Positions 1 to 64,000 of a stretch of 64,000 nucleotides of DNA are shown here, piece after piece; position 1 is the first letter of the stretch, and the number at the start of each line of letters is the position of its first letter. Both the position numbers and the translations under genes were made by a program. The notes under the pieces were generated by a model. It ran no database searches. It saw nothing but the letters and a program-made list of their open reading frames with translations, and was not told the origin of the DNA. Origin of the DNA: Acholeplasmatales bacterium. GTDB taxonomy: Bacteria; Bacillota_I; Bacilli_A; Acholeplasmatales; Anaeroplasmataceae. Location of the stretch: positions 1 to 64,000 of the forward strand of contig JAFXXC010000029.1 of NCBI GenBank assembly GCA_017542485.1. The letters are read 5' to 3'.

Positions 1-1
1 A

Positions 2-1306
2 AAAGATGAATTATTTTCATATTTTGATATATTATATTCTAAGACGGATTTTTCAAAAAAACTTGATGAAATTAAATATGGCAAATATGAATTTACTAAT
101 GATAATAATAAATTAGAATCATTTATTGATCATTATTATGATGATATTTTAGTATATACAAATAAGCATTTCAGTGAAGATATGTTTTATGAAACATTCA
201 AATCTATATTTATTAAATTATTTAGTTTATTTAATATTGATAAACAAGTAGAAATTATAAAGCAATATAATAAGATAAAATGGTTCTATAAAGAGTTAGA
301 CTCTAATAATCTTAATTTAAATTATTTAATTAGTTTATACAAAGGATTTGTTAAGAATAAAGAAGAAGAACTAATTAATCCATTAATTAATGGATATATT
401 GAAAGAATTTTTGATGGAAATATAAATGATAATCTAAAAGCATTATATAAAGAATTCGTAAATATAAAGTCAAATGATAGAATTGTTGATGATATTATAT
501 CTAGAATTGTATCAAGTATATTTAATTCATATTGGTTTGATTTAGATAATGAAGGAAGACAAATTGTATGTGAATTAAATAATGAAGTATGTGATAGTAT
601 TAAGATTGATAATTATAATTTAAATAATTTCTTTGATAATGTATCTAATCAGGATGATTTTGATTTAGTTTCTAAATATTATGACGAGTTAGTAAAAATT
701 AAAAATATGAAAGCATTATTTAATGAAATAATATATGGTCAGTGTAATTATGATAATAAAAACCACTATATTTATGAATACATTATAAAGAATAATTATG
801 AAGATGCCTTATCACATATTAATAAAAATATTGATTATAAATATTCAAAATTATATAAAGATATAATTGCTGATCTATTTACAAAATATAATATGGATGA
901 AAGATATAAATTTATAAGTAATAATTCGAATATTAAATGGCTTTATGATTATTATTTAAAGAATTGTTATTATGTTAATTTAAATGATATTATTAATTTT
1001 AAAAATTTGATTAACAATAACAAAAAATTTTATCCATTATTAAGTAAATTTATTGTATCTATAAATTTGGATGATGATGAATTTGGTGGCTATTATAATG
1101 CGGTTAATAATATTATTAATGCTAAAGAATATAAATATTATGAAGAAGAATTTATTAAAGCTAATGATAAGTGGGAAACAATATGTGAATTATTTAATGA
1201 AAAAATACATCAAAGAGAAGTTGATAATAAGTTATCAATATTGTTTGGTAGACATAGCAGATCAAATAAAATTATTGAGATTTTAGATGAATTATTTAAA
1301 AAATAG
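2..1306 (+). CDS. Partial hypothetical acidic protein, cut by the left edge
   Basis: The frame is open from base 2, with no stop before the first in-frame ATG at 182. The 60 codons upstream of that ATG have the same Asn/Asp/Lys/Tyr-rich composition as the rest. I therefore read it as a gene whose start lies outside the window rather than one starting at 182. The visible part is about 434 residues, rich in Tyr, Asn and charged residues, and looks mostly helical. It has no signal peptide or membrane segment. I do not recognise the family. It sits 24 bases upstream of the membrane surface protein at 1331 and is probably in the same operon. Confidence 0.75.
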   Translation, partial: KDELFSYFDILYSKTDFSKKLDEIKYGKYEFTNDNNKLESFIDHYYDDILVYTNKHFSEDMFYETFKSIFIKLFSLFNIDKQVEIIKQYNKIKWFYKELDSNNLNLNYLISLYKGFVKNKEEELINPLINGYIERIFDGNINDNLKALYKEFVNIKSNDRIVDDIISRIVSSIFNSYWFDLDNEGRQIVCELNNEVCDSIKIDNYNLNNFFDNVSNQDDFDLVSKYYDELVKIKNMKALFNEIIYGQCNYDNKNHYIYEYIIKNNYEDALSHINKNIDYKYSKLYKDIIADLFTKYNMDERYKFISNNSNIKWLYDYYLKNCYYVNLNDIINFKNLINNNKKFYPLLSKFIVSINLDDDEFGGYYNAVNNIINAKEYKYYEEEFIKANDKWETICELFNEKIHQREVDNKLSILFGRHSRSNKIIEILDELFKK

Positions 1307-1330
1307 TATTATTAGACTGGAGGTGATCTT

Positions 1331-4300
1331 ATGAATAGTGAAGATTATCAAGAAGAAGATATAATTGAAGATGAAAAAAATAAAGAAGATAATCAATATG
1401 AAGAAGAAAACAAAAGTGATGAAACTGATGATAAGAATTCTTTTAATTCAAAAAGAACAATACTTATTTGTTCTGGAATATTGTTATTTATAGGATTGTT
1501 ACTTTTATTTTCATCATTGTTTTGGTGGGATTTCGCATCTAAATTAATTCCATTTTTCTTTAAATCAGTTATTGTTTCTGAAGTGTTATTAACTATATTA
1601 CCTATATCAATCTTTATTTTCCTATGCTTTATTACGGCTATAAAATGGCATAGAAAGGAAAAAAAGATGAATGAATCAGAACGTAAAATATCTGATTATG
1701 TATTGATAAAAAAGTATTCAATTCGTTTTATTTTTTCAATAATTCTTACAATTATATTTTTTGGCATTGTACGTTTTGTAAATATAAGTAATCACTATTT
1801 TTATCAAGATGACGCAAATTATATATTATCATATTCAGAAAGTGAAGATAAGAGTTCTTATGTTGTAAATAATATAGTTATTTCTCCTTATGAAAAGAAT
1901 ATTAATTTACCACTTGCAATTGATGGTAAGAAAGTTATATATGATAAAGATATAATGAAAACAACTAATTATTTTATTGGATTAAATAATATAAAAATTA
2001 GTTTTTATATACCTGAAGATTATAAAGAATTAATTGAATTTGATAGTGAAATATTAGTTGAAAATAAATATGTAACAAGTGTTTCTTTTCCTGATAATGG
2101 AATAAATAAAATAAATAAAGGTATATTAAAAGATAATGTTACTATAGAGGAATTGGTTATTCCTTTTATTGGAGAGAATAGAAATACTACTGATAATAAT
2201 AATAGTATTGCATATTTATATGGAGAAGATTTAAATCAATATTATAAATTAACTTCAGATTCTAATAATTCATTTATTAATAATAGTATAAAGAAACTAG
2301 AAGTAAGAGGCGGATATATCTGCGTTAATTCTTTTTATGGAATGGATGCTTTAGAAGAAATAACTTTTGTTAATAAAGTAGAAGTTTTAAAAAATCCTTT
2401 TAATAATTACTATTTGAAATCATTAAATAAAATTAATATTAAATCTGATTCTGAGAATAAAAATATTATAGTACATGATAATTTGAAATTACATGATAAT
2501 TTAAAAAATGTTTCTATAAAAATGAACATTAGCGATTTTGAAGAATTATATGGATTAGGAATGTTAGATATTATAAATAATAATATTGAAATCTTAGATA
2601 ATGATAATGAAAAGCATACTGTTGTTTTTGTATTAAGAGACGATAAAGGCGTTAAGTACGAAAAAAAGCAATTTAATGATGGAGAGTCATTGAATAAGTA
2701 TAGTATTACTAGCGAAGTATATGGATATGATTTTAAAAACTGGAAATATAAGGATAGAGTTATTGACCTTAAATTAGAAAAAGTAGTTAGTGATATGGTA
2801 CTTATCGCTGAATACTCACCTAAGAAATATGATATTACAGTAAAATCGAATTATAATGATTATGAAATGATAACTGGTATTGGTAAGGCTGAGTATGAAT
2901 CAAATGCCACACTATCTTTAGATGCAACAAAGGCTCCAGATGGGTATGTATTTGCAGGTTGGTTTGATAGTGAAGATTCTTTGAACCCATATACTGATAA
3001 AGACGGTAAAATAATAACTTCAATCACATTTAAAGTAGATGGTGATATGAATTATTATGCTAAATGGGTTGAAATGCCTATTATAATAAATCAAAACATT
3101 GAAAAGAATTATAAATTAACTGGAGAATTTGTGCTTGGTTACACTATTAAGCTTACTTTTAATAAGTATCAAGGATATACACTTTTTTCTTTGAAAAATG
3201 GAGAAAATACAATAGTATGTAGTGGAATGGAATATGATATAAATATTCCAAACGATATAGAGAATATAGATACATATACTATTGAATGGATTTCTAATCC
3301 ATTTAGTGTTACTTCAAGTAATGATAATTATGGTACTGCTTCATATGATGGTGATTGTTATATATCAGGTAAAATAAAGCTAAAAGCAGAAGAAAAGACT
3401 GGTTATTCTTTTGTTGGATGGTATAAGAATTCAGAAGTAGATCCTATATCAACATTATATGAATATGAAGTAACAATAACAAAAGATAGTACTAATTATT
3501 TGGCAAAGTTCGAAAAATACACTATGACTATTAATGTTGGAATTGGTGGTTATCTTAGTTCAACAGATGAAATGTTTGAAAATAATGTTTTATTATGTAA
3601 TTCAAATAGTTCTAAAGAAATAAATGTTACAAAAGGTAAAACATTAACATTAAAAGCAAATCCTAATTCACAATATCAATTCGATGGATGGTATGTTGAT
3701 TCAGTTTATAAATCTATTAATCAATCTTTTGATTTTACTATGAGTGATAAGGATGTTAATATTGAATTAAAATTTATAATTAAGAAAAATCAAGTATCAG
3801 TGATTAATGAGGCATCAAGCATTACTATCACTGGAGAAGGTTATTATTCAACTGGTGATGCAGTAAAATTAACTGCAAGTAATGTTTCAAGTACTAATTC
3901 AATGGCATGGTATCTTGATAATGAATTAAAAGCTATTGGAAATGAATATAGTTTTACAATGGCAAATAAAGATGTTGAAGTTAAGGCAGTTTTAAAGAAT
4001 TATTATAGAGAAAGCTTGACTAGTAAACAAATTAGTTTTGGTTCTTATCCTCAAACAAAGGTTACAGATTCAACAAAAATAAGTAGTTTAAATTCTAAAG
4101 CAGGTACTAAACCAACTAGTAGTAATACTTATAATTGGACTAAATATGAGTATTATAAGACTGAATCATTATTTGAGAAAATGTTCTATATTGATATAGA
4201 TGATGACAATAATGGTACATTTGATTATAGAGGTGTATATATGGTTGAAAGTAGACCAACAAATACTGCCTCTGGAACTACAACAAATCAAGTAACTAAC

Positions 4301-4894
4301 GGTTATAATACTAGTACAGTTTATTGGTTTAAGTATGAACCTATTGTATGGAATATTTTAAGTGAAAATGATGGTATAGCTTTAATAGCAAGTAATAAGT
4401 TATTAGATAGTCAGGATTTTTGGGGTGATCCTACTAATTCATATTCTTCATTGGATGATTTAAATTCAAAAATTATAAATAGTTATTGTTTATCAAATAT
4501 TAGAAACTGGTTAAATGATACTTTTTATGATATGGCATTAAGTAATTCTCAAAAAGACATAATAGTATCTAGTTCTATTAGTAACAACGCACCAGAATCT
4601 ATCGATGTATCAATTAAGTCGGCATTATATTTTGACGTTATTGATAATATTTATTTGATGTCAGAAGCAGAAGTGAAAAAATATTATACATCAGTAACTG
4701 ACAAGAAGGCAATAGCTACTGATTACGCAAAGTGCCAAGGAGTTATTGTTAATTCTACATATAGTTCATGGCTATTAAGAGATTCTATTGAAAATGATAA
4801 ATCTAATATTTGTAGTTATGGTGGCGTAATTACTACATCATTAACGACTTCTACACAAAATGGAATTAGACCAGTTTGTACTATAATGCTTTAA
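1331..4894 (+). CDS. Membrane-anchored surface protein with InlB-type repeats and DUF6273-like C-terminus
   Basis: 1187 residues, with a clear ribosome site (ggaggtg) before ATG 1331. The first 40 residues are very acidic. Three hydrophobic helices follow at about 43-66, 82-106 and 131-150, and the rest is probably outside the cell. Residues about 240-400 have short hydrophobic repeats like degenerate BspA leucine-rich repeats. From about 498 to 895 there are several Listeria-Bacteroides (InlB B-type) modules, recognised by the recurring GW(F/Y) core such as FAGWFDSED and FVGWYKN. The last 290 residues match the DUF6273 pattern: ISFGSYPQTK at the start, an IVWNIL core and a GIRPV end. Role unknown; adhesion or envelope sensing is possible. 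It lies between the left-edge gene and the HTH protein in one operon. Confidence 0.85.
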   Translation: MNSEDYQEEDIIEDEKNKEDNQYEEENKSDETDDKNSFNSKRTILICSGILLFIGLLLLFSSLFWWDFASKLIPFFFKSVIVSEVLLTILPISIFIFLCFITAIKWHRKEKKMNESERKISDYVLIKKYSIRFIFSIILTIIFFGIVRFVNISNHYFYQDDANYILSYSESEDKSSYVVNNIVISPYEKNINLPLAIDGKKVIYDKDIMKTTNYFIGLNNIKISFYIPEDYKELIEFDSEILVENKYVTSVSFPDNGINKINKGILKDNVTIEELVIPFIGENRNTTDNNNSIAYLYGEDLNQYYKLTSDSNNSFINNSIKKLEVRGGYICVNSFYGMDALEEITFVNKVEVLKNPFNNYYLKSLNKINIKSDSENKNIIVHDNLKLHDNLKNVSIKMNISDFEELYGLGMLDIINNNIEILDNDNEKHTVVFVLRDDKGVKYEKKQFNDGESLNKYSITSEVYGYDFKNWKYKDRVIDLKLEKVVSDMVLIAEYSPKKYDITVKSNYNDYEMITGIGKAEYESNATLSLDATKAPDGYVFAGWFDSEDSLNPYTDKDGKIITSITFKVDGDMNYYAKWVEMPIIINQNIEKNYKLTGEFVLGYTIKLTFNKYQGYTLFSLKNGENTIVCSGMEYDINIPNDIENIDTYTIEWISNPFSVTSSNDNYGTASYDGDCYISGKIKLKAEEKTGYSFVGWYKNSEVDPISTLYEYEVTITKDSTNYLAKFEKYTMTINVGIGGYLSSTDEMFENNVLLCNSNSSKEINVTKGKTLTLKANPNSQYQFDGWYVDSVYKSINQSFDFTMSDKDVNIELKFIIKKNQVSVINEASSITITGEGYYSTGDAVKLTASNVSSTNSMAWYLDNELKAIGNEYSFTMANKDVEVKAVLKNYYRESLTSKQISFGSYPQTKVTDSTKISSLNSKAGTKPTSSNTYNWTKYEYYKTESLFEKMFYIDIDDDNNGTFDYRGVYMVESRPTNTASGTTTNQVTNGYNTSTVYWFKYEPIVWNILSENDGIALIASNKLLDSQDFWGDPTNSYSSLDDLNSKIINSYCLSNIRNWLNDTFYDMALSNSQKDIIVSSSISNNAPESIDVSIKSALYFDVIDNIYLMSEAEVKKYYTSVTDKKAIATDYAKCQGVIVNSTYSSWLLRDSIENDKSNICSYGGVITTSLTTSTQNGIRPVCTIML

Positions 4895-4910
4895 TATTTG
4901 GGGGTTGTAA

Positions 4911-5741
4911 ATGATAATTAAACTATTAAATAATATAAATAGTAATATTAAATATAAAACATTAATTATTCCATCTATTGATTTAGAAGAAGGTAAAGTT
5001 AAAGTTGTATTTAATAATAGTGTTAAAGAGTTTAATATTGGTGTTGGTCAAAATAAAAATGTTGATTCATTTTTAGAAGCATTTGATAGAATAATAAAAA
5101 ATATTACAACTGATGATTTGAATTATGTTTTATTTGATTTAAGTAGTTTTGATAATAATATATTTTTAATTAGTAATGAGATTGTTGAAATTTTGGCTGA
5201 ATATAATGATAATTCAACATGTATTATCATTTCACCTATTTTTAATAGATTAAATGAAATAATAGAAAATAGATTCATTATCAAAAATCCTAATGTTAAT
5301 ATTATTTTAGAAAATACTTCAAATCTTACTAATAAATTTGAAATATTTAAAAACAAAATTGATGATGGTATATTATTTAGAGAATATTTATTAAACTTGA
5401 TGGTTGAAAAGGGATATGATTCTGTAAAATTATATAAGAAGTGTCAAATAGGAAAATCTGTTTTTTCTAGAGTAGTAAATTTTAAGTTAAATCCACCTCA
5501 TCAACCATCAAAAGAAACTGTTGCTGCTTTAGCAATAGGATTAGAATTATCTTTACCTGAAACAGAAAAGTTTTATAATATGGCTGGTTATTCATTAACT
5601 AAAACTGATTTTTTAGATAAGGTTATAAGATTTTTTATAGATGAAAAAATTTATGATGTTACTGAAATAAATATATTATTATATCACTATAATTATCCTC
5701 CACTTGGAGAGAAAATTAGTAATATAAAAGAAAGAGATTAA
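4911..5741 (+). CDS. Putative regulator: unknown N-terminal domain plus C-terminal helix-turn-helix
   Basis: 276 residues, with a GGGGG ribosome site before ATG 4911. Residues 1-150 form an alternating beta/alpha domain that I cannot assign. Residues about 157-265 resemble an Xre-like helical domain often carried at the C-terminus of Firmicutes macro-domain and other conflict-type proteins: FREYLLNLMVEKGYDS, then KSVFSRVVNFK, PSKETVAALAIGLELSLPET and an NMAGYSL segment. The likely role is DNA-binding regulation or a signalling adaptor. It is the last gene of operon A, 160 bases before the protease/ATPase operon B, so it is a candidate regulator of that operon. The domain resemblance is from memory of the family; the function is inferred. 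Confidence 0.7.
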   Translation: MIIKLLNNINSNIKYKTLIIPSIDLEEGKVKVVFNNSVKEFNIGVGQNKNVDSFLEAFDRIIKNITTDDLNYVLFDLSSFDNNIFLISNEIVEILAEYNDNSTCIIISPIFNRLNEIIENRFIIKNPNVNIILENTSNLTNKFEIFKNKIDDGILFREYLLNLMVEKGYDSVKLYKKCQIGKSVFSRVVNFKLNPPHQPSKETVAALAIGLELSLPETEKFYNMAGYSLTKTDFLDKVIRFFIDEKIYDVTEINILLYHYNYPPLGEKISNIKERD

Positions 5742-5761
5742 AAATATACTTTAAAAGTATT

Positions 5762-5793
5762 GGGTTGCACGTCGTGCAACCCTTTTTGTTTTT
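5762..5793 (+). terminator. Rho-independent terminator after operon A
   Basis: A perfect 9-bp stem (GGGTTGCAC / GTGCAACCC) with a 3-base loop is followed by a T-rich tail. It lies 21 bases after the stop of the HTH protein gene and separates operon A from operon B. Confidence 0.93.
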
Positions 5794-5820
5794 ATGTATG
5801 ATAGACTTATGGCGTATTAT

Positions 5821-5875
5821 GGGGAAAGTTCCATATTTTGATAGCAATATGGTAAAAATTGTATGAGAATTCCCC
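5821..5875 (+). promoter_or_regulatory. Nested inverted repeats upstream of operon B (possible operator or structured leader)
   Basis: Two nested inverted repeats sit just before the ribosome site of the first gene of operon B. The inner one is CCATATT (5831-5837), an 8-base spacer, then AATATGG (5846-5852), exactly complementary. The outer one is GGGGAA (5821-5826) and TTCCCC (5870-5875). A TTGATA at 5838 could be a -35 box, but I see no good -10 at the proper distance. It may be an operator for an HTH protein or a folded leader; I cannot tell which. Confidence 0.45.
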
Positions 5876-5896
5876 TATTTGAAAGGAGATAATAAA

Positions 5897-6517
5897 ATGA
5901 GTGTTGTTGTTGCAATTAAAAAGGATGGAAAAATATATATGGGAGCTGATTCTCAAGTGACAAGAGGAGGAACAAGGTCATCATTAACTAATAAAAATAA
6001 TTATAAAATATGGAAGGTTAAAGGTGTGGAAAATACTATTATGGCACATGTTGGTATAGTTAGAGATGCATGTGTAATAAGGGTAATGGATAATTTAGTT
6101 AGGGAAATAGATGTAATTCATGATGATATTGATTATGAATATGTTGTTAATAGGATTGTTCCTATGATTATTGATGAATTATCAGATAGAAAATATATAA
6201 ATACACAGGACGAATTTGAAAAATTTGAATCAAGATTTTTATTTGCATTTAAGGATAAATTATTTTATATATCGTTTGATGGAGCAGTTTTTGAGATAGA
6301 TGATTGTGTTGCTATAGGATCAGGAGAATCAGAAGCTATAGGATCATTAGTTACTACTGAAAAGGAAAGTGATCCAATTTCTAGAATAATTAAGGCTATT
6401 AAATCTTCCGCAACTCATGATATATATGTTGATTATCCAATAATTATTACGGATACAGATTCGACCGAGTTTAATATTATTACAGAAAAAAATGAAAAAG
6501 ATTTTTTGAATAATTGA
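5897..6517 (+). CDS. HslV/proteasome-beta-like Ntn-hydrolase peptidase
   Basis: 206 residues from ATG 5897, chosen because AAAGGAG lies at 5882-5888; an upstream TTG falls just before this site. After Met removal the N-terminus would be SVVVAIKKDGKIYMGADSQ, which aligns with HslV: Ser1 in the nucleophile position (Ser is also used by Bacillus ClpQ/CodW), Asp at mature 17, a Lys (mature 36) near the Lys33 equivalent, and a GSG motif at 141-143 matching the HslV GSGG. The fold is thus a threonine/serine-type self-compartmentalising peptidase. It is longer and more divergent than genuine HslV (about 180 residues), and no HslU ATPase is nearby. It leads operon B, which also carries a ClpP. Whether it assembles into rings is unknown. 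Confidence 0.8.
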   Translation: MSVVVAIKKDGKIYMGADSQVTRGGTRSSLTNKNNYKIWKVKGVENTIMAHVGIVRDACVIRVMDNLVREIDVIHDDIDYEYVVNRIVPMIIDELSDRKYINTQDEFEKFESRFLFAFKDKLFYISFDGAVFEIDDCVAIGSGESEAIGSLVTTEKESDPISRIIKAIKSSATHDIYVDYPIIITDTDSTEFNIITEKNEKDFLNN

Positions 6518-6552
6518 TGTTTATTTATATAGTGATAAAGGAGGTTTTATAA

Positions 6553-7041
6553 ATGATGTTCATTGAAGATTTTATTGAAGCCTTTAAAGAATCTATTAGA
6601 GTAACTTTCAATATATGTGAAAAAAAGGAATTTGAATTTGCTTTAAGTTATAGTTATGAAGATGTTAATTATATAGTTTTAAATCCAAGAAATTCTAATG
6701 ATAAAGTATTAATAATTGGAGTTAGAGAAAATGGACTTATTAGTGTTTCAATATTTGATGGTAATGCAAAAGATATTCATAGTTATTTTGATTTAAAAAA
6801 TATTATTAAAATTAAGGAATATGATTGTAATTATACTTTTGAATATAATGATTTTGGATATGCAGTTTTAGAAACAATAGATAAGGATGACAAAATATTA
6901 GTAATTAGTGTTAGTAAATATGGATTTATCAATATTTATCCTTTAGAAAATATAGTTGAAGACATTAAAAATAAAATTAATTTAGTTAATAAAATTATAG
7001 GTTATTTAAAATTTGATAAAGAAGAGGATGTAAAAGTATGA
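6553..7041 (+). CDS. Hypothetical protein with an internal duplication, between the two peptidases
   Basis: 162 residues, with AAAGGAGG before ATG 6553 (a second ATG follows at once). No known family recognised. The protein looks like two copies of one beta-rich unit: NDKVLIIGVRENGLISVSIF in the first half and DDKILVISVSKYGFINIYPL in the second, each preceded by a Tyr/Phe-rich strand and followed by a helix. Small size, no catalytic motif and its place between two peptidase genes suggest a binding or adaptor role, which is inference. Its stop overlaps the clpP start by 4 bases (ATGA). Confidence 0.75.
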   Translation: MMFIEDFIEAFKESIRVTFNICEKKEFEFALSYSYEDVNYIVLNPRNSNDKVLIIGVRENGLISVSIFDGNAKDIHSYFDLKNIIKIKEYDCNYTFEYNDFGYAVLETIDKDDKILVISVSKYGFINIYPLENIVEDIKNKINLVNKIIGYLKFDKEEDVKV

Positions 7042-7589
7042 AAGAGGAATTATCAGTAGATTATTTATTAAAGAGAAATATCATTTTAATAATTGGTGAA
7101 ATTAATGAGGAGATGGCTAGTAGGGTTATTTCTCAGATATTGTATTTAGATGAGAATAACGCTAAAGAAATAATTTTTTATATTAATAGTCCTGGTGGAA
7201 GTGTTACTCAGGGGTTGGCAATATACGATACGATGAAATATGTTGAGCCTGTAATATCTACTATAGCTGTAGGTCAATGTTATAGTATGGGGGCTTTTTT
7301 ATTGTCTTGTGGAGATGAAGGGCATAGGTATGCATTACCTAATAGTGAGGTAATGATTCATCAGCCAATTGGTGGAGCGAGCGGACAGGCGACTGATATT
7401 ATAAACGCTGCCGAACATATTAAAAAGATTAGGGAAAGATTGAATGATATATTAGCTAAGAATTGCAAGAAGAGCATTGAAGTCATTCAAAGAGATACAG
7501 ATAGAGATAATTATATGACTGCAGAAGAGGCTAAGGAATATGGTTTAATTGATCATATTATTACAAGTAAAAAAGAAAGTGGTGATTAG
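7038..7589 (+). CDS. clpP: ClpP-family serine protease with intact catalytic triad
   Basis: 183 residues. Catalytic Ser83 (CYSMGAFLLS), His108 (VMIHQP) and Asp157 (RDTDRDN) are all in their family positions, and NSPGGSV at 50-56 is the oxyanion strand. The GQATDI and AEEAKEYGLID segments are typical of ClpP. The N-terminal part is about 10-15 residues shorter than in housekeeping ClpP, the region that forms the axial loops and ATPase contacts. ClpP normally needs a ClpX/ClpC-type unfoldase; here the adjacent gene encodes only a degenerate AAA+ protein. This may be a second, specialised ClpP rather than the main one; the rest of the genome would decide. Confidence 0.93.
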   Translation: MKEELSVDYLLKRNIILIIGEINEEMASRVISQILYLDENNAKEIIFYINSPGGSVTQGLAIYDTMKYVEPVISTIAVGQCYSMGAFLLSCGDEGHRYALPNSEVMIHQPIGGASGQATDIINAAEHIKKIRERLNDILAKNCKKSIEVIQRDTDRDNYMTAEEAKEYGLIDHIITSKKESGD

Positions 7590-7590
7590 C

Positions 7591-9174
7591 ATGATTAGTA
7601 ATTTAGGTGAATTATTTTTAGAAGAGTATTTTTTAATTAATTCTTTTATTGATAATCGTTATGATGATAATAAGATTTTAACTTTGTTAAAGGATATTTA
7701 TTTTATTGATGATATTGAGTTTGATAGATTAAATGAATTATTAAAAAATGATGATTTAATTGATATTAAAAGTGAAGATGAATATAAAAGATATAAAAGA
7801 TTTATCCAATATAGTAAGATGCAGGGTAAGAAAATTGTATCAGATGATATTAATCAAGTAATCACTATTAAGGGAAATATGTTAAAAAAATTAGAAAGAC
7901 ATGATATAAAACCTAATATTGATTTTACAAATGCTAAAATTGAAAGAATGTTAATTGATGCAAGTGATGCTGGAGATATCATTGCATTAAGAGTATTAGG
8001 CTTATTAAGATGTGAAGGGATAATTGTTAATAAGAATTTAGAAGATGGATTAGATAGATTATTAATGGTATCTAAATGGGGTAATATATCTGGAGTATTA
8101 ATTTATTTAAGATATGATAAGAATAATGAATTAATATTAGATATTTTAAATTCTATTGTTAAAGATACTTTATATTGTAAGTTACCTGAATTAGTTGAGG
8201 TTAGATATAGTATAAAATCTGGTAATTATTCTAATGAGGTTATGCTAGTTAAAAAAGCTATAGCTTTAAATAAATTAGATGAAGAAAGATATGATAGTAT
8301 ATCAGCTAGATTAATTTATAGTAATGTTATTGGGTATAAGGATAAAGAAAAAATAATGTTATCCGATGATAAGAATTTGTTAAGTGAGAGCTTAGATTTA
8401 CCTTTAAGATTGAATAATGATGATATAAATGTTGATAATAGTATTATTAAAAGTATCCCTTTTAAAAGAGAAGAACAGGATGTTATTTTAGGTGATATTA
8501 TCAATAATCAAGATAGAATTTTAACTGGATATAAGCCTTTATGTATATATAGTGAGTCTAATTATTTATTGAATTATTATACATTAATGCTAAAGAAGAC
8601 TTTTATTGATAGTAATGTTATGGTATTTGAGGTTATGGATTTAAGAGATTATGAATTAAATCCAACTAAGAATAATGTGCTATTAAGAAGCTTAAGTGAG
8701 ATTAGAAGTAATGTATATATGTTTATGTTTAGAGGTGAGATTGATTTTGATATTTTAAATAATATTGTATTATTTTTAAAATCATCAAAAAGAAATAAAT
8801 TCATTCTTAATTCTCCATCTGTTACTTTAGATATTAGTAATATTTTACCTATATGCATATGTGATAAAGATAATTATGAGAAAATTAAGAATTATGTAAA
8901 TGGTGTTGAATTATCACCTATAAAAAAAGATGAAAAGAGTATTATTGTTAAAGATATTATTGATAGTAAAAATGTATCTATTAGCGATGAAATAATGGAT
9001 AAATTAATGGATTTATCATTAGAAAGAATAGATAGTGTAATAGATAAGATGATTAAGAATAATGTAGATATTTATAATGTTGAGGATACAAGTTTATTCT
9101 TAAATGATTTTATTATGAAATATAAGAATAAGAGAACTTTTGGATTTGGAGGTGTATCTAATGTGGAAAGATAG
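7591..9174 (+). CDS. Sel1-like repeat protein fused to a degenerate AAA+ domain
   Basis: 527 residues from ATG 7591, one base after the clpP stop; an upstream in-frame start would lie inside clpP. Residues about 127-170 read as a Sel1-like repeat (AGDIIALRVLGLL, then a KNLEDGLDRLL helix and KWGNISG). Residues about 290-490 follow the layout of a Clp/Lon AAA+ module. LDISNILPICICDKDNYEKI sits where Lon has its FDLSKVLFICTAN sensor-1 strand, and a small helical lid follows (SPIKKDEKSIIVKDII...SISDEIMDKLMD). The Walker A segment is replaced by IYSESNYLLNYY and Walker B by FMFRGEID, so ATP hydrolysis is unlikely. It could be a scaffold or substrate receptor for the adjacent ClpP; that is inference. 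Confidence 0.7.
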   Translation: MISNLGELFLEEYFLINSFIDNRYDDNKILTLLKDIYFIDDIEFDRLNELLKNDDLIDIKSEDEYKRYKRFIQYSKMQGKKIVSDDINQVITIKGNMLKKLERHDIKPNIDFTNAKIERMLIDASDAGDIIALRVLGLLRCEGIIVNKNLEDGLDRLLMVSKWGNISGVLIYLRYDKNNELILDILNSIVKDTLYCKLPELVEVRYSIKSGNYSNEVMLVKKAIALNKLDEERYDSISARLIYSNVIGYKDKEKIMLSDDKNLLSESLDLPLRLNNDDINVDNSIIKSIPFKREEQDVILGDIINNQDRILTGYKPLCIYSESNYLLNYYTLMLKKTFIDSNVMVFEVMDLRDYELNPTKNNVLLRSLSEIRSNVYMFMFRGEIDFDILNNIVLFLKSSKRNKFILNSPSVTLDISNILPICICDKDNYEKIKNYVNGVELSPIKKDEKSIIVKDIIDSKNVSISDEIMDKLMDLSLERIDSVIDKMIKNNVDIYNVEDTSLFLNDFIMKYKNKRTFGFGGVSNVER

Positions 9175-11560
9175 CTTGATGCAAGATGGTAATGAATATA
9201 AAGAACTTGTTGATTATAAAAACATTAATGAGGATTATCCTAATACTTATTGGTATCAAGATATTAAAGATAAATATATACCAGGTGTATTAAAATCAAA
9301 TAAGCTTGTTAATGGGAAATTATTACAAACTTATTCTAAGGATGAAACACATGCGATGATTATTGCCTCAACAAGACTAGGTAAGACTACACAGGGGGTT
9401 GTGCCATTAGTAACGTCTTTTGCAAGACAATTAGTTAAAAGGTCATTTATAATATCTGACCCTAAATGTGAATTATATAGATTATTATCTAATTATTTAA
9501 GAGATTTAGGATATGATGTATTATTAATTAATTTTTTGGATTATTCACATAGTGAATTATGGAATCCATTTACACCTATTTATAGGGAATATCATATGGG
9601 AAATAATGTATATGATACTGTTGTGACAGTAGAAGTTGATGGAAAAATTAAATATAAATTTAATAATGTTATATTTGATGATGAAAATAAATTGAATAAA
9701 ATGGTTGAAAAAGTAAAGGATGCTAAGCTTAAAGAAGTGGATTCTAAAATTGAAAAATTATCTTTTATTTTGTTGCCACCTGATAAGGGGAATGATCAAT
9801 ATTGGAATAATGCATCTAGACAATTTTTAAAGGCTATTATTTATTCTATGCTTGAGGATTCTTTACCTGAAAATGGTTCAAAGATAAATGAAGCTTCATT
9901 TAATTTTGATAAATTATTCAATATTTTTGATTCATTAACTGATGATGAACAATATGATAATGATGAATATTTTAGTAAAAGAGGTAAAGAATCTAAAGCA
10001 TTTATTTATGCAAATAGTAGTGTAATTCATAATGCTAATTCAACTAGAATGTGTGTTGTTTCTAATTTATCAGCTAAGATGGAAGTGTATAAGAATAGTA
10101 ATGTAAGATTAATTACTAGTGGTAATAGCTTTGAAGCATCTAGGTTGACTTCAAATAAGCCTGTAGCTTTATTTATTTGTTATCCTGATGAATCAGAGGA
10201 GATTTATCAATTAATAAGTGCTTTTGTTAAAAATACATATGATTATTTAATTGATTATTCTAGAAAAAAACCAAGTGGAAAGTTAGATGTGCCATTTTAT
10301 TTTATATTAGATGAATTTGGTAATTTTCCAAGAATACCAGATTTTAAAACAACTATTTCTGCATGTGGTGGAAGAAATATTTGGTTTTATGTTGTACTTC
10401 AAAGCTATTCACAATTAAATGAAGTGTACGGGGATTATACTGCTCAAATAATAAGAAATAATCTTAATTTACATATATTTTTAGGAAGTAATGAATATAA
10501 TACACTTTATGAATATAGTTTAGAATGTGGTAAAACTACAAGACAATCTCCTATGAGTGTTTTTAAGGGAGACAAGGAAGAGATTACTAATTATGAATAT
10601 GAGACAATACCTCTTATTCCAATGAGTAAATTATCTAAATTTTCTGAAGGTGAATGTATTATAACTGAAGTGAATACAGATGTATTCTTTTCAAAATTAG
10701 AAAGATATTATAAATGTGATGAATTATCTAATTTTGATATTTGTTATGAAAGCGATTATGATTGTAAAATATTTGATATTGATGATGAAATAAAAGCTGT
10801 TAAAATGCCAAATATTGAAGAATATTATAAGAAAGCCAAAGACTATTTAATAAATAATAATATAAAAAAGTTTACTTTAGCAGAGTTGGATTATAATTTA
10901 AAATTAGGTTATAAGGTAGCTAAAAAAGTAATGGATTCTTTAATGTTCCATAAATATGTTGAGGCTAAAGATGGTTGTTATGAATATATTAAGGTTGAAG
11001 AGGAGGATAAACCTAAAAAATCTGGTAAACATTTGTCTAAATCAGAAGAATTACAAGCAAGAAGAAGAGAGTTATTAGATAGATTAGCTAAAGAATTTGA
11101 AGATGATCATAAAGATGATGATGAGGATGACGATGATATAGATATTGATATCGACTGGGAAAACTATACTAATCCATTTAAGAGTAGGCTTATGCTTGAT
11201 AGGAAACTTGATAGTATAGCAGAAGATATGGAATATATAGCAGATAAAGAATTTAATATTGGAGTACCTGCTAAGATTATTAAATATGTAAAAAATGAGG
11301 ATGGGGATTTATTATGGCTTGATGAATCTATGTATGAAAGTAGTATAGAATATGAGGATTATAAAAATATGTTTAATGATGAGTTTGCAAAGAAATCAAT
11401 ATTTGAAAGAAATGATGCGATTATTAAGGCATATGGATTGTTAAAACATGGAGATTTAGGTCCTAGGGATAGAGCTATAGTAAAGAGATTATTGTTTATG
11501 TTAATTAGTTGTAATGCTTATGATTATGATGCGATATTAGATATGTTTATTAAGAGGTAA
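9161..11560 (+). CDS. Soluble TraG/VirD4-like coupling ATPase with FtsK-gamma-like winged helix
   Basis: 799 residues from ATG 9161, chosen because GGAGGTG lies at 9148-9154; it overlaps the preceding gene by 14 bases. Walker A is ASTRLGKTTQG (about 69-79), followed by the family segment IISDPKCELYRLLSNYL and a WNPF motif. Walker B is YFILDEFGNFP near residue 384, and QIIRNNLNLHIFLGSNE fits the distal motif. These mark the TraG/VirD4 type IV coupling proteins of the HerA-FtsK superfamily. The usual N-terminal membrane helices are absent, so it is probably cytosolic. Residues about 565-610 form a winged helix like FtsK gamma (FTLAELDYNLKLGYKVAKKV), then an acidic Asp run near 650. No relaxase or mating-pore gene is present. 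Confidence 0.85.
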   Translation: MWKDSLMQDGNEYKELVDYKNINEDYPNTYWYQDIKDKYIPGVLKSNKLVNGKLLQTYSKDETHAMIIASTRLGKTTQGVVPLVTSFARQLVKRSFIISDPKCELYRLLSNYLRDLGYDVLLINFLDYSHSELWNPFTPIYREYHMGNNVYDTVVTVEVDGKIKYKFNNVIFDDENKLNKMVEKVKDAKLKEVDSKIEKLSFILLPPDKGNDQYWNNASRQFLKAIIYSMLEDSLPENGSKINEASFNFDKLFNIFDSLTDDEQYDNDEYFSKRGKESKAFIYANSSVIHNANSTRMCVVSNLSAKMEVYKNSNVRLITSGNSFEASRLTSNKPVALFICYPDESEEIYQLISAFVKNTYDYLIDYSRKKPSGKLDVPFYFILDEFGNFPRIPDFKTTISACGGRNIWFYVVLQSYSQLNEVYGDYTAQIIRNNLNLHIFLGSNEYNTLYEYSLECGKTTRQSPMSVFKGDKEEITNYEYETIPLIPMSKLSKFSEGECIITEVNTDVFFSKLERYYKCDELSNFDICYESDYDCKIFDIDDEIKAVKMPNIEEYYKKAKDYLINNNIKKFTLAELDYNLKLGYKVAKKVMDSLMFHKYVEAKDGCYEYIKVEEEDKPKKSGKHLSKSEELQARRRELLDRLAKEFEDDHKDDDEDDDDIDIDIDWENYTNPFKSRLMLDRKLDSIAEDMEYIADKEFNIGVPAKIIKYVKNEDGDLLWLDESMYESSIEYEDYKNMFNDEFAKKSIFERNDAIIKAYGLLKHGDLGPRDRAIVKRLLFMLISCNAYDYDAILDMFIKR

Positions 11561-11565
11561 AAATT

Positions 11566-12267
11566 ATGGAATCTAATATTAGTAATAATTTTGATGAAGG
11601 ATTTTGGAGAGATGTCATGTATTCTGATTTCGGTGGTGATTTAAAAGAAATTTTAGAGAATATGAATGATATGATTATTAGTGTTGATTGTGATGATTTT
11701 AATAGGATAGCTAAGGGTAAAATTACTAATTTTATTTCTACTTTAGTTAGTAGCGATGAAGATTCTTTTAATGTAAAAAATGTTAGAAATATTAATCCTA
11801 CTGATTGTATATTAGTATTATCTGGTAATAAGAATTTAAGTATAGGTTTTATTAATAAGATAATTAAGATTGTTGAAAGAAGATTTGGTAATATTAATTT
11901 TACTATTGGTATTTATGTTAATGATTCTATTGGTGATTATTGCAAGGTACAGGGAGTGTTTTCTTGTAGTAATGAGATGATGAATGATATAGATTCATCT
12001 GAGAAAATAGATGAATTTTGGGGGATTAGGAAATTATTATATGATATTTGTGTGTTTTTTGTTAAAGAAGGTGATATAAGTATTAATTCTATGCAACAAA
12101 GATTTGGGTTGGGATTTAATAGAGCACTGAAGATAATGAAATTATTAGAGGATATGGATATTGTAAGTCAAAAGATTGGAACAAAGTCTAGAAAAGTATT
12201 GACTGATGATTTGGATGAAATACATAGAAGAATATTTGATTTACCTAGGTGGTTAGTTTCATTCTAA
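11566..12267 (+). CDS. FtsZ C-terminal-like domain fused to an FtsK-gamma-like winged helix
   Basis: 233 residues, the last gene of operon B, 5 bases after the ATPase gene. Residues about 155-212 closely follow the FtsK/SpoIIIE gamma domain: SINSMQQRFGLGFNRALKIM corresponds to the ...LLQRRFRIGYNRAARLI pattern, and KIGTKSRKVL to the ...SKPREVL end. Residues about 35-134 resemble the FtsZ C-terminal domain: NDMIISVDCDDFNRIAKGK, then CILVLSGNKNLSIGFINKII, and FTIGIYVNDSIGDYCKVQGV against the FGAVIDDSLGDEVRVTV pattern. No GTPase domain is present. The FtsK-gamma match is strong. The FtsZ match is by eye and needs a profile search; the end of that segment could also align with the last strand of FtsK beta. 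Confidence 0.72.
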   Translation: MESNISNNFDEGFWRDVMYSDFGGDLKEILENMNDMIISVDCDDFNRIAKGKITNFISTLVSSDEDSFNVKNVRNINPTDCILVLSGNKNLSIGFINKIIKIVERRFGNINFTIGIYVNDSIGDYCKVQGVFSCSNEMMNDIDSSEKIDEFWGIRKLLYDICVFFVKEGDISINSMQQRFGLGFNRALKIMKLLEDMDIVSQKIGTKSRKVLTDDLDEIHRRIFDLPRWLVSF

Positions 12268-12274
12268 AGATAAA

Positions 12275-12303
12275 ACAGGTAGTTTGGATAACTATCTGTT
12301 TTT
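12275..12303 (+). terminator. Rho-independent terminator after operon B
   Basis: A 10-bp stem with one G-T pair (ACAGGTAGTT / AACTATCTGT) is followed by T5, 8 bases after the last gene of operon B. Confidence 0.85.
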
Positions 12304-12320
12304 AATTGACTATGTGATTA

Positions 12321-12349
12321 TTGATAATTTTATAATATTTGGGTATAAT
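12321..12349 (+). promoter_or_regulatory. Promoter of the diguanylate cyclase gene
   Basis: TTGATA at 12321 and TATAAT at 12344 with an exact 17-base spacer, 49 bases before the start codon and directly after a terminator. Confidence 0.75.
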
Positions 12350-12398
12350 TAAACATATTATAGTGCTGTTTAATTCAATAATTAGGAAGTGAGAATAT

Positions 12399-13553
12399 AT
12401 GAATTTATTTGAATTAAGTCAAAATGAAACGTTTTTTGCTTTTTTTATTTTGGCTAATGTAGTATGTATTGGAATTTATATAATCATATTGTTATCTAAT
12501 TTAGCAAGTAAAAATTTGGAAACTAAGAATGTTTATTTTAATTGCTTACTGGTATTACAAATAATATATTTTATAGTTAGTATTGTATGGGCATTTGGAT
12601 ATTTTAGTGATTATTCTTTTAGAATAAGTATTATTAGATATTCTAAGATGATATATTTTATTGTTGGTGGTTTCGCAGCATTTTGTTGGTTTATGTATAT
12701 TGAGATATTAATGGGTGCTAGGTTTTCTAGGACTAAGAAGTCTAGATTGTTAATTGGTGTACCTATAATTATTTCTGCTATAACGACATTAATTATTAGT
12801 ATTATTACTGATGATGTTAAGATTGAAAAGAATGTGTTAGTATCTATTAGTCAAATGTATATTCCATTTACGTATATTGTGTTTGCGGGAGTATATTCTA
12901 TTATTATGGCAATTATTACTAAGAATAAGACTAATAGAAATAGATATATATCATTAGCAGTATATCCATTTGGATTAGTTGCAATTAGTTTATTACAAGT
13001 GTTTTTCTTGGAATTACCTATTTTCTGTTTAGGAACAACATTTATGATAGTTGCATTATATATATTTAAGATTCAAGCACAGGTATCTACAGATCCATTA
13101 ACTGGTATAAATAATAGAAGTGCACTTACTAGGTATATAGGAGAATATACTAAATTTAATGTTACTTATGTATTGATGATTGATGTCGATGATTTTAAGT
13201 CTATTAATGATAATTTTGGACATGTTGAGGGAGATAAGGCATTAGTTATATTAGCTGATGCTTTAAAGAATGGAACTAATAAGTGTAAAGAAAAATGTTT
13301 CTTGGCTAGATATGGTGGAGATGAATTTATTATAATTGCATCATACACTGAAGATTTTGATGTTGATAGTATTATTAAAGTTCTTAATGAGGAAGTAAGT
13401 AATACATCTAAAATGACTAATGGATATCAATTACAGGTATCTATTGGCGCTAGTAAAGTAAATGAAAATGAATCAATTTTGACAGTAATTGAACAGGCTG
13501 ACCAAAGGATGTATGCATTAAAGAGTCAAAAGAAGAGAAATAGATCTAGATAA
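12399..13553 (+). CDS. Membrane-bound GGDEF diguanylate cyclase
   Basis: 384 residues. The N-terminal 225 residues contain about seven hydrophobic helices, like the histidine-kinase-type 7TM input modules. The cytoplasmic GGDEF domain starts at DPLTGINNRSAL and carries the active motif RYGGDEF near residue 305, with the nucleotide-binding MIDVDDFKSINDNFGH segment. It should make cyclic di-GMP from two GTP. The inhibitory RxxD site just before GGDEF is absent, so simple product inhibition is unlikely. It is transcribed alone, with its own promoter and terminator. No EAL, HD-GYP or PilZ partner is seen in this window. Confidence 0.92.
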   Translation: MNLFELSQNETFFAFFILANVVCIGIYIIILLSNLASKNLETKNVYFNCLLVLQIIYFIVSIVWAFGYFSDYSFRISIIRYSKMIYFIVGGFAAFCWFMYIEILMGARFSRTKKSRLLIGVPIIISAITTLIISIITDDVKIEKNVLVSISQMYIPFTYIVFAGVYSIIMAIITKNKTNRNRYISLAVYPFGLVAISLLQVFFLELPIFCLGTTFMIVALYIFKIQAQVSTDPLTGINNRSALTRYIGEYTKFNVTYVLMIDVDDFKSINDNFGHVEGDKALVILADALKNGTNKCKEKCFLARYGGDEFIIIASYTEDFDVDSIIKVLNEEVSNTSKMTNGYQLQVSIGASKVNENESILTVIEQADQRMYALKSQKKRNRSR

Positions 13554-13571
13554 TAGAAAAGAGAATTGTAT

Positions 13572-13608
13572 AAGCATATTAGAGTTATTCTAGTATGCTT
13601 ATTTTTTG
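13572..13608 (+). terminator. Rho-independent terminator after the GGDEF gene
   Basis: The stem AAGCATATTAG / CTAGTATGCTT (one G-T pair) is followed by a T-run, 19 bases after the stop codon. Confidence 0.85.
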
Positions 13609-13700
13609 TATTATTTTAAAAAATAATACTGATTATTCGGTTTATTAGATAAAAAACTAAATAATAATTGAAAAATAACTAGTTTTATAGTTAATTGTTA

Positions 13701-13709
13701 TGGTATACT
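13701..13709 (+). promoter_or_regulatory. Extended -10 promoter of the aryl-CoA operon
   Basis: TGGTATACT is an extended -10 box (TGn plus TATACT), 37 bases before the thioesterase start. No good -35 is seen at 17 bases. It could drive the whole run of genes up to 21588. Confidence 0.5.
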
Positions 13710-13745
13710 ATTAAATAGTTATTTTAATAACTAAAAGAGGAAAAT

Positions 13746-14150
13746 ATGTATAGTTTAGAGGAATTAAGAGAGTTTTTTAAAGATGATTTATTCGCTACTA
13801 AAATGCTAGGTGCGAGAATAATTGAGGCACATGATGATTATGCTAAATGTTCATTCGAGATTAATGAGAATCATCAAAATGCTAAAGGCTTTTTGATGGG
13901 TGGTGCAACATTTACATTGGCTGATTTTACTTTCGCTGTGGCTACTAATCAGCATGAAGAATATAATACTTTATCTATTAGTGCGAATATTAGCTTTATG
14001 AGAGTTACAAATGGGAAAACTTTATACGCTGAGGCAATTAAACTAAGAAATGGTAAGACAACATGTTTTTATGATGTTAATGTTTATGATGATTTAGGTG
14101 TGATGATTGCTAAAGTGAATATATGCGGAACACATATTTTAAAGAAGTAG
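13746..14150 (+). CDS. PaaI-type hotdog thioesterase
   Basis: 134 residues, the usual length for the PaaI/YbdB hotdog group. The hotdog core is visible as HQNAKGFLMGGATFTLADFTFAVA, with the catalytic-type Gly-Gly and Asp in GGATFTLADF, then the SISANISFMR strand. It would hydrolyse acyl-CoA thioesters in the cytoplasm. PaaI homologues act on phenylacetyl-CoA-type compounds and release trapped CoA, which fits the aryl-CoA genes that start 60 bases downstream. Substrate not provable from sequence. Confidence 0.85.
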   Translation: MYSLEELREFFKDDLFATKMLGARIIEAHDDYAKCSFEINENHQNAKGFLMGGATFTLADFTFAVATNQHEEYNTLSISANISFMRVTNGKTLYAEAIKLRNGKTTCFYDVNVYDDLGVMIAKVNICGTHILKK

Positions 14151-14186
14151 TTAAAATAGCAATATTAAAAATGTAGTAAGGGGGAA

Positions 14187-14208
14187 AATAATCATTAGTT
14201 TGATTATT
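14187..14208 (+). promoter_or_regulatory. Hairpin between Shine-Dalgarno and start of iorA
   Basis: AATAATCA (14187-14194) and TGATTATT (14201-14208) form an 8-bp stem with a 6-base loop. The ribosome site AAGGGGG ends at 14184, too far from ATG 14213 unless the hairpin folds; folded out, the spacing becomes about 6 bases. It may aid or modulate translation of iorA. Confidence 0.45.
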
Positions 14209-14212
14209 GATT

Positions 14213-15958
14213 ATGATTATGAAAAAATTATTAATTGGTAATGCGGCTGTAGCACGTGGTGCTTATGAGGCTGGATGTAGTGTAGTATCAAGTTATCCTG
14301 GTACACCATCAACTGAAATTACTGAGACAATGGTAGAATATACTGATGTTAATGTTGAATGGGCACCTAATGAGAAGGTGGCTGCAGAAGTATCTATTGG
14401 TGCATCTATGGCTGGCGCAAGAGCTATGAGCTGTATGAAGCATGTTGGATTGAATGTAATGGCAGACCCATTATTTACTGTTTCTTATATTGGAGTAAAT
14501 GGTGGTTTAGTATTTTGTGTTGCAGATGATCCTGGTATGCATTCAAGTCAAAATGAACAAGATTCTCGCCATTATGCAAAAGCATCAAAGGTATTAATGG
14601 TTGAACCTTCTGATTCAAGTGAATGTAAGGAATATACTAAAGTTGCTTTTGAGTTGTCAGAGAAATTTGATACACCTGTTATTTTAAGATTATCTACAAG
14701 AGTATCACATTCTCAAAGTTTAGTTGAAATAGAGGATAAGTGTGATTATAAATTAAAGGATTATGAAAAGAACATTGCTAAGAATGTTATGATGCCTGGT
14801 AATGCTATTAAAAGACATGTTGTTGTTGAAAAGAGACATTTAGATGAGGTTGATTTTGCAAATACATCTAGTCTAAATAGTGTTGAAAACAATAATAGTA
14901 AAATTGGTGTTATCACAGCTGGTATTTCATATGTATATTCTAAAGAGGCTTTGGGTGATAAGGTTGATTATTTAAAATTAGGTATTGTTAACCCACTTCC
15001 TACTACTAAGATTATCGATTTTTGTAAGAAGTATGATAAGGTATATGTTATTGAAGAATTAGATCCATTTATTGAAGAACATGTAAAAGCATTAGGCGTT
15101 ACTAATGTTATTGGTAAAGAAGTATTCACTTTATTAGGCGAATATACTCCTAAGATGATTAAAAAGGCTGTTTTAGGTATTGATGGACCTGAATTTATTG
15201 ATGTTAAAGAGCAGATTCCTGCAAGACCTCCAGTAATGTGTCCTGGATGTCCACATAGAGGAACTTTCTATGTATTAAAGAAATTAGGATTAACTGTATC
15301 TGGAGATATCGGTTGTTATACACTTGGTGCTGTAGCTCCACTTCAATCTGTTGATTCAACTATTTGTATGGGCGCTTCTGTATCAGCAGGATTTGGTATG
15401 GCTAAGGCTCGTGGTAAAGAATTTAATAAGAAGTTAGTATCTGTAATTGGAGATTCTACATTTATCCATTCAGGTATTACAGGTTTAATTGATATTGTAT
15501 ATAACAAGGGCGCAAATACAATTATTATCCTTGATAATTCAATTACTGGTATGACTGGACATCAACAAAATCCAACAACTGGTAAGACTATTAGAATGGA
15601 AGAAACAACTCAAGTTAATTTAATTAAGCTTGCTGAAGCAGTAGGTGTTAAGAGAATTGTTGTTGCTGACCCATTTGATGTTAAGAACTTTGAAAAGGTT
15701 GTTAAGGCTGAGGTTGAAGCTGATGAAGTATCTGTAATTATTGCTCAAAGACCATGTGCTTTATTAAAGGGAGTAAAGTATGTAGGTAAGTGTGAAGTTT
15801 CAGATAAGTGTAAGAAGTGTAAGATGTGTATGAAGCTTGGTTGTCCTGCAATTAGTTTAGTTGATGGAAATGTTATTATCGATAAGAATCAATGTAATGG
15901 ATGTGGATTATGTATGAATGTATGTCCATTTGATGCGATTGTTAAGGTGGGTGAGTAA
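14213..15958 (+). CDS. iorA: Indolepyruvate ferredoxin oxidoreductase, alpha subunit
   Basis: About 581 residues. It begins MKKLLIGNAAVARGAYEAG with the SSYPGTPSTEI signature of the pyrimidine domain. It then has the thiamine-diphosphate domain (GDIGCYTLG, GDSTFIHSGITG, DNSITGMTGHQQNP) and a C-terminal pair of ferredoxin-like clusters (CKKCKMCMKLGC and CNGCGLCMNVCP). With IorB it converts aryl-pyruvates and CoA to aryl-acetyl-CoA and CO2 with ferredoxin, and can run in reverse. In-frame ATGs occur at 14213 and 14219 and a TTG at 14207; I prefer 14213 because of the hairpin-corrected spacing, although homologues begin at MKKLL (14219). Confidence 0.95.
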   Translation: MIMKKLLIGNAAVARGAYEAGCSVVSSYPGTPSTEITETMVEYTDVNVEWAPNEKVAAEVSIGASMAGARAMSCMKHVGLNVMADPLFTVSYIGVNGGLVFCVADDPGMHSSQNEQDSRHYAKASKVLMVEPSDSSECKEYTKVAFELSEKFDTPVILRLSTRVSHSQSLVEIEDKCDYKLKDYEKNIAKNVMMPGNAIKRHVVVEKRHLDEVDFANTSSLNSVENNNSKIGVITAGISYVYSKEALGDKVDYLKLGIVNPLPTTKIIDFCKKYDKVYVIEELDPFIEEHVKALGVTNVIGKEVFTLLGEYTPKMIKKAVLGIDGPEFIDVKEQIPARPPVMCPGCPHRGTFYVLKKLGLTVSGDIGCYTLGAVAPLQSVDSTICMGASVSAGFGMAKARGKEFNKKLVSVIGDSTFIHSGITGLIDIVYNKGANTIIILDNSITGMTGHQQNPTTGKTIRMEETTQVNLIKLAEAVGVKRIVVADPFDVKNFEKVVKAEVEADEVSVIIAQRPCALLKGVKYVGKCEVSDKCKKCKMCMKLGCPAISLVDGNVIIDKNQCNGCGLCMNVCPFDAIVKVGE

Positions 15959-15960
15959 TA

Positions 15961-16524
15961 ATGAATATTATGATTGTTGGTGTAGGTGGACAAGGTACTT
16001 TGTTAGCCTCAAGAATATTAGGTAATATTGTTATAGATGAAGGTTATGATGTTAAGGTTTCTGAAGTTCATGGTATGAGCCAAAGAGGTGGATCTGTTGT
16101 AACTTATGTTAAGTTTGGAGAAAAAGTATATTCACCTATTATTGATAAGGGTGAAGCTGATATTATATTAGCATTTGAGATGCTAGAAGCTTATAGAGCA
16201 TTACCATTCCTTAAAAAGGGTGGAAAGATTATTGTTAATAATCAAGAGATGAATCCTATGCCAGTTATTATTGGTGCTATGGAATATCCAAAGGATATTA
16301 AATCTAAGCTTGAGTCACAAGTTAATTTAGAGTGTGTTGAAGCTTTAAAGTTAGCAAGTGAAGCTGGAAATATTAAGACTGTTAATGTTGTATTAATTGG
16401 TGTTTTAGCTAAGAGTACTAATATTGAATATAGTAAATGGATTGAAATTTTAAAGAAAACAGTGCCTGCAAAATTATTAGATGTTAATTTAAAGGCATTT
16501 GATTTGGGATATAATTTAAAGTAA
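15961..16524 (+). CDS. iorB: Indolepyruvate ferredoxin oxidoreductase, beta subunit
   Basis: 187 residues. The gamma-type oxidoreductase domain has the signature VGVGGQGTLLASRILG at the N-terminus and EVHGMSQRGGSVVTYVKFG, the usual contact region with the alpha subunit. It starts 2 bases after iorA with GGTGAG as ribosome site, as expected for a two-subunit enzyme. The length is typical. Confidence 0.95.
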   Translation: MNIMIVGVGGQGTLLASRILGNIVIDEGYDVKVSEVHGMSQRGGSVVTYVKFGEKVYSPIIDKGEADIILAFEMLEAYRALPFLKKGGKIIVNNQEMNPMPVIIGAMEYPKDIKSKLESQVNLECVEALKLASEAGNIKTVNVVLIGVLAKSTNIEYSKWIEILKKTVPAKLLDVNLKAFDLGYNLK

Positions 16525-16541
16525 AAACGAGGACTATTTTT

Positions 16542-17849
16542 ATGTATTTTCAAAAAGATTTTGAATGTATGCCACAAATTGATATTAAAAGGCTACAGGG
16601 TGAGAAACTTGTAAAGCAAGTTAAGTATGTTTATGACAATGTTGAATGTTATAGGAAGAGAATGGATGAGGCAGGAGTAAAGCCTGAGGATATTAAGGGA
16701 TTAGATGATTTAAAGAAATTACCATTTTCATATAAGAGTGATTTAAGAGATTATTATCCTTATGGATTATTTGCTAGACCTATGAAGGATATTGTTGAGA
16801 TACATGCTTCAAGTGGTACTACAGGAAAAAGAATTGTTGTAGGATACACTAAAAATGATTTAGATATGTGGGCTGATTGTTCAGCACGTATGTTAGAAGC
16901 TATTGGAGCAACTAAAGATGATATTGTTCAAGTCTCATATGGCTATGGTTTATTTACTGGTGGATTTGGACTTCATTATGGAGCTCAAAAAATGGGATTG
17001 ACTGTTATTCCGATTTCATCTGGTAATACAGAACGTCAAATTGAAACAATGATTGATTTTGGTGCAACAATACTTGCTTGTACACCATCATATGCCCTAT
17101 ATTTGGCAGAAACTGCTGAAAAGATGGGCGTAGTGGATCAATTAAAGTTAAAGGCTGGTATCTTTGGAGCTGAGCCTTGGACTGAAGAAATGAGAAAACA
17201 AATTGAAGAAAAGCTACATATCAAAGCTTATGATATTTATGGATTAACAGAGATTGTTGGACCTGGTGTTGCGTTTGAGTGTAGTGAACAGGCTGGAATG
17301 CATATTAATGAAGATCACTTCATATTGGAAATAATTGATCCTGAAACATTAGAACCTATTGAAGGTGAGAATAAACTTGGTGAATTAGTATTCTCTACAA
17401 TCGATAAAGAAGGTTTCCCTATCTTAAGATATAGAACTAGAGATTTAGGTTTTATTAAGACATCTAAATGTAAGTGCGGAAGAACATTTGTTAGATTAAG
17501 TAAACCTAAGGGTAGATCTGATGACATGTTAATTATTAGAGGTGTTAATGTATTCCCTTCACAAATAGAAGAAATATTATTACAAAACTGTGATAGAGGA
17601 ATTACAGCTAATTATCAAATTGTTGTTGATAGAGTAAATAATAATGATACATTTGATGTTTATGTTGAGATGGCACCAGATTTATTCGCAGATGATATGG
17701 CATCTATTGAAGGATTACAAAAATTATTAGTAGATAAATTAAGAAATATCTTAGGTATTGGTGCTAAGGTTACACTTGTTAACCCTAATTCTATTGCTAG
17801 AAGTGAGGGTAAGGCAAAGAGAGTAATAGATAAAAGAAAACTTGTGTGA
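16542..17849 (+). CDS. paaK: Phenylacetate-CoA ligase family protein
   Basis: 435 residues, the standard PaaK length. The AMP-binding P-loop is HASSGTTGKRIVVGYT. YDIYGLTEIVGPGVAFEC is the family adenylate motif, and the C-terminal subdomain ends SEGKAKRVIDKR. It activates arylacetates such as phenylacetate to CoA thioesters with ATP going to AMP. Being AMP-forming, it favours synthesis of the thioester. Next to iorAB this suits conversion of aryl acids to aryl-acetyl-CoA, the substrate of reverse IOR. The exact acid is unknown. Confidence 0.92.
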   Translation: MYFQKDFECMPQIDIKRLQGEKLVKQVKYVYDNVECYRKRMDEAGVKPEDIKGLDDLKKLPFSYKSDLRDYYPYGLFARPMKDIVEIHASSGTTGKRIVVGYTKNDLDMWADCSARMLEAIGATKDDIVQVSYGYGLFTGGFGLHYGAQKMGLTVIPISSGNTERQIETMIDFGATILACTPSYALYLAETAEKMGVVDQLKLKAGIFGAEPWTEEMRKQIEEKLHIKAYDIYGLTEIVGPGVAFECSEQAGMHINEDHFILEIIDPETLEPIEGENKLGELVFSTIDKEGFPILRYRTRDLGFIKTSKCKCGRTFVRLSKPKGRSDDMLIIRGVNVFPSQIEEILLQNCDRGITANYQIVVDRVNNNDTFDVYVEMAPDLFADDMASIEGLQKLLVDKLRNILGIGAKVTLVNPNSIARSEGKAKRVIDKRKLV

Positions 17850-17858
17850 GGTGATTTT

Positions 17859-18257
17859 ATGGTAGTTAAACAACTTTCTGTTTTTATTGAAAACAAAGCT
17901 GGAGCTGTAGCTTACATAACTAATTTGTTAGGATCTAACAATATTAATATTCGTGCACTTCAAATAGCTGATTCAACAGATTTTGGTATTTTAAGATTGA
18001 TTGTTGATGATGGTGCTAAAGCATTAGAATTAGTAAAAAATGATGGTTATACAGCTAAATTAACAGATGTTATTAGTGTTGTTGTTCCTGATAAACCTAA
18101 TGGATTAAGTGAATTATTGAAGTTATTTACTGATAACAATATTGAAATTAATTATTTATATGTATTTATCGGTAAAAATAATTTAGGTGCAGAGGCAATA
18201 TTAAAGACTTCTAATATTGAAGAGGTAGAAGCTTTATTGTTGAATAATTATTATTAA
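17859..18257 (+). CDS. Tandem ACT-domain protein
   Basis: 132 residues made of two ACT-like units. The first is KQLSVFIENKAGAVAYITNLL with the typical turn after the first strand and NINIRALQIADSTDFGILRLIV. The second begins GLSELLKLFTDNNIEINYLY. ACT pairs bind amino acids and regulate enzymes allosterically. Similar small ACT proteins commonly follow paaK/iorAB genes, so it may sense an aromatic or branched amino acid. It starts 9 bases after paaK with GAGGTG as ribosome site. Confidence 0.88.
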   Translation: MVVKQLSVFIENKAGAVAYITNLLGSNNINIRALQIADSTDFGILRLIVDDGAKALELVKNDGYTAKLTDVISVVVPDKPNGLSELLKLFTDNNIEINYLYVFIGKNNLGAEAILKTSNIEEVEALLLNNYY

Positions 18258-18275
18258 AATTGGGAGAATGTAATT

Positions 18276-19910
18276 ATGACTATTGTAGATTTATTAGAAA
18301 GAAATGCAAAGACTTATCCTAATGATGAATGCTTAGTAGAATTAAATCCACAAATTGTACCAGAAAAGTATAAAACATGGAGAGAGTATTCACTTGTTGA
18401 ACCAACTTTAGCTAAGGAATATAGAAGAAGTATGACTTGGAAAGAGTTTGATGAAAAGGCAAATAAGTTTGCAAATTTATTAAAGGATAAAGGTATCAAA
18501 AGAGGAAATAAAGTTGCTATTTTATTAATGAATTGTATTGAATGGCTTCCTATTTATTTCGGTGTATTAAAATTAGGTGCTTTAGCAGTACCTATGAATT
18601 ATCGTTATACAACTGATGAGATTAAGTATTGTCTTGATTTAGCAGATTGTAATGCGTTAGTATTTGGACCAGAATTTATTGGACGTGTTGAACCAATAGC
18701 TGACCATACACCTCTAGTTAAAACATTAGTATTTGTTGGTGATGAATATGTTCCATTCGCTGATAATTATTATAAATTAATTGATACTTATTCATCTGAT
18801 AAGATTGAAATTAAATTAGATGAAAATGATGAGGCTGCAATTTATTTTTCAAGTGGTACAACAGGATTCCCTAAAGCAATCTTACATTTACATAAAGCAT
18901 TGATTTCATCTTGTATGTGGGAACAAAAACATCATATGCAAACAAAGTGTGATGTATTCTTATGTATTCCACCACTATATCATACTGGTGCAAAGATGCA
19001 CTGGTTTGGTAGCTTAATTTCTGGTTCAAAGGCTGTTATATTAAAGGGTATTAAGCCTGAATGGATATTAAGAGCTGTAAGTGAAGAAAGATGTACAATT
19101 GTTTGGTTATTAGTACCTTGGGCACAAGATATTTTGGATGCTATTGATAGAAAAGATGTTAAGTTAGAGCATTTTAATTTAAGTCAATGGAGATTGATGC
19201 ATATTGGGGCTCAACCTGTTCCACCATCATTAATTCAAAGATGGTTAAAGGTATTCCCTCATCATCAATATGATACAAATTATGGATTATCAGAATCTAT
19301 AGGACCTGGTTGTGTTCATTTAGGAGTTGAAAATACTGATCACGTTGGTGCCATTGGTAAGGCAGGATATATGTGGGAAGTAAAAATAATGAATGATGAT
19401 AAAGAAGTAACTAAGCCTGAAGAAGTAGGAGAACTTTGCGTAAAGGGCCCTGGTGTAATGGTATGTTACTACAAAAATGAAGAAGCAACTAATGAAGTAT
19501 TAAAAGATGGTTGGTTATATACTGGTGATATGGCTAAATATGATAAGGATGGATTTATTTATTTAGTTGATAGAAAGAAAGATGTAATTATCACTGGTGG
19601 TGAAAACTTATATCCTGTTCAAATTGAAGACTTTATTAGAAAACATGATAAGGTTAAAGATGTAGCAGTTATCGGTTTACCTGATGAAAGATTAGGTGAG
19701 ATTGCATTTGCGATTGTTGAACCTAAGGATGGTATGACATTAACTGTTGAGGAGATAGAAAAGTTTACTTTTGATTTACCTAGATATAAACGTCCTAAGA
19801 AGATTGTTATTGAAAGTGTCCCTAGAAACGCAACAGGTAAAATCGAAAAACCAAAATTAAGGGAAAAATATATAGGAAAGTCTTTGGTACAAATCCAAAT
19901 AGAGAATTGA
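18276..19910 (+). CDS. AMP-forming acyl-CoA synthetase
   Basis: 544 residues, a class I adenylate-forming enzyme. The P-loop is YFSSGTTGFPKAILHLH. The adenylate motif is DTNYGLSESIGPG, and GWLYTGDMAKYDKDGFIYLVDRKKD is the hinge. The catalytic lysine lies in RNATGKIEKPKLRE near the C-terminus. It activates a carboxylic acid to its CoA thioester. It is a different family from the adjacent PaaK, so the operon has two ligases, perhaps for different acids. Substrate not assigned. Confidence 0.9.
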   Translation: MTIVDLLERNAKTYPNDECLVELNPQIVPEKYKTWREYSLVEPTLAKEYRRSMTWKEFDEKANKFANLLKDKGIKRGNKVAILLMNCIEWLPIYFGVLKLGALAVPMNYRYTTDEIKYCLDLADCNALVFGPEFIGRVEPIADHTPLVKTLVFVGDEYVPFADNYYKLIDTYSSDKIEIKLDENDEAAIYFSSGTTGFPKAILHLHKALISSCMWEQKHHMQTKCDVFLCIPPLYHTGAKMHWFGSLISGSKAVILKGIKPEWILRAVSEERCTIVWLLVPWAQDILDAIDRKDVKLEHFNLSQWRLMHIGAQPVPPSLIQRWLKVFPHHQYDTNYGLSESIGPGCVHLGVENTDHVGAIGKAGYMWEVKIMNDDKEVTKPEEVGELCVKGPGVMVCYYKNEEATNEVLKDGWLYTGDMAKYDKDGFIYLVDRKKDVIITGGENLYPVQIEDFIRKHDKVKDVAVIGLPDERLGEIAFAIVEPKDGMTLTVEEIEKFTFDLPRYKRPKKIVIESVPRNATGKIEKPKLREKYIGKSLVQIQIEN

Positions 19911-19914
19911 TAAT

Positions 19915-21588
19915 ATGGACTTATTTATTAAAATTTTATTTATTGTATTGTTTTTTGCAGTAACAATCTTTATAGGTTTTTATTGTAGAAAGAAAGCTAC
20001 GAATTCAAATGATTTCGTACTTGGTGGTAGAAATGTAGGGCCTTGGCTATCTGCTTTTGCATATGGTACTTCATATTTCTCTGCTGTTATCTTTATAGGT
20101 TATGCTGGTTCATTTGGTTGGGCATTTGGTGTTTCAGCATTTTGGATTGGTGTTGGTAATGCTGTAGTTGGTTCATGGCTTGCATGGGCATTACTTGGTA
20201 GAAAAACAAGAATTATGACTCAACATCTTAATTCTTCAACAATGCCAGATTTCTTTGGGAAAAGATTTAATTCAAAAGGATTAAAAATATTTGCATCAAT
20301 TATTGTATTTATATTCTTAATTCCTTATACAGCTGCATTATATAATGGATTATCATATCTATTTAATGTAACATTCTCAGCAAGTGTTCCTTATTGGGTA
20401 TGGATTTTAATTATATCTATAGCTACAGGAGCTTATGTAATTGTTGGTGGATTAATGTCAACTGCAATTAATTCATTTATTCAAGGCTTAATTATGCTTG
20501 TTGGTATAGCATTAGTTGTTATATTTGCATTAAATAAAAATGGTGGTTTAATGGGCTCATTTGAGGCACTTGCTACAGGTGCAAACGGTGGATGGCAGTT
20601 TGCATCACTTTTTGGACCAGATCCAGTTCATTTGATATTTGTAGTATTATTAACATCTTTAGGATGTTGGGGATTACCTCAAATGGTTGGTAAATTCTAT
20701 TCTATTAAAAATGAGAATCAAATTAGAAAGGGTTCTGTAATTTCTACATTATTTGCAATTATAGTTGCAGGTGGATGTTATTTCTTAGGCGGATTTGGAA
20801 GAATTTTTGCAAATGAAAAGTCTGCAACAATAATTCCAGATATGGTTGCAAGTTTAAATGTTGTTGTAGTAGCTATAGTAATTGTATTAGTACTTGCTGC
20901 TTCAATGTCCACTTTATCAGGACTTGTTCATACAAGTGCTGCCACAGTTACATTTGATTTAATTGATATTAATAAAAAATTACCTGAAAAGAAGAAGATG
21001 ACTTGGCTAAGAGTTTTAGTTGTTGTATTTATTATTGTAAGTGCAGGATTAGCTATTTTCCAAGTATATGGACCACAGGCATTGACTAAGGATATTGCAT
21101 CATTGATGGGTATTTCATGGGGTGCTATTTCAGGTGCGTTTATAGGACCATTCTTCTATGGATTATATTGGAAGAAGACAACTAAGGCATCTGTATATGC
21201 ATCATTTATCTCTGGTATTTTAATTTCAGTAGTAAGTCTAGTATTAAGTTTAGCTGGAGTAAATGCTAAAATCCAAGGTGAACATTATTTATGGTTTGAT
21301 TTTGCAGATTCAATTTATATGGGTGTTTTAGCAATGGTAGTAAGCTTTATCATTGTTCCTATTGTATCAAAGTTTACAAAGGCTCCTCTTAATGCAAATG
21401 AAATATTTGCATGCTATGAAAAGATGGTTGTTGTAACTAGTGATGTTGCTTTAACAGATGACCAAAGTGAATTGGTGGACGAATATAAAGAAACTTTATC
21501 AATTAAAAATAAAGCTTCTGATAAAGTTGTATTTGAGAATTCTAGTGATGAAACTACTATAGATGCAAAAGAAGAAATAAATGTTTAA
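19915..21588 (+). CDS. Sodium:solute symporter family transporter
   Basis: 557 residues with about 13 hydrophobic helices. The SSS signature regions are visible: RKKATNSNDFVLGGRNVGPWLSA near the start, then YGTSYFSAVIFIGYAG, GAYVIVGGLMSTAINSFIQG and a Thr/Ser-rich helix (SMSTLSGLVHTSAATV). These transporters use the sodium gradient to take up acetate, amino acids, pantothenate or other small acids. It starts 4 bases after the acyl-CoA synthetase gene, so an organic or aryl acid is the likely cargo; that is context inference. An acidic cytoplasmic tail follows the last helix. Confidence 0.9.
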   Translation: MDLFIKILFIVLFFAVTIFIGFYCRKKATNSNDFVLGGRNVGPWLSAFAYGTSYFSAVIFIGYAGSFGWAFGVSAFWIGVGNAVVGSWLAWALLGRKTRIMTQHLNSSTMPDFFGKRFNSKGLKIFASIIVFIFLIPYTAALYNGLSYLFNVTFSASVPYWVWILIISIATGAYVIVGGLMSTAINSFIQGLIMLVGIALVVIFALNKNGGLMGSFEALATGANGGWQFASLFGPDPVHLIFVVLLTSLGCWGLPQMVGKFYSIKNENQIRKGSVISTLFAIIVAGGCYFLGGFGRIFANEKSATIIPDMVASLNVVVVAIVIVLVLAASMSTLSGLVHTSAATVTFDLIDINKKLPEKKKMTWLRVLVVVFIIVSAGLAIFQVYGPQALTKDIASLMGISWGAISGAFIGPFFYGLYWKKTTKASVYASFISGILISVVSLVLSLAGVNAKIQGEHYLWFDFADSIYMGVLAMVVSFIIVPIVSKFTKAPLNANEIFACYEKMVVVTSDVALTDDQSELVDEYKETLSIKNKASDKVVFENSSDETTIDAKEEINV

Positions 21589-21593
21589 TAAAA

Positions 21594-21632
21594 AATATAA
21601 GAGTTCCTTTAGTTAGGAACTCTTGTTTTTGT
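21594..21632. terminator. Bidirectional terminator between convergent genes
   Basis: The stem GAGTTCCT / AGGAACTC (21601-21622) has a T-run on the plus side and an A-run on the left that serves the minus-strand gene. It overlaps the last codons of the minus-strand protease. Confidence 0.85.
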
Positions 21633-22665
21633 ATATATTAATAAATTCTTTTACTTTTTCAATTGGTATTGTATAACCTCTTATAAATTCATCAGAAGTA
21701 CTAACGCTTGATGCGAAATTTATTCCGACAAGTTCAAGATTGAAATTGAATAATCCGCCACCACTAGAACCATTATTTAATTCTGATGAGTGAGTTAATA
21801 CATCAAATGATACATTTGATTTATCTTTTGTTTCCTCTTTAGGTGTAAATGTTTTAGTACCAGTTATTTCACCAAAGCTTATTGCATTTGTTAAGCTTTT
21901 TGGATTTCCTAAAGAGAAGACTTTATATGATTCACTAGAGTTAGCCATTTTAGCTACTTCAAGAGTTTTTGAACCTTTTGTAAATTTAAGAAGTGCTAAA
22001 TCATATTCAGGCTTATTTCCAATTAATTCACTTCTAAGTGTAGAATCTTCTTGAGGGTCACCATATACATTACTATAACAATCATAAATATGATATTCAA
22101 CATTTTTATATTTTGAAGAATCGTAGTATACTACGTGATTATTAGTTAATGCATAATAATAATTATCATCTTCATCAAAGATAACTCCAGAACCAATAGA
22201 ATCACTATATGATTGTCTTATAAAACCATTTGTATAAGCATATGTTTCGACTTTTATACAAGACTTTATTGTATTTTTATAAATGTAATTTACTAGGCTT
22301 TCGTAATCATATTCCCATCTAGCAGTTAATATAATATCTGAATTAATTGATTTATTGAAATCAAATAATTCATTATTGTAATACCATCCTACAAAATAAG
22401 CAAAATTTTTAGTTGGATCATCTGGTTTAATTACATGATTTGATTTGTTAGTATTTGTTGTAATTTTATTGCCATCACCAAAATCAAATATTACTTGATA
22501 TCCATCAGGATTGTTAGGATTTGGAACCGAATAACTTATTGTTGAACCAGTATAAGTCCTTTTTGATGTTATTGTCATTGTAGTTGTAGGATTAAATGTT
22601 ATACTACATGCTGAAAGGGTAAAAGATATGAGTACTAATAGTATCAAATATTTTAATTTTTTCAT
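21613..22665 (-). CDS. Secreted lipoprotein with trypsin-like (S1C) serine protease domain
   Basis: 350 residues. The start at 22665 has AGGTGA before it; the GTG at 22674 lies inside that ribosome site. The lipoprotein signal is KYLILLVLISFTLSAC with the lipid Cys in LSAC. Residues about 55-115 form one InlB-type module (VGWYYNNELFDF...ILTARWEY). The protease domain has His in TNNHVV, Asp in YDLALLKF and Ser in NGSSGGGLF, a complete HtrA-like triad. No PDZ domain follows. It probably sits on the outer face of the membrane, with the InlB module as a spacer or binding part. Confidence 0.9.
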   Translation of the reverse strand: MKKLKYLILLVLISFTLSACSITFNPTTTMTITSKRTYTGSTISYSVPNPNNPDGYQVIFDFGDGNKITTNTNKSNHVIKPDDPTKNFAYFVGWYYNNELFDFNKSINSDIILTARWEYDYESLVNYIYKNTIKSCIKVETYAYTNGFIRQSYSDSIGSGVIFDEDDNYYYALTNNHVVYYDSSKYKNVEYHIYDCYSNVYGDPQEDSTLRSELIGNKPEYDLALLKFTKGSKTLEVAKMANSSESYKVFSLGNPKSLTNAISFGEITGTKTFTPKEETKDKSNVSFDVLTHSSELNNGSSGGGLFNFNLELVGINFASSVSTSDEFIRGYTIPIEKVKEFINIYKNKSS

Positions 22666-22681
22666 ATAATTCACCTATTTC

Positions 22682-22690
22682 ATTATAACA
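22682..22690 (-). promoter_or_regulatory. Extended -10 promoter of the lipoprotein protease gene
   Basis: Read on the minus strand this is TGTTATAAT, an extended -10 box, only 6 bases before the ribosome site. The leader would therefore be very short. No good -35 is seen. Confidence 0.5.
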
Positions 22691-22746
22691 CATAGTTGAT
22701 AAAATTTGTATTTTTAAATATTTATTTAAAAAATTACCATATACTA

Positions 22747-22755
22747 TGGTATAAT
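22747..22755 (+). promoter_or_regulatory. Extended -10 promoter of the polA operon
   Basis: TGGTATAAT lies about 30 bases before the polA start. There is no clear -35. The same TGn-TATAAT style recurs at several genes in this window. Confidence 0.55.
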
Positions 22756-22784
22756 ATTAATAATATTTAAGGATGGATGATATT

Positions 22785-25406
22785 GTGAAAAGACTTATTT
22801 TAGTAGATGGAAATTCACTAATGTATAGAGCATATTATGGTATGTCTAGTGGTGGAGCTATAGCGCAAAATTCTAAAGGATTATATACTAATGCAGTATT
22901 TGGATTTGTTAGAATGATGAATAGTTTAATTAAAAGCAATTATGATAGTATTTTGGTTGCTTTTGATGCAGGAAAGAAAACTATTAGACATGAGTTAATG
23001 AAGGATTATAAAGCAGGAAGACCTCCTATGCCTGATGAATTCCGTATGCAAATTGCTTATATAAAAGAATATCTTGATATTATGAGAATTAAAAGATATG
23101 AACAAGATTTATATGAAGCTGACGATATTATAGGTACTATGGCTGAAAAGGGTAAGCTTGCAGGATTCCATGTAGATATTTATTCGTCTGATAAGGATTT
23201 ATTACAATTAATTGATAACGATGTAATTGTACATTTAACTAAAAAGGGTATGACTGATTTAGAGGATTATACACCTGATAGTTTTTTTGATAGATATCAA
23301 ATTAAGTTTACTCAATTTGTTGATTTAAAAGCTATGATGGGTGATAAGAGTGATAATTTACCTGGTATACCTGGAATAGGTGAGAAAAAAGCAGTTAAGT
23401 ATTTACAAAAATATGAAACACTTGAAAACATTATTGATCATAAAGAAGAAATTACAGGTAGTGATGGTGAAAAGATAAGAGCTTATTACGATAGTGCTAT
23501 TTTATGTAAAAAAATGGCAACTATTTTAAGAGATTTTGATATTAAGGTTACACTTGATGATGTTACTAAAAAAGAAGCAAATAAAGAAAAATTAGTAGCT
23601 TTCTATACTGAATTAGAATTTAAATCATTGTTAAAAGAAATATCTATCGATAGAAAAATAGAAGTTCATGAAAATAGTTATAAAATTATTAATGATTATA
23701 GTGAACTTGATGGTTTATTAAGTGATAATTCTAATTTGATATTTGAAACATATGAATATAATTATCATAGGAGTCCACTTTTAGGAATTGGTTTAAAGAA
23801 TAACAATGGTACTTTTGTTATAAGACCTAATTTGTTAAAGAATGATACTATATTAAGTAAATTCTTAAGTGATAATAATATTAAAAAGAGTGTTTATGAT
23901 TATAAGAGATCTTATGTTTTATCTAAAAGATATGGCGTAGAATTTAATGGTGTGGATTTTGATTTATTATTAGCTACTTACGTATTAAATCCTACTGCCG
24001 CTAAACAGGAATTTAAAGGTGTTGCCGATTATTATAATTATGATGATGTAATGTATAATGAAGAAGTATATGGCAAGGGAGCTAAGATGGCTATTCCTGA
24101 TGAGAAGATAATATATGAACATATAGTAAAGAAATTAAATGCTTTAGATAGTTTAAAGAGTGAAGCATTAAAAAGATTAAATGAAAATAATCAATTACAT
24201 TTATTGAATGAAATCGAGATTCCTTTATCTAAAGTTTTAGGTAAAATGGAATATAATGGAATGTTAATTGATATTGATGAATTAAATAGACAAGAAGCTA
24301 GTCTTGTTGGGGATATTTCTGAACTTGAGAAGAAAATCTATTCATTAGCTGGGAAAGAATTTAACGTTTCATCACCTAAACAATTAGGTGTTATATTATT
24401 TGAAGATTTGAAATTACCTTATCCTAAGAAAAAAGGTAATAGCTATTCAACTGATATTGAAGTATTAGAAGCAATTAAAAGTAGTCATCCTATTGTTGAA
24501 TTAATAATTGACTATAGAGCAAAAACGAAACTATTATCAACATATGTTACAGGATTAAGAGATATGATATATCCTGATGGAAAAGTTCATACTATCTATG
24601 AACAAGCATTAACTCAGACAGGTAGATTATCATCTATTGAGCCTAATTTACAAAATATTCCTATTAGAACACCTGAAGGACATATGATTAGAAAAATGTT
24701 TATTCCAAATAATAGTAATAATGTTATGTATTCTGCTGATTATTCTCAAATTGAATTAAGAGTACTTGCTCATATGGCTAAGGTCTCTAAATTGATAGAA
24801 GCGTTTAATAATAATGAAGATATTCATGCTAAAACTGCAATGGAAATATTTAATAAAACTGAAATAACACCAGAAGATAGAAGAAAAGCAAAGGTAGTTA
24901 ATTTTGGTATTGTTTATGGTATGAGTGCATTTGGATTAGCACAGGATTTAGGAATTACAAATTCAATGGCTTCTGATTTTATGAAGAAATATTATGAAGC
25001 TTATCCTGAAATTAAAACTTTTATGGATAGTACTATTGAATTTGCTAAACAAAATGGTTATGTAGCTACTATGAAAAATAGAAAAAGATATATTCCAGAT
25101 ATTAATTCAAGTATTTATATGCAAAGAGAATTTGCTAAAAGAACTGCGATGAATAGCCCAATTCAAGGTAGTGCAGCTGATATTATTAAGATTGCAATGG
25201 TTAATGTTGATAAAGCATTAACAGAGAATAATTTAAAAAGTAAAATGCTTGTTCAAGTTCATGATGAATTAGTATTCGAAGTAGAACATGGTGAAGAAGA
25301 GATTTTACAAAAATTAGTTAAGAATGCAATGGAGAGTGCTTTTAAGCTTGATGTACCACTAATCGCAGATGATTCGTTTGGTAAGAATTGGTATGAGGTG
25401 AAATAA
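22785..25406 (+). CDS. polA: DNA polymerase I
   Basis: About 873 residues from GTG 22785 (MKRLILVDGNSLMYRAYY, the usual family start); an in-frame ATG at 22773 is also possible. The 5'-nuclease domain occupies about 1-290 (DADDIIGT-type acidic cluster, GDKSDNLPGIPGIGEKKA). The middle 3'-5' exonuclease region lacks the DxE motif (FETYEYN at its place), so proofreading is probably lost, as in several Bacillus-type Pol I enzymes. Polymerase motifs are complete: motif A YSADYSQIELRVLAHM, motif B RRKAKVVNFGIVYGMS, motif C QVHDELVFEV. It fills gaps and replaces RNA primers. It is the first gene of a replication and repair cluster. Confidence 0.97.
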   Translation: MKRLILVDGNSLMYRAYYGMSSGGAIAQNSKGLYTNAVFGFVRMMNSLIKSNYDSILVAFDAGKKTIRHELMKDYKAGRPPMPDEFRMQIAYIKEYLDIMRIKRYEQDLYEADDIIGTMAEKGKLAGFHVDIYSSDKDLLQLIDNDVIVHLTKKGMTDLEDYTPDSFFDRYQIKFTQFVDLKAMMGDKSDNLPGIPGIGEKKAVKYLQKYETLENIIDHKEEITGSDGEKIRAYYDSAILCKKMATILRDFDIKVTLDDVTKKEANKEKLVAFYTELEFKSLLKEISIDRKIEVHENSYKIINDYSELDGLLSDNSNLIFETYEYNYHRSPLLGIGLKNNNGTFVIRPNLLKNDTILSKFLSDNNIKKSVYDYKRSYVLSKRYGVEFNGVDFDLLLATYVLNPTAAKQEFKGVADYYNYDDVMYNEEVYGKGAKMAIPDEKIIYEHIVKKLNALDSLKSEALKRLNENNQLHLLNEIEIPLSKVLGKMEYNGMLIDIDELNRQEASLVGDISELEKKIYSLAGKEFNVSSPKQLGVILFEDLKLPYPKKKGNSYSTDIEVLEAIKSSHPIVELIIDYRAKTKLLSTYVTGLRDMIYPDGKVHTIYEQALTQTGRLSSIEPNLQNIPIRTPEGHMIRKMFIPNNSNNVMYSADYSQIELRVLAHMAKVSKLIEAFNNNEDIHAKTAMEIFNKTEITPEDRRKAKVVNFGIVYGMSAFGLAQDLGITNSMASDFMKKYYEAYPEIKTFMDSTIEFAKQNGYVATMKNRKRYIPDINSSIYMQREFAKRTAMNSPIQGSAADIIKIAMVNVDKALTENNLKSKMLVQVHDELVFEVEHGEEEILQKLVKNAMESAFKLDVPLIADDSFGKNWYEVK

Positions 25407-25912
25407 TGGATGCTATAAAATTAAGAAGAAGTATTAGAAAATTTGATTTATCTAAAAAGATTCCTTATGATACATTAGTAGAATTATGCAAATATGCATC
25501 ATATGCACCAACTGCTAGAAGACAAATTGATAAGGAATATATTATTATTGATAGTGAAGAAGTTATTAATAAGATGAAGGATTTACCTCATGGAACATTA
25601 AAATATGAGGATTGTAATACATATATTGCATTAGTTGCTAAAGATCCTAACTCATTAACTATTCCAGGTATGGAACCAATTGATTTAGGTATGGCTGCTG
25701 AAAATATATTAATTAAAGCTTGTGATTTAGGTTTTGGTTCTTGTTATTTAGGTGTATATCCTAGTGAAGAAAGAATGAAATCTTTTAATGAATTATTAGG
25801 GGTAAATAATAATGATTTTGTATTTGGAATTATCGCATTAGGATATCCAAAAGAAGAATTTAGAGAGTGGGATAAATTTGATCCTAATACAATTCATCAT
25901 AATAAATATTAG
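25406..25912 (+). CDS. Nitroreductase-family FMN oxidoreductase
   Basis: 168 residues. The family start is DAIKLRRSIRKFDLSKKIP with the FMN-phosphate-binding Arg-Arg-Ser-Ile-Arg motif, and ASYAPTARRQ follows. MAAENILIKACDLGFGSCYLGVYP is the conserved middle helix and GIIALGYPKEE the C-terminal signature. It reduces nitro or quinone-like compounds using NAD(P)H. Its ATG shares one base with the polA stop. Its place between polA and mutM is not the usual Bacillota order. Natural substrate unknown. Confidence 0.92.
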   Translation: MDAIKLRRSIRKFDLSKKIPYDTLVELCKYASYAPTARRQIDKEYIIIDSEEVINKMKDLPHGTLKYEDCNTYIALVAKDPNSLTIPGMEPIDLGMAAENILIKACDLGFGSCYLGVYPSEERMKSFNELLGVNNNDFVFGIIALGYPKEEFREWDKFDPNTIHHNKY

Positions 25913-25923
25913 GAGTGATATTT

Positions 25924-26736
25924 ATGCCAGAACTTCCTGAGGTTGAAACAGTTAGAAGAGTTTTAACTCAAAAAGTAGTTAATTTGACAATTACTGATAT
26001 TAAAGTTAAATATGATAATATTATCACTGGTGATGTAAATGAATTTAAAAATAATCTAATTGGTAAGAAAATTACTGGATTATCAAGATTAGGTAAATTT
26101 TTAATTTTTAATCTTGATAATGGTAATATAGTATCTCATCTTAGAATGGAAGGAAAGTATTTTTATTCAAATGATGATTTGGATAATAAGCATGTCCATG
26201 TTATATTTTATTTTGATAATGGATATTGTCTATATTACCAGGATGTTAGAAAATTTGGAAGAATGGAATATAAATCAAATGATGATTTATATACTACTTC
26301 ACCATTAAAAAATGTTGGAATTGACCCAATTTTAAATAAAAAAATTGATTATAGATTAATTTATGATAAAATAGTATCAAGGAATGTGGCGATTAAAGTC
26401 ACTCTCTTAGATCAATCTATTATTGCTGGACTTGGTAATATATATGTAGATGAGGTATTATTTTTAGCTAAAGTAAACCCACATAGAGAATCTGATAATG
26501 TTAGTTATGATGAGGTTAAAGCTATAGTTGATAGTACTATTAATATTTTATCAAAGGCAATCGAATGTAAGGGAACTACTATTAGAAGTTATACTTCTGA
26601 ATTAGGCGTGGAAGGAAATTTTCAAAATTTTCTAAATGTTCATACTAAAAAAATTTGTCCTATATGTAATAACAAATTAACTAAGGATAAAGTTAATGGT
26701 AGGTCTACTTATTATTGCACTATGTGCGAGAGGTGA
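25924..26736 (+). CDS. mutM: Formamidopyrimidine-DNA glycosylase
   Basis: 270 residues. The start at ATG 25924 is fixed by the family N-terminus MPELPEVETVRR, in which Pro2 is the catalytic nucleophile and Glu3 assists; AGGAG precedes it. The conserved Lys lies in SRLGKFLIF, the helix-two-turn-helix at LLDQSIIAGLGNIYVDEVL, and the zinc finger at the end (CPICNN...YYCTMCER). It removes 8-oxoguanine and other oxidised purines from DNA. Its stop is 4 bases before coaE. Confidence 0.97.
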   Translation: MPELPEVETVRRVLTQKVVNLTITDIKVKYDNIITGDVNEFKNNLIGKKITGLSRLGKFLIFNLDNGNIVSHLRMEGKYFYSNDDLDNKHVHVIFYFDNGYCLYYQDVRKFGRMEYKSNDDLYTTSPLKNVGIDPILNKKIDYRLIYDKIVSRNVAIKVTLLDQSIIAGLGNIYVDEVLFLAKVNPHRESDNVSYDEVKAIVDSTINILSKAIECKGTTIRSYTSELGVEGNFQNFLNVHTKKICPICNNKLTKDKVNGRSTYYCTMCER

Positions 26737-26740
26737 GATT

Positions 26741-27337
26741 GTGAAAAGGGTTATTGGTGTTACTGGTGGTATAGCTAGTGGCAAGAGTAATGTTTGTAAT
26801 ATTATTGAAAAAATGGGATTGTTTGTTATTGATTGTGATAAAATTAGCTATGATTTAACTAAAAAAGGTGGACCTATTTATAAAGTAATATTAGAAAAAT
26901 TTGGTAATGAATATTTACTTGATAATGATGAAATTGATAGAAAGAAGCTTGCTAGATTAATTTTTAATAATTTAGAAGCCAAAAATTTGCTTAATAGCAT
27001 AACTCATCCAATCATTATTGATGATTTAAATAAAAAGATAGAAGAATCTGATGAGAAAATTATTTTCTTAGAAGCACCATTATTGTATGAAACACATTTA
27101 GATAATATATGCGATAAAATAATATGTGTTTATTTAGATGAAAAACTTCAACTTGATCGTCTTATGATGCGTGAGGGAATAGATGAACAATATGCTTTGG
27201 CAAAAATTCATTCACAAATGGATTTAAATATTAAAAAATCACTTGCTGATTATGTTATTGATACAAAGGGAACCTTTGAAGAAACAAGAATGCAGGTTGA
27301 TAAAGTAATAAATGATATATTAAAGGAGTGTAATTAA
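26741..27337 (+). CDS. coaE: Dephospho-CoA kinase
   Basis: 198 residues from GTG 26741, preceded by GAGGTG. The P-loop is GVTGGIASGKSNV. DCDKISYDL and the LIFLEAPLLYE-like segment (IIFLEAPLLYETHLD) are typical, and the LID region holds LDRLMMREG. It phosphorylates dephospho-CoA, the last step of coenzyme A synthesis. The polA-mutM-coaE order is the common Bacillota one. Confidence 0.96.
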   Translation: MKRVIGVTGGIASGKSNVCNIIEKMGLFVIDCDKISYDLTKKGGPIYKVILEKFGNEYLLDNDEIDRKKLARLIFNNLEAKNLLNSITHPIIIDDLNKKIEESDEKIIFLEAPLLYETHLDNICDKIICVYLDEKLQLDRLMMREGIDEQYALAKIHSQMDLNIKKSLADYVIDTKGTFEETRMQVDKVINDILKECN

Positions 27338-27338
27338 T

Positions 27339-27686
27339 ATGGCAGTAATTGAAACAAGTGAGAATAGTTCAAATTTAGCTTTACAAACACATTATTATAA
27401 AGCTTCATATGAACAAATTAAAAATCGTTATTTAGAGATTATCGAAGGTATGAATCATAAGGTAGTTAGTATTAATGATGACTATACTGAGATTTATTCT
27501 GAGATTCCTCATATGACAGTTATAGCTAAGATTATTATGCAAGATCCATTAGAGACATCTATTGATTTTGAAATTCATGCTGAATTCTTAATGGGTAATA
27601 ACAAAAAGGCTTTAAAGTTCATTGATAAGGTATTAAAGATGATTGAAGAAAAATATGAATTTAAAGGAGTAAGCCTTCATAAATAG
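27339..27686 (+). CDS. Hypothetical 115-residue protein at the usual nrdR position
   Basis: AAGGAG precedes ATG 27339, one base after the coaE stop. No recognised family. It looks like a small alpha/beta domain: a helix around YKASYEQIKNRYLEIIEGM, a beta hairpin (VVSINDDYTEIYSEI, MTVIAKIIMQD), a strand IDFEIHAEFL and a final helix. It has no zinc ribbon or ATP-cone, so it is not NrdR, although NrdR usually lies between coaE and dnaB in Bacillota. The polyketide-cyclase/SRPBCC-like strand pattern is only a vague impression. Confidence 0.75.
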   Translation: MAVIETSENSSNLALQTHYYKASYEQIKNRYLEIIEGMNHKVVSINDDYTEIYSEIPHMTVIAKIIMQDPLETSIDFEIHAEFLMGNNKKALKFIDKVLKMIEEKYEFKGVSLHK

Positions 27687-27694
27687 GAATTATT

Positions 27695-28870
27695 ATGAAG
27701 AAGGCATTAGATAGTAATTCAAAATTCAGCATCTATGCGAGCTTTTGCTTATCAATAGATGATGTTAATACTTTGTCTTTATTATATGCACCACTTATTG
27801 GAAGTGATGCTTTTATGCTTTACTTTGGACTTCATTCTTTAATTGAAAGAAATAATATGAAAAGCGAAGAAATTCTTCATCAAGATTTTATGGAGATTTT
27901 TTCTTTTAAGAATGCTGATTTTTTAAACGCAAGATATAAGCTTGAAGGTATTGGATTATTAATGACATACCAGGCTAGTGATGGTAGCTACCTCTATAAT
28001 TTGTGCCCGCCACTTACAGCTAAGTGCTTTATTAAGGACGCAACCCTAGGGTTGTTTTTATATTCTCAAATTAGGAAAGAAACATTTGATTTTATCTATA
28101 AGCATTTTAAAATCGATAGAATAGATACTAAGACTGTAACTAATGTTACTAAGGCATTTGATGAAGTATATGATTCAAGTGTAACTAATGATTCTACATA
28201 TGAGAAATTTGCTTATATATTAGGTAAGAATCCTAATATGGGATTAGTAATTAAAAATAATAAATTTGATTTTGATATATTTAAAAAAGAAATTAATAAA
28301 GATTATTTAGAGGTTGGTATTACTAAAGAATTCCAAAAACAAATAGAGAATTTAGCTTTTGTTTATAAATTTAATGAAAGAGAAATGGTTGGATTATATA
28401 ATGATTCCATTAATAAAATGGGATTATTTGATTATCGTTTATTAAAGAAAAAAGCTAATTTATTATTTAATTATAATAGAAATATGAAGGCACCTATCCT
28501 ATCTACAAAAATAGAAGAGGATTATGATGATATTGTTACATATTTAGATAATGTATCACCTTCTGATTTATTAGACACTAATTTAAATCAATATCCTTCT
28601 GAATATTTAGATACAATAAATCAAATATATTCTGATATTGATTTACCAAGAGGAGTACTAAATTGTATGATTCTTAAGATATTAAAAGATAAGGGTGGAG
28701 AATTGCCTAAGGTTAATTATTTTAAGAGAGTATCTGAATCTTGGATTAAAGATAATGTTTTTTCAACTATTGATGCGATTAAATATACAACTACATTAAA
28801 AGAAGAAGGTAGTAGTATTGCATCAAGTAGCGATGAAGATGATGATAATGGAGGATTCCGTAAGCTATGA
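27695..28870 (+). CDS. dnaB: Replication initiation and membrane attachment protein DnaB
   Basis: 391 residues. The Firmicutes DnaB/DnaD-like layout is visible. The N-terminal domain begins FSIYASFCLSIDDVNTLSLLYAPLIG. The C-terminal DDBH2 domain includes LPRGVLNCMILKILKDKGGELPKVNYFKRVSESW with the YxxxIxxxW-type end. It helps load the replicative helicase with DnaD and DnaI. It overlaps dnaI by 4 bases. Confidence 0.93.
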   Translation: MKKALDSNSKFSIYASFCLSIDDVNTLSLLYAPLIGSDAFMLYFGLHSLIERNNMKSEEILHQDFMEIFSFKNADFLNARYKLEGIGLLMTYQASDGSYLYNLCPPLTAKCFIKDATLGLFLYSQIRKETFDFIYKHFKIDRIDTKTVTNVTKAFDEVYDSSVTNDSTYEKFAYILGKNPNMGLVIKNNKFDFDIFKKEINKDYLEVGITKEFQKQIENLAFVYKFNEREMVGLYNDSINKMGLFDYRLLKKKANLLFNYNRNMKAPILSTKIEEDYDDIVTYLDNVSPSDLLDTNLNQYPSEYLDTINQIYSDIDLPRGVLNCMILKILKDKGGELPKVNYFKRVSESWIKDNVFSTIDAIKYTTTLKEEGSSIASSSDEDDDNGGFRKL

Positions 28871-29724
28871 TTAAAGCAAAAAGTGAATATAGTTTTGATA
28901 GCGAGCTTGTGGATGAATATATTAAAGAAATCCAAAAGGCGCTACCAGGATATGATATAAATGTTAATAATGTTAACGATTTTTCAACAATGATTGAAGA
29001 AAAAAATAATTGTAATAATTGTAGAGGTATTGATTGTTGTAAAAATTCACAAAAAGGTTATTATACTGATTATGTTAATGGTGAATTTAAGTTTTCTAAG
29101 TGTAAATATTTGAAAAATAGTAATAATAGTTTAATTACAAATTATTATTTGGCTCCTAGGTTATTAAATGCGAAATTAGATGATTTCGATGTTAATTGTG
29201 AATCAAGAACTAAAATATTTAAATATATTACTACATTTGTTAATGATATTGTAAAGGGTAATGATGTTACGGGTCTATATTTACATGGTGATTGCAGTAG
29301 AGGAAAAACATATACATTAGCTGTAATTGCTAATCTACTTGCTGAAAATGGGGTTGAGTCTGTTATTTGTTATTTTCCTGATTTAGTATCACAGTTAAGA
29401 AATGATTATTATTCTGATAAGAATTCTTATGAGGAAACATTAGATAAAATAAGAAATGTTCATGTTTTATTAATTGATGATTTTGGTAGCGAAAATATGA
29501 CTGAATGGTTAAGGGATGAAATATTAGGCCCTATGATTAATTATCGTATGAGTATGGGTTTACCTATATTTATTTCATCAAATGTTGATCCAAAAGCGTT
29601 AAAATCACATATAGCTATCGATAAGAATCCAGATAATATTTTAAAGGCTGAAAGAATTATTAATAGACTAACATCTATGATGATTACTAATAGTATGGAT
29701 GATAGTAAAAAATATATTAGATAA
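28867..29724 (+). CDS. dnaI: Primosomal protein DnaI (helicase loader)
   Basis: 285 residues. The N-terminal domain has a Cys cluster (NCNNCRGIDCCKN and FSKCKYL) as in the zinc-binding helicase-interaction domain. The AAA+ domain has Walker A HGDCSRGKTYTLAVIANLL and Walker B VHVLLIDDFGSENMTEW. IFISSNVDPKAL is sensor 1, and an arginine-rich end (ERIINRLTSM) follows. It loads the DnaC-type helicase ring at origins and restart sites. It is translationally coupled to dnaB. Confidence 0.95.
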   Translation: MIKAKSEYSFDSELVDEYIKEIQKALPGYDINVNNVNDFSTMIEEKNNCNNCRGIDCCKNSQKGYYTDYVNGEFKFSKCKYLKNSNNSLITNYYLAPRLLNAKLDDFDVNCESRTKIFKYITTFVNDIVKGNDVTGLYLHGDCSRGKTYTLAVIANLLAENGVESVICYFPDLVSQLRNDYYSDKNSYEETLDKIRNVHVLLIDDFGSENMTEWLRDEILGPMINYRMSMGLPIFISSNVDPKALKSHIAIDKNPDNILKAERIINRLTSMMITNSMDDSKKYIR

Positions 29725-29763
29725 TGTTATTTATTTTTATATAATACAAAAGGAGTAATATTT

Positions 29764-32040
29764 ATGAAAAAATCAATAAGATTTATGTTATTATCATTGC
29801 CTTTGTTTGTTTTAGCATCTTGTGGAGGAAGTTCTAATTCGAAAGATGTTTATGATAAAGGCGATTGGGGAGTAGAAGATATTAAGCAAAATATTGTTAT
29901 TGATGATAAGACTGCAGAAAAAAGCATAGATTATTCTGTTTGTTCAAATATAGAATTTGAATCTCAAAATATTGTCAATAGCGACTATGCTGGTAATGGT
30001 TTACTGGTTGTAAAAAATACTTCAAATCATATTGGCTTTTATTCGTTATTACATAATAAGTATCTTATAAAATGTCAGTATATTGAGGAATTGCTAACAT
30101 ATGAAGTGATCACTAATTCTAACATAGGATATTTTTTACGAATTGTATATGATAATAAAACATTCTATTATGATTCGTTAGGAAATCTAATTTATGAAAA
30201 TGCTGGTAACCATACTGTTCAACTAACGACAACTATTTTGGATAAAAAAGTTTATTTGAATGTTAATAATGCCAATTATTTAAATGCCAATTATTTATAT
30301 AAAAATGATGGAAGTTTAAGTGTTGTATCAGAAATTCCTTCTAATTCACAATCAAATACTAATAGCAATTCTAAGATAACTTATGGAGATAAATATGTTG
30401 ATTTAAATAAGTTGGATTTAGAGGAATATGGATTATACGGATATTATTTGTCAAAAAAGAATGAATTAATTACAGTTTTTGATGATGAAAAAAATAGTCC
30501 AGTTTCAACATTTACTATTCCTAATGATTCTGAAATAATGATTGTTGGGAAAAAACTATATTATCAACTTTCATATGAGGTTAGCGAAGATTCTTTAGAT
30601 TATTCTTATTTTTTAAATGGAACTAAATATTTAGTAGATAGTTATTGCATAAATATAATGGATGGCGAGAAGGAAAAGGTAGAACTTAATTATTTGATTA
30701 ATAAAGTTATTGGTCCATATAAGGATAGTAAAGGAATATATAATAGATGTTTAATAAAAAAACAATCATTTTCTAATAAAGTATTAAAAACAAGTGAAAC
30801 CGTATTGGTTAATTCTAATGGCGAAATTATAAGTAATTTAAATGGTTATGAACCTGATAGTTTTATTCAATTAGATACTAACTTTTATAATACATCAACT
30901 AAAGTTTTATATAATTCAAAATTAGAAGAAATTGCCTATTTAGGAGCTATTAATCCATCAGTAATAAAAAATACTAATTACATTGTTGGAAGTAATGATG
31001 GAAAGTATGGTTTAATTAATAGCACAGGAAGGGTTGCTCTTACATTTGATTATGATCAAATATTATATCAATATGCGACTAACAATTGTGTTTTTGCAAC
31101 AAAAGATAATGTTCTATATAGATTGAAATTAAATGATGGTTATGTACATCCTGAGTTAATTGGATCAAATTTTAAAAAGATAAATAATTATGTTTATTAT
31201 GTTAATGGTAATATGGAAAGTACATCAAAACAATTAGGTTATGTATATGGTAGCAAAAATGAAACATGTGGAAATATAAATTCTGTGCTATTTGATTCTA
31301 CTATAATGTGTTCTTATAATACTTCTGGAACATATAAAACATATGTTACAATTTCTAATAATAAAGTACCAAATTATAGTACTTTTAGTTCTATTGGAAC
31401 TGAAATTGTAGAAGAAGAAAAATTAGGATTGACATATGAAGATGCAATGGATTTGTCAATTGGAGATAATAAAATTTATATTACAAGTAATTCTGGTAAT
31501 TATTGTAAATTTACACCATCAGTTAATGGATATTATACAATTGATAATATTGAATCATTAACGTTGGAGGCGTATGAGTATAATTCTACTGGTTATCAAA
31601 AATATAAATCAATTTCTTATAATACTGAAACATATGGTATTGTCTTAAAACTAGAGGAAGGCAAAACATATTATTTTAAGTTTTTGAATTATAATAAAGG
31701 TAGTAAAAATATAACATTAAAGATTGAACAAGGTGAACATAAAGATTATCCACTTGCTTTAAAATTTTATGTAGATAATAATGTTAAATCTATTAAAGAT
31801 GGAGATAATTATTACGAATATACAAATAATGGTTTATATGATGAAACTATTCGTATTATCGTAACACCTAATACGTTCTATAATAATTATGAAGCATACG
31901 TTTATTATGATAAAAATTATCCAAATGATGCAACTAGATTAACAAGTGATTCAACATTTAGTGTATCTGCAGGACAAACAATATATATTAGATATCATTC
32001 ATATGGTGTATATGATTATACATTTAGAATAACAAATTAA
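29764..32040 (+). CDS. Large secreted lipoprotein with WG-like repeats
   Basis: 758 residues, with AAAGGAG before ATG 29764. The signal MKKSIRFMLLSLPLFVLASC has a lipobox LASC, so it is anchored to the membrane outer face. The middle has segments of WG/KWG-repeat type (NDGKYGLINSTGRVALTFDYDQI and a degenerate copy near residue 90). The last 200 residues are beta-rich with Tyr/Asn runs, reminiscent of pre-peptidase C-terminal domains. Function unknown. It sits between dnaI and the T-box-controlled thrS, where Bacillota normally have no such gene. Confidence 0.83.
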   Translation: MKKSIRFMLLSLPLFVLASCGGSSNSKDVYDKGDWGVEDIKQNIVIDDKTAEKSIDYSVCSNIEFESQNIVNSDYAGNGLLVVKNTSNHIGFYSLLHNKYLIKCQYIEELLTYEVITNSNIGYFLRIVYDNKTFYYDSLGNLIYENAGNHTVQLTTTILDKKVYLNVNNANYLNANYLYKNDGSLSVVSEIPSNSQSNTNSNSKITYGDKYVDLNKLDLEEYGLYGYYLSKKNELITVFDDEKNSPVSTFTIPNDSEIMIVGKKLYYQLSYEVSEDSLDYSYFLNGTKYLVDSYCINIMDGEKEKVELNYLINKVIGPYKDSKGIYNRCLIKKQSFSNKVLKTSETVLVNSNGEIISNLNGYEPDSFIQLDTNFYNTSTKVLYNSKLEEIAYLGAINPSVIKNTNYIVGSNDGKYGLINSTGRVALTFDYDQILYQYATNNCVFATKDNVLYRLKLNDGYVHPELIGSNFKKINNYVYYVNGNMESTSKQLGYVYGSKNETCGNINSVLFDSTIMCSYNTSGTYKTYVTISNNKVPNYSTFSSIGTEIVEEEKLGLTYEDAMDLSIGDNKIYITSNSGNYCKFTPSVNGYYTIDNIESLTLEAYEYNSTGYQKYKSISYNTETYGIVLKLEEGKTYYFKFLNYNKGSKNITLKIEQGEHKDYPLALKFYVDNNVKSIKDGDNYYEYTNNGLYDETIRIIVTPNTFYNNYEAYVYYDKNYPNDATRLTSDSTFSVSAGQTIYIRYHSYGVYDYTFRITN

Positions 32041-32050
32041 ATTATTATAA

Positions 32051-32078
32051 TTGAAAAAAAATAAATAAAGTGTATAAT
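32051..32078 (+). promoter_or_regulatory. Promoter of the thrS T-box transcript
   Basis: TTGAAA at 32051 and TATAAT at 32073 with a 16-base spacer, just upstream of the T-box leader. Confidence 0.75.
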
Positions 32079-32084
32079 TAATTT

Positions 32085-32305
32085 GTCGATGATAAGGGAC
32101 AAGATATTTAAATGTTATTTTTAGAGAAGATATGGTTGGTGAAAATATCTAATATATTTATATATTACTACCCTTGGAGATAAATAGAGGAAATGCTATT
32201 TCGTATGCCTACGTTACAGGTTAATTGAGGTGCTATTGTTTAATCAATAGAACTAAGGTGGTACCGCGTTAATTACGTCCTTAAGATTTCTTAAGGACTT
32301 TTTAT
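32085..32305 (+). promoter_or_regulatory. T-box leader controlling thrS
   Basis: The conserved T-box sequence AAGGTGGTACCGCG is at 32255-32268, containing the TGGT that pairs with the uncharged tRNA end. A terminator hairpin (GTCCTTAAG / CTTAAGGAC, 32277-32298) and a T-run follow. The Stem I region holds ACT and ACC side by side at 32167-32172; both are Thr codons, so the specifier is threonine whichever is read. Low tRNA-Thr charging would favour the antiterminator and thrS expression. Confidence 0.95.
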
Positions 32306-32324
32306 TTTATATAGGAGGGGTTTT

Positions 32325-34244
32325 ATGATTAAGATTACATTACCAGATGGAAGTTTAATGGAGGTAGAAAAGGATACTTTAGTAATTGAAGTTGCTAAAA
32401 GTATTTCACCATCTTTAGCAAAGAAGTGCATTGTTGCTAAAGTAAATGATAAATTAGTTGATTTAAAGAGTAAGCTTGAGGAAGATTCAAAGTTAGAATT
32501 AGTAACATTTGATTCACCTTTAGCTTTTGAAGTTTTAAATCACTCATGTGCACATTTAATGGCTCAGGCTGTTTGTAGGTTATATCCTGGAACTAAAATG
32601 GGTGTTGGTCCTGCAATTGAGGAAGGATTCTATTATGATTTTGGATTAGAATCACCTATTACTAACGAGGATTTACCTAAGATTGAAGCTGAGATGAAGA
32701 AGATTGTTAAAGAAAATATAGCAATCAATCATTATATGTTATCTAAGGCTGATGCTAAAGAAAAGTTTAAAAATGATAAGTTTAAATGTGAATTAATTGA
32801 TGCAGTTAAGGATGATTATGTTGGTATTTATGAACAAGCTGATTATGCAGATGTATGTAGAGGACCACATGTTATTTCAACTGGTGTAATTAAAAACTTT
32901 AAATTATTAAATGTTGCTGGTGCTTACTGGAGAGGTGATTCAAAGAATGAAATGCTTACTCGTATTTATGGTACTTGTTGGGCAACAGCTGAAGAATTAG
33001 AAGAATATTTAAAGGTGTTAGAAGAAAGAAAAGCAAGAGATCATAGAAAATTAGGTAGGGAATTAGGTATTTTCATGTTTGATGAATTAGTAGGTAGAGG
33101 ATTACCTATGTGGTTACCTAATGGATTTATTGTAAGAAGAAAATTACAAGATTATATTATGGATAAGGAATATGAGCTTGGCTATAAGCATGTTATGACT
33201 CCTTGTTTAGGTAATGTTGAATTATATAAAACATCAGGACACTGGGCACATTATAAGGATGATATGTTCCCTAAGATGGATGTTGATGAAGAATCATATG
33301 TTTTACGTCCTATGAATTGTCCTCATCATATGGTAATGTATCGTTCTACACTACATTCTTATAGAGAATTACCTTTAAAGATTGCCGAAATCGCAGCTGA
33401 TTTTAGATTTGAAGCATCAGGTGCTTTAACTGGTATTGAAAGAACAAGAGCATTCTATCAAAATGATTCTCATATTTTCTGTATGCCTTCACAAATTGGT
33501 GAAGTATTTAAAGAGGTTACTAAATTAATTTTAGATGTATATAATGATTTTGGATTTAAGAATTATAAGTTCCGTTTATCATTAAGAGATCCTGAAGATG
33601 TTGAGAAGTATTTCGGTAATGATGAATTATGGGAAAGATCTGAAAGTGAATTAAGAGAAGTTCTAAATGAATTAGGCGTTGATTATTATGAGGCTTTAGG
33701 TGAGGCAGCATTCTATGGACCAAAGCTAGATGTACAAGTTAGAAGTGCTATTGGACATGATGTTACTTTATCTACTATTCAATTAGATTATCAATTACCT
33801 GAAAGATTTGAGCTTGAATATATTGATGAAAAGGGACAAAAGGCAAGACCTGTAGTAATCCATAGAGCAATTTTAGGTTCAATGGATAGATTTGTGGCAT
33901 TCTTACTTGAGGAAACTAAGGGTATCTTCCCAACATGGTTAGCTCCAGTTCAAGCTAAGGTTATTCCAGTTAATTTGGAATATCATAAGGAATATTGTGA
34001 TTCTTTATTGGCTAAATTTAAGAAAGCAAAGATTAGAGTAGATGCTGATTATAGAGATGAAAAATTAGGCTATAAGATTAGAGAAGCACAAATGAAGAAG
34101 ATTCCATATCAATTAGTAATTGGTGATAAGGAAGTTGAAAATAATACAGTAACTTATAGAAAATATGGTGAACAAAATCAAGTAACTGTATCAATTGATG
34201 AATTTATTAATATTATTAAAAAACATAATGAAGAATTAAATTAG
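32325..34244 (+). CDS. thrS: Threonine-tRNA ligase
   Basis: 639 residues, full length, with GGAGGGG before ATG 32325. The domains run in order: an N-terminal TGS domain (ITLPDGSLMEVEK), the SAD editing domain with HSCAHLMAQAV and CRGPHV, the class II core (motif 2 ADFRFEASGALTGIERTRAF, motif 3 HRAILGSMDRF), and a C-terminal anticodon-binding domain. It attaches threonine to tRNA-Thr, and a T-box leader regulates it. Confidence 0.98.
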   Translation: MIKITLPDGSLMEVEKDTLVIEVAKSISPSLAKKCIVAKVNDKLVDLKSKLEEDSKLELVTFDSPLAFEVLNHSCAHLMAQAVCRLYPGTKMGVGPAIEEGFYYDFGLESPITNEDLPKIEAEMKKIVKENIAINHYMLSKADAKEKFKNDKFKCELIDAVKDDYVGIYEQADYADVCRGPHVISTGVIKNFKLLNVAGAYWRGDSKNEMLTRIYGTCWATAEELEEYLKVLEERKARDHRKLGRELGIFMFDELVGRGLPMWLPNGFIVRRKLQDYIMDKEYELGYKHVMTPCLGNVELYKTSGHWAHYKDDMFPKMDVDEESYVLRPMNCPHHMVMYRSTLHSYRELPLKIAEIAADFRFEASGALTGIERTRAFYQNDSHIFCMPSQIGEVFKEVTKLILDVYNDFGFKNYKFRLSLRDPEDVEKYFGNDELWERSESELREVLNELGVDYYEALGEAAFYGPKLDVQVRSAIGHDVTLSTIQLDYQLPERFELEYIDEKGQKARPVVIHRAILGSMDRFVAFLLEETKGIFPTWLAPVQAKVIPVNLEYHKEYCDSLLAKFKKAKIRVDADYRDEKLGYKIREAQMKKIPYQLVIGDKEVENNTVTYRKYGEQNQVTVSIDEFINIIKKHNEELN

Positions 34245-34246
34245 TT

Positions 34247-34276
34247 TAAAATGGCCTGGATTTTCCAGACCATTTT
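34247..34276 (+). terminator. Imperfect terminator after thrS
   Basis: The inverted repeat AAAATGG-CCTGGA / TCCAG-ACCATTTT has one internal mismatch and a weak T-rich tail. Confidence 0.55.
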
Positions 34277-34296
34277 ATCGGTTATTGAGGTATGTT

Positions 34297-34806
34297 ATGG
34301 AAAAGAAAATTATTTTAGAAAACAGTAGAACATATCATTCTGATGAAATTAAAGTTGCCGCAAAGGAATTAGTTAAAAGTAGAATTTTAATAATGTATAT
34401 AATTATGTCTTTAATCTTTGTGGCATTGGGTGGCTCTTTAGTTGGATTATCATTTTCTTATGACAATAATATGACAATATTATTTTCTGGTATATTTATT
34501 TTAGTAGTTGTTTTATTAATGTGGGGAATGTATGCTTATACATTTATAAATATTAATAAAAAGGATTATAAGGATACTGAATATAAATATACATTTTATG
34601 ATGATGAGGTTATCTTAGATACGAATGCTAAAAATTTAGATCAGCATATGGTATTAACATATGACCAATTCATAAATGGTAAAAAAAGTAAAAATTATAC
34701 ATTTTTATATATTAATAGACAACAAGCACTTTTCTTTTTGAATACTGATTTAAATGAAGAATTATATAGTTTACTTAAACGTAAGGTAAAAAATTTTAAG
34801 GATTGA
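34297..34806 (+). CDS. Small two-helix membrane protein (YcxB-like)
   Basis: 169 residues from ATG 34297, spaced correctly from GAGG; the upstream TTG at 34285 lies too close to that site. Two hydrophobic helices (ILIMYIIMSLIFVALGGSL and ILFSGIFILVVVLLMWGMYA) are followed by a soluble beta-rich C-terminal part (KYTFYDDEVILDT...YTFLYINRQQALFF). That layout is the one of YcxB-like membrane proteins of unknown function. The next gene, encoding an ABC-F protein, starts 5 bases after it. Confidence 0.8.
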   Translation: MEKKIILENSRTYHSDEIKVAAKELVKSRILIMYIIMSLIFVALGGSLVGLSFSYDNNMTILFSGIFILVVVLLMWGMYAYTFININKKDYKDTEYKYTFYDDEVILDTNAKNLDQHMVLTYDQFINGKKSKNYTFLYINRQQALFFLNTDLNEELYSLLKRKVKNFKD

Positions 34807-34811
34807 TGTTA

Positions 34812-36350
34812 ATGGGACTTTTAGATATTGAAAAATTAAGGTTTAAATATACAACAGAGAATTTATTTAATGATGTTGATTTTAGAATATTACCACATGA
34901 GCATATTGTACTTGTTGGTGATAATGGGTGTGGTAAATCAACATTAATGAATTTGATGTGTAAAAATTTAATACCTGATAGTGGTAGTGTTATTTGGATG
35001 AATAATATCAAATATGGTTATTTGGATCAGCATTTAAAGGTTAGTACTGATATTTCTATTTATGATTATATTGTCGATGTATTTAAGCCATTATTTGAAA
35101 AAGAAAAGTTGATGAATTCATATTATGAGAAGTTATGTGAAGTAGATGAATCACAATATGAAAAATATTTAAATTATGCACAAAGTATACAAGATGAATT
35201 AGATAAGAATAATTATTATTGGATTAATTCTACATTAAGTAATATGATTAATGGATTAGGACTTAATGAATATGATTTAAATATGCCACTTAAAAATTTA
35301 AGTGGAGGTTCTCGTGCTAAGGTATTTTTAGCTAAATTATTATTAGAATCACCTGATGTTTTATTAATGGATGAGCCTACTAATTTTTTGGATAGAGCAC
35401 ATATTGAATGGCTTATGAAATTCTTAAATGATTTTGATAAAGCTTTTGTTGTAATTAGCCATGATGAGGAATTTTTAAAAGCTATTGGTAAGGTTGTATA
35501 TAATTTATCTAATAAGAAATTAACTAGATATAATATGCCTTATGAGATGTTTTTGATTGAAAAAGAAATAAGAGAAGAACAATATAAGAAAGCATATGTT
35601 TCTCAACAAGCATTTATTAAAAAGACTAATGAATTTATTCAAAAAAATATTGTTAGAGCCACAACAACTAAACAAGCTAAATCAAGAAGAAAGATGCTTG
35701 AAAGATTAGAAGTATTAGAAAAGCCTAAGAATCATGAGCCTATGCATATTAAATTTCCTTTTTCTAAGGATTTAGGACAGGAAGTATTAAAGCTTGATAA
35801 TTTAAGTGTTGGTTATGGCGATAAGGTTGTTTTAGAGGATTTAAATTTTTTACTTAAGCATAATCAAAAGGTTGTAATTTTAGGTAAAAATGGTGTTGGT
35901 AAATCAACTATTATAAAAACTATTATGGGGATTATTGAGCCACTTGGTGGTGAATTTAAATGGAATAATAGTGCTGATTTGAATTATTTTAGTCAAGAAG
36001 AGGTATTTGATAATATAGTTACACCTATTGAATATATTAGGTATTTTTATCATTTAAAGACTAATGAAGAAATTAGAAGTGTTTTAGCAACGGTTGGTAT
36101 TAAGGGCGAGCTTTCTACTAAGAGAATGGTTGAATTGTCAGGTGGGCAACAAACTAAGGTTAGACTTGCTTTAATGACTATGAAAAAAAGTAATATATTA
36201 ATATTTGATGAGCCTACTAATCATTTAGATATTTTATCTAAAAGTGAATTATGGGATGCGATAGATAAATTTCCTGGTTCTGTTATATTAGTTACCCATG
36301 AGGATGATTTTTATGAAGGATTAGTAGATTTAAAGTTGGAGTTTGAATAA
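34812..36350 (+). CDS. ABC-F family ATPase
   Basis: 512 residues from ATG 34812, 9 bases after AAGGA. Two ATPase domains without membrane segments: Walker A VGDNGCGKSTLMNL and LGKNGVGKSTIIKT; signature LSGGSRAKVFLAK and LSGGQQTKVRLAL; Walker B VLLMDEPTNFLD and ILIFDEPTNHLD. The linker between them is long and charged. ABC-F proteins act on the ribosome; most are translation factors and some protect against antibiotics. I cannot tell the subgroup from the linker and do not call it a resistance gene. Confidence 0.92.
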   Translation: MGLLDIEKLRFKYTTENLFNDVDFRILPHEHIVLVGDNGCGKSTLMNLMCKNLIPDSGSVIWMNNIKYGYLDQHLKVSTDISIYDYIVDVFKPLFEKEKLMNSYYEKLCEVDESQYEKYLNYAQSIQDELDKNNYYWINSTLSNMINGLGLNEYDLNMPLKNLSGGSRAKVFLAKLLLESPDVLLMDEPTNFLDRAHIEWLMKFLNDFDKAFVVISHDEEFLKAIGKVVYNLSNKKLTRYNMPYEMFLIEKEIREEQYKKAYVSQQAFIKKTNEFIQKNIVRATTTKQAKSRRKMLERLEVLEKPKNHEPMHIKFPFSKDLGQEVLKLDNLSVGYGDKVVLEDLNFLLKHNQKVVILGKNGVGKSTIIKTIMGIIEPLGGEFKWNNSADLNYFSQEEVFDNIVTPIEYIRYFYHLKTNEEIRSVLATVGIKGELSTKRMVELSGGQQTKVRLALMTMKKSNILIFDEPTNHLDILSKSELWDAIDKFPGSVILVTHEDDFYEGLVDLKLEFE

Positions 36351-37021
36351 TGAAATATATTTTGATTGATTTAGATGGAACATTACTTGATTTTAAATTA
36401 GGTGAGAAGAATGCTTTTATTGATACTATAAAGAGATTTATTAATTATGATGTTAATGAGGCTGATGTTAATGAATTTTCTAGAGTAAATGAGTTTTATT
36501 TTAATGAATATAAGAATGGTAATATGAGTAGAGATGAATTTCATTTTATGAGATTTAAAGCTATTTATGAATATTTAGATGTCGATGGAGATATTATTGA
36601 ATCTGATAAATATTATATTAATAAATTAAAATATCAAGCAGATTTATTTAGTGATGTTAAGGGATTCTTAAATTATTTATATCCTAAATATGAATTGTAT
36701 GTCGCTAGTAATGGAATGACATTAGTACAATTAGAGAGAATGAAAATTGCTGGAATTGATAATTATTTTAAGGATTATTTTGTTTCAGAGAATGTTGGGT
36801 ATAATAAGCCTGATAAGGAATTTTTTGAATATATTTTTAATAAGATTGATAATGATAGAAGTGAATATATTATTATTGGTGATAGATTAGATTCTGATAT
36901 TTTAGGTGGTATTAATTGTGGTATTAAGACCATTTATTTGAATAGAGATAATAGTACTAATTTATATATTAAACAAGATTATGTTATTAGTAGTTTAGAT
37001 GAAGTAAAGAATATTTTATAA
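36350..37021 (+). CDS. HAD-superfamily hydrolase (YjjG-like)
   Basis: 223 residues. HAD motif I is LIDLDGTLLDFK, motif II VASNGMTL, motif III a Lys in GYNKPDKEFF, and motif IV IIGDRLDSDILGG, all present. The helical cap between motifs I and II is of the C1 type. It probably removes phosphate from a nucleotide or sugar phosphate, as YjjG does. Its ATG shares one base with the ABC-F stop. It is one of two HAD phosphatases in the window that could also supply other missing phosphatase steps. Confidence 0.9.
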   Translation: MKYILIDLDGTLLDFKLGEKNAFIDTIKRFINYDVNEADVNEFSRVNEFYFNEYKNGNMSRDEFHFMRFKAIYEYLDVDGDIIESDKYYINKLKYQADLFSDVKGFLNYLYPKYELYVASNGMTLVQLERMKIAGIDNYFKDYFVSENVGYNKPDKEFFEYIFNKIDNDRSEYIIIGDRLDSDILGGINCGIKTIYLNRDNSTNLYIKQDYVISSLDEVKNIL

Positions 37022-37049
37022 ATGGTGATTATTCACCATTTTATTTTTG
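37021..37049 (+). terminator. Rho-independent terminator after the HAD gene
   Basis: A perfect 8-bp stem AATGGTGA / TCACCATT with a 4-base loop is followed by a T-rich tail. Confidence 0.88.
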
Positions 37050-37054
37050 ATAAA

Positions 37055-37083
37055 TTGACATGAATATTTTTATGGGTTAAAAT
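37055..37083 (+). promoter_or_regulatory. Promoter of the esterase gene
   Basis: A consensus TTGACA at 37055 and TAAAAT at 37078 with a 17-base spacer, 29 bases before the start codon. Confidence 0.8.
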
Positions 37084-37112
37084 TAATTATAGAGATATTC
37101 GGTGGTGGTTTT

Positions 37113-38006
37113 ATGAGATTTGGTGTATTAGCTATTAATCTTATTATGAAGAATGTAAATAATGATGTTAAAAGAAGAAAAAAGTTTTCTCCAGAACATG
37201 GTATTTATGATGAAAAATTGAATATTCCATATATTGATGATAATAATATATGCCATACATATGATGTTTATAAGGCAAAAGAAAATAGAAAAAATTGTTG
37301 TATATTAAATATTCATGGTGGAGCGTATATGTTTGGAGATCATAGAGAGAATTATTATTTCGCTACTGAATTTTTAAAAGAAGGTTTTGATGTAGTATTA
37401 CTTGATTATGAGCCTAATGATGGTAATAAGAATACTATTGATTTAATTAAAGATTTGGAATTAAATTTTAAGCATTTATTTGATAGGCTTAATGAATATG
37501 GATTAGAAAATGATAAATTTGTGTTAGCTGGTGATAGTGCTGGAGGACATTTTGCGTTATTGTTTAGCGAGGCATTAATTAATCATGATATTCAAAGACG
37601 TATTGGTATTACATTGCCTGATATTATGCCTATTTGTACATTGGTATCTTGTCCTGTATATGATTTTGGTAATGTATGTAATTTAAATATGTTAACTAAG
37701 GGTGGTATGAAGAGAATGTTTGGACCTAATTATAGTGATAAGAGCTCTTTTGAATTAATATCACCTAAGACTTATTATAAGGATTTAAGGTTACCAATTT
37801 TTCATTCTACTTGTTATAATGATTTTATTAGATTTGAAAGTTTGAAATTAAAGGAAGATATGAAAAAAAGAGATGATTATGAGTATGTTGAGATAACAGA
37901 AAAGGCTAAGGGTGTTACCCATGTTCATAATGTTATTTATCCTTTTTTAAAGAGTTCAAAGTATATTAATGATAAGATGATTGAGTTTATTTTGAAGAAT
38001 TTATAA
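37113..38006 (+). CDS. Alpha/beta-hydrolase (HSL-type esterase)
   Basis: 297 residues. The oxyanion motif is NIHGGAYMFGDH and the nucleophile elbow LAGDSAGGHFALL (catalytic Ser in GDSAG). The Asp/His pair is probably in the C-terminal third (CYNDFIRFESL and VTHVHNV). This is the hormone-sensitive-lipase-like carboxylesterase group. It has no signal peptide and is probably cytoplasmic. A monocistronic unit with its own promoter and terminator. Substrate unknown. Confidence 0.9.
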   Translation: MRFGVLAINLIMKNVNNDVKRRKKFSPEHGIYDEKLNIPYIDDNNICHTYDVYKAKENRKNCCILNIHGGAYMFGDHRENYYFATEFLKEGFDVVLLDYEPNDGNKNTIDLIKDLELNFKHLFDRLNEYGLENDKFVLAGDSAGGHFALLFSEALINHDIQRRIGITLPDIMPICTLVSCPVYDFGNVCNLNMLTKGGMKRMFGPNYSDKSSFELISPKTYYKDLRLPIFHSTCYNDFIRFESLKLKEDMKKRDDYEYVEITEKAKGVTHVHNVIYPFLKSSKYINDKMIEFILKNL

Positions 38007-38019
38007 TTATATTTTGTTA

Positions 38020-38048
38020 GGACTACAGTAGTAGTCCTTATATTTTTG
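38020..38048 (+). terminator. Rho-independent terminator after the esterase gene
   Basis: A perfect 7-bp stem GGACTAC / GTAGTCC with a 4-base loop is followed by a T-rich tail. Confidence 0.85.
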
Positions 38049-38119
38049 ATTAAAATTATTGAAATTGTGCTAATAATTGGTGATGAATTATGAATTTTAT
38101 AGTATTTTAAATTGATTTA

Positions 38120-38128
38120 TGGTAAAAT
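38120..38128 (+). promoter_or_regulatory. Extended -10 promoter of the histidine operon
   Basis: TGGTAAAAT lies 33 bases before hisZ. No clear -35, leader peptide or T-box is visible between the preceding terminator and hisZ. Confidence 0.5.
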
Positions 38129-38161
38129 ATTAAAAATATTTTATTTAAGGGGGTATGTAAA

Positions 38162-39349
38162 ATGAAGGATTATAAATTACATATTTCAGATGGGTTTAGA
38201 GATATTTATGGTGAAGAAATATTAATAAAGAAGGAATTAGAAAATAGAATATTAAATTCTTTTAAGTTATATGGTTATGAATTGATTAAAACACCTGGAT
38301 TAGAATATATTGATGTATATTCTGATAAAGGACAAAAGCCTGATTTATATAATTTGATTAATAGACAGGGTGAAGTATTAGCTTTATGTAATGATATGAC
38401 AAGAAGTATTGCTAGATTTGTGTCTACTAATAATTCATTAAAGGGTGATTGTTTTAAGTATTGTTATAGTGCTGATACTTTTAGATATCCAAGATTGTAT
38501 CAAGGTAAGACACATCAATTTTTACAAAGTGGTGTCGAGTTAATTGGTGATGATAGTATTAATAGTGATATTGAGATTATATATTTAGCTAATCAAGTGT
38601 TAAAGAGTTGTAATTGCAATAAGTTTACTATTAATATTGGTAGTTCATTATTTTTAAAAACTTTGATGGATGATTTTAAGATTAGTGAAGATGTTAAAAA
38701 GGAAATATATCATACTATAGAGATTAATGATTATGTTACATTAAGAAGTATTCTTGATAAGAATTTAGATAGTGATAAGAGTGAATTAATATTTGAGCTT
38801 ATGTTAAAGGGTGGTAGACTTAAGTTTATTGATTCTTTAATGAATAAGTTAAAGGGCTATAAGTCTTATGAGGTATTAGTATATTTAAAGAATATATTTA
38901 ATAGTTTAAAGGAATTAGGTGTTGAGAATATAATATTTGATTTTAGTATTTATTCTTATCAGGATTATTATACTGGAATTATATTTAATATTTATATCGA
39001 TAATGTAGTTAGATATGTTGTTAATGGCGGAAGATGTGATTTTTTATTTAAGGAATTTGGTAAAGATTTATGTGATGTTGGTTTTGGTATTGATATTGAT
39101 ATTTTAACTGATTATGTTATTAATAATAAATTAATTACATTAAAGAATGAGAAGTATTTAGCTATTAGTGATAAAGATAGTTTTATATATGCATTAAAAA
39201 ATAATGATAGTTTTAGAAAAGATGGAATTATTGTTAATGAGATGGATTTTGATAATTATGAATTAGCTAATAGTTATGCTAAAGATAATGGATATACTAA
39301 GATTATTGAATATAAGAATAATAAGATGAATATAAAGGAGGTTATGTAA
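38162..39349 (+). CDS. hisZ: ATP phosphoribosyltransferase regulatory subunit HisZ
   Basis: 395 residues, with GGGGG before ATG 38162. It resembles the catalytic core of histidyl-tRNA synthetase (GFRDIYGEE start, FKYCYSADTFRYPR, HQFLQSGVELIG) but stands at the head of a histidine operon. It is next to a short HisG, which always needs HisZ. The segment ETxxNGGRCD-like (YVVNGGRCDFLFKEFG) is kept. It acts as the histidine-sensing subunit of the HisG-HisZ complex rather than charging tRNA. Confidence 0.93.
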   Translation: MKDYKLHISDGFRDIYGEEILIKKELENRILNSFKLYGYELIKTPGLEYIDVYSDKGQKPDLYNLINRQGEVLALCNDMTRSIARFVSTNNSLKGDCFKYCYSADTFRYPRLYQGKTHQFLQSGVELIGDDSINSDIEIIYLANQVLKSCNCNKFTINIGSSLFLKTLMDDFKISEDVKKEIYHTIEINDYVTLRSILDKNLDSDKSELIFELMLKGGRLKFIDSLMNKLKGYKSYEVLVYLKNIFNSLKELGVENIIFDFSIYSYQDYYTGIIFNIYIDNVVRYVVNGGRCDFLFKEFGKDLCDVGFGIDIDILTDYVINNKLITLKNEKYLAISDKDSFIYALKNNDSFRKDGIIVNEMDFDNYELANSYAKDNGYTKIIEYKNNKMNIKEVM

Positions 39350-39350
39350 T

Positions 39351-39977
39351 ATGTTGACCTTCGCTTTATCAAAGGGTAGACTTGCCGATAAGATATTTGA
39401 TATGTTAAGAAAATTGAATTTATGTGATATCAATATCGATAGTGATGATAGAAGATTAGTTATTGAATCAGGTGAATTTAGATTCTTTTTGGCAAAACCA
39501 TCTGATGTGCCTACATTCGTAGAATCAGGTGTTGCCGATATTGGCGTTGTTGGTAAGGATACTATTTTAGAAGAAAATAGAGATTTGACTGAGGTTCTGG
39601 ATTTAGGCTTTGGTAAATGTAGAATGTGTGTATGTGCAAAGGTAGAAGATGGAGATTCTTATAAGTATAAAACTAATTTAAGAGTCGCTACTAAGTATCC
39701 ACATATTGCTAAAGGATATTTTGATTCAAAAAATCAAAATGTAACTATTATTAAATTAAATGGATCTGTTGAATTAGCACCAATTGTTGGTTTATCAGAT
39801 TGTATTGTAGATATTGTTGAGTCTGGAAGAACATTAAAGGAAAATGGGTTGCAACCTGTAACTACTATTGTTGAGTTAAGTGCAAGACTTATTTGTAATA
39901 ATGCAAGCTTGAAGACAAAATATGATGAGATTTCTGATATTATTTCAGGATTTTCAAGAATTCTTAAGGAGAGATAA
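39351..39977 (+). CDS. hisG: ATP phosphoribosyltransferase, short form
   Basis: 208 residues, the short form that lacks the C-terminal regulatory domain. It starts MLTFALSKGRL and has the phosphoribosyl-diphosphate site in CIVDIVESGRTLKENGL. It catalyses the first step of histidine synthesis from PRPP and ATP. It starts one base after hisZ, matching the need for the HisZ partner. Confidence 0.96.
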   Translation: MLTFALSKGRLADKIFDMLRKLNLCDINIDSDDRRLVIESGEFRFFLAKPSDVPTFVESGVADIGVVGKDTILEENRDLTEVLDLGFGKCRMCVCAKVEDGDSYKYKTNLRVATKYPHIAKGYFDSKNQNVTIIKLNGSVELAPIVGLSDCIVDIVESGRTLKENGLQPVTTIVELSARLICNNASLKTKYDEISDIISGFSRILKER

Positions 39978-39979
39978 TT

Positions 39980-41266
39980 ATGATTGAGATTGTTCGTGAT
40001 AAAAAGGATATAGAATTATATTTTGATGTTTTAAAAACTCGTGGAGCTGTTAATAGTGGAAAGTATTCTGATGTCGTTAAGGGTATTGTTAATGATATTG
40101 CTATTAATGGTGATAAAGCATTAGAGGATTATACTAAGAGATTTGATGATCCTAATTTTGATATTAAGAATATTGAAGTTGATCATAAATTAATGGAAGA
40201 AGCATTTTTAGGATTATCAAAAGAATTACAAAATGTATTATTAAAAAGTAAAGAAAGAATTTATTCATATCACGAGCATCAATTACGTACTACTTGGGAA
40301 TACCAAGATTCTATTGGGGCTAAGCTTGGTCAAAAGATTACACCACTTAAGCGTGTTGGAGTATATGTTCCAGGTGGTAAGGCCGCTTATCCATCAAGTG
40401 TTATGATGAATATTTTACCTGCTAAGGTTGCGGGAGTTAAAGAGATTATTATGGTTACACCTGCAGTAAAGGGTTATATAAATCCTTTAGTTTTAGCTTC
40501 AGCTTATGTATGTGGTGTTACACATATGTATAAGGTTGGTGGAGCTCAGGCGATAGCTGCGTTAGCGTATGGTACTAAGTCTATTCCACAGGTAGATAAG
40601 ATTGTTGGGCCTGGCAATATTTATGTTGCTTTAGCAAAGAAGGAAGTTTTTGGATTAGTTGGCATTGATTCAATTGCTGGTCCTTCTGAGATTGCAATTA
40701 TAGCAGATAGGACATGTAATATTAATTATGTAGCTGCGGATATGCTCGGACAAGCAGAACATGATGAAATTGCCTCATCAACATTATTTATTACAGATTA
40801 TGATAAGGCTGTTAAGATTAAAGAAAAGATGATTGAGTATACTAATAGTGCTTCAAGAAAAGAAATATTAGAAAAATCGTTAACTAATACATCAAAGATT
40901 ATTGTATGTAAGGATATCGATGAAGCAATTAGCTATACTAATAGATTAGCTCCTGAGCATTTAGAATTAGCATTAGATAATGCGAGGGATATTGTAAATA
41001 AAATTGATAATGCTGGTGCGATATTTATTGGACACTATTCAGCTGAAGCATTTGGTGATTATATGGCTGGACCTAATCATGTATTGCCTACATGTGGTAC
41101 TGCTAGATTCTTTTCACCATTAGGTGTTGATGATTTTATTAAGAAGTCATCATTAATAGAATTTAGTAAAGAAAGTGTTAATGCATTAGTTGATGATGTT
41201 AATGAATTTGCTAAATGTGAAGGTTTAACAATGCATGCATTATCTGCATATGTTAGAAAGGAGTAA
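39980..41266 (+). CDS. hisD: Histidinol dehydrogenase
   Basis: 428 residues, family length. The signature IAGPSEIAIIAD and the segments VPGGKAAYPSSVMMN and LGQAEHDEIASS (zinc-binding Gln/His) are present, with GPNHVLPTCGTARF near the C-terminus. It oxidises histidinol to histidine in two NAD-dependent steps, the last steps of the pathway. Confidence 0.97.
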   Translation: MIEIVRDKKDIELYFDVLKTRGAVNSGKYSDVVKGIVNDIAINGDKALEDYTKRFDDPNFDIKNIEVDHKLMEEAFLGLSKELQNVLLKSKERIYSYHEHQLRTTWEYQDSIGAKLGQKITPLKRVGVYVPGGKAAYPSSVMMNILPAKVAGVKEIIMVTPAVKGYINPLVLASAYVCGVTHMYKVGGAQAIAALAYGTKSIPQVDKIVGPGNIYVALAKKEVFGLVGIDSIAGPSEIAIIADRTCNINYVAADMLGQAEHDEIASSTLFITDYDKAVKIKEKMIEYTNSASRKEILEKSLTNTSKIIVCKDIDEAISYTNRLAPEHLELALDNARDIVNKIDNAGAIFIGHYSAEAFGDYMAGPNHVLPTCGTARFFSPLGVDDFIKKSSLIEFSKESVNALVDDVNEFAKCEGLTMHALSAYVRKE

Positions 41267-41268
41267 TT

Positions 41269-42297
41269 ATGAAGTATATTAAGAATAGTTTTAAGGGATT
41301 AAAACCATATCATTCTAGCTTAATAACTGATGGTATTATTCTTAATGCGAATGAATCTCCTTATAATCCACCAAAGGTAATTATTGAAGAATTTAAAAAA
41401 GAAGTAGAGAAAATAGAATTTAATCGTTATCCTGATATGGATGAAAGAGAATTATGTCATTCTATTGCTAAAAGATTTAATGTTAATGATAATAATGTTA
41501 CTATTGGTGTTGGATCTGATGAATTATTGGATTGTGTATTTAGAGCAGTAATTGATAATGGTGATAAGGTTGTTTCATTTTCTCCGTCATTTTCTATGTA
41601 TAAGGTATTTACTGAGCTTGTAGGTGGAGAATTTGTTGGAGTATATGGTGATGATTTTAAATTTAATGTTGATGATATGATTTCATCAATTAAGAATAAT
41701 AATCCAAAATTAGTATTAATCTGTTTACCTAATAATCCTACTGGTGGATTTTTAAGTGAGAAAGATGTAAGAAGAATAATTGAGACAACAAGTGGATTAG
41801 TATTACTTGATTTAGCTTATATTGATTTTAGTGGATATGATTATACTAATATTGCATTAGAATATGATAATGTTATTTCATTTAGAACATTTTCTAAGGC
41901 AATGAGCTTACCTTCTATTAGATGTGGTTATGCAATAAGTCGTGATTTTAATATTGATATGATTAATTCTATTAAAGCACCATATTCAGTTACTACTATG
42001 TCACAAATAATGGCAAGAATAGCTAATGATCATTTCAATTTATATAAAGTACAAATTGATTTAATTATTTCTGAAAGAGAAAGATTATATAACAATTTAT
42101 TGAATTTAGGATTTAAAGTATATCCATCTAAGGCTAATTTTATATTTGTAATAATGAATGATAAATATTTTGATATTTTATTAGAAAATAAGATATATAT
42201 CCGTAAATTTAAAGAGAATACATATCGTATTACTGTTGGTAGTCAAAAAGAAAATGATACATTAATCGAGGTGTTAAAATGCGCGAAGCAGAATTAA
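41269..42297 (+). CDS. hisC: Histidinol-phosphate aminotransferase
   Basis: 342 residues, class I/II PLP aminotransferase. LNANESPYNPP is the HisC N-terminal motif and LPNNPTGGFLSEKD holds the Asn-Pro motif. The PLP lysine is in FRTFSKAMSLPSIRCGYAI, and Arg in RITVGSQKEND binds substrate phosphate. It converts imidazole acetol phosphate to histidinol phosphate. Its end overlaps the hisB start by 19 bases. Confidence 0.96.
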   Translation: MKYIKNSFKGLKPYHSSLITDGIILNANESPYNPPKVIIEEFKKEVEKIEFNRYPDMDERELCHSIAKRFNVNDNNVTIGVGSDELLDCVFRAVIDNGDKVVSFSPSFSMYKVFTELVGGEFVGVYGDDFKFNVDDMISSIKNNNPKLVLICLPNNPTGGFLSEKDVRRIIETTSGLVLLDLAYIDFSGYDYTNIALEYDNVISFRTFSKAMSLPSIRCGYAISRDFNIDMINSIKAPYSVTTMSQIMARIANDHFNLYKVQIDLIISERERLYNNLLNLGFKVYPSKANFIFVIMNDKYFDILLENKIYIRKFKENTYRITVGSQKENDTLIEVLKCAKQN

Positions 42298-42863
42298 AAA
42301 GAAAAACAAAGGAAACAGATATTTTTGTTAAATTAAACCTTGATGGTGAGGGTAAATATAATATTGATAGTGGTATAGGATTTTTTAATCATATGCTAGA
42401 GGCATTATCAAAACATTCATCATTTGATATTGATGTAAAATGTAAGGGTGATTTGGATGTTGATTGTCATCATACTGTTGAGGATATTGGTATTGTTTTA
42501 GGTGATTGTTTTAATAAAGCATTGGTATCTAAAGATGGTATTTCTAGATATTATTCATTCACTATTCCTATGGATGATGCATTAGTTATGTGTGCTGTTG
42601 ATTTATGTGGAAGAAGCTATTATGAATCTAATTGTCGTTTTGATACATTGAAGTGTGGAGATTTTGAAACTGAATGTACAGATGAATTTTTTAGAAGCTT
42701 CGCTGATAATGCCAAGATTAATTTACATTTTGTTATATTAAGAGGATATAATGCACATCATATTATTGAGGCAATGTTTAAGTCTATGGCTAAGTGCTTA
42801 AAGGAAGCAGTAAAAATAGATAGTTCTATTAAGGGAAGTTTATCTACAAAGGGTGTTATTTAA
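42279..42863 (+). CDS. hisB: Imidazoleglycerol-phosphate dehydratase
   Basis: 194 residues, the monofunctional form. GIGFFNHMLEALSKHSSFD and the metal-binding CHHTVEDIGIVLGD are present, with YNAHHIIEAMFK as the second His motif. It dehydrates imidazole-glycerol phosphate. It lacks the N-terminal histidinol-phosphatase domain found in enteric HisB. Start at ATG 42279, inside the hisC end, after CGAGGTG. Confidence 0.96.
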   Translation: MREAELKRKTKETDIFVKLNLDGEGKYNIDSGIGFFNHMLEALSKHSSFDIDVKCKGDLDVDCHHTVEDIGIVLGDCFNKALVSKDGISRYYSFTIPMDDALVMCAVDLCGRSYYESNCRFDTLKCGDFETECTDEFFRSFADNAKINLHFVILRGYNAHHIIEAMFKSMAKCLKEAVKIDSSIKGSLSTKGVI

Positions 42864-43465
42864 TGATTGCGATAATTGATTATGGTATTGGTAATTTAGG
42901 CAGTGTAAAAAATGCCTTTGATTATTTAAAAATTGAATCAGTTATAACTAGAGATAAAGATGTTATATTAAATGCAGATAAGGTTATATTACCAGGTGTT
43001 GGGGCATTTAGTGATGCGATGAATACATTTATTAGTTTTGGTTTTGATAAGGTAATAGATGAATTAATTAAGAAAAACACACCTATTTTAGGTATTTGTG
43101 TCGGTATGCAAATGTTATTTGAAAGAAGCTTTGAATATGGTACACATAAGGGACTTAGTATTTTAAAGGGCGATTTTGTGAGATTTGATGATGAGAAGGC
43201 ACTAGTTCCTGAAATAGGATGGAATCAAATTAAGGTTGTGAATGATTCAATTATATTAGAAGGATTGGATAATAAGGATTGTTATTTTGTCCATTCATAT
43301 TATTTATCTAATTATGATCCTATGGATGTAATTAGTTATACAGAATATGCTGGTGTTATATATCCTAGTGCAGTAAGACGTGGCAATTTGTTTGCATGTC
43401 AATTCCATCCAGAAAAATCTGGAGATGTTGGTTTAAGTATTTTAAAGAAATTTGGTGAATTATAG
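42863..43465 (+). CDS. hisH: Imidazole glycerol phosphate synthase, glutaminase subunit
   Basis: 200 residues, a class I glutamine amidotransferase. The nucleophile Cys lies in LGICVGMQMLFE; His and Glu lie in CQFHPEKSGD near the end; GIGNLGSVKNAFDYL is the N-terminal motif. It supplies ammonia to HisF. ATG shares one base with the hisB stop. Confidence 0.96.
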   Translation: MIAIIDYGIGNLGSVKNAFDYLKIESVITRDKDVILNADKVILPGVGAFSDAMNTFISFGFDKVIDELIKKNTPILGICVGMQMLFERSFEYGTHKGLSILKGDFVRFDDEKALVPEIGWNQIKVVNDSIILEGLDNKDCYFVHSYYLSNYDPMDVISYTEYAGVIYPSAVRRGNLFACQFHPEKSGDVGLSILKKFGEL

Positions 43466-44175
43466 TGAAATTATATCCTGCAATTGATTTACATAATGGA
43501 AAAGCTGTTAGACTTTATAAGGGTGATTATAATCAAGTAACTGATTATGGTAATCCTTTGGAGGTTGCTAAAAGATGGAAGGCTATGGGGGCTTCATTTT
43601 TACATTTGGTTGATTTAGATGGAGCAAAGGCTGGTAATTCACTAAATTTAAATGCAGTAAAAGAGATTATTGATAACGTAGATATTAATCTAGAATTAGG
43701 TGGAGGAATAAGAACAATTGAACAAATTGATGAATTACTTAAGATGGGCTTAAATAGAGTTATCATTGGTAGTAAGGCATTAGATTTAGATTTCGTTAAG
43801 GAAGCTATAGATAAATATGGCAGTGATAAAATTGTTATTGGAATTGATTCTAGAAATATGTTAATTTCTACTCATGGTTGGCTAGATATGACTGATATTA
43901 ACGCAGTTGATTTTGCCAATAAATTAAAGAGTATTGGAGTAAAAAATATTATTTTTACTGATATATCTAAGGATGGTACTTTAGAGGGTATTAATGTTAA
44001 AGAAACTAAATTAATGGTAGATACTGGTCTTAATATTATCGCATCAGGTGGAGCAAAGTCACTTGATGATATTAAGAATGCGAAAGAAATTGGCTGTTTT
44101 GGTATTATTTTAGGTAAGTCAATTTATAATGGAGATATTAATTTAGAAATTGCAATAAAAGAATTTGAGGACTAA
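43465..44175 (+). CDS. hisA: ProFAR isomerase (HisA)
   Basis: 236 residues, a TIM barrel. PAIDLHNGKAVRLYKGDY has the first catalytic Asp, LELGGGIRTIEQI a phosphate-binding loop, FTDISKDGTLEG the second catalytic Asp, and ASGGAKSLDDI the second phosphate loop. It isomerises ProFAR to PRFAR. GTG start at 43465 overlapping the hisH stop by one base. Confidence 0.96.
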   Translation: MKLYPAIDLHNGKAVRLYKGDYNQVTDYGNPLEVAKRWKAMGASFLHLVDLDGAKAGNSLNLNAVKEIIDNVDINLELGGGIRTIEQIDELLKMGLNRVIIGSKALDLDFVKEAIDKYGSDKIVIGIDSRNMLISTHGWLDMTDINAVDFANKLKSIGVKNIIFTDISKDGTLEGINVKETKLMVDTGLNIIASGGAKSLDDIKNAKEIGCFGIILGKSIYNGDINLEIAIKEFED

Positions 44176-44178
44176 TTT

Positions 44179-44934
44179 ATGCTATGTAAAAGAATAATTC
44201 CTTGTTTAGATGTTAAAGAAGGAAGAGTAGTTAAAGGTGTAAATTTTATAGGTTTAAGAGATGCTGGAGATCCAGTTCTTATAGCTAAAGGATATTCTGA
44301 TAGTTTAGCTGATGAGGTTGTATTTTTAGATATTACTGCATCACATGAAAAGCGAGGAATTATTTTAGATGTTGTTAAAAAGACTGCAGAGGTTGTATTT
44401 ATTCCTTTGACTGTTGGTGGAGGAATTAATACAATTGAGGATATTCATAATTTGTTAATGGCTGGTGCGGATAAGGTATCTATTAATTCAAGTGCTGTTA
44501 AGAATCCTAATTTAATTAGTGAAGGTGCTCACAAATATGGTTCACAATGTATTGTTGTGGCTATAGATGCTAAATTTAATGGAAAATTTTATGAGGTTTA
44601 TATCCATGGAGGTAGAATACCTACTGGACTAGACGCTATCGAGTGGGCAAAGAAGGTTGAAGAATTAGGCGCTGGTGAAATATTATTAACTAGTATGGAT
44701 ACAGATGGTGTTAAGAAAGGCTATGAGCTTAATTTAACTAAATTAGTAAGTGAAGCAGTAAAGATTCCTGTAATTGCCTCAGGTGGTGCTGGATCTAAAG
44801 AGGATTTTTATAATTGCTTTAATGAAACTAAAGCTAGTGCAGCTTTAGCTGCTAGTCTTTTCCATTATAAGGAATTAGAAATTAAAGATTTAAAGGAATA
44901 TCTAAAGGATAAGGGAGTAGATGTTAGACTATGA
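44179..44934 (+). CDS. hisF: Imidazole glycerol phosphate synthase, cyclase subunit
   Basis: 251 residues, a TIM barrel. [19 protein letters not shown] has the catalytic Asp, [11 protein letters not shown] and [11 protein letters not shown] are phosphate loops, and [16 protein letters not shown] has the second catalytic Asp. With HisH it makes imidazole-glycerol phosphate and AICAR. It overlaps hisIE by 4 bases (ATGA). Confidence 0.97.
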
Positions 44935-45578
44935 AAAAACAAGAATTTATTGATGCAGTAAAATTTGATGAAAATGGATTAGTTGTATGTGTTATTCAAG
45001 ATTATCATGCTAAAAAGATTAGAATGGTAGCTTATATGAATAAAGAAGCGTTAATTCGTACACTTGATACAAAAGAAATGACTTATTATTCTCGTTCTAG
45101 AAAGTCACTTTGGGTTAAGGGTGAAACATCTGGATATTATCAATATATGCGTGGAGCTTCTATTGATTGTGATGGTGATGCATTATTATTCCAAGTTGAA
45201 CAAAAGGGTGGAATAAGTTGTCACACTGGTAATCAAGTATGTTTTTATAGAGATTTAGAGGATGAAAATTTATTCATTACAAATAGAACTAAGAGTGCAA
45301 ATAGTGATAATGAATTAATTAATCTTGAAGGAACAATTGGGAATAGAATTAAAAATCCTGTTGAAGGCTCATATACTAATTATTTAATTGATAAAGGCGA
45401 GAATAAGATATTAAAGAAAGTCGGAGAAGAAGCAACAGAGACTGTTATTGCATGTAAAGATGGTAAGCATGATGAGATTGTTGGTGAAATAGCAGATCTT
45501 ATTTATCATTTAACTGTAGAAATGCAAGTTAAAAATGTTAGCTGGAATGACGTATTTGATGAATTGAAAAAGAGGTAA
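44931..45578 (+). CDS. hisI: Bifunctional phosphoribosyl-AMP cyclohydrolase / phosphoribosyl-ATP pyrophosphatase
   Basis: 215 residues, a HisI-HisE fusion. The cyclohydrolase half has [32 protein letters not shown] and [10 protein letters not shown] with the metal-binding Asp and Cys residues. The pyrophosphatase half begins near residue 120 and has [16 protein letters not shown] and [13 protein letters not shown]. It catalyses steps two and three of the pathway. Confidence 0.96.
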
Positions 45579-45581
45579 TTT

Positions 45582-46133
45582 ATGAGAAAAAATTTTGGTT
45601 CTAAGCCTTGGATTTATCCAGAACCAGTATTAATAATTGGAACTTATGATGAAAATAATAAGCCAAATGCTATGAACGCAGCATGGGGTGGTATTTATGA
45701 TTATGATAAGCTTGAGATAAATTTAAGTGAACATAAGACTACAGAAAATCTAAGAATAAATAAAGCTTTTACAGTAAGTATTGCGACTTTAAGTACAGTT
45801 ACTGTATCTGATTTTGTTGGAATAGTATCAGGATCTGATGATCCTGATAAAATGAAAAAAGCAAATTTACATGACGTAAAAAGTGAATTTGTTAACGCAC
45901 CTTTATTTACTGAATATCCTTTAACATTTGAATGTGAGATGGTATCTTTAGGCGATGATTTAAGATTGGTCGGTAAGATTATTAATGTTTCAGTAGATGA
46001 GTCTATTTTAACAAATGGTAAGATCGATCCTTCTAAATTAGAAGCTATATCATTTGACCCAGTAAATAATAAATACCTACTAGTAAAAGAAGTAGTAGGT
46101 AATGCATTTAAGGATGGATTAAAATTAAAATAA
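45582..46133 (+). CDS. Flavin reductase-like (FMN-binding split barrel) protein
   Basis: 183 residues. The flavin reductase-like fold shows in PEPVLIIGTYDENNKPNAMNAAW, EINLSEHKTTENLRINKAFTVSI and a DFVGIVSGSDDPDKMKK segment. Members bind FMN and reduce flavins, or act on small substrates. It starts 3 bases after hisIE and ends the operon, but a role in histidine synthesis is not known. Co-transcription only is supported. Confidence 0.88.
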   Translation: MRKNFGSKPWIYPEPVLIIGTYDENNKPNAMNAAWGGIYDYDKLEINLSEHKTTENLRINKAFTVSIATLSTVTVSDFVGIVSGSDDPDKMKKANLHDVKSEFVNAPLFTEYPLTFECEMVSLGDDLRLVGKIINVSVDESILTNGKIDPSKLEAISFDPVNNKYLLVKEVVGNAFKDGLKLK

Positions 46134-46147
46134 TCCATCTTTTTTTA
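46113..46147 (+). terminator. Terminator of the histidine operon
   Basis: The stem GATGGATT / AATCCATC is followed by T7. It overlaps the last codons of the flavin reductase-like gene. Confidence 0.85.
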
Positions 46148-46152
46148 ATTTT

Positions 46153-46182
46153 AAAAAATAAAAAGGAGACCGAAGTCCCCTT
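46153..46182 (-). terminator. Terminator of gdhA (minus strand)
   Basis: On the minus strand this is AAGGGGAC-TTCG-GTCTCCTT, an 8-bp stem with a stable UUCG loop and one G-T pair, followed by a T-run. Confidence 0.88.
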
Positions 46183-46191
46183 AATAATCTA

Positions 46192-47550
<1,359 letters not shown>

Positions 47551-47566
47551 TCATCAATAAAATTTT

Positions 47567-47584
47567 TTGTGCGTCCTTGCACAA
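47567..47584 (-). promoter_or_regulatory. Hairpin in the gdhA leader
   Basis: TTGTGC and GCACAA form a 6-bp stem with a 6-base loop in the gdhA 5' leader. It lies between a probable -10 (TATACT on the minus strand, 47594-47599) and the ribosome site. It could stabilise the mRNA; no known riboswitch motif is seen. Confidence 0.35.
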
Positions 47585-47729
47585 GCTGATAAAAGTATAT
47601 CACAAAAATTCAAGAAAGTGAATATATTTTTATAGAAAATTTAAAAAAACGATAAAAATTAAAATAATCTTCTTTAAAATACGTAAAATGCCGAATTTTT
47701 CATTATAAATTTATGAAATTTCTGTAATG

Positions 47730-47738
47730 TGTTATAAT
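47730..47738 (+). promoter_or_regulatory. Extended -10 promoter before the Gph-like gene
   Basis: TGTTATAAT lies 37 bases before ATG 47776, with no convincing -35. It is divergent from the gdhA promoter. Confidence 0.5.
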
Positions 47739-47775
47739 TTATGTGAATATTATTCAATTATTGGTGGTGAATTAT

Positions 47776-48429
47776 ATGATTGATGCAATTTTATTCGACT
47801 TGGATGGGACTATACTTGATACACTTGCGGATTTGACTGACGCGGTTAATTATGCTAAGTGTGAATATGGCTATAAGCCAAATACTATTTCTGATACAAG
47901 AATGATGATTGGAAATGGTATTAGAAATTTTATTGAGAGAAGTGTAAATCATGATTTGACTCATATAGAAGAGATTAGTGATAGATTTAAATTATATTAT
48001 AAGGATAATTGTAATAATAAAACAAAACCTTATGATGGTATATATGATGTGTTAGATTATCTTAAAAGTAAAAAAATAAAAATGGGAGTAGTATCAAATA
48101 AGGCAATTTATGCAACAAGTATATTAATTGATTCTCATTTTGAAGGTTATTTTGATATTGTTTTAGGTGATGGAATGGGAATGCCTAAAAAACCGGATCC
48201 TACAATTATAAAATACGCTTCTGAAAGATTAAATGTTAGAATAGAAAATACTATTTATATAGGTGATAGTGATGTTGATATAAAAACTATAAATAATTCA
48301 GGATGTATTGGTATGATTGTATCTTATGGATTTAGAGATAAAAATGAATTATTGAAACTTATTGATAGAACATATGATAGTCCAAAAGAATTATTGTCTA
48401 CTTTGTTAAATAAAATAGAAAATGAATAA
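47776..48429 (+). CDS. HAD-superfamily phosphatase (phosphoglycolate phosphatase-like)
   Basis: 217 residues from ATG 47776, spaced 6 bases from GGTGGTG; an upstream GTG lies before the ribosome site. Motif I is ILFDLDGTILDTLADL, motif II VVSNKAIY, motif III has Lys in PKKPDPTII, and motif IV is YIGDSDVDIKT. The cap domain is helical. This is the Gph/PpaX group, which removes phosphate from phosphoglycolate or pyrophosphate. The exact substrate is not fixed by sequence. Confidence 0.9.
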   Translation: MIDAILFDLDGTILDTLADLTDAVNYAKCEYGYKPNTISDTRMMIGNGIRNFIERSVNHDLTHIEEISDRFKLYYKDNCNNKTKPYDGIYDVLDYLKSKKIKMGVVSNKAIYATSILIDSHFEGYFDIVLGDGMGMPKKPDPTIIKYASERLNVRIENTIYIGDSDVDIKTINNSGCIGMIVSYGFRDKNELLKLIDRTYDSPKELLSTLLNKIENE

Positions 48430-48472
48430 AGATATACTAATAATGAAAGAGTTTTTATAATTGTTAGCGTTA

Positions 48473-48501
48473 TTTACAATAATTTGTAAATTTGTTATAA
48501 T
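48473..48501 (+). promoter_or_regulatory. Promoter of the ytxK-like/ackA genes
   Basis: TTTACA at 48473 and TATAAT at 48496 with a 17-base spacer, plus a TG one base before the -10. It lies 16 bases before the GTG start. Confidence 0.78.
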
Positions 48502-48517
48502 TAACAAGGTGGTATAA

Positions 48518-49444
48518 GTGCAAGATGTTAAATTGGACAATCTTGAATTATTTTATGATTGTTTAGATGAATCAAATAACATATTATATGAAGAATTACA
48601 TAGACCATATTTTGAATTAATTGAAATGACAGTTAATAATATCTTAGCTGGAGAGGTAACTATAGATTTAGATGATGAAGTAGTTGCTAAATTGGATAAG
48701 GTGTATGAAAAAATAGCTGATGTTGATTTTTCAGTTGAGGATGTTAGAAAGGCTATGCAATCTATTATATTAAGAGGATTTAAAGAAATGGGTATTCCAA
48801 ATGGTAATACTACACCTGATACTCTTGGCATATTTATTACATATTTGATTACTAAACTTAATACCAATAAAGAAATTAGTATCGCGGATCCATTATGTGG
48901 AACAGGTAATTTATTAATTACAATTGCTAATCATTTAGATAAAGAAGTTAATTTAATTGCTTGTGATAATGATTTATGGATGACAAAACTAACTAAATTA
49001 CAATCTGATTTAGTTGGTATTGATACTGAAATTTATTTACAAGATACTATGTCATTATATTTAAGTAATGTTGATGTAGTAACATTTGATATGCCACATT
49101 GTGAGAATAATGATAATGGATATTTTCCATATCAAGCAATACTTCATTATGCTGATTATTTAAAAGATAATGGAGCGATGATTGGAATAGTTGAAAATGA
49201 TTTTTTCGATTATGATAAGAATCAAGAATTTAAAAAGGATTTATTAAAGAAGATGACTATTATAGGTATAGTAGAATTACCAGATAATATATTTAAATCT
49301 TCTAAGCCTAAAATTATATTAGTCCTTAAGAAAAGTGTTGAGGACAAGAAATGCTTTATGGTCAAACTACCAAGCTTTACAGATGTTAAGGAATTTAATG
49401 AATCCTTAATTGATATAGAAGCGTGGTTTGAAAAAAATAAATAA
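48518..49444 (+). CDS. YtxK-like N6-adenine methyltransferase-fold protein
   Basis: 308 residues from GTG 48518. The SAM-binding motif I is ADPLCGTGNLLITIA. The catalytic NPPF/NPPY motif is not intact: FDMPHCE stands in its place. Gene order (directly before ackA) and this change match the Bacillus YtxK group rather than a restriction-modification enzyme. The target is unknown, and no restriction subunit or specificity gene is near. RNA, protein or DNA methylation all remain possible. Confidence 0.82.
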   Translation: MQDVKLDNLELFYDCLDESNNILYEELHRPYFELIEMTVNNILAGEVTIDLDDEVVAKLDKVYEKIADVDFSVEDVRKAMQSIILRGFKEMGIPNGNTTPDTLGIFITYLITKLNTNKEISIADPLCGTGNLLITIANHLDKEVNLIACDNDLWMTKLTKLQSDLVGIDTEIYLQDTMSLYLSNVDVVTFDMPHCENNDNGYFPYQAILHYADYLKDNGAMIGIVENDFFDYDKNQEFKKDLLKKMTIIGIVELPDNIFKSSKPKIILVLKKSVEDKKCFMVKLPSFTDVKEFNESLIDIEAWFEKNK

Positions 49445-49470
49445 TAAATAAATGAAAAGAGGAAGAAATT

Positions 49471-50664
49471 ATGGCAAAAATTATGGCAGTTAATGCTGGT
49501 AGCTCATCAATCAAGTTCCAATTACTTGAAATGCCACAAGAAGTTGTTATCGCATCAGGAGTAATGGAAAGAATTGGATTAGCTGAGGGTATTTTTACTC
49601 TAAAGTATAATGGTAAGAAGGAAGAAACTCATCCAGTTTTACCTACACATGCAGAGGGTGTAGAATTATTATTAAAGACTTTAGTTGAAAAGGGAATTGT
49701 AAAATCACTTGATGAAATTTCAGGTGTTGGACATAGAGTTGTTCAAGGTGGTGAATTCTTTAAGGATTCTTCATTAGTTGATGACAGAGTTATCCAAAAG
49801 ATTCAGGATTTGGCTGATTTAGCTCCACTTCACAATCCTGCTCATATTATTGGTATTAAGGCATTCCAAAAGGCACTTCCAAATGTTCCAGAGGTTGTTG
49901 TATTTGATACAGTATTCCATCAAACAATGCCTGAAGAAGCATATATGTATGCTACACCATATGAGTGGTATGAAAAGTATGGTATTAGAAAATATGGTGC
50001 TCATGGTACATCTCACAAGTTCGTATCACAAAGAGCTGCTGAATTAATTGGCAAGCCACTTTCTGAAACAAAGACTATCGTTTGTCACTTAGGTAATGGT
50101 GCTTCAATTAGTGCTGTTGATGGTGGTAAGTGTAAGGATACATCTATGGGTTTAACACCACTTGAGGGTATTCCTATGGGAACTAGATCTGGTAGTTTGG
50201 ATCCAACTGTAGTTTCTTATATTTGTGAAAAAGAAAATAAGACAGCTGCTGAAGTTGTAAATATCTTAAATAAGAAGTCTGGTTATTTAGGTATGTCTGG
50301 TCGTTCAAATGATGCACGTGATGTTACAGCTGGTATGAATGCTGGTGATCATAGATGTAAATTAACATTTGATGTTCAAGCTAAGAGAATTGTTGATTAT
50401 ATCGCTGCTTATTATGTATATATGGGTGGTTGTGATGTAATTGCCTTCACTGCTGGTATGGGTGAAAACTTAAAGCATTTAAGAAAGAATATTTGCGATC
50501 GTTTAGGTGTATTAGGTGTTAAGCTTGATGAAAAATTAAATGATACATTCTCTGACGAAAGAATCATTTCTACTCCAGATTCTAAGATTCAAGTATGGAT
50601 TATTCCTACTAACGAGGAAGTTATGATTGCTCGTGATACAGTAAGAATTGCTAATATTAAGTAA
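49471..50664 (+). CDS. ackA: Acetate kinase
   Basis: 397 residues, family length. It has the N-terminal MAVNAGSSSIKFQLLE signature, GHRVVQGGEFF, the second signature RKYGAHGTSHKFVSQ, GNGASISAVDGGKC and TAGMGENLKHLR. It makes ATP and acetate from acetyl phosphate. Codon use suggests high expression. No phosphotransacetylase gene is adjacent. Confidence 0.98.
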   Translation: MAKIMAVNAGSSSIKFQLLEMPQEVVIASGVMERIGLAEGIFTLKYNGKKEETHPVLPTHAEGVELLLKTLVEKGIVKSLDEISGVGHRVVQGGEFFKDSSLVDDRVIQKIQDLADLAPLHNPAHIIGIKAFQKALPNVPEVVVFDTVFHQTMPEEAYMYATPYEWYEKYGIRKYGAHGTSHKFVSQRAAELIGKPLSETKTIVCHLGNGASISAVDGGKCKDTSMGLTPLEGIPMGTRSGSLDPTVVSYICEKENKTAAEVVNILNKKSGYLGMSGRSNDARDVTAGMNAGDHRCKLTFDVQAKRIVDYIAAYYVYMGGCDVIAFTAGMGENLKHLRKNICDRLGVLGVKLDEKLNDTFSDERIISTPDSKIQVWIIPTNEEVMIARDTVRIANIK

Positions 50665-50685
50665 TTTAAATATGATTTAAAAATC

Positions 50686-50714
50686 GATATGGGCTATGCT
50701 CATATCTTTTTTTT
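50686..50714 (+). terminator. Rho-independent terminator after ackA
   Basis: The stem GATATGGGC / GCTCATATC (one G-T pair) with a 3-base loop is followed by T8. Confidence 0.92.
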
Positions 50715-50747
50715 GATATTTAAAATATTTATTACTTATTTTTAATA

Positions 50748-50756
50748 TGTTATAAT
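50748..50756 (+). promoter_or_regulatory. Extended -10 promoter of the small membrane protein gene
   Basis: TGTTATAAT lies 22 bases before ATG 50779. The -35 region is poor. Confidence 0.5.
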
Positions 50757-50778
50757 TGACTAAAGGTAGGTGTTTATC

Positions 50779-51177
50779 ATGGGAATGGATATTGAAACAA
50801 GAGAAGAGATTGATCTAGATTTAATAGAAATATTAGTAAATTTTAGATGGAAAATAATAAAAAAAGAAGAAGTTGGATATAATACTCAATCATCTCTTTA
50901 TGGAATTAAGGTCGTATATACTCTAACAAGAAGTAGAGGAATGTTCCATTATAGAGAGATTAATGAACTTGAAAATGAGTATTTTAGATTAAGAGATTCT
51001 ATTAAGAAACCTGTTAAACCATTTAAACCTGCGATATTCTTTTTGTTATTGTTAGGTATTCTTCCTGGTGTTATATATATTTTTAGTAATAAACATAAAA
51101 ACAAAGTAATAAAGAAGAATAATGATGCGGCTGCACAAAGAATGAAAAAGATAATTGAAGAAGTTAATATTTTGTAA
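50779..51177 (+). CDS. Hypothetical protein with one membrane helix
   Basis: 132 residues from ATG 50779 with AGGTAGG before it. The first 85 residues are a charged soluble part (LDLIEILVNFRWKIIKKEE, YTLTRSRGMFHYREINELE). One hydrophobic helix follows (AIFFLLLLGILPGVIYIF) and a basic tail. No family recognised. Probably monocistronic. Confidence 0.75.
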   Translation: MGMDIETREEIDLDLIEILVNFRWKIIKKEEVGYNTQSSLYGIKVVYTLTRSRGMFHYREINELENEYFRLRDSIKKPVKPFKPAIFFLLLLGILPGVIYIFSNKHKNKVIKKNNDAAAQRMKKIIEEVNIL

Positions 51178-51261
51178 AAAAATAATAGATTTTTTTAATA
51201 TGGTTTTATATAATTATAGATGCATGACTATTCAATTGTTATGTAGAGGATGGTAGTATAA

Positions 51262-52326
51262 GTGAGTACAAATATGAATTTCAAGAGGAAGGTTGCATTA
51301 CCTAAGGACATTAGGGAAATGTATCCCTTGGAGGATGAGTTTGCTAAAGTTAAGGCTAAAAATGATGAGGAGATTAGAAAAATATTCACAGGCGAGGATG
51401 ATAGATTATTATTAATCATTGGTCCTTGTTCAGCTGATAGAGAGGATGCAGTACTTGAGTATTGTAAAAGATTAAGAACTTTACAAGATAAAGTTTCTGA
51501 TGAAATATTAATGATACCTAGAGTTTATACTAATAAGCCAAGAACTACAGGTGAAGGTTATAAGGGAATGTTACATCAACCAGATCCTAATAATGAAGTT
51601 GATATGGTTAAAGGTGTTATTGCAGTAAGACAATTACATTTAGATGTATTAAAACAAACTGGTTTCTCAACAGCTGATGAAATGTTATATCCTGATAATT
51701 ATAGATATTTATATGATGTATTATCATATGTTGCAGTAGGCGCAAGATCAGTTGAAAACCAAGAACATAGACTAGTTGCTTCTGGACTTGATATTCCTTG
51801 TGGAATGAAAAATCCTACAAGTGGTGATTATAAGGTTATGCTAAATTCAATTAACGCAGCTGAACATCCACATACATTTATTTATCGTGGTTGGGAAGTT
51901 CAGACATCTGGTAATAAGTTATCACATGCAATATTAAGAGGATATAATAATAAACATGGTGATTCTCAACCAAATTATCATTACGAGGATATTATGAGAT
52001 TAATATCTATGTATGATGAAAAGAAATATCAAAATCCAGCAATTATTATTGATTGTAACCATGCAAATTCAAATAAGCAATTTGAAGAACAAATAAGAAT
52101 TGCAAAAGAAGTATTACATTCTACAAGACACAATCCAATTATTAAAAAATATGTAAAAGGATTAATGATTGAGTCATATTTAGAAGATGGTTGTCAAAAA
52201 GTTGATGGTGGTATTTATGGTAAATCAATAACTGATCCATGCCTAGGCTGGGAAAAGACAGAAAAACTTGTATTAGAGTTAAGAGAATTAAGACACAATC
52301 ATAGATTAGGAATAGATATAAAGTAA
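51262..52326 (+). CDS. aroF: 3-deoxy-7-phosphoheptulonate (DAHP) synthase, class I
   Basis: 354 residues, GTG start at 51262 (ATG 51274 is an alternative). The class I signatures are LLIIGPCSADREDAVLEYC, RVYTNKPRTTGEGYKGM (PEP binding), AVGARSVENQEHR, and metal-binding His in IDCNHANSNKQ. It joins PEP and erythrose-4-phosphate, opening the aromatic amino acid pathway. It is alone here, without other aro genes. Feedback type (Phe, Tyr or Trp) cannot be read from sequence. Confidence 0.96.
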   Translation: MSTNMNFKRKVALPKDIREMYPLEDEFAKVKAKNDEEIRKIFTGEDDRLLLIIGPCSADREDAVLEYCKRLRTLQDKVSDEILMIPRVYTNKPRTTGEGYKGMLHQPDPNNEVDMVKGVIAVRQLHLDVLKQTGFSTADEMLYPDNYRYLYDVLSYVAVGARSVENQEHRLVASGLDIPCGMKNPTSGDYKVMLNSINAAEHPHTFIYRGWEVQTSGNKLSHAILRGYNNKHGDSQPNYHYEDIMRLISMYDEKKYQNPAIIIDCNHANSNKQFEEQIRIAKEVLHSTRHNPIIKKYVKGLMIESYLEDGCQKVDGGIYGKSITDPCLGWEKTEKLVLELRELRHNHRLGIDIK

Positions 52327-52351
52327 AAAAGGGTCACGCGACCCTTTTTTA
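52325..52351. terminator. Bidirectional terminator between aroF and azlD
   Basis: AAAAAAGGGTC-ACGC-GACCCTTTTTT is a symmetric stem that serves both converging transcripts. Confidence 0.93.
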
Positions 52352-52648
52352 AAATATCAATAATAATATAAATACTACAAGTACAGAAATTAACGCAACT
52401 ATAATTAGTTTTTGCCTAAAGAAGGCAAGAATAAGGGCGACTCCTGTACCTATAGCAGCAATCCACATTTCATCTACAAAATATAAAATGAATGGGAATG
52501 TCATTGCTGCAAGTACGGCATATGGCACATAGAATAAGAATGATTTAATAAATCTATTTTCAATTTTTTTATTGAATAAGGCAAGAGGTAACGCCCTTGG
52601 AATATAGGTTACTAATGCCATAATGATTAAACAAATTACATTATACAT
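52349..52648 (-). CDS. azlD: AzlD-family branched-chain amino acid exporter subunit
   Basis: 99 residues with four hydrophobic helices, the size of AzlD. Typical start with the ALVTYIPRALPLALF motif. It works with AzlC to export branched-chain amino acids or analogues such as azaleucine. It overlaps the azlC end by 8 bases. Confidence 0.92.
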   Translation of the reverse strand: MYNVICLIIMALVTYIPRALPLALFNKKIENRFIKSFLFYVPYAVLAAMTFPFILYFVDEMWIAAIGTGVALILAFFRQKLIIVALISVLVVFILLLIF

Positions 52649-53372
52649 TTAAATCACCATCCTCATCAGGTTTTGGTGATTTTTCTTCATCATTAATTGG
52701 GAAAAATATAGCTCCGATTAGGCTTGCAACAATTGTCGCAATTATAATTTTGAAACATAATCCAATTTCTTTAATACCTGGAATATAATAAAATGCACAA
52801 CTTATTGCTGATGCTATAAGTATAACAAGTAGAATAGGTTTTGAACGTCTAGCATCAGGTATTATTATTGCTATAAACATTGCATATAATGCTATACCCA
52901 TAGCCTTTAATAAATCTTCATTAAAAAATTGTGCTCCAAAAGCTCCAACTGCAGTACCTGAAACCCAACCTAAAAAAGGTAAGGATATCAATCCAAACAT
53001 ATATTTGGCGGTGAGCTTATGTGGACTTGTAATACTTAATGCATATATCTCATCTGTAATACCAAATCCAATTAATAGTTTTGTTCCTATTTTCATATTT
53101 GGATCTATTCTTTGTGATAATGAAATACTCATCAACGAATATCTTATATTTATTAACAATACTGTTAGAACAATTTCAATATATGATGCGCTTCTCATCA
53201 TTAATTGTGCTCCAGCATATTGACCAGACGATGTAAGGTTAGTTGCAGAAATGATAGTTGCCATAAGAGGTGTTAAACCTTTTGCGGCCATTACACCAAA
53301 TGAAAAAGAAACGGCAAAATAACCGAGTGCTACAGGTATTCCCTTTTTCATTCCTAATAGAAAATCATTCAT
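52641..53372 (-). CDS. azlC: AzlC-family branched-chain amino acid exporter
   Basis: 243 residues with about six to seven hydrophobic helices. The family start GMKKGIPVALGYFAVSFSFGVMA and the SATNLTSSGQYAG and FGITDEIYAL segments are clear. It forms an exporter with AzlD; the cargo of this pair is not known. GAGGA precedes the start. The tail is acidic. Confidence 0.93.
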   Translation of the reverse strand: MNDFLLGMKKGIPVALGYFAVSFSFGVMAAKGLTPLMATIISATNLTSSGQYAGAQLMMRSASYIEIVLTVLLINIRYSLMSISLSQRIDPNMKIGTKLLIGFGITDEIYALSITSPHKLTAKYMFGLISLPFLGWVSGTAVGAFGAQFFNEDLLKAMGIALYAMFIAIIIPDARRSKPILLVILIASAISCAFYYIPGIKEIGLCFKIIIATIVASLIGAIFFPINDEEKSPKPDEDGDLNV

Positions 53373-53430
53373 AATAATTCCTCACAAAAATCAGTTTTTA
53401 TTCTATCACAAATAAAATCTCTTTTCTAGA

Positions 53431-53458
53431 TTAAAAAAGAACCAACATTAGTTGGTTC
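53431..53458 (-). terminator. Terminator of the SGNH lipoprotein gene (minus strand)
   Basis: A perfect 8-bp stem GAACCAAC / GTTGGTTC with a TAAT loop (minus strand) is followed by a T6 run, just beyond the stop at 53472. Confidence 0.9.
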
Positions 53459-53471
53459 AATCTTTATTGTA

Positions 53472-55295
53472 TTAAGCACCTGTATTAGTTCCCATATCCT
53501 CATATTGAATATTTTCAACTCTAATACTTGCGTTTCTAGTTGCCATAAATCCTGCATAAATATAATCAGCATCAACAGCAGTTAATGCATAATCAGTAAA
53601 TGTTTGAGTCATTTCAGTTCCGCTATCACCGATTTTAACCTTGAAAATCATATTTTGACCATTTTGTTCTAATGATAAATAATATACAGTACCTGGATTA
53701 ACATCAGCGAGTAATGTAGCAGAACCAGCTGTTGATATAGCACGATTATATCTACTGAAGAATGCTTTATCCTTTAAATATCCACAAGCACCAAAGTTAG
53801 AATTTAATGTTTGGTTAGCTGCAGTAACATTTATAAAGCAATCATCTCTTAGCATTAAACCGAATGCTGATTGTGAATTATCTTTAGGTTTTGTTAATAC
53901 TGTAACTTTCGCACTTAATTTAAAGTTTTGATTAGCAGGTAATTGTCTAAATAAGAATGCGAAACCATCGCCCTTTGATTCCATCTTACCTTTATCATTT
54001 GAAGCACCAACCTCATAAACGCCAGTAGAAGTTTCCTTTGCGAAGAAATCATTTGTATTTTTAGCATTTAAATTACCAAATGCAGTACCATACCAATCAG
54101 GAGAAGTTGTTGCAAAATTAGCGCTTGGTGTATAGCTTGATAAATTTGGAGATTCATATCTAGTCCATTTATATTCAGAATATTTTCCTAAAATATCAGC
54201 TTTTGGTTTTTCAGTACCATTCTTAGCATAATATTTTAAATTTGAATTAGTATTTTGTAGGTGCTTTGCGAATTCATATGCTACAAAATTAGCACCATAA
54301 TAATTGATGTGTGTTCCATCAAATGCATCCCAGTTTGGATCAGCACCCTCTGAATCATCAGTTCCAGATGTGATAGCATGGAATTTTTTTGCCTCATCAA
54401 AGCCTAAAGCTGTATATTCATTCTTTGTAATAGTAGTTAAATCTACAAATGGAATTTCATATTTAGTTGCGACAGCCTCAACTGCGGCTCTATAATCACC
54501 ACAATATGTTTTAACACCAGTATCCTTATCCTCATGTGTATAATTGTGACCATTATTTTTGGAATAATCATTCTTAGAATCTAATCTTACAATTGGTGAT
54601 ACTAAAATTGGGAATGCTCCCTTATCGATAGCAAGTTTCACATATTTATCATAAATAGTGTATTGAAAAGAGTTTTCATCAGCTAGTGCTAAATCAATTG
54701 AACCATAATTGGCATTTCTAAAAGTATTAGTTCCATATTTCTCATCATTATGTCCCCAACCAATGATTAAATAATCTCCAGATTTAATAGATGTTTTTAG
54801 CGTATTATAATTTGACTCTGATAAAAAACTTTTTGAACTTCTTCCAGATAATGCTAAATTGTTGAATGTTACATAATTTGTATCAAAATAGTTACTCATT
54901 TGAGTTCCATAACCATATCTAGGATAATAATATGAATCAAGTGGGGAATAATTACACATTGTTGAGTCCCCAACCATAAAAACAGTTGTTTGAGTTTTAG
55001 TATATGTATTAGGTTCAACTTCTATTTGATCTTTTACAACAATTTGAGTTGCTGTAGTAGTTGTGGTAGTTGTAGTAGTTGTGGTAGTTGTAGGAGTAGT
55101 TGTTTGTGCTGTTGTACTTGTTATAGTAGGATTAGTTGTAGTGCCAGTTGTAGTTGTAACTTCTGTTGTTGATGTAGAAGTATTAACATTAGAAGTAGAA
55201 ACTATAGATGATGTTGATGTTCCTGCATTTGCTCCACATGAAGCTAATCCAAATAATGCTAATAAAGATGTACTACCTAGTAATATTTTTTTCAT
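53472..55295 (-). CDS. Secreted lipoprotein: poly-Thr linker, SGNH esterase domain, lectin-like C-terminus
   Basis: 607 residues. The lipoprotein signal MKKILLGSTSLLALFGLASC has lipobox LASC. Residues about 25-85 are a Thr/Ser linker with an almost pure Thr run. The SGNH/GDSL domain covers about 105-345. It is like rhamnogalacturonan acetylesterases: nucleophile Ser in FMVGDSTMCN, Gly in LALSGRSSKS, Asn in GWGHNDEKYG, and the Asp/His pair in FDGTHINYYGA. The last 220 residues are a beta-sandwich-like domain (FGLMLRDDCF, IYAGFMATRNASIRVENIQYED) resembling carbohydrate-binding laminin-G-type folds. It probably removes acetyl groups from plant or host polysaccharides at the cell surface. Confidence 0.9.
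   Translation of the reverse strand: MKKILLGSTSLLALFGLASCGANAGTSTSSIVSTSNVNTSTSTTEVTTTTGTTTNPTITSTTAQTTTPTTTTTTTTTTTTTATQIVVKDQIEVEPNTYTKTQTTVFMVGDSTMCNYSPLDSYYYPRYGYGTQMSNYFDTNYVTFNNLALSGRSSKSFLSESNYNTLKTSIKSGDYLIIGWGHNDEKYGTNTFRNANYGSIDLALADENSFQYTIYDKYVKLAIDKGAFPILVSPIVRLDSKNDYSKNNGHNYTHEDKDTGVKTYCGDYRAAVEAVATKYEIPFVDLTTITKNEYTALGFDEAKKFHAITSGTDDSEGADPNWDAFDGTHINYYGANFVAYEFAKHLQNTNSNLKYYAKNGTEKPKADILGKYSEYKWTRYESPNLSSYTPSANFATTSPDWYGTAFGNLNAKNTNDFFAKETSTGVYEVGASNDKGKMESKGDGFAFLFRQLPANQNFKLSAKVTVLTKPKDNSQSAFGLMLRDDCFINVTAANQTLNSNFGACGYLKDKAFFSRYNRAISTAGSATLLADVNPGTVYYLSLEQNGQNMIFKVKIGDSGTEMTQTFTDYALTAVDADYIYAGFMATRNASIRVENIQYEDMGTNTGA
55045..55165. repeat. Low-complexity Thr-codon repeat in the SGNH lipoprotein linker
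   Basis: On the plus strand the segment is built from GTAGTT, GTGGTA and related hexamers, which are ACT/ACA/ACC (Thr) codons on the minus strand. Mixed synonymous codons break perfect periodicity. The array could still gain or lose whole codons and so change linker length. Confidence 0.8.
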
Positions 55296-55450
55296 TTTAT
55301 GCCTCTTTCTTAAGTATTATATTTAATATATTTTTATTATTTCATAATCCTTATAAATATATAATAGGTAAATACGACTATTTTTTTCATTTTTTGTCAT
55401 GTTATCGAATGTTTACGATTTATTCAAAGGCAAATTATACAAAAATCTTA

Positions 55451-55478
55451 TTGACAATAATTATTATTTTGGTATAAT
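55451..55478 (+). promoter_or_regulatory. Promoter of tRNA-Leu
   Basis: A consensus TTGACA at 55451 and TATAAT at 55473 with a 16-base spacer and a TGG before the -10, the best promoter in the window. A small hairpin (AGTTGC / GCAACT, 55488-55505) lies between it and the tRNA. Confidence 0.88.
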
Positions 55479-55512
55479 TCTTATTGCAGTTGCCTTTTTG
55501 CAACTAACATAT

Positions 55513-55595
55513 GCCCGAATGGCGGAACTGGCAGACGCGCTAGACTTAGAATCTAGTTCCTTGGAGTGCAGGTTCGATTCCTGTTTCGGGCACCA
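55513..55595 (+). tRNA. tRNA-Leu (anticodon UAG)
   Basis: Acceptor stem GCCCGAA / TTCGGGC, anticodon arm CTAGA-CTTAGAA-TCTAG with anticodon TAG, T arm GGTTCGATTCC, and an encoded CCA end at 55593-55595. The variable arm is longer than in class I tRNAs, as expected for leucine. It reads CUN codons. Single gene with its own promoter. Confidence 0.96.
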
Positions 55596-55606
55596 GTTTG
55601 TTAATT

Positions 55607-55640
55607 AAGTTTAATGTGAAAAGCATTGAACTTTTTATTT
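55607..55640 (+). terminator. Terminator after tRNA-Leu
   Basis: The stem AAGTTTAATG / CATTGAACTT (one G-T pair) is followed by a T-rich run. Confidence 0.8.
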
Positions 55641-55658
55641 TTTTATGGTAGTTTTTTA

Positions 55659-55667
55659 TGATATAAT
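55659..55667 (+). promoter_or_regulatory. Extended -10 promoter of the second ABC-F gene
   Basis: TGATATAAT lies 22 bases before ATG 55689. The -35 is poor. This promoter follows the tRNA terminator. Confidence 0.5.
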
Positions 55668-55688
55668 TGTAAAGTAGGTTGTGATTTT

Positions 55689-57425
55689 ATGAATATTACT
55701 TTTGATAATGTTTCATTTAAATATATAGAAAGAAAAATATTAGATTCTGCTAGTTTTTCAATTGAGGATAAGGATAAAATTGGTATTGTCGGTGTCAATG
55801 GTACTGGAAAATCTACCACATTAAAACTAATATTAGGAATGGAAAAACCTAATAGTGGTGAGATTATTATATCTGGTGGTATGAGAATCAATTATTTGCC
55901 ACAAGATCCAAAATTTGATTCTGATAAATCATTGATTGATATTGTAATGGAAGATTCTACTAAAGAGTTTCCAATTAAAGAATATGAAGCTAATTCAATT
56001 TTAACTAAATTAGGATTTAGTGATACTAGTATAAAACCTATTGGTTTTTCAGGTGGTGAATTAAAAAGATTAGCTATAGCTAAAGTATTGGTTACACCAT
56101 GTGATATTTTGTTATTAGATGAACCAACTAACCATTTGGATAATGAACTTATTATGTGGCTTGAAAAATATTTAATTAAATGGAAAAAAGGGTTATTGAT
56201 GGTAACCCATGACAGATATTTTTTACAAAGAATATGTAATAGAATGATGGAAATAGATTATGGTAAGGTATATATGTATGATGCTAATTATGATTTATTT
56301 TTTGAATTGAAGGAAAAAAGATTACTTGATGAAGAATTATATCAAAAAAGGATTAAAAGTATTATCAAATCTGAAACAGAATGGCTTCATAGAGGTGTTG
56401 AGGCAAGAAGAACTAAGAGTAAGAGTAGAATTGAAAGATTTGAAAAGCTAAGTCAAATTAAGTTTAATGAGCATAAGGAATATGAATTGTCATCAGTTAG
56501 TACATATTTAGGTAAAAAGATATTATCTTTTAAGAATGCTTCTAAAGCATTTGATAAGGTTTTATTTAAAGATTTTTCATTTGATTTAAATAGAAATGAT
56601 ATTGTAGGAGTAGTTGGTGATAATGGTAGTGGAAAGACTACATTATTTAAAATAATTACTCAAGAAGAACAATTAGATAGTGGTGAATTAATATTAGGAG
56701 AAACTTTAAATATTGGATATTTTTCTCAGCATATGGAACTTATTAATCCTGAAATTAGAGTTATTGATTATATTAAAGATGAACAAGCATTAATTGAAAC
56801 TTTAGATGGTGTTATTACTGCATCATCTTTATTAGAAAGATTTTTATTTACTAAAGATTTACAGTATTCTAAGGTAAAGATGTTATCTGGTGGAGAAAAA
56901 AGAAGATTACAATTAGTTAAGGTACTAATTAAAAATCCAAATATGTTATTATTTGATGAACCAACTAATGATTTAGATTTATATACATTAGAGGTTTTAG
57001 AGGATTATTTAATGAATTTTAAAGGTCCTGTAATGGTTGTTTCACATGATAGGTATTTTTTGGATAAGGTTTGTAATAAATTATTGATTTTTAATAATGA
57101 ATATATTAATGAATCAAATGATTCTTTTAGCGAATATTTAGATAGTTTAAGTATTAAACCAATGAATAATAATTCTAGTAATAATGATACTAGAGTTAAA
57201 AAGAAAATGCCAGCTGGATTAAGAAATGAATTGAATAATTTAGAAAATGAAATTCCAGTTTTGGAGAATAAGGTTAAGTTAATTAGTGAAGAGATTAAAG
57301 GTATTACTACTGATTATCATAAGCTTATGGAATTAGAGGATGAAAAGAAGAAATTAGAAGAAGAAATAGATATTAAAACTAATAGATATTTTGAATTGTT
57401 GGAGATTAAAGAAGAATATAATTAG
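55689..57425 (+). CDS. ABC-F family ATPase, Uup-like, with C-terminal coiled coil
   Basis: 578 residues. Two ATPase domains: Walker A IVGVNGTGKSTTLKL and VVGDNGSGKTTLFKI; signature FSGGELKRLAIAK and LSGGEKRRLQLVK; Walker B ILLLDEPTNHLD and MLLFDEPTNDLD. The linker has the basic RRTKSKSRIERFEKL helix of ribosome-binding ABC-F proteins. The last 80 residues form a charged coiled coil (ELNNLENEIPVLENKVKL...), the Uup-type DNA or ribosome-binding tail. It is a translation-associated factor and probably not a resistance determinant. Confidence 0.92.
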   Translation: MNITFDNVSFKYIERKILDSASFSIEDKDKIGIVGVNGTGKSTTLKLILGMEKPNSGEIIISGGMRINYLPQDPKFDSDKSLIDIVMEDSTKEFPIKEYEANSILTKLGFSDTSIKPIGFSGGELKRLAIAKVLVTPCDILLLDEPTNHLDNELIMWLEKYLIKWKKGLLMVTHDRYFLQRICNRMMEIDYGKVYMYDANYDLFFELKEKRLLDEELYQKRIKSIIKSETEWLHRGVEARRTKSKSRIERFEKLSQIKFNEHKEYELSSVSTYLGKKILSFKNASKAFDKVLFKDFSFDLNRNDIVGVVGDNGSGKTTLFKIITQEEQLDSGELILGETLNIGYFSQHMELINPEIRVIDYIKDEQALIETLDGVITASSLLERFLFTKDLQYSKVKMLSGGEKRRLQLVKVLIKNPNMLLFDEPTNDLDLYTLEVLEDYLMNFKGPVMVVSHDRYFLDKVCNKLLIFNNEYINESNDSFSEYLDSLSIKPMNNNSSNNDTRVKKKMPAGLRNELNNLENEIPVLENKVKLISEEIKGITTDYHKLMELEDEKKKLEEEIDIKTNRYFELLEIKEEYN

Positions 57426-57444
57426 TATGCGAGGAGGTGTTTTA

Positions 57445-58038
57445 ATGAATAATAATGCTAAGTGGCCTTTGATAATGTCATTTTTGAGTTTCATTAGTGG
57501 AGTATTGTTAATATTGTTATCTATATTTGCATACCAATTTATATCAGATTTTATCTGTGTAATTATTGGTATTATTATTGCAGTATTAAATTTTTATTCA
57601 ATGATTATTTATGCTCAAAATTTTTGGTTTTCTAAGGTTAATGTTGTTGAATTCATTATAAGCTTCTGCGCTGAGATATTAAGTTTAATGTTTATTTTTT
57701 GGCATAATAGTGTAATGTGTATAATATTTGGTTCATTTTTATTTATAATGCCGACAATTAGAATAATTATAACAAGAGATCATTTTGAAAGATTTAAGGT
57801 TGAAATGCCTTGTTATTTTATGATGTTATTAATATTATTTAATTTATTAGATATTATGCTTAAGGTATTATTAATTATTACTGGTGGAGTATTGGCAGCT
57901 TTATCTGTTGGTTTAATTGTATTAGCTATTATTAGTACTAATAAGGGTAAGAGCGTAATTAAGAATAAACATAAGAGTGATAGTATTAATGTTGAAGTTA
58001 GTGAAACTGATGAAGATAGTGATTTTTTTGAAATATAG
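57445..58038 (+). CDS. Multi-pass membrane protein of unknown function
   Basis: 197 residues from ATG 57445, 5 bases after GAGGAGGTG; an upstream in-frame start would overlap the ABC-F gene. About six hydrophobic helices (WPLIMSFLSFISGVLLILL, ICVIIGIIIAVLNFYSM and others) are followed by a basic then acidic cytoplasmic tail. The pattern of paired helices resembles HdeD/DUF308 proteins, but I am not sure. Confidence 0.78.
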   Translation: MNNNAKWPLIMSFLSFISGVLLILLSIFAYQFISDFICVIIGIIIAVLNFYSMIIYAQNFWFSKVNVVEFIISFCAEILSLMFIFWHNSVMCIIFGSFLFIMPTIRIIITRDHFERFKVEMPCYFMMLLILFNLLDIMLKVLLIITGGVLAALSVGLIVLAIISTNKGKSVIKNKHKSDSINVEVSETDEDSDFFEI

Positions 58039-58062
58039 TATAATGTTATGCAAAAATATGTT

Positions 58063-58082
58063 AAAATAACTTTAGTTATTTT
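58063..58082 (+). promoter_or_regulatory. Hairpin abutting the ribosome site of the GlmU-like gene
   Basis: AAAATAAC-TTTA-GTTATTTT is a perfect 8-bp stem that ends exactly where GGAGG (58083-58087) begins. A TATAAT at 58039 upstream could be the -10 of this transcript. The hairpin would be the 5' leader structure and could affect ribosome access. Confidence 0.45.
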
Positions 58083-58093
58083 GGAGGTTAATT

Positions 58094-59146
58094 ATGAATT
58101 ACATATTAATTGAGAATAAAATTGAAGAATTTAAGGATATTAAAATATTAGGTGAAACATTATCTGATATTTGTAGTAAATTTGGTAATGTAATTTATGA
58201 TAAAAAAAATATTCAAGGTGAGGGATATACAGTTATTATTCCTAATAATGTATATTTTATTGACAATAGTTCTATTGATGAAGTTGTTGAATATTATAAA
58301 ATGAGAAAATTCGGGTTTACTTATGTATCAAAGGATAGTAGTAAGCTTGGTATATATGTAGTTGATAATTCAATAATTAATGAAGATTTTTATAAACTTA
58401 TTGGTAGTAATACTAATTCATGTTTTTTAAGTAATAAGTTTTATATGTTTAATGATTTTTATGAATTGTCTATTGTTGAGGATGAAATTAGAAAAATTAT
58501 AAATAAGAAGCATATGATAAATGGTGTTAGGATTGAAAATCAAAATAGTGTTATTATTGGTAAAAATGTTGTTTTAGAATCTGGTTCTTATATTAAAGAG
58601 GGAACAAGTATTTTAGGTGATAGCAAAATTGAAAAGGGCGCTATTGTTGGACCATATAGTGAATTATTAAATGCTTATGTTGGAGAGAATGCTTTGGTAA
58701 GACAAAGTGTTGTTTATGATTCAAAAGTATTAAGTGGTGCACAGGTTGGACCATTTACTCATTTAAGAATGAACACAACTATAGGAGAAAATGATAGAAT
58801 TGGTAATTTTGTTGAGATAAAAAATTCTACTATTGGAAGAAAGACTAATGTTTCACATTTAACTTATGTTGGTGATACTGATTGTGGTAGTGGAGTTAAT
58901 TTTGGATGTGGTACTGTTACTGTAAATTATGATGGTAAGAATAAATTTAGGTGTAAGATTGGAGATAATGTATTTATAGGATGTAATTCTAATTTAATTG
59001 CCCCAATTACACTTGATGATGGCGCATTTATCGCGGCTGGATCAACAATTACTGATAGTCTAGAAAAAGATGATTTTGCGATAGCAAGATGTAAACAAGT
59101 TACTAAAAAAGCATATGCTAAGAAATTCGGATATAAGAAGGTATAA
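58094..59146 (+). CDS. GlmU-like acetyltransferase with reduced N-terminal domain
   Basis: 350 residues. The C-terminal 200 residues are a left-handed beta-helix matching the GlmU acetyltransferase domain, with IGNFVEIKNSTIG, the catalytic His255 in SHLTYVGD, VNYDGKNKF and AAGSTIT. It would acetylate glucosamine-1-phosphate with acetyl-CoA. The first 140 residues lack the LAAGxGTRM signature of the uridylyltransferase domain that normally occupies 230 residues, so UDP-GlcNAc formation must be done by another protein. It directly precedes glmM, supporting the role in amino-sugar synthesis. GGAGG precedes the start. Confidence 0.88.
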   Translation: MNYILIENKIEEFKDIKILGETLSDICSKFGNVIYDKKNIQGEGYTVIIPNNVYFIDNSSIDEVVEYYKMRKFGFTYVSKDSSKLGIYVVDNSIINEDFYKLIGSNTNSCFLSNKFYMFNDFYELSIVEDEIRKIINKKHMINGVRIENQNSVIIGKNVVLESGSYIKEGTSILGDSKIEKGAIVGPYSELLNAYVGENALVRQSVVYDSKVLSGAQVGPFTHLRMNTTIGENDRIGNFVEIKNSTIGRKTNVSHLTYVGDTDCGSGVNFGCGTVTVNYDGKNKFRCKIGDNVFIGCNSNLIAPITLDDGAFIAAGSTITDSLEKDDFAIARCKQVTKKAYAKKFGYKKV

Positions 59147-59148
59147 AT

Positions 59149-60438
59149 ATGAAGTATTTTGGAACTGATGGTATTAGAGGAGTACCTAACGAAAAGTTGA
59201 CAGTTGATTTGGTTACAAAGCTAGGTGCCGCATTAAAAGAACTTGGTAATAAAAAGGTTGTTTTAGCAACAGACACTAGATTATCTAAAGATATGCTTGC
59301 TAGTGCTATTTCTTGTGGTGCATTGGCAAATGGATTAGATGTATTGTATATTGGAGTTGTACCTACGCCTGCATTAATATATTATTCTTATACACATAAA
59401 ATGACTGGTGTTATGATTACAGCAAGTCATAATCCATATACTGATAATGGCATTAAGGTTTTAAAATGTGGTAAAAAGTTATCTGAAGAAGATGAATTAA
59501 AGGTAGAAAATGCAATTGATAATCCTAAAAAACATACTGGTGAGATCGGTAAATATACCGTAGATTTAAATGCTAAAGAAGAATATGTTGAATTTGTTAA
59601 GAAGGATTTAGTAAAAACAAATTTAAGAATTGTTTTAGATTGCGCTAATGGTGCAACTTTTGAAACTGCAGGTATGGTATTTAATGATATTACAACTAAT
59701 TTGGTAATTACTTGCAATACACCTGATGGATATAATATCAATAATGGTTGTGGTTCTACTCATTTAGAATTGTTAAAGAAGAATGTTATAGATAATAAAG
59801 CAGATTTAGGTTTCGCTTTTGATGGTGATGGAGATAGAGTACTCGCTATTGATAAGAACGGAAATACTATAGATGGTGATATGCTAATTTATATATTAGC
59901 TAGATATCTAAAAAGTAAGAATAAACTAAATAATGGTAAGATTGCTCTATCTATGATGAGTAATCTAGGTTTAATTAAATCTTTAAATAATTTTGGTATT
60001 GATGTAATTGAAACTAATGTTGGAGATAAGTATATTGTTAAAGCATTATTTGATAACAATTTATCTGTAGGTGGAGAAAATAGTGGTCATATTATATTAC
60101 CATATATTTTTCATACTGGAGATGGAGTATTGGTTGCTAAAGAGATTGTTAAGATTTTAACAGAAACTAATACAACATTTAGTGATTGGTTAGACGATGT
60201 TAAAATGTATGCTGATAAGATGGTTAATATCAAAGTTAAGGATAAGAGTAAAGTTTTAGGAAATAAAGCATTATTTGATAGAATTGATAGTATAAAAAAA
60301 GAACTTAATGGAGATTGTAAAATAATTGTTAGAGCATCAGGTACAGAGGATTTAATTAGAGTATCAGTTATGGCAAAGGATAATGATTTAGTTTCAAAAT
60401 ATAGTGATGAGTTAGTTGGTATTGTAAATAATATTTAG
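59149..60438 (+). CDS. glmM: Phosphoglucosamine mutase
   Basis: 429 residues. FGTDGIRGVPNEKLT at the start, catalytic Ser in MITASHNPYTDNGIKV, metal loop in FAFDGDGDRVLAID, sugar loop GGENSGHII and phosphate loop VRASGTEDLIRV. It converts glucosamine-6-phosphate to the 1-phosphate used by the preceding gene product. It starts 2 bases after that gene. A few residues shorter than most GlmM. Confidence 0.96.
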   Translation: MKYFGTDGIRGVPNEKLTVDLVTKLGAALKELGNKKVVLATDTRLSKDMLASAISCGALANGLDVLYIGVVPTPALIYYSYTHKMTGVMITASHNPYTDNGIKVLKCGKKLSEEDELKVENAIDNPKKHTGEIGKYTVDLNAKEEYVEFVKKDLVKTNLRIVLDCANGATFETAGMVFNDITTNLVITCNTPDGYNINNGCGSTHLELLKKNVIDNKADLGFAFDGDGDRVLAIDKNGNTIDGDMLIYILARYLKSKNKLNNGKIALSMMSNLGLIKSLNNFGIDVIETNVGDKYIVKALFDNNLSVGGENSGHIILPYIFHTGDGVLVAKEIVKILTETNTTFSDWLDDVKMYADKMVNIKVKDKSKVLGNKALFDRIDSIKKELNGDCKIIVRASGTEDLIRVSVMAKDNDLVSKYSDELVGIVNNI

Positions 60439-60452
60439 CATTGAGGTGTAGT

Positions 60453-61073
60453 ATGTTATTAGATTTTGATGATATGCTTTCTTATGTTAAGGAAGCATTA
60501 TATGAAAATGATAAAGAAAGACAAGAAAAGTCTAGACATAGTTTTAGAAGTAGATATAGACATATTACTAGAGTACTTGGTTGGTGTAAAAGAATAGAAA
60601 ATGATTTAGAATGTGATAAGGATGTATTATACACTAGTGCTATTTTTCATGATATTGGATATAGTCAAGGTAAAGATGAGCATGCGATAGCAAGTACTGC
60701 TATGTTTAGAGAATATGCTGAGCATCATAATTTTGATCAAGATTTTATTGAAAAGGTGTCATATGTTATTTTTAATCATTCTGATAAAAGTTTATTAAGT
60801 AGTAAAGATGTACCTAATGAATTGATTTTATTACTTGAGGCAGATTTGTTAGATGAAGAGGGTGCTTTAGGATTGACATGGGATTTAATGGCACGTGGAG
60901 CTAAGCATTCTATTTCATATAATGAGGTTTTTGAAGAAATCGATAATCATTCTGGACATATATTGAATCAAGATTTTATGGTTACAAAAACTGCTAGATA
61001 TTATTGGAATAAAAAAAAGGAATTTGTAAGAACTTTTATTAATGAATTAAAGCATGATTTATTTGAGGATTAG
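60453..61073 (+). CDS. HD-domain phosphohydrolase
   Basis: 206 residues from ATG 60453, with GAGGTG before it. The HD metal motif is H in YRHITRVLGWCKR, HD in AIFHDIGYSQ, then His in VIFNHSDK and Asp in LLEADLLDEEG. This is the small single-domain HD group acting on nucleotides or phosphoesters. Substrate unknown. Confidence 0.88.
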   Translation: MLLDFDDMLSYVKEALYENDKERQEKSRHSFRSRYRHITRVLGWCKRIENDLECDKDVLYTSAIFHDIGYSQGKDEHAIASTAMFREYAEHHNFDQDFIEKVSYVIFNHSDKSLLSSKDVPNELILLLEADLLDEEGALGLTWDLMARGAKHSISYNEVFEEIDNHSGHILNQDFMVTKTARYYWNKKKEFVRTFINELKHDLFED

Positions 61074-61076
61074 TTT

Positions 61077-61577
61077 ATGGAATATTTTGAGGTAATCAAT
61101 AAAAGATATTCTTGTAGGGAATTCAAAGAGGAAAGAATAACAAGAGAAGAATTAAATAAGATATTAGAGGCTGGTAATTTAGCACCAACTGCAGTTAATT
61201 TTCAGCCATTTAAAATATTTGTTATTGAAAGTGATGAAATTTTAAATCTGCTTTCAAGTGCCACAAAATATACTTTTGGTGCAAAGACTATTTTATGTGT
61301 TGCACATAATATTAAAGAAAGCTGGCATAGATATAAGGACCAAAGAGATTTTGGTACATTTGATAGTGCTATTGTAACAACACAAATGGTTTTGGCAGCA
61401 ACTTCATTAGGTATTGGTACATGTATTGTTTGCTCAATGGATGAAGAGAAAGTTAAAAATATATTAGGATTAGGTAATGAGTATATTGTAGATTCACTTA
61501 TTCCTATGGGTTATCCTAAAAATAATGGTGTACACAATAAGAGAAAAAAATTAGAAGAAATTGTAGAATATAGGTAG
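61077..61577 (+). CDS. Nitroreductase-family FMN oxidoreductase (second copy)
   Basis: 166 residues. FMN-binding start INKRYSCREFKEERITREE, NLAPTAVNFQPFKIFV, a middle helix VTTQMVLAATSLGIGTCIVCSMD and the end IPMGYPKNN. Unlike the copy at 25406, it has the longer central insert with HRYKDQRDFGTFD. Its ATG is 4 bases after the HD gene stop. Natural substrate unknown. Confidence 0.92.
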   Translation: MEYFEVINKRYSCREFKEERITREELNKILEAGNLAPTAVNFQPFKIFVIESDEILNLLSSATKYTFGAKTILCVAHNIKESWHRYKDQRDFGTFDSAIVTTQMVLAATSLGIGTCIVCSMDEEKVKNILGLGNEYIVDSLIPMGYPKNNGVHNKRKKLEEIVEYR

Positions 61578-61580
61578 AAT

Positions 61581-62876
61581 ATGAGAATTAATATTATTGG
61601 TGCTGGTCTTGCAGGTTGTGAGGCCTGCTATTATTTATCAAAGCGTGGATATGAAATAAATTTATATGAGATGAGACCAGTTAAGATGACTCCTGCTCAT
61701 AAAACTGAAAAGTTTGGTGAATTAGTTTGTTCTAATTCTTTAAAGAGTGATTCATTAGAAAATGCATGTGGAATCATGAAAAAAGAGATGGAGATGTTAG
61801 ATTCTTTAATTATTAAGGCTGCTAGACTTCATAGTGTAGCTGCTGGTGGGGCACTTGCTGTAGATAGAGAAGGCTATAGTGAATATGTTACAAAGGTAAT
61901 AAAGGAATTGCCAAATGTTAATATAATTAATGAAGAGGTATCACATATTGATACTAATATTCCAACAATTATCGCAACAGGACCTTTAACTAGTGGTGTA
62001 TTATGTGATGAAATAAAAAGATTATTTGGCATGGATGATTTTTATTTTTTTGATGCACAAGCTCCGATTATATATGCTGATAGTATTGATTATAATAAGG
62101 TATATTTAAAATCAAGATATGATAAGGGTGAAGCATCTTATTATAATTGTCCTTTTACTGAAGAAGAGTTTAATAAATTTTATAATGAATTAATAAATGC
62201 TGAATGTGCCGAGGTTAAGGATTTTGAGCTTAAGGTATTTGAAGGCTGTATGCCTATTGAGGTTATGGCTAAAAGAGGAATTAAGACTTTGACATTTGGG
62301 CCTATGAAGCCTGTTGGTTTAAAAAAGCCTGATGGCACTAAACCATATGCTGTTGTACAATTAAGACAAGATGATGCTGAAGCTAGTATGTATAATTTAG
62401 TAGGATTCCAGACTCATCTAAAGTTTCCTGAACAAAAAAGGGTATTTAGCATGATACCAGGTTTAGAAAATGTTAGATTTGCAAAATATGGAAGAATGCA
62501 TAAAAATACTTATATTAATGCTCCAAAGATATTAAATCCTACATTTCAAACAAAAGCATATCCTAATATTTTTATAGCAGGACAATTATCAGGGGTAGAG
62601 GGGTATGTTGAAAGTGCTGCTTCTGGTATTTATGCCGCAATAAATATGGATAGATTTTTAAGAGGAAAAGAATTAGTTATTCTCCCTAAAACTACAATGA
62701 TGGGTTCATTAAGTATATACATAACATCTGAAATCGAGAATTTTCAGCCTATGAGTGCCAATTTTGGTATTGTTGAGGATTTAAATATTCCGCATAAGAA
62801 GGCAGATAGAAAAAGACTTTATGGTGAAAGAGCAATTAAGGTAATGGAAAGTGAGATAAAGAAATTAGATGACTAA
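61581..62876 (+). CDS. trmFO: tRNA uracil-54 C5-methyltransferase, folate/FAD-dependent
   Basis: 431 residues. FAD-binding start INIIGAGLAGCEACYYLSKRG, then LYEMRPVKMTPAHKTEKFGELVCSNS, the TrmFO signature. C-terminal AGQLSGVEGYVESAASG binds FAD. It makes the T54 methyl group in tRNA using methylene-tetrahydrofolate. It overlaps xerC by 8 bases; in Bacillus the same pair is followed by hslVU and codY. Confidence 0.97.
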   Translation: MRINIIGAGLAGCEACYYLSKRGYEINLYEMRPVKMTPAHKTEKFGELVCSNSLKSDSLENACGIMKKEMEMLDSLIIKAARLHSVAAGGALAVDREGYSEYVTKVIKELPNVNIINEEVSHIDTNIPTIIATGPLTSGVLCDEIKRLFGMDDFYFFDAQAPIIYADSIDYNKVYLKSRYDKGEASYYNCPFTEEEFNKFYNELINAECAEVKDFELKVFEGCMPIEVMAKRGIKTLTFGPMKPVGLKKPDGTKPYAVVQLRQDDAEASMYNLVGFQTHLKFPEQKRVFSMIPGLENVRFAKYGRMHKNTYINAPKILNPTFQTKAYPNIFIAGQLSGVEGYVESAASGIYAAINMDRFLRGKELVILPKTTMMGSLSIYITSEIENFQPMSANFGIVEDLNIPHKKADRKRLYGERAIKVMESEIKKLDD

Positions 62877-63801
62877 TTTAGAGGCATTAAATGATTTTTT
62901 AGTTTATCTTTCAAGTGAAAAAGGATATTCTGATAATACAATTACTAGTTATAAAAATGATATATTAGAATTTATTAGTTTTCTTGAAAGTGAAAGAATG
63001 GCTAAAGACATTTTTTCTATTAGAAAAGCACGTGTTTGTCAAAATTATATTTCATATATGTCTAGGGAAGGCTTAAAGCCTACATCAATCCATAGACATG
63101 TTTCGTCTTTATCCTCTTTTTATGATTATTTAATGAAGGAAGAATTAGTAAGTGATAATTTTTTTAAAGAAATAGATACTCCAAAAACAAAAAAAGGATT
63201 ACCTAAAGGAATTGGGGAAAATGAAATCAAGATGTTATTTGATATTTGTGATTTAGATAATAAACTTGGTTATCGAAATTATTGTATTTTAGGTTGTCTT
63301 TATGGATGTGGATTACGTGTTAGCGAATTATGTAATATGGAGATAAAAGATATTGATTTTAATGAAAGATTGATAAGAATTCATGGTAAGGGTAGTAAGG
63401 ATAGAGATGTCATAATGTATGAAGAATTATCAGATTCACTAAAACATTATATTTCAACATTTAGAGTTGAACTGTTATATAATTCAAAAGAATTAAATAA
63501 TAGAAATGTATTTTTAAATAAGAATGGTACTAAGCTTACAAGGGTAGGAGTAAGAAAAATATTAGAAAAACTTGTCTCAGATTGTGGTGAGGCATATCAT
63601 ATTTCTCCACATATGCTAAGACATTCATTTGCAACATCACTCCTTAATAATGGTGCAGATATTAGATCTGTTCAGGAATTATTAGGACATGAAAGTTTAT
63701 CTACTACTCAAATATATACAGATGTTGCTATGGATGCTATGAAAAAAAGCTATTATTTAGCGCATCCAAGAGCTAATAAAATACCAAATGAAAAAAAATA
63801 A
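62869..63801 (+). CDS. xerC: Tyrosine recombinase XerC/XerD
   Basis: 310 residues. N-terminal SAM-like domain LEALNDFLVYLSSEKGYSDNTITSYKNDI. The catalytic residues are Arg in YGCGLRVSELCN, Lys in IHGKGSKDRDV, His-x-x-Arg in HMLRHSFAT, His in LLGHESLSTT, and the Tyr nucleophile in QIYTDV. It resolves chromosome dimers at dif. The place after trmFO supports xerC (codV). Confidence 0.93.
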   Translation: MTNLEALNDFLVYLSSEKGYSDNTITSYKNDILEFISFLESERMAKDIFSIRKARVCQNYISYMSREGLKPTSIHRHVSSLSSFYDYLMKEELVSDNFFKEIDTPKTKKGLPKGIGENEIKMLFDICDLDNKLGYRNYCILGCLYGCGLRVSELCNMEIKDIDFNERLIRIHGKGSKDRDVIMYEELSDSLKHYISTFRVELLYNSKELNNRNVFLNKNGTKLTRVGVRKILEKLVSDCGEAYHISPHMLRHSFATSLLNNGADIRSVQELLGHESLSTTQIYTDVAMDAMKKSYYLAHPRANKIPNEKK

Positions 63802-63806
63802 ATTTC

Positions 63807-63835
63807 TTGTATTTGACGATATATTTTGTTATAAT
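63807..63835 (+). promoter_or_regulatory. Promoter of the right-edge lipoprotein gene
   Basis: TTGTAT at 63807 and TATAAT at 63830 with a 17-base spacer, with a TG one base before the -10. Confidence 0.65.
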
Positions 63836-63864
63836 GCATTATGTTAGAAAAGTGAGGTATTATA

Positions 63865-64000
63865 ATGAAAAAGAAAATATTTATGCTTTTTCTATTTGTA
63901 GTAGCAATTATACTTGCTTCATGTTCATCAAGCAATAGTAGAGAAAGTGTATTAATTACATATGAAATAAATACTGATTATAGTTCCGTATCAGATAAAT
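63865..64000 (+). CDS. Partial lipoprotein gene leaving the right edge
   Basis: ATG 63865 follows GTGAGG. The 45 visible codons begin MKKKIFMLFLFVVAIILASC, a lipoprotein signal with lipobox LASC, followed by a Ser/Asn-rich linker (SSSNSRES). The frame stays open to the last base of the window. It stands where Bacillus has hslV after xerC. The mature domain is not visible. Confidence 0.8.
   Translation, partial: MKKKIFMLFLFVVAIILASCSSSNSRESVLITYEINTDYSSVSDK

Follow-up and report, generated by a model that had tools for sequence, protein, structure and literature searches.

GlmU occurs widely among bacteria and has been studied as an antibacterial target. The window analyzed here, a 64,000-nucleotide stretch from an Acholeplasmatales genome that is 75.3% complete, holds a gene whose product resembles the acetyltransferase half of GlmU, and it raises the question of what became of the uridylyltransferase half and which protein makes UDP-GlcNAc in its place. 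The initial annotation had described a GlmU-like protein without the uridylyltransferase signature, paired with glmM, and had proposed that the two activities are split, with another protein making UDP-GlcNAc. G and L numbers below are our labels for genomes and loci, G000 being the window's own genome.

The pairing with glmM holds. The frame opens with ATG and closes with TAA, and glmM begins 2 nt downstream, at 59149 (Table 1); it matched NCBIfam TIGR01455 at 1.9e-128 and 428.9 bits, which does not reach the cut-off of 447.55. The orthologous gene at L002 is likewise preceded by GGAGG. Residues 116–343 of the window protein matched the NCBIfam GlmU model at 1.9e-80, with residue 116 falling on model position 220 and the match running to the model's end. 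In the two GlmU models (the GlmU entries are TIGR01173 and PRK14354), the matched part begins at positions 220 and 223, and the scores were below both cut-offs (270.6 vs 450 bits in one case, 245.4 vs 366.85 bits in the other), which places the protein outside bifunctional GlmU by curated NCBIfam score. Elsewhere in the window, the minus strand at 53472–55295 encodes a protein resembling a lipoprotein: its signal peptide is followed by a long threonine-rich stretch and then by an esterase-like part (function assigned by eye).

Table 1. Features of the GlmU-like gene and its immediate surroundings in the window.
Feature	Positions	Strand	Basis
GGAGG, ribosome-binding-like site, 6 nt before ATG	58083..58087	+	Read from sequence
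GlmU derivative, acetyltransferase domain only, 350 aa; positions include the stop codon	58094..59146	+	ORF call, GlmU profile match
Probable shrunken remnant of uridylyltransferase domain, residues 1-118, landmark residues gone	58094..58447	+	Pfam, alignments, model
Probable remnant of the core strand carrying Asp105 in intact GlmU, residues 45-56 (YTVIIPNNVYFI), Asp now Asn	58226..58261	+	Alignments, hhalign
Alpha-helical linker between the two GlmU domains, residues 122-142	58457..58519	+	Model secondary structure
Left-handed beta-helix, predicted GlcN-1-P acetyltransferase domain, residues 146-343	58529..59122	+	Pfam/NCBIfam/PDB matches; model pLDDT
His255, catalytic base position	58856..58858	+	Alignment
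Cys272, aligns with S. aureus GlmU C379	58907..58909	+	Alignment
Cys297, aligns with S. aureus GlmU C404	58982..58984	+	Alignment
glmM, phosphoglucosamine mutase, 2 nt 3' of the GlmU derivative	59149..60438	+	NCBIfam TIGR01455

The acetyltransferase half is complete in its landmarks, as had been claimed on the strength of His255 and an NYDG motif. Both lie where they were placed (the latter as N278-Y-D-G281), and all 13 landmark residues are present in an alignment of 14 GlmU rows. In E. coli numbering, these are R333, E349, K351, H363, Y366, N377, A/C380, N386, Y387, K392, S/C405, A423, and R440; His255 corresponds to His363, and positions 380 and 405 are both Cys in the window protein. Hexapep Pfam matches identify a left-handed beta-helix, which was modeled with high confidence (pLDDT 90–99 in blocks 141–330) and aligned by VIA-align with 3twd, a GlmU C-terminal construct, at Z 31.9 and an rmsd of 1.5 over 221 residues. 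The structure model used here is the second, built from 59 sequences (pLDDT 80.4); the earlier one, built from 12, was poor (60.5). These features suggest that the protein acetylates GlcN-1-P with acetyl-CoA. Its best PDB sequence match was S. aureus GlmU (9dqf, 9dr4), at 3.3e-57 over window residues 118–343, in which C379 and C404 correspond to C272 and C297 of the window protein; both cysteines are invariant across 59 aligned GlmUs. This Bacillales-type pair, kept in the window acetyltransferase, is reported in PMC11947611 as a redox-sensitive switch in S. aureus. The same source places the S. aureus linker at 229–251 and describes a complete uridylyltransferase domain of 228 residues, which the window protein does not have.

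The N-terminal region is short, although by about 104 residues relative to GlmU in the model alignment, and not by the roughly 90 first estimated. No NTP-transferase Pfam model was among the matches of the window protein at E<=1. The uridylyltransferase signature (LAAGxGTRM with Lys25) and the further landmarks Q76, Q79, G81-T82, D105, E154, N169, and N227, all in E. coli numbering, are not preserved as a set, so the missing signature noted at the outset stands. In the 14-row alignment, the window protein and its L002 orthologue have gaps at the LAAGxGTRM motif, Lys25, Gln76, Gln79, Gly81-Thr82, and Glu154, while Asn occupies the Asp105 position and Lys the Asn169 position. At the Asn227 position the window protein keeps Asn and L002 has Ser; that position and a Gly aligned with G171 are all that is left of these landmarks in the window protein.

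What remains of the domain is most likely a worn-down uridylyltransferase rather than a new domain. The segment GYTVIIPNNVYF of the stub aligns with the GYSLILPGDTPL strand of an intact relative (L003), and hhalign matched residues 35–78 to the corresponding part of intact domains at E 0.002, with a probability of only 14%. The second AlphaFold model shows the stub as a diminished alpha/beta layer, with strands and helices, at pLDDT of about 39–70; since this part was guided by intact GlmU rows and is of low confidence, its likeness to GlmU is no independent evidence. VIA-align matches to full GlmU chains mostly start at model residue 28, the first residues, of low confidence, having been excluded. 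The 59-row alignment behind the model omits 21 of 76 further full-length GlmU rows, picked by eye, as well as L036, which the motif pattern missed though its signature is nearly intact. The sole remaining role of the stub is probably in folding or stability. That the uridylyltransferase half has been lost is well supported, by its landmark residues, by relatives in which it decayed separately, and by an orthologue with the same architecture.

That orthologue comes from genome G011, on a contig from another metagenome assembly labeled Acholeplasmatales. It encodes the same architecture in 349 aa and is 67% identical to the window protein over residues 1–350. A tblastn search with five intact N-domains against the window, contig C47 of the same genome, and two smaller stretches of it found no detached N-terminal piece nearby. 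It hit RmlA on C47, at best with E 6e-5, and what is left of the core in the gene itself, at E 0.004 and 0.012. A further match within the gene, at E 0.31, is within noise, with the best unrelated match at E 0.27. A misassembled N-terminus, which the initial annotation had named as a possible refutation, or a frameshift hiding an intact one was rejected on the strength of the orthologue and of the absence of the lost piece from the tblastn results.

Between the window gene and L002, NG86 omega was 0.36 for residues 1–115 (bootstrap 95% 0.17–0.68) and 0.16 for residues 146–350 (0.08–0.25), at a dS of 0.9–1.6, which is near saturation. Selection on the acetyltransferase is therefore clear, and on the stub it is weaker. 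The N-terminal part is also A+T-richer (GC 0.21 vs 0.29). Its composition and faster evolution could be those of a pseudogene being lost, as in the species of family f1 that show no GlmU (25 of 36 genomes, incomplete ones included). However, a frame open in two species, the full set of acetyltransferase residues, and the low omega in the beta-helix make a pseudogene very unlikely.

The organism seems, from its gene content, still to need UDP-GlcNAc. On C47, glmS is followed by 4,6-dehydratase-, aminotransferase-, polyprenyl glycosylphosphotransferase-, UDP-GlcNAc 2-epimerase-, and UDP-GlcNAc 6-dehydrogenase-like genes. GlmS and the 2-epimerase (wecB) scored over their cut-offs; the UDP-GlcNAc 4,6-dehydratase- and dehydrogenase-like proteins fell below their specific NCBIfam cut-offs, and their substrates are presumptive. 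This cluster would give the GlmU derivative a use even though no MurG or high-scoring MurA was found in its own genome. Curated cut-offs were passed by MurG in none of the 60 relatives and by MurA in one, and presence was read from the gap in bit scores (120 or more for MurG; 276 or more vs 109 or less for MurA, the lower ones read as AroA). By these thresholds, nine genomes have both murA- and murG-like genes, a mixed presence among relatives that recalls what PMC10868615 says of Anaeroplasmataceae. Four of the nine lack the GlmU uridylyltransferase domain (G005, G007, G021, and G031), and all of these except G005, which is 78% complete, carry the stand-alone nucleotidyltransferase described below.

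In G000, G011, and G004, MurG gave no match and MurA none above 250 bits, and one might suppose that the wall has been lost, that UDP-GlcNAc is no longer needed, and that the acetyltransferase is kept for another acceptor. We regard this as highly improbable, given the UDP-GlcNAc-type 2-epimerase, dehydratase-like, and dehydrogenase-like genes that follow glmS on C47. Wall loss was rejected as the whole explanation, since G031 has a truncated GlmU yet carries murA- and murG-like genes and the window's genome has apparent UDP-GlcNAc users.

Which protein, then, would make UDP-GlcNAc? A search of the window's genome for a second GlmU or another pyrophosphorylase, suggested in the initial annotation, returned a single GlmU place and, with PF00483 and PF12804, two RmlA and one IspD (named by eye), in an assembly 75% complete. 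Both rmlA copies are followed immediately by rmlC- and rmlD-like genes, and ispD is followed by an IspF-like gene. C47 further encodes a cytidylyltransferase-like protein whose PseF score does not reach the cut-off. PF01704, for the eukaryote-type pyrophosphorylase, had no match in 60 genomes, which shows little, as it had none in 14 controls either. C47 (L129, L130) also carries, by eye, two near-duplicate rmlABCD-type sets within one polysaccharide cluster, at contig positions 22597–25961, 38111–40461, and 44776–45795.

PF00483 picked out nothing in the genome but the two near-identical RmlA, which leaves room for a promiscuous sugar-1-phosphate nucleotidyltransferase, such as one RmlA copy, to supply UDP-GlcNAc while the activities are split. 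PMC8040287 describes the use of E. coli GalU with NahK for UDP-GlcNAc in vitro. Nevertheless, the position of each rmlA is that of ordinary dTDP-rhamnose synthesis, and with a quarter of the genome unassembled, a promiscuous enzyme in this role seems unlikely to us. That same quarter could instead hold an intact GlmU or other pyrophosphorylase, the window copy being a specialized paralogue. G060 offers a parallel: one of its copies, beside glmM, is decayed, and another, elsewhere, is a full-length GlmU. This, too, we consider rather unlikely: G000, G011, and G031 (97% complete) show one GlmU place each, and the window copy adjoins glmM, as do the GlmUs, decayed or intact, of L002, L003, L014, and G031.

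The relatives add a pattern of repeated decay that the initial annotation had not foreseen. GlmU, called at E<=1e-15 over at least 220 residues, is present in 31 of 60 relatives (11 of the 36 from family f1, 20 of the 24 others). L014 (409 aa) and the GlmU of G031 (374 aa, another genus) have lost the same uridylyltransferase residues. In G004 they are partly gone, by substitutions; its domain is still above the PF12804 cut-off (48.7 bits), and its uridylyltransferase is presumably inactive. Its tree neighbor G015 keeps most of the signature. This close pair (L105 in G004, L107 in G015), one decayed by substitution and one mostly intact, perhaps shows an early stage of decay.

In a tree of 39 acetyltransferase domains (L083, the same as L003, was dropped), the window and G011 proteins (100/98) are sister to intact L003 with decayed L014 (98/88), and the four group together at 96/74. 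G031 falls outside this group on a long branch (81/77), a weak placement, and G004 with G015 in another place (89/96). The intact GlmUs of G016 (L003; G016 is in the window's genus and G031 is not) and of G015 thus fall among decayed ones. Since intact GlmUs lie between decayed ones and regain of the domain is unlikely, we count at least two independent losses, and probably four. Four takes all forms at face value; two (window with G011, and G031) treats L014 as a problem of its metagenome-assembled genome and G004 as partly decayed. In that genome, G060, the decayed GlmU (L014:5773-6999) sits beside glmM near rml-type genes and the full-length one (L145:1342-2649) on another contig, as either a paralogue or bin contamination.

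The best candidate for the missing activity is a stand-alone nucleotidyltransferase of about 300 aa, in which AAGMGSRxGGLKQ, KPxGTxxA, and INxDDxYG are conserved across 16 aligned members. Its sole relative among solved structures is 3pnn, which covers residues 3–296 of the 299 of the G007 member at 1e-67. Of the 60 genomes, 19 carry the family, every one of them in f1; it also occurs in Bacteroidota and Clostridia records, and no relative was found in viral contigs. Among the 21 genomes of f1 with a completeness of 90% or more, at any contamination and with the domain called by PF12804 in a GlmU frame, it was carried by 13 of the 15 without a GlmU uridylyltransferase domain (G001, G007, G008, G010, G012, G013, G018, G019, G021, G023, G029, G031, and G035) and by one of the six with it (Fisher p 0.0055, shared ancestry ignored). 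The two exceptions without the domain are G003 and G033 (91 and 94% complete). Of those with it, G015 has the 3pnn-family protein and G014, G016, G028, G032, and G034 do not. GlmU is truncated or decayed in four f1 genomes, and three of these carry the nucleotidyltransferase as well (G004, G011, and G031, not G000). G007, which is 97% complete and has murA- and murG-like genes, has no GlmU, and its three PF00483 proteins are an RmlA, one of GlgC length, and the 3pnn-family protein.

Gene neighborhoods suggest a substrate. An N-acetylhexosamine 1-kinase gene lies directly 3' of the nucleotidyltransferase in three of 26 loci, those of G031, Subdoligranulum variabile, and Hymenobacter tibetensis. 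Against solved N-acetylhexosamine 1-kinases (NahK), the kinase of G031 gives a match at 1.6e-129; the other two are 38–45% identical to it. No such kinase was found in the fetched flanks of the other 23 loci, several of which adjoin, by eye, polysaccharide-type genes. Because a kinase making N-acetylhexosamine-1-phosphate adjoins the nucleotidyltransferase in three distant lineages, the family may use GlcNAc-1-P or GalNAc-1-P. It could also be a UDP-glucose enzyme replacing GalU; the PF00483 survey covered 12 genomes. In G031, two long frames (L121:1854-4529 and L122:3-2012) join, by eye, helix-turn-helix-like and nucleotidyltransferase parts; one contains two nucleotidyltransferase matches and a kinase-like part, the other a permease-like part.

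Consequently, we consider it likely that the window protein descends from a GlmU that lost its GlcNAc-1-P uridylyltransferase and kept its GlcN-1-P N-acetyltransferase, that the 3pnn-family protein is its likeliest partner, and that such decay is recurrent. GlmS, whose gene was found, would make GlcN-6-P, and GlmM, encoded by the adjacent gene, GlcN-1-P. The window beta-helix enzyme, a trimer if GlmU-like, would acetylate GlcN-1-P with acetyl-CoA to GlcNAc-1-P, which a separate protein would join to UTP. The likeliest joining enzyme is the 3pnn-family nucleotidyltransferase, found in the sister genome G011 and in most near-complete relatives without the GlmU domain; with it present, the GlmU uridylyltransferase half would be redundant and could have decayed more than once. 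The proposal that another protein makes UDP-GlcNAc is thus partly supported, being strengthened by the apparent UDP-GlcNAc-using genes of the same genome and by these relatives. No 3pnn-family gene was found in the window's own assembly at 75% completeness, nor was one located by way of its neighbor in G011, a Sel1-repeat-like protein. G015, with both enzyme types, and G060, with its additional full-length GlmU on another contig, also stand against this pathway. A broader account would have a stand-alone 3pnn-family N-acetylhexosamine-1-phosphate uridylyltransferase take over in f1, the GlmU domain decaying in at least two, probably four, lineages with graded intermediates surviving, and the whole gene being lost later elsewhere; we judge the case for it to be evenly balanced.

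Compared with GlmU, the window protein shares the beta-helix acetyltransferase with its active-site residues, the helical linker, the glmM neighbor, and the cysteine pair, and differs in its shorter N-terminus, absent uridylyltransferase residues, and scores below both cut-offs. G007 has a 200-aa hexapeptide protein (L125:4081-4680), a lone acetyltransferase-type beta-helix beside glmM, presumably in the same pathway arrangement. It belongs to another acetyltransferase lineage, being closest to the C-terminal part of archaeal-type GlmU (TIGR03992, 1.5e-41), and is apparently another replacement acetyltransferase. PDB 3pnn, titled "Conserved domain protein," and the kinase-linked nucleotidyltransferases are kin of the proposed partner, not of the window protein. 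Literature searches pairing 3PNN with nucleotidyltransferase, in which no tested substrate surfaced, and GlmU with Anaeroplasmataceae found no reports; for split or degenerate GlmU and N-acetylhexosamine kinases, we recognized no report of the present case among the matches listed.

Similar gaps have been noted before. The relevant passages of PMC7301438 describe two RF39/RFN20 genomes without UDP-GlcNAc synthesis genes but with later steps, and those of PMC7725333 note genomes without GlmU that nonetheless contain UDP-GlcNAc derivatives. If the 3pnn family does form UDP-GlcNAc, it would help fill the latter gap. A lineage that keeps one half of GlmU while its relatives stand at graded stages of decay offers a natural experiment in how a gene fusion is undone, and it points to an uncharacterized nucleotidyltransferase family as a likely UDP-GlcNAc-forming enzyme.
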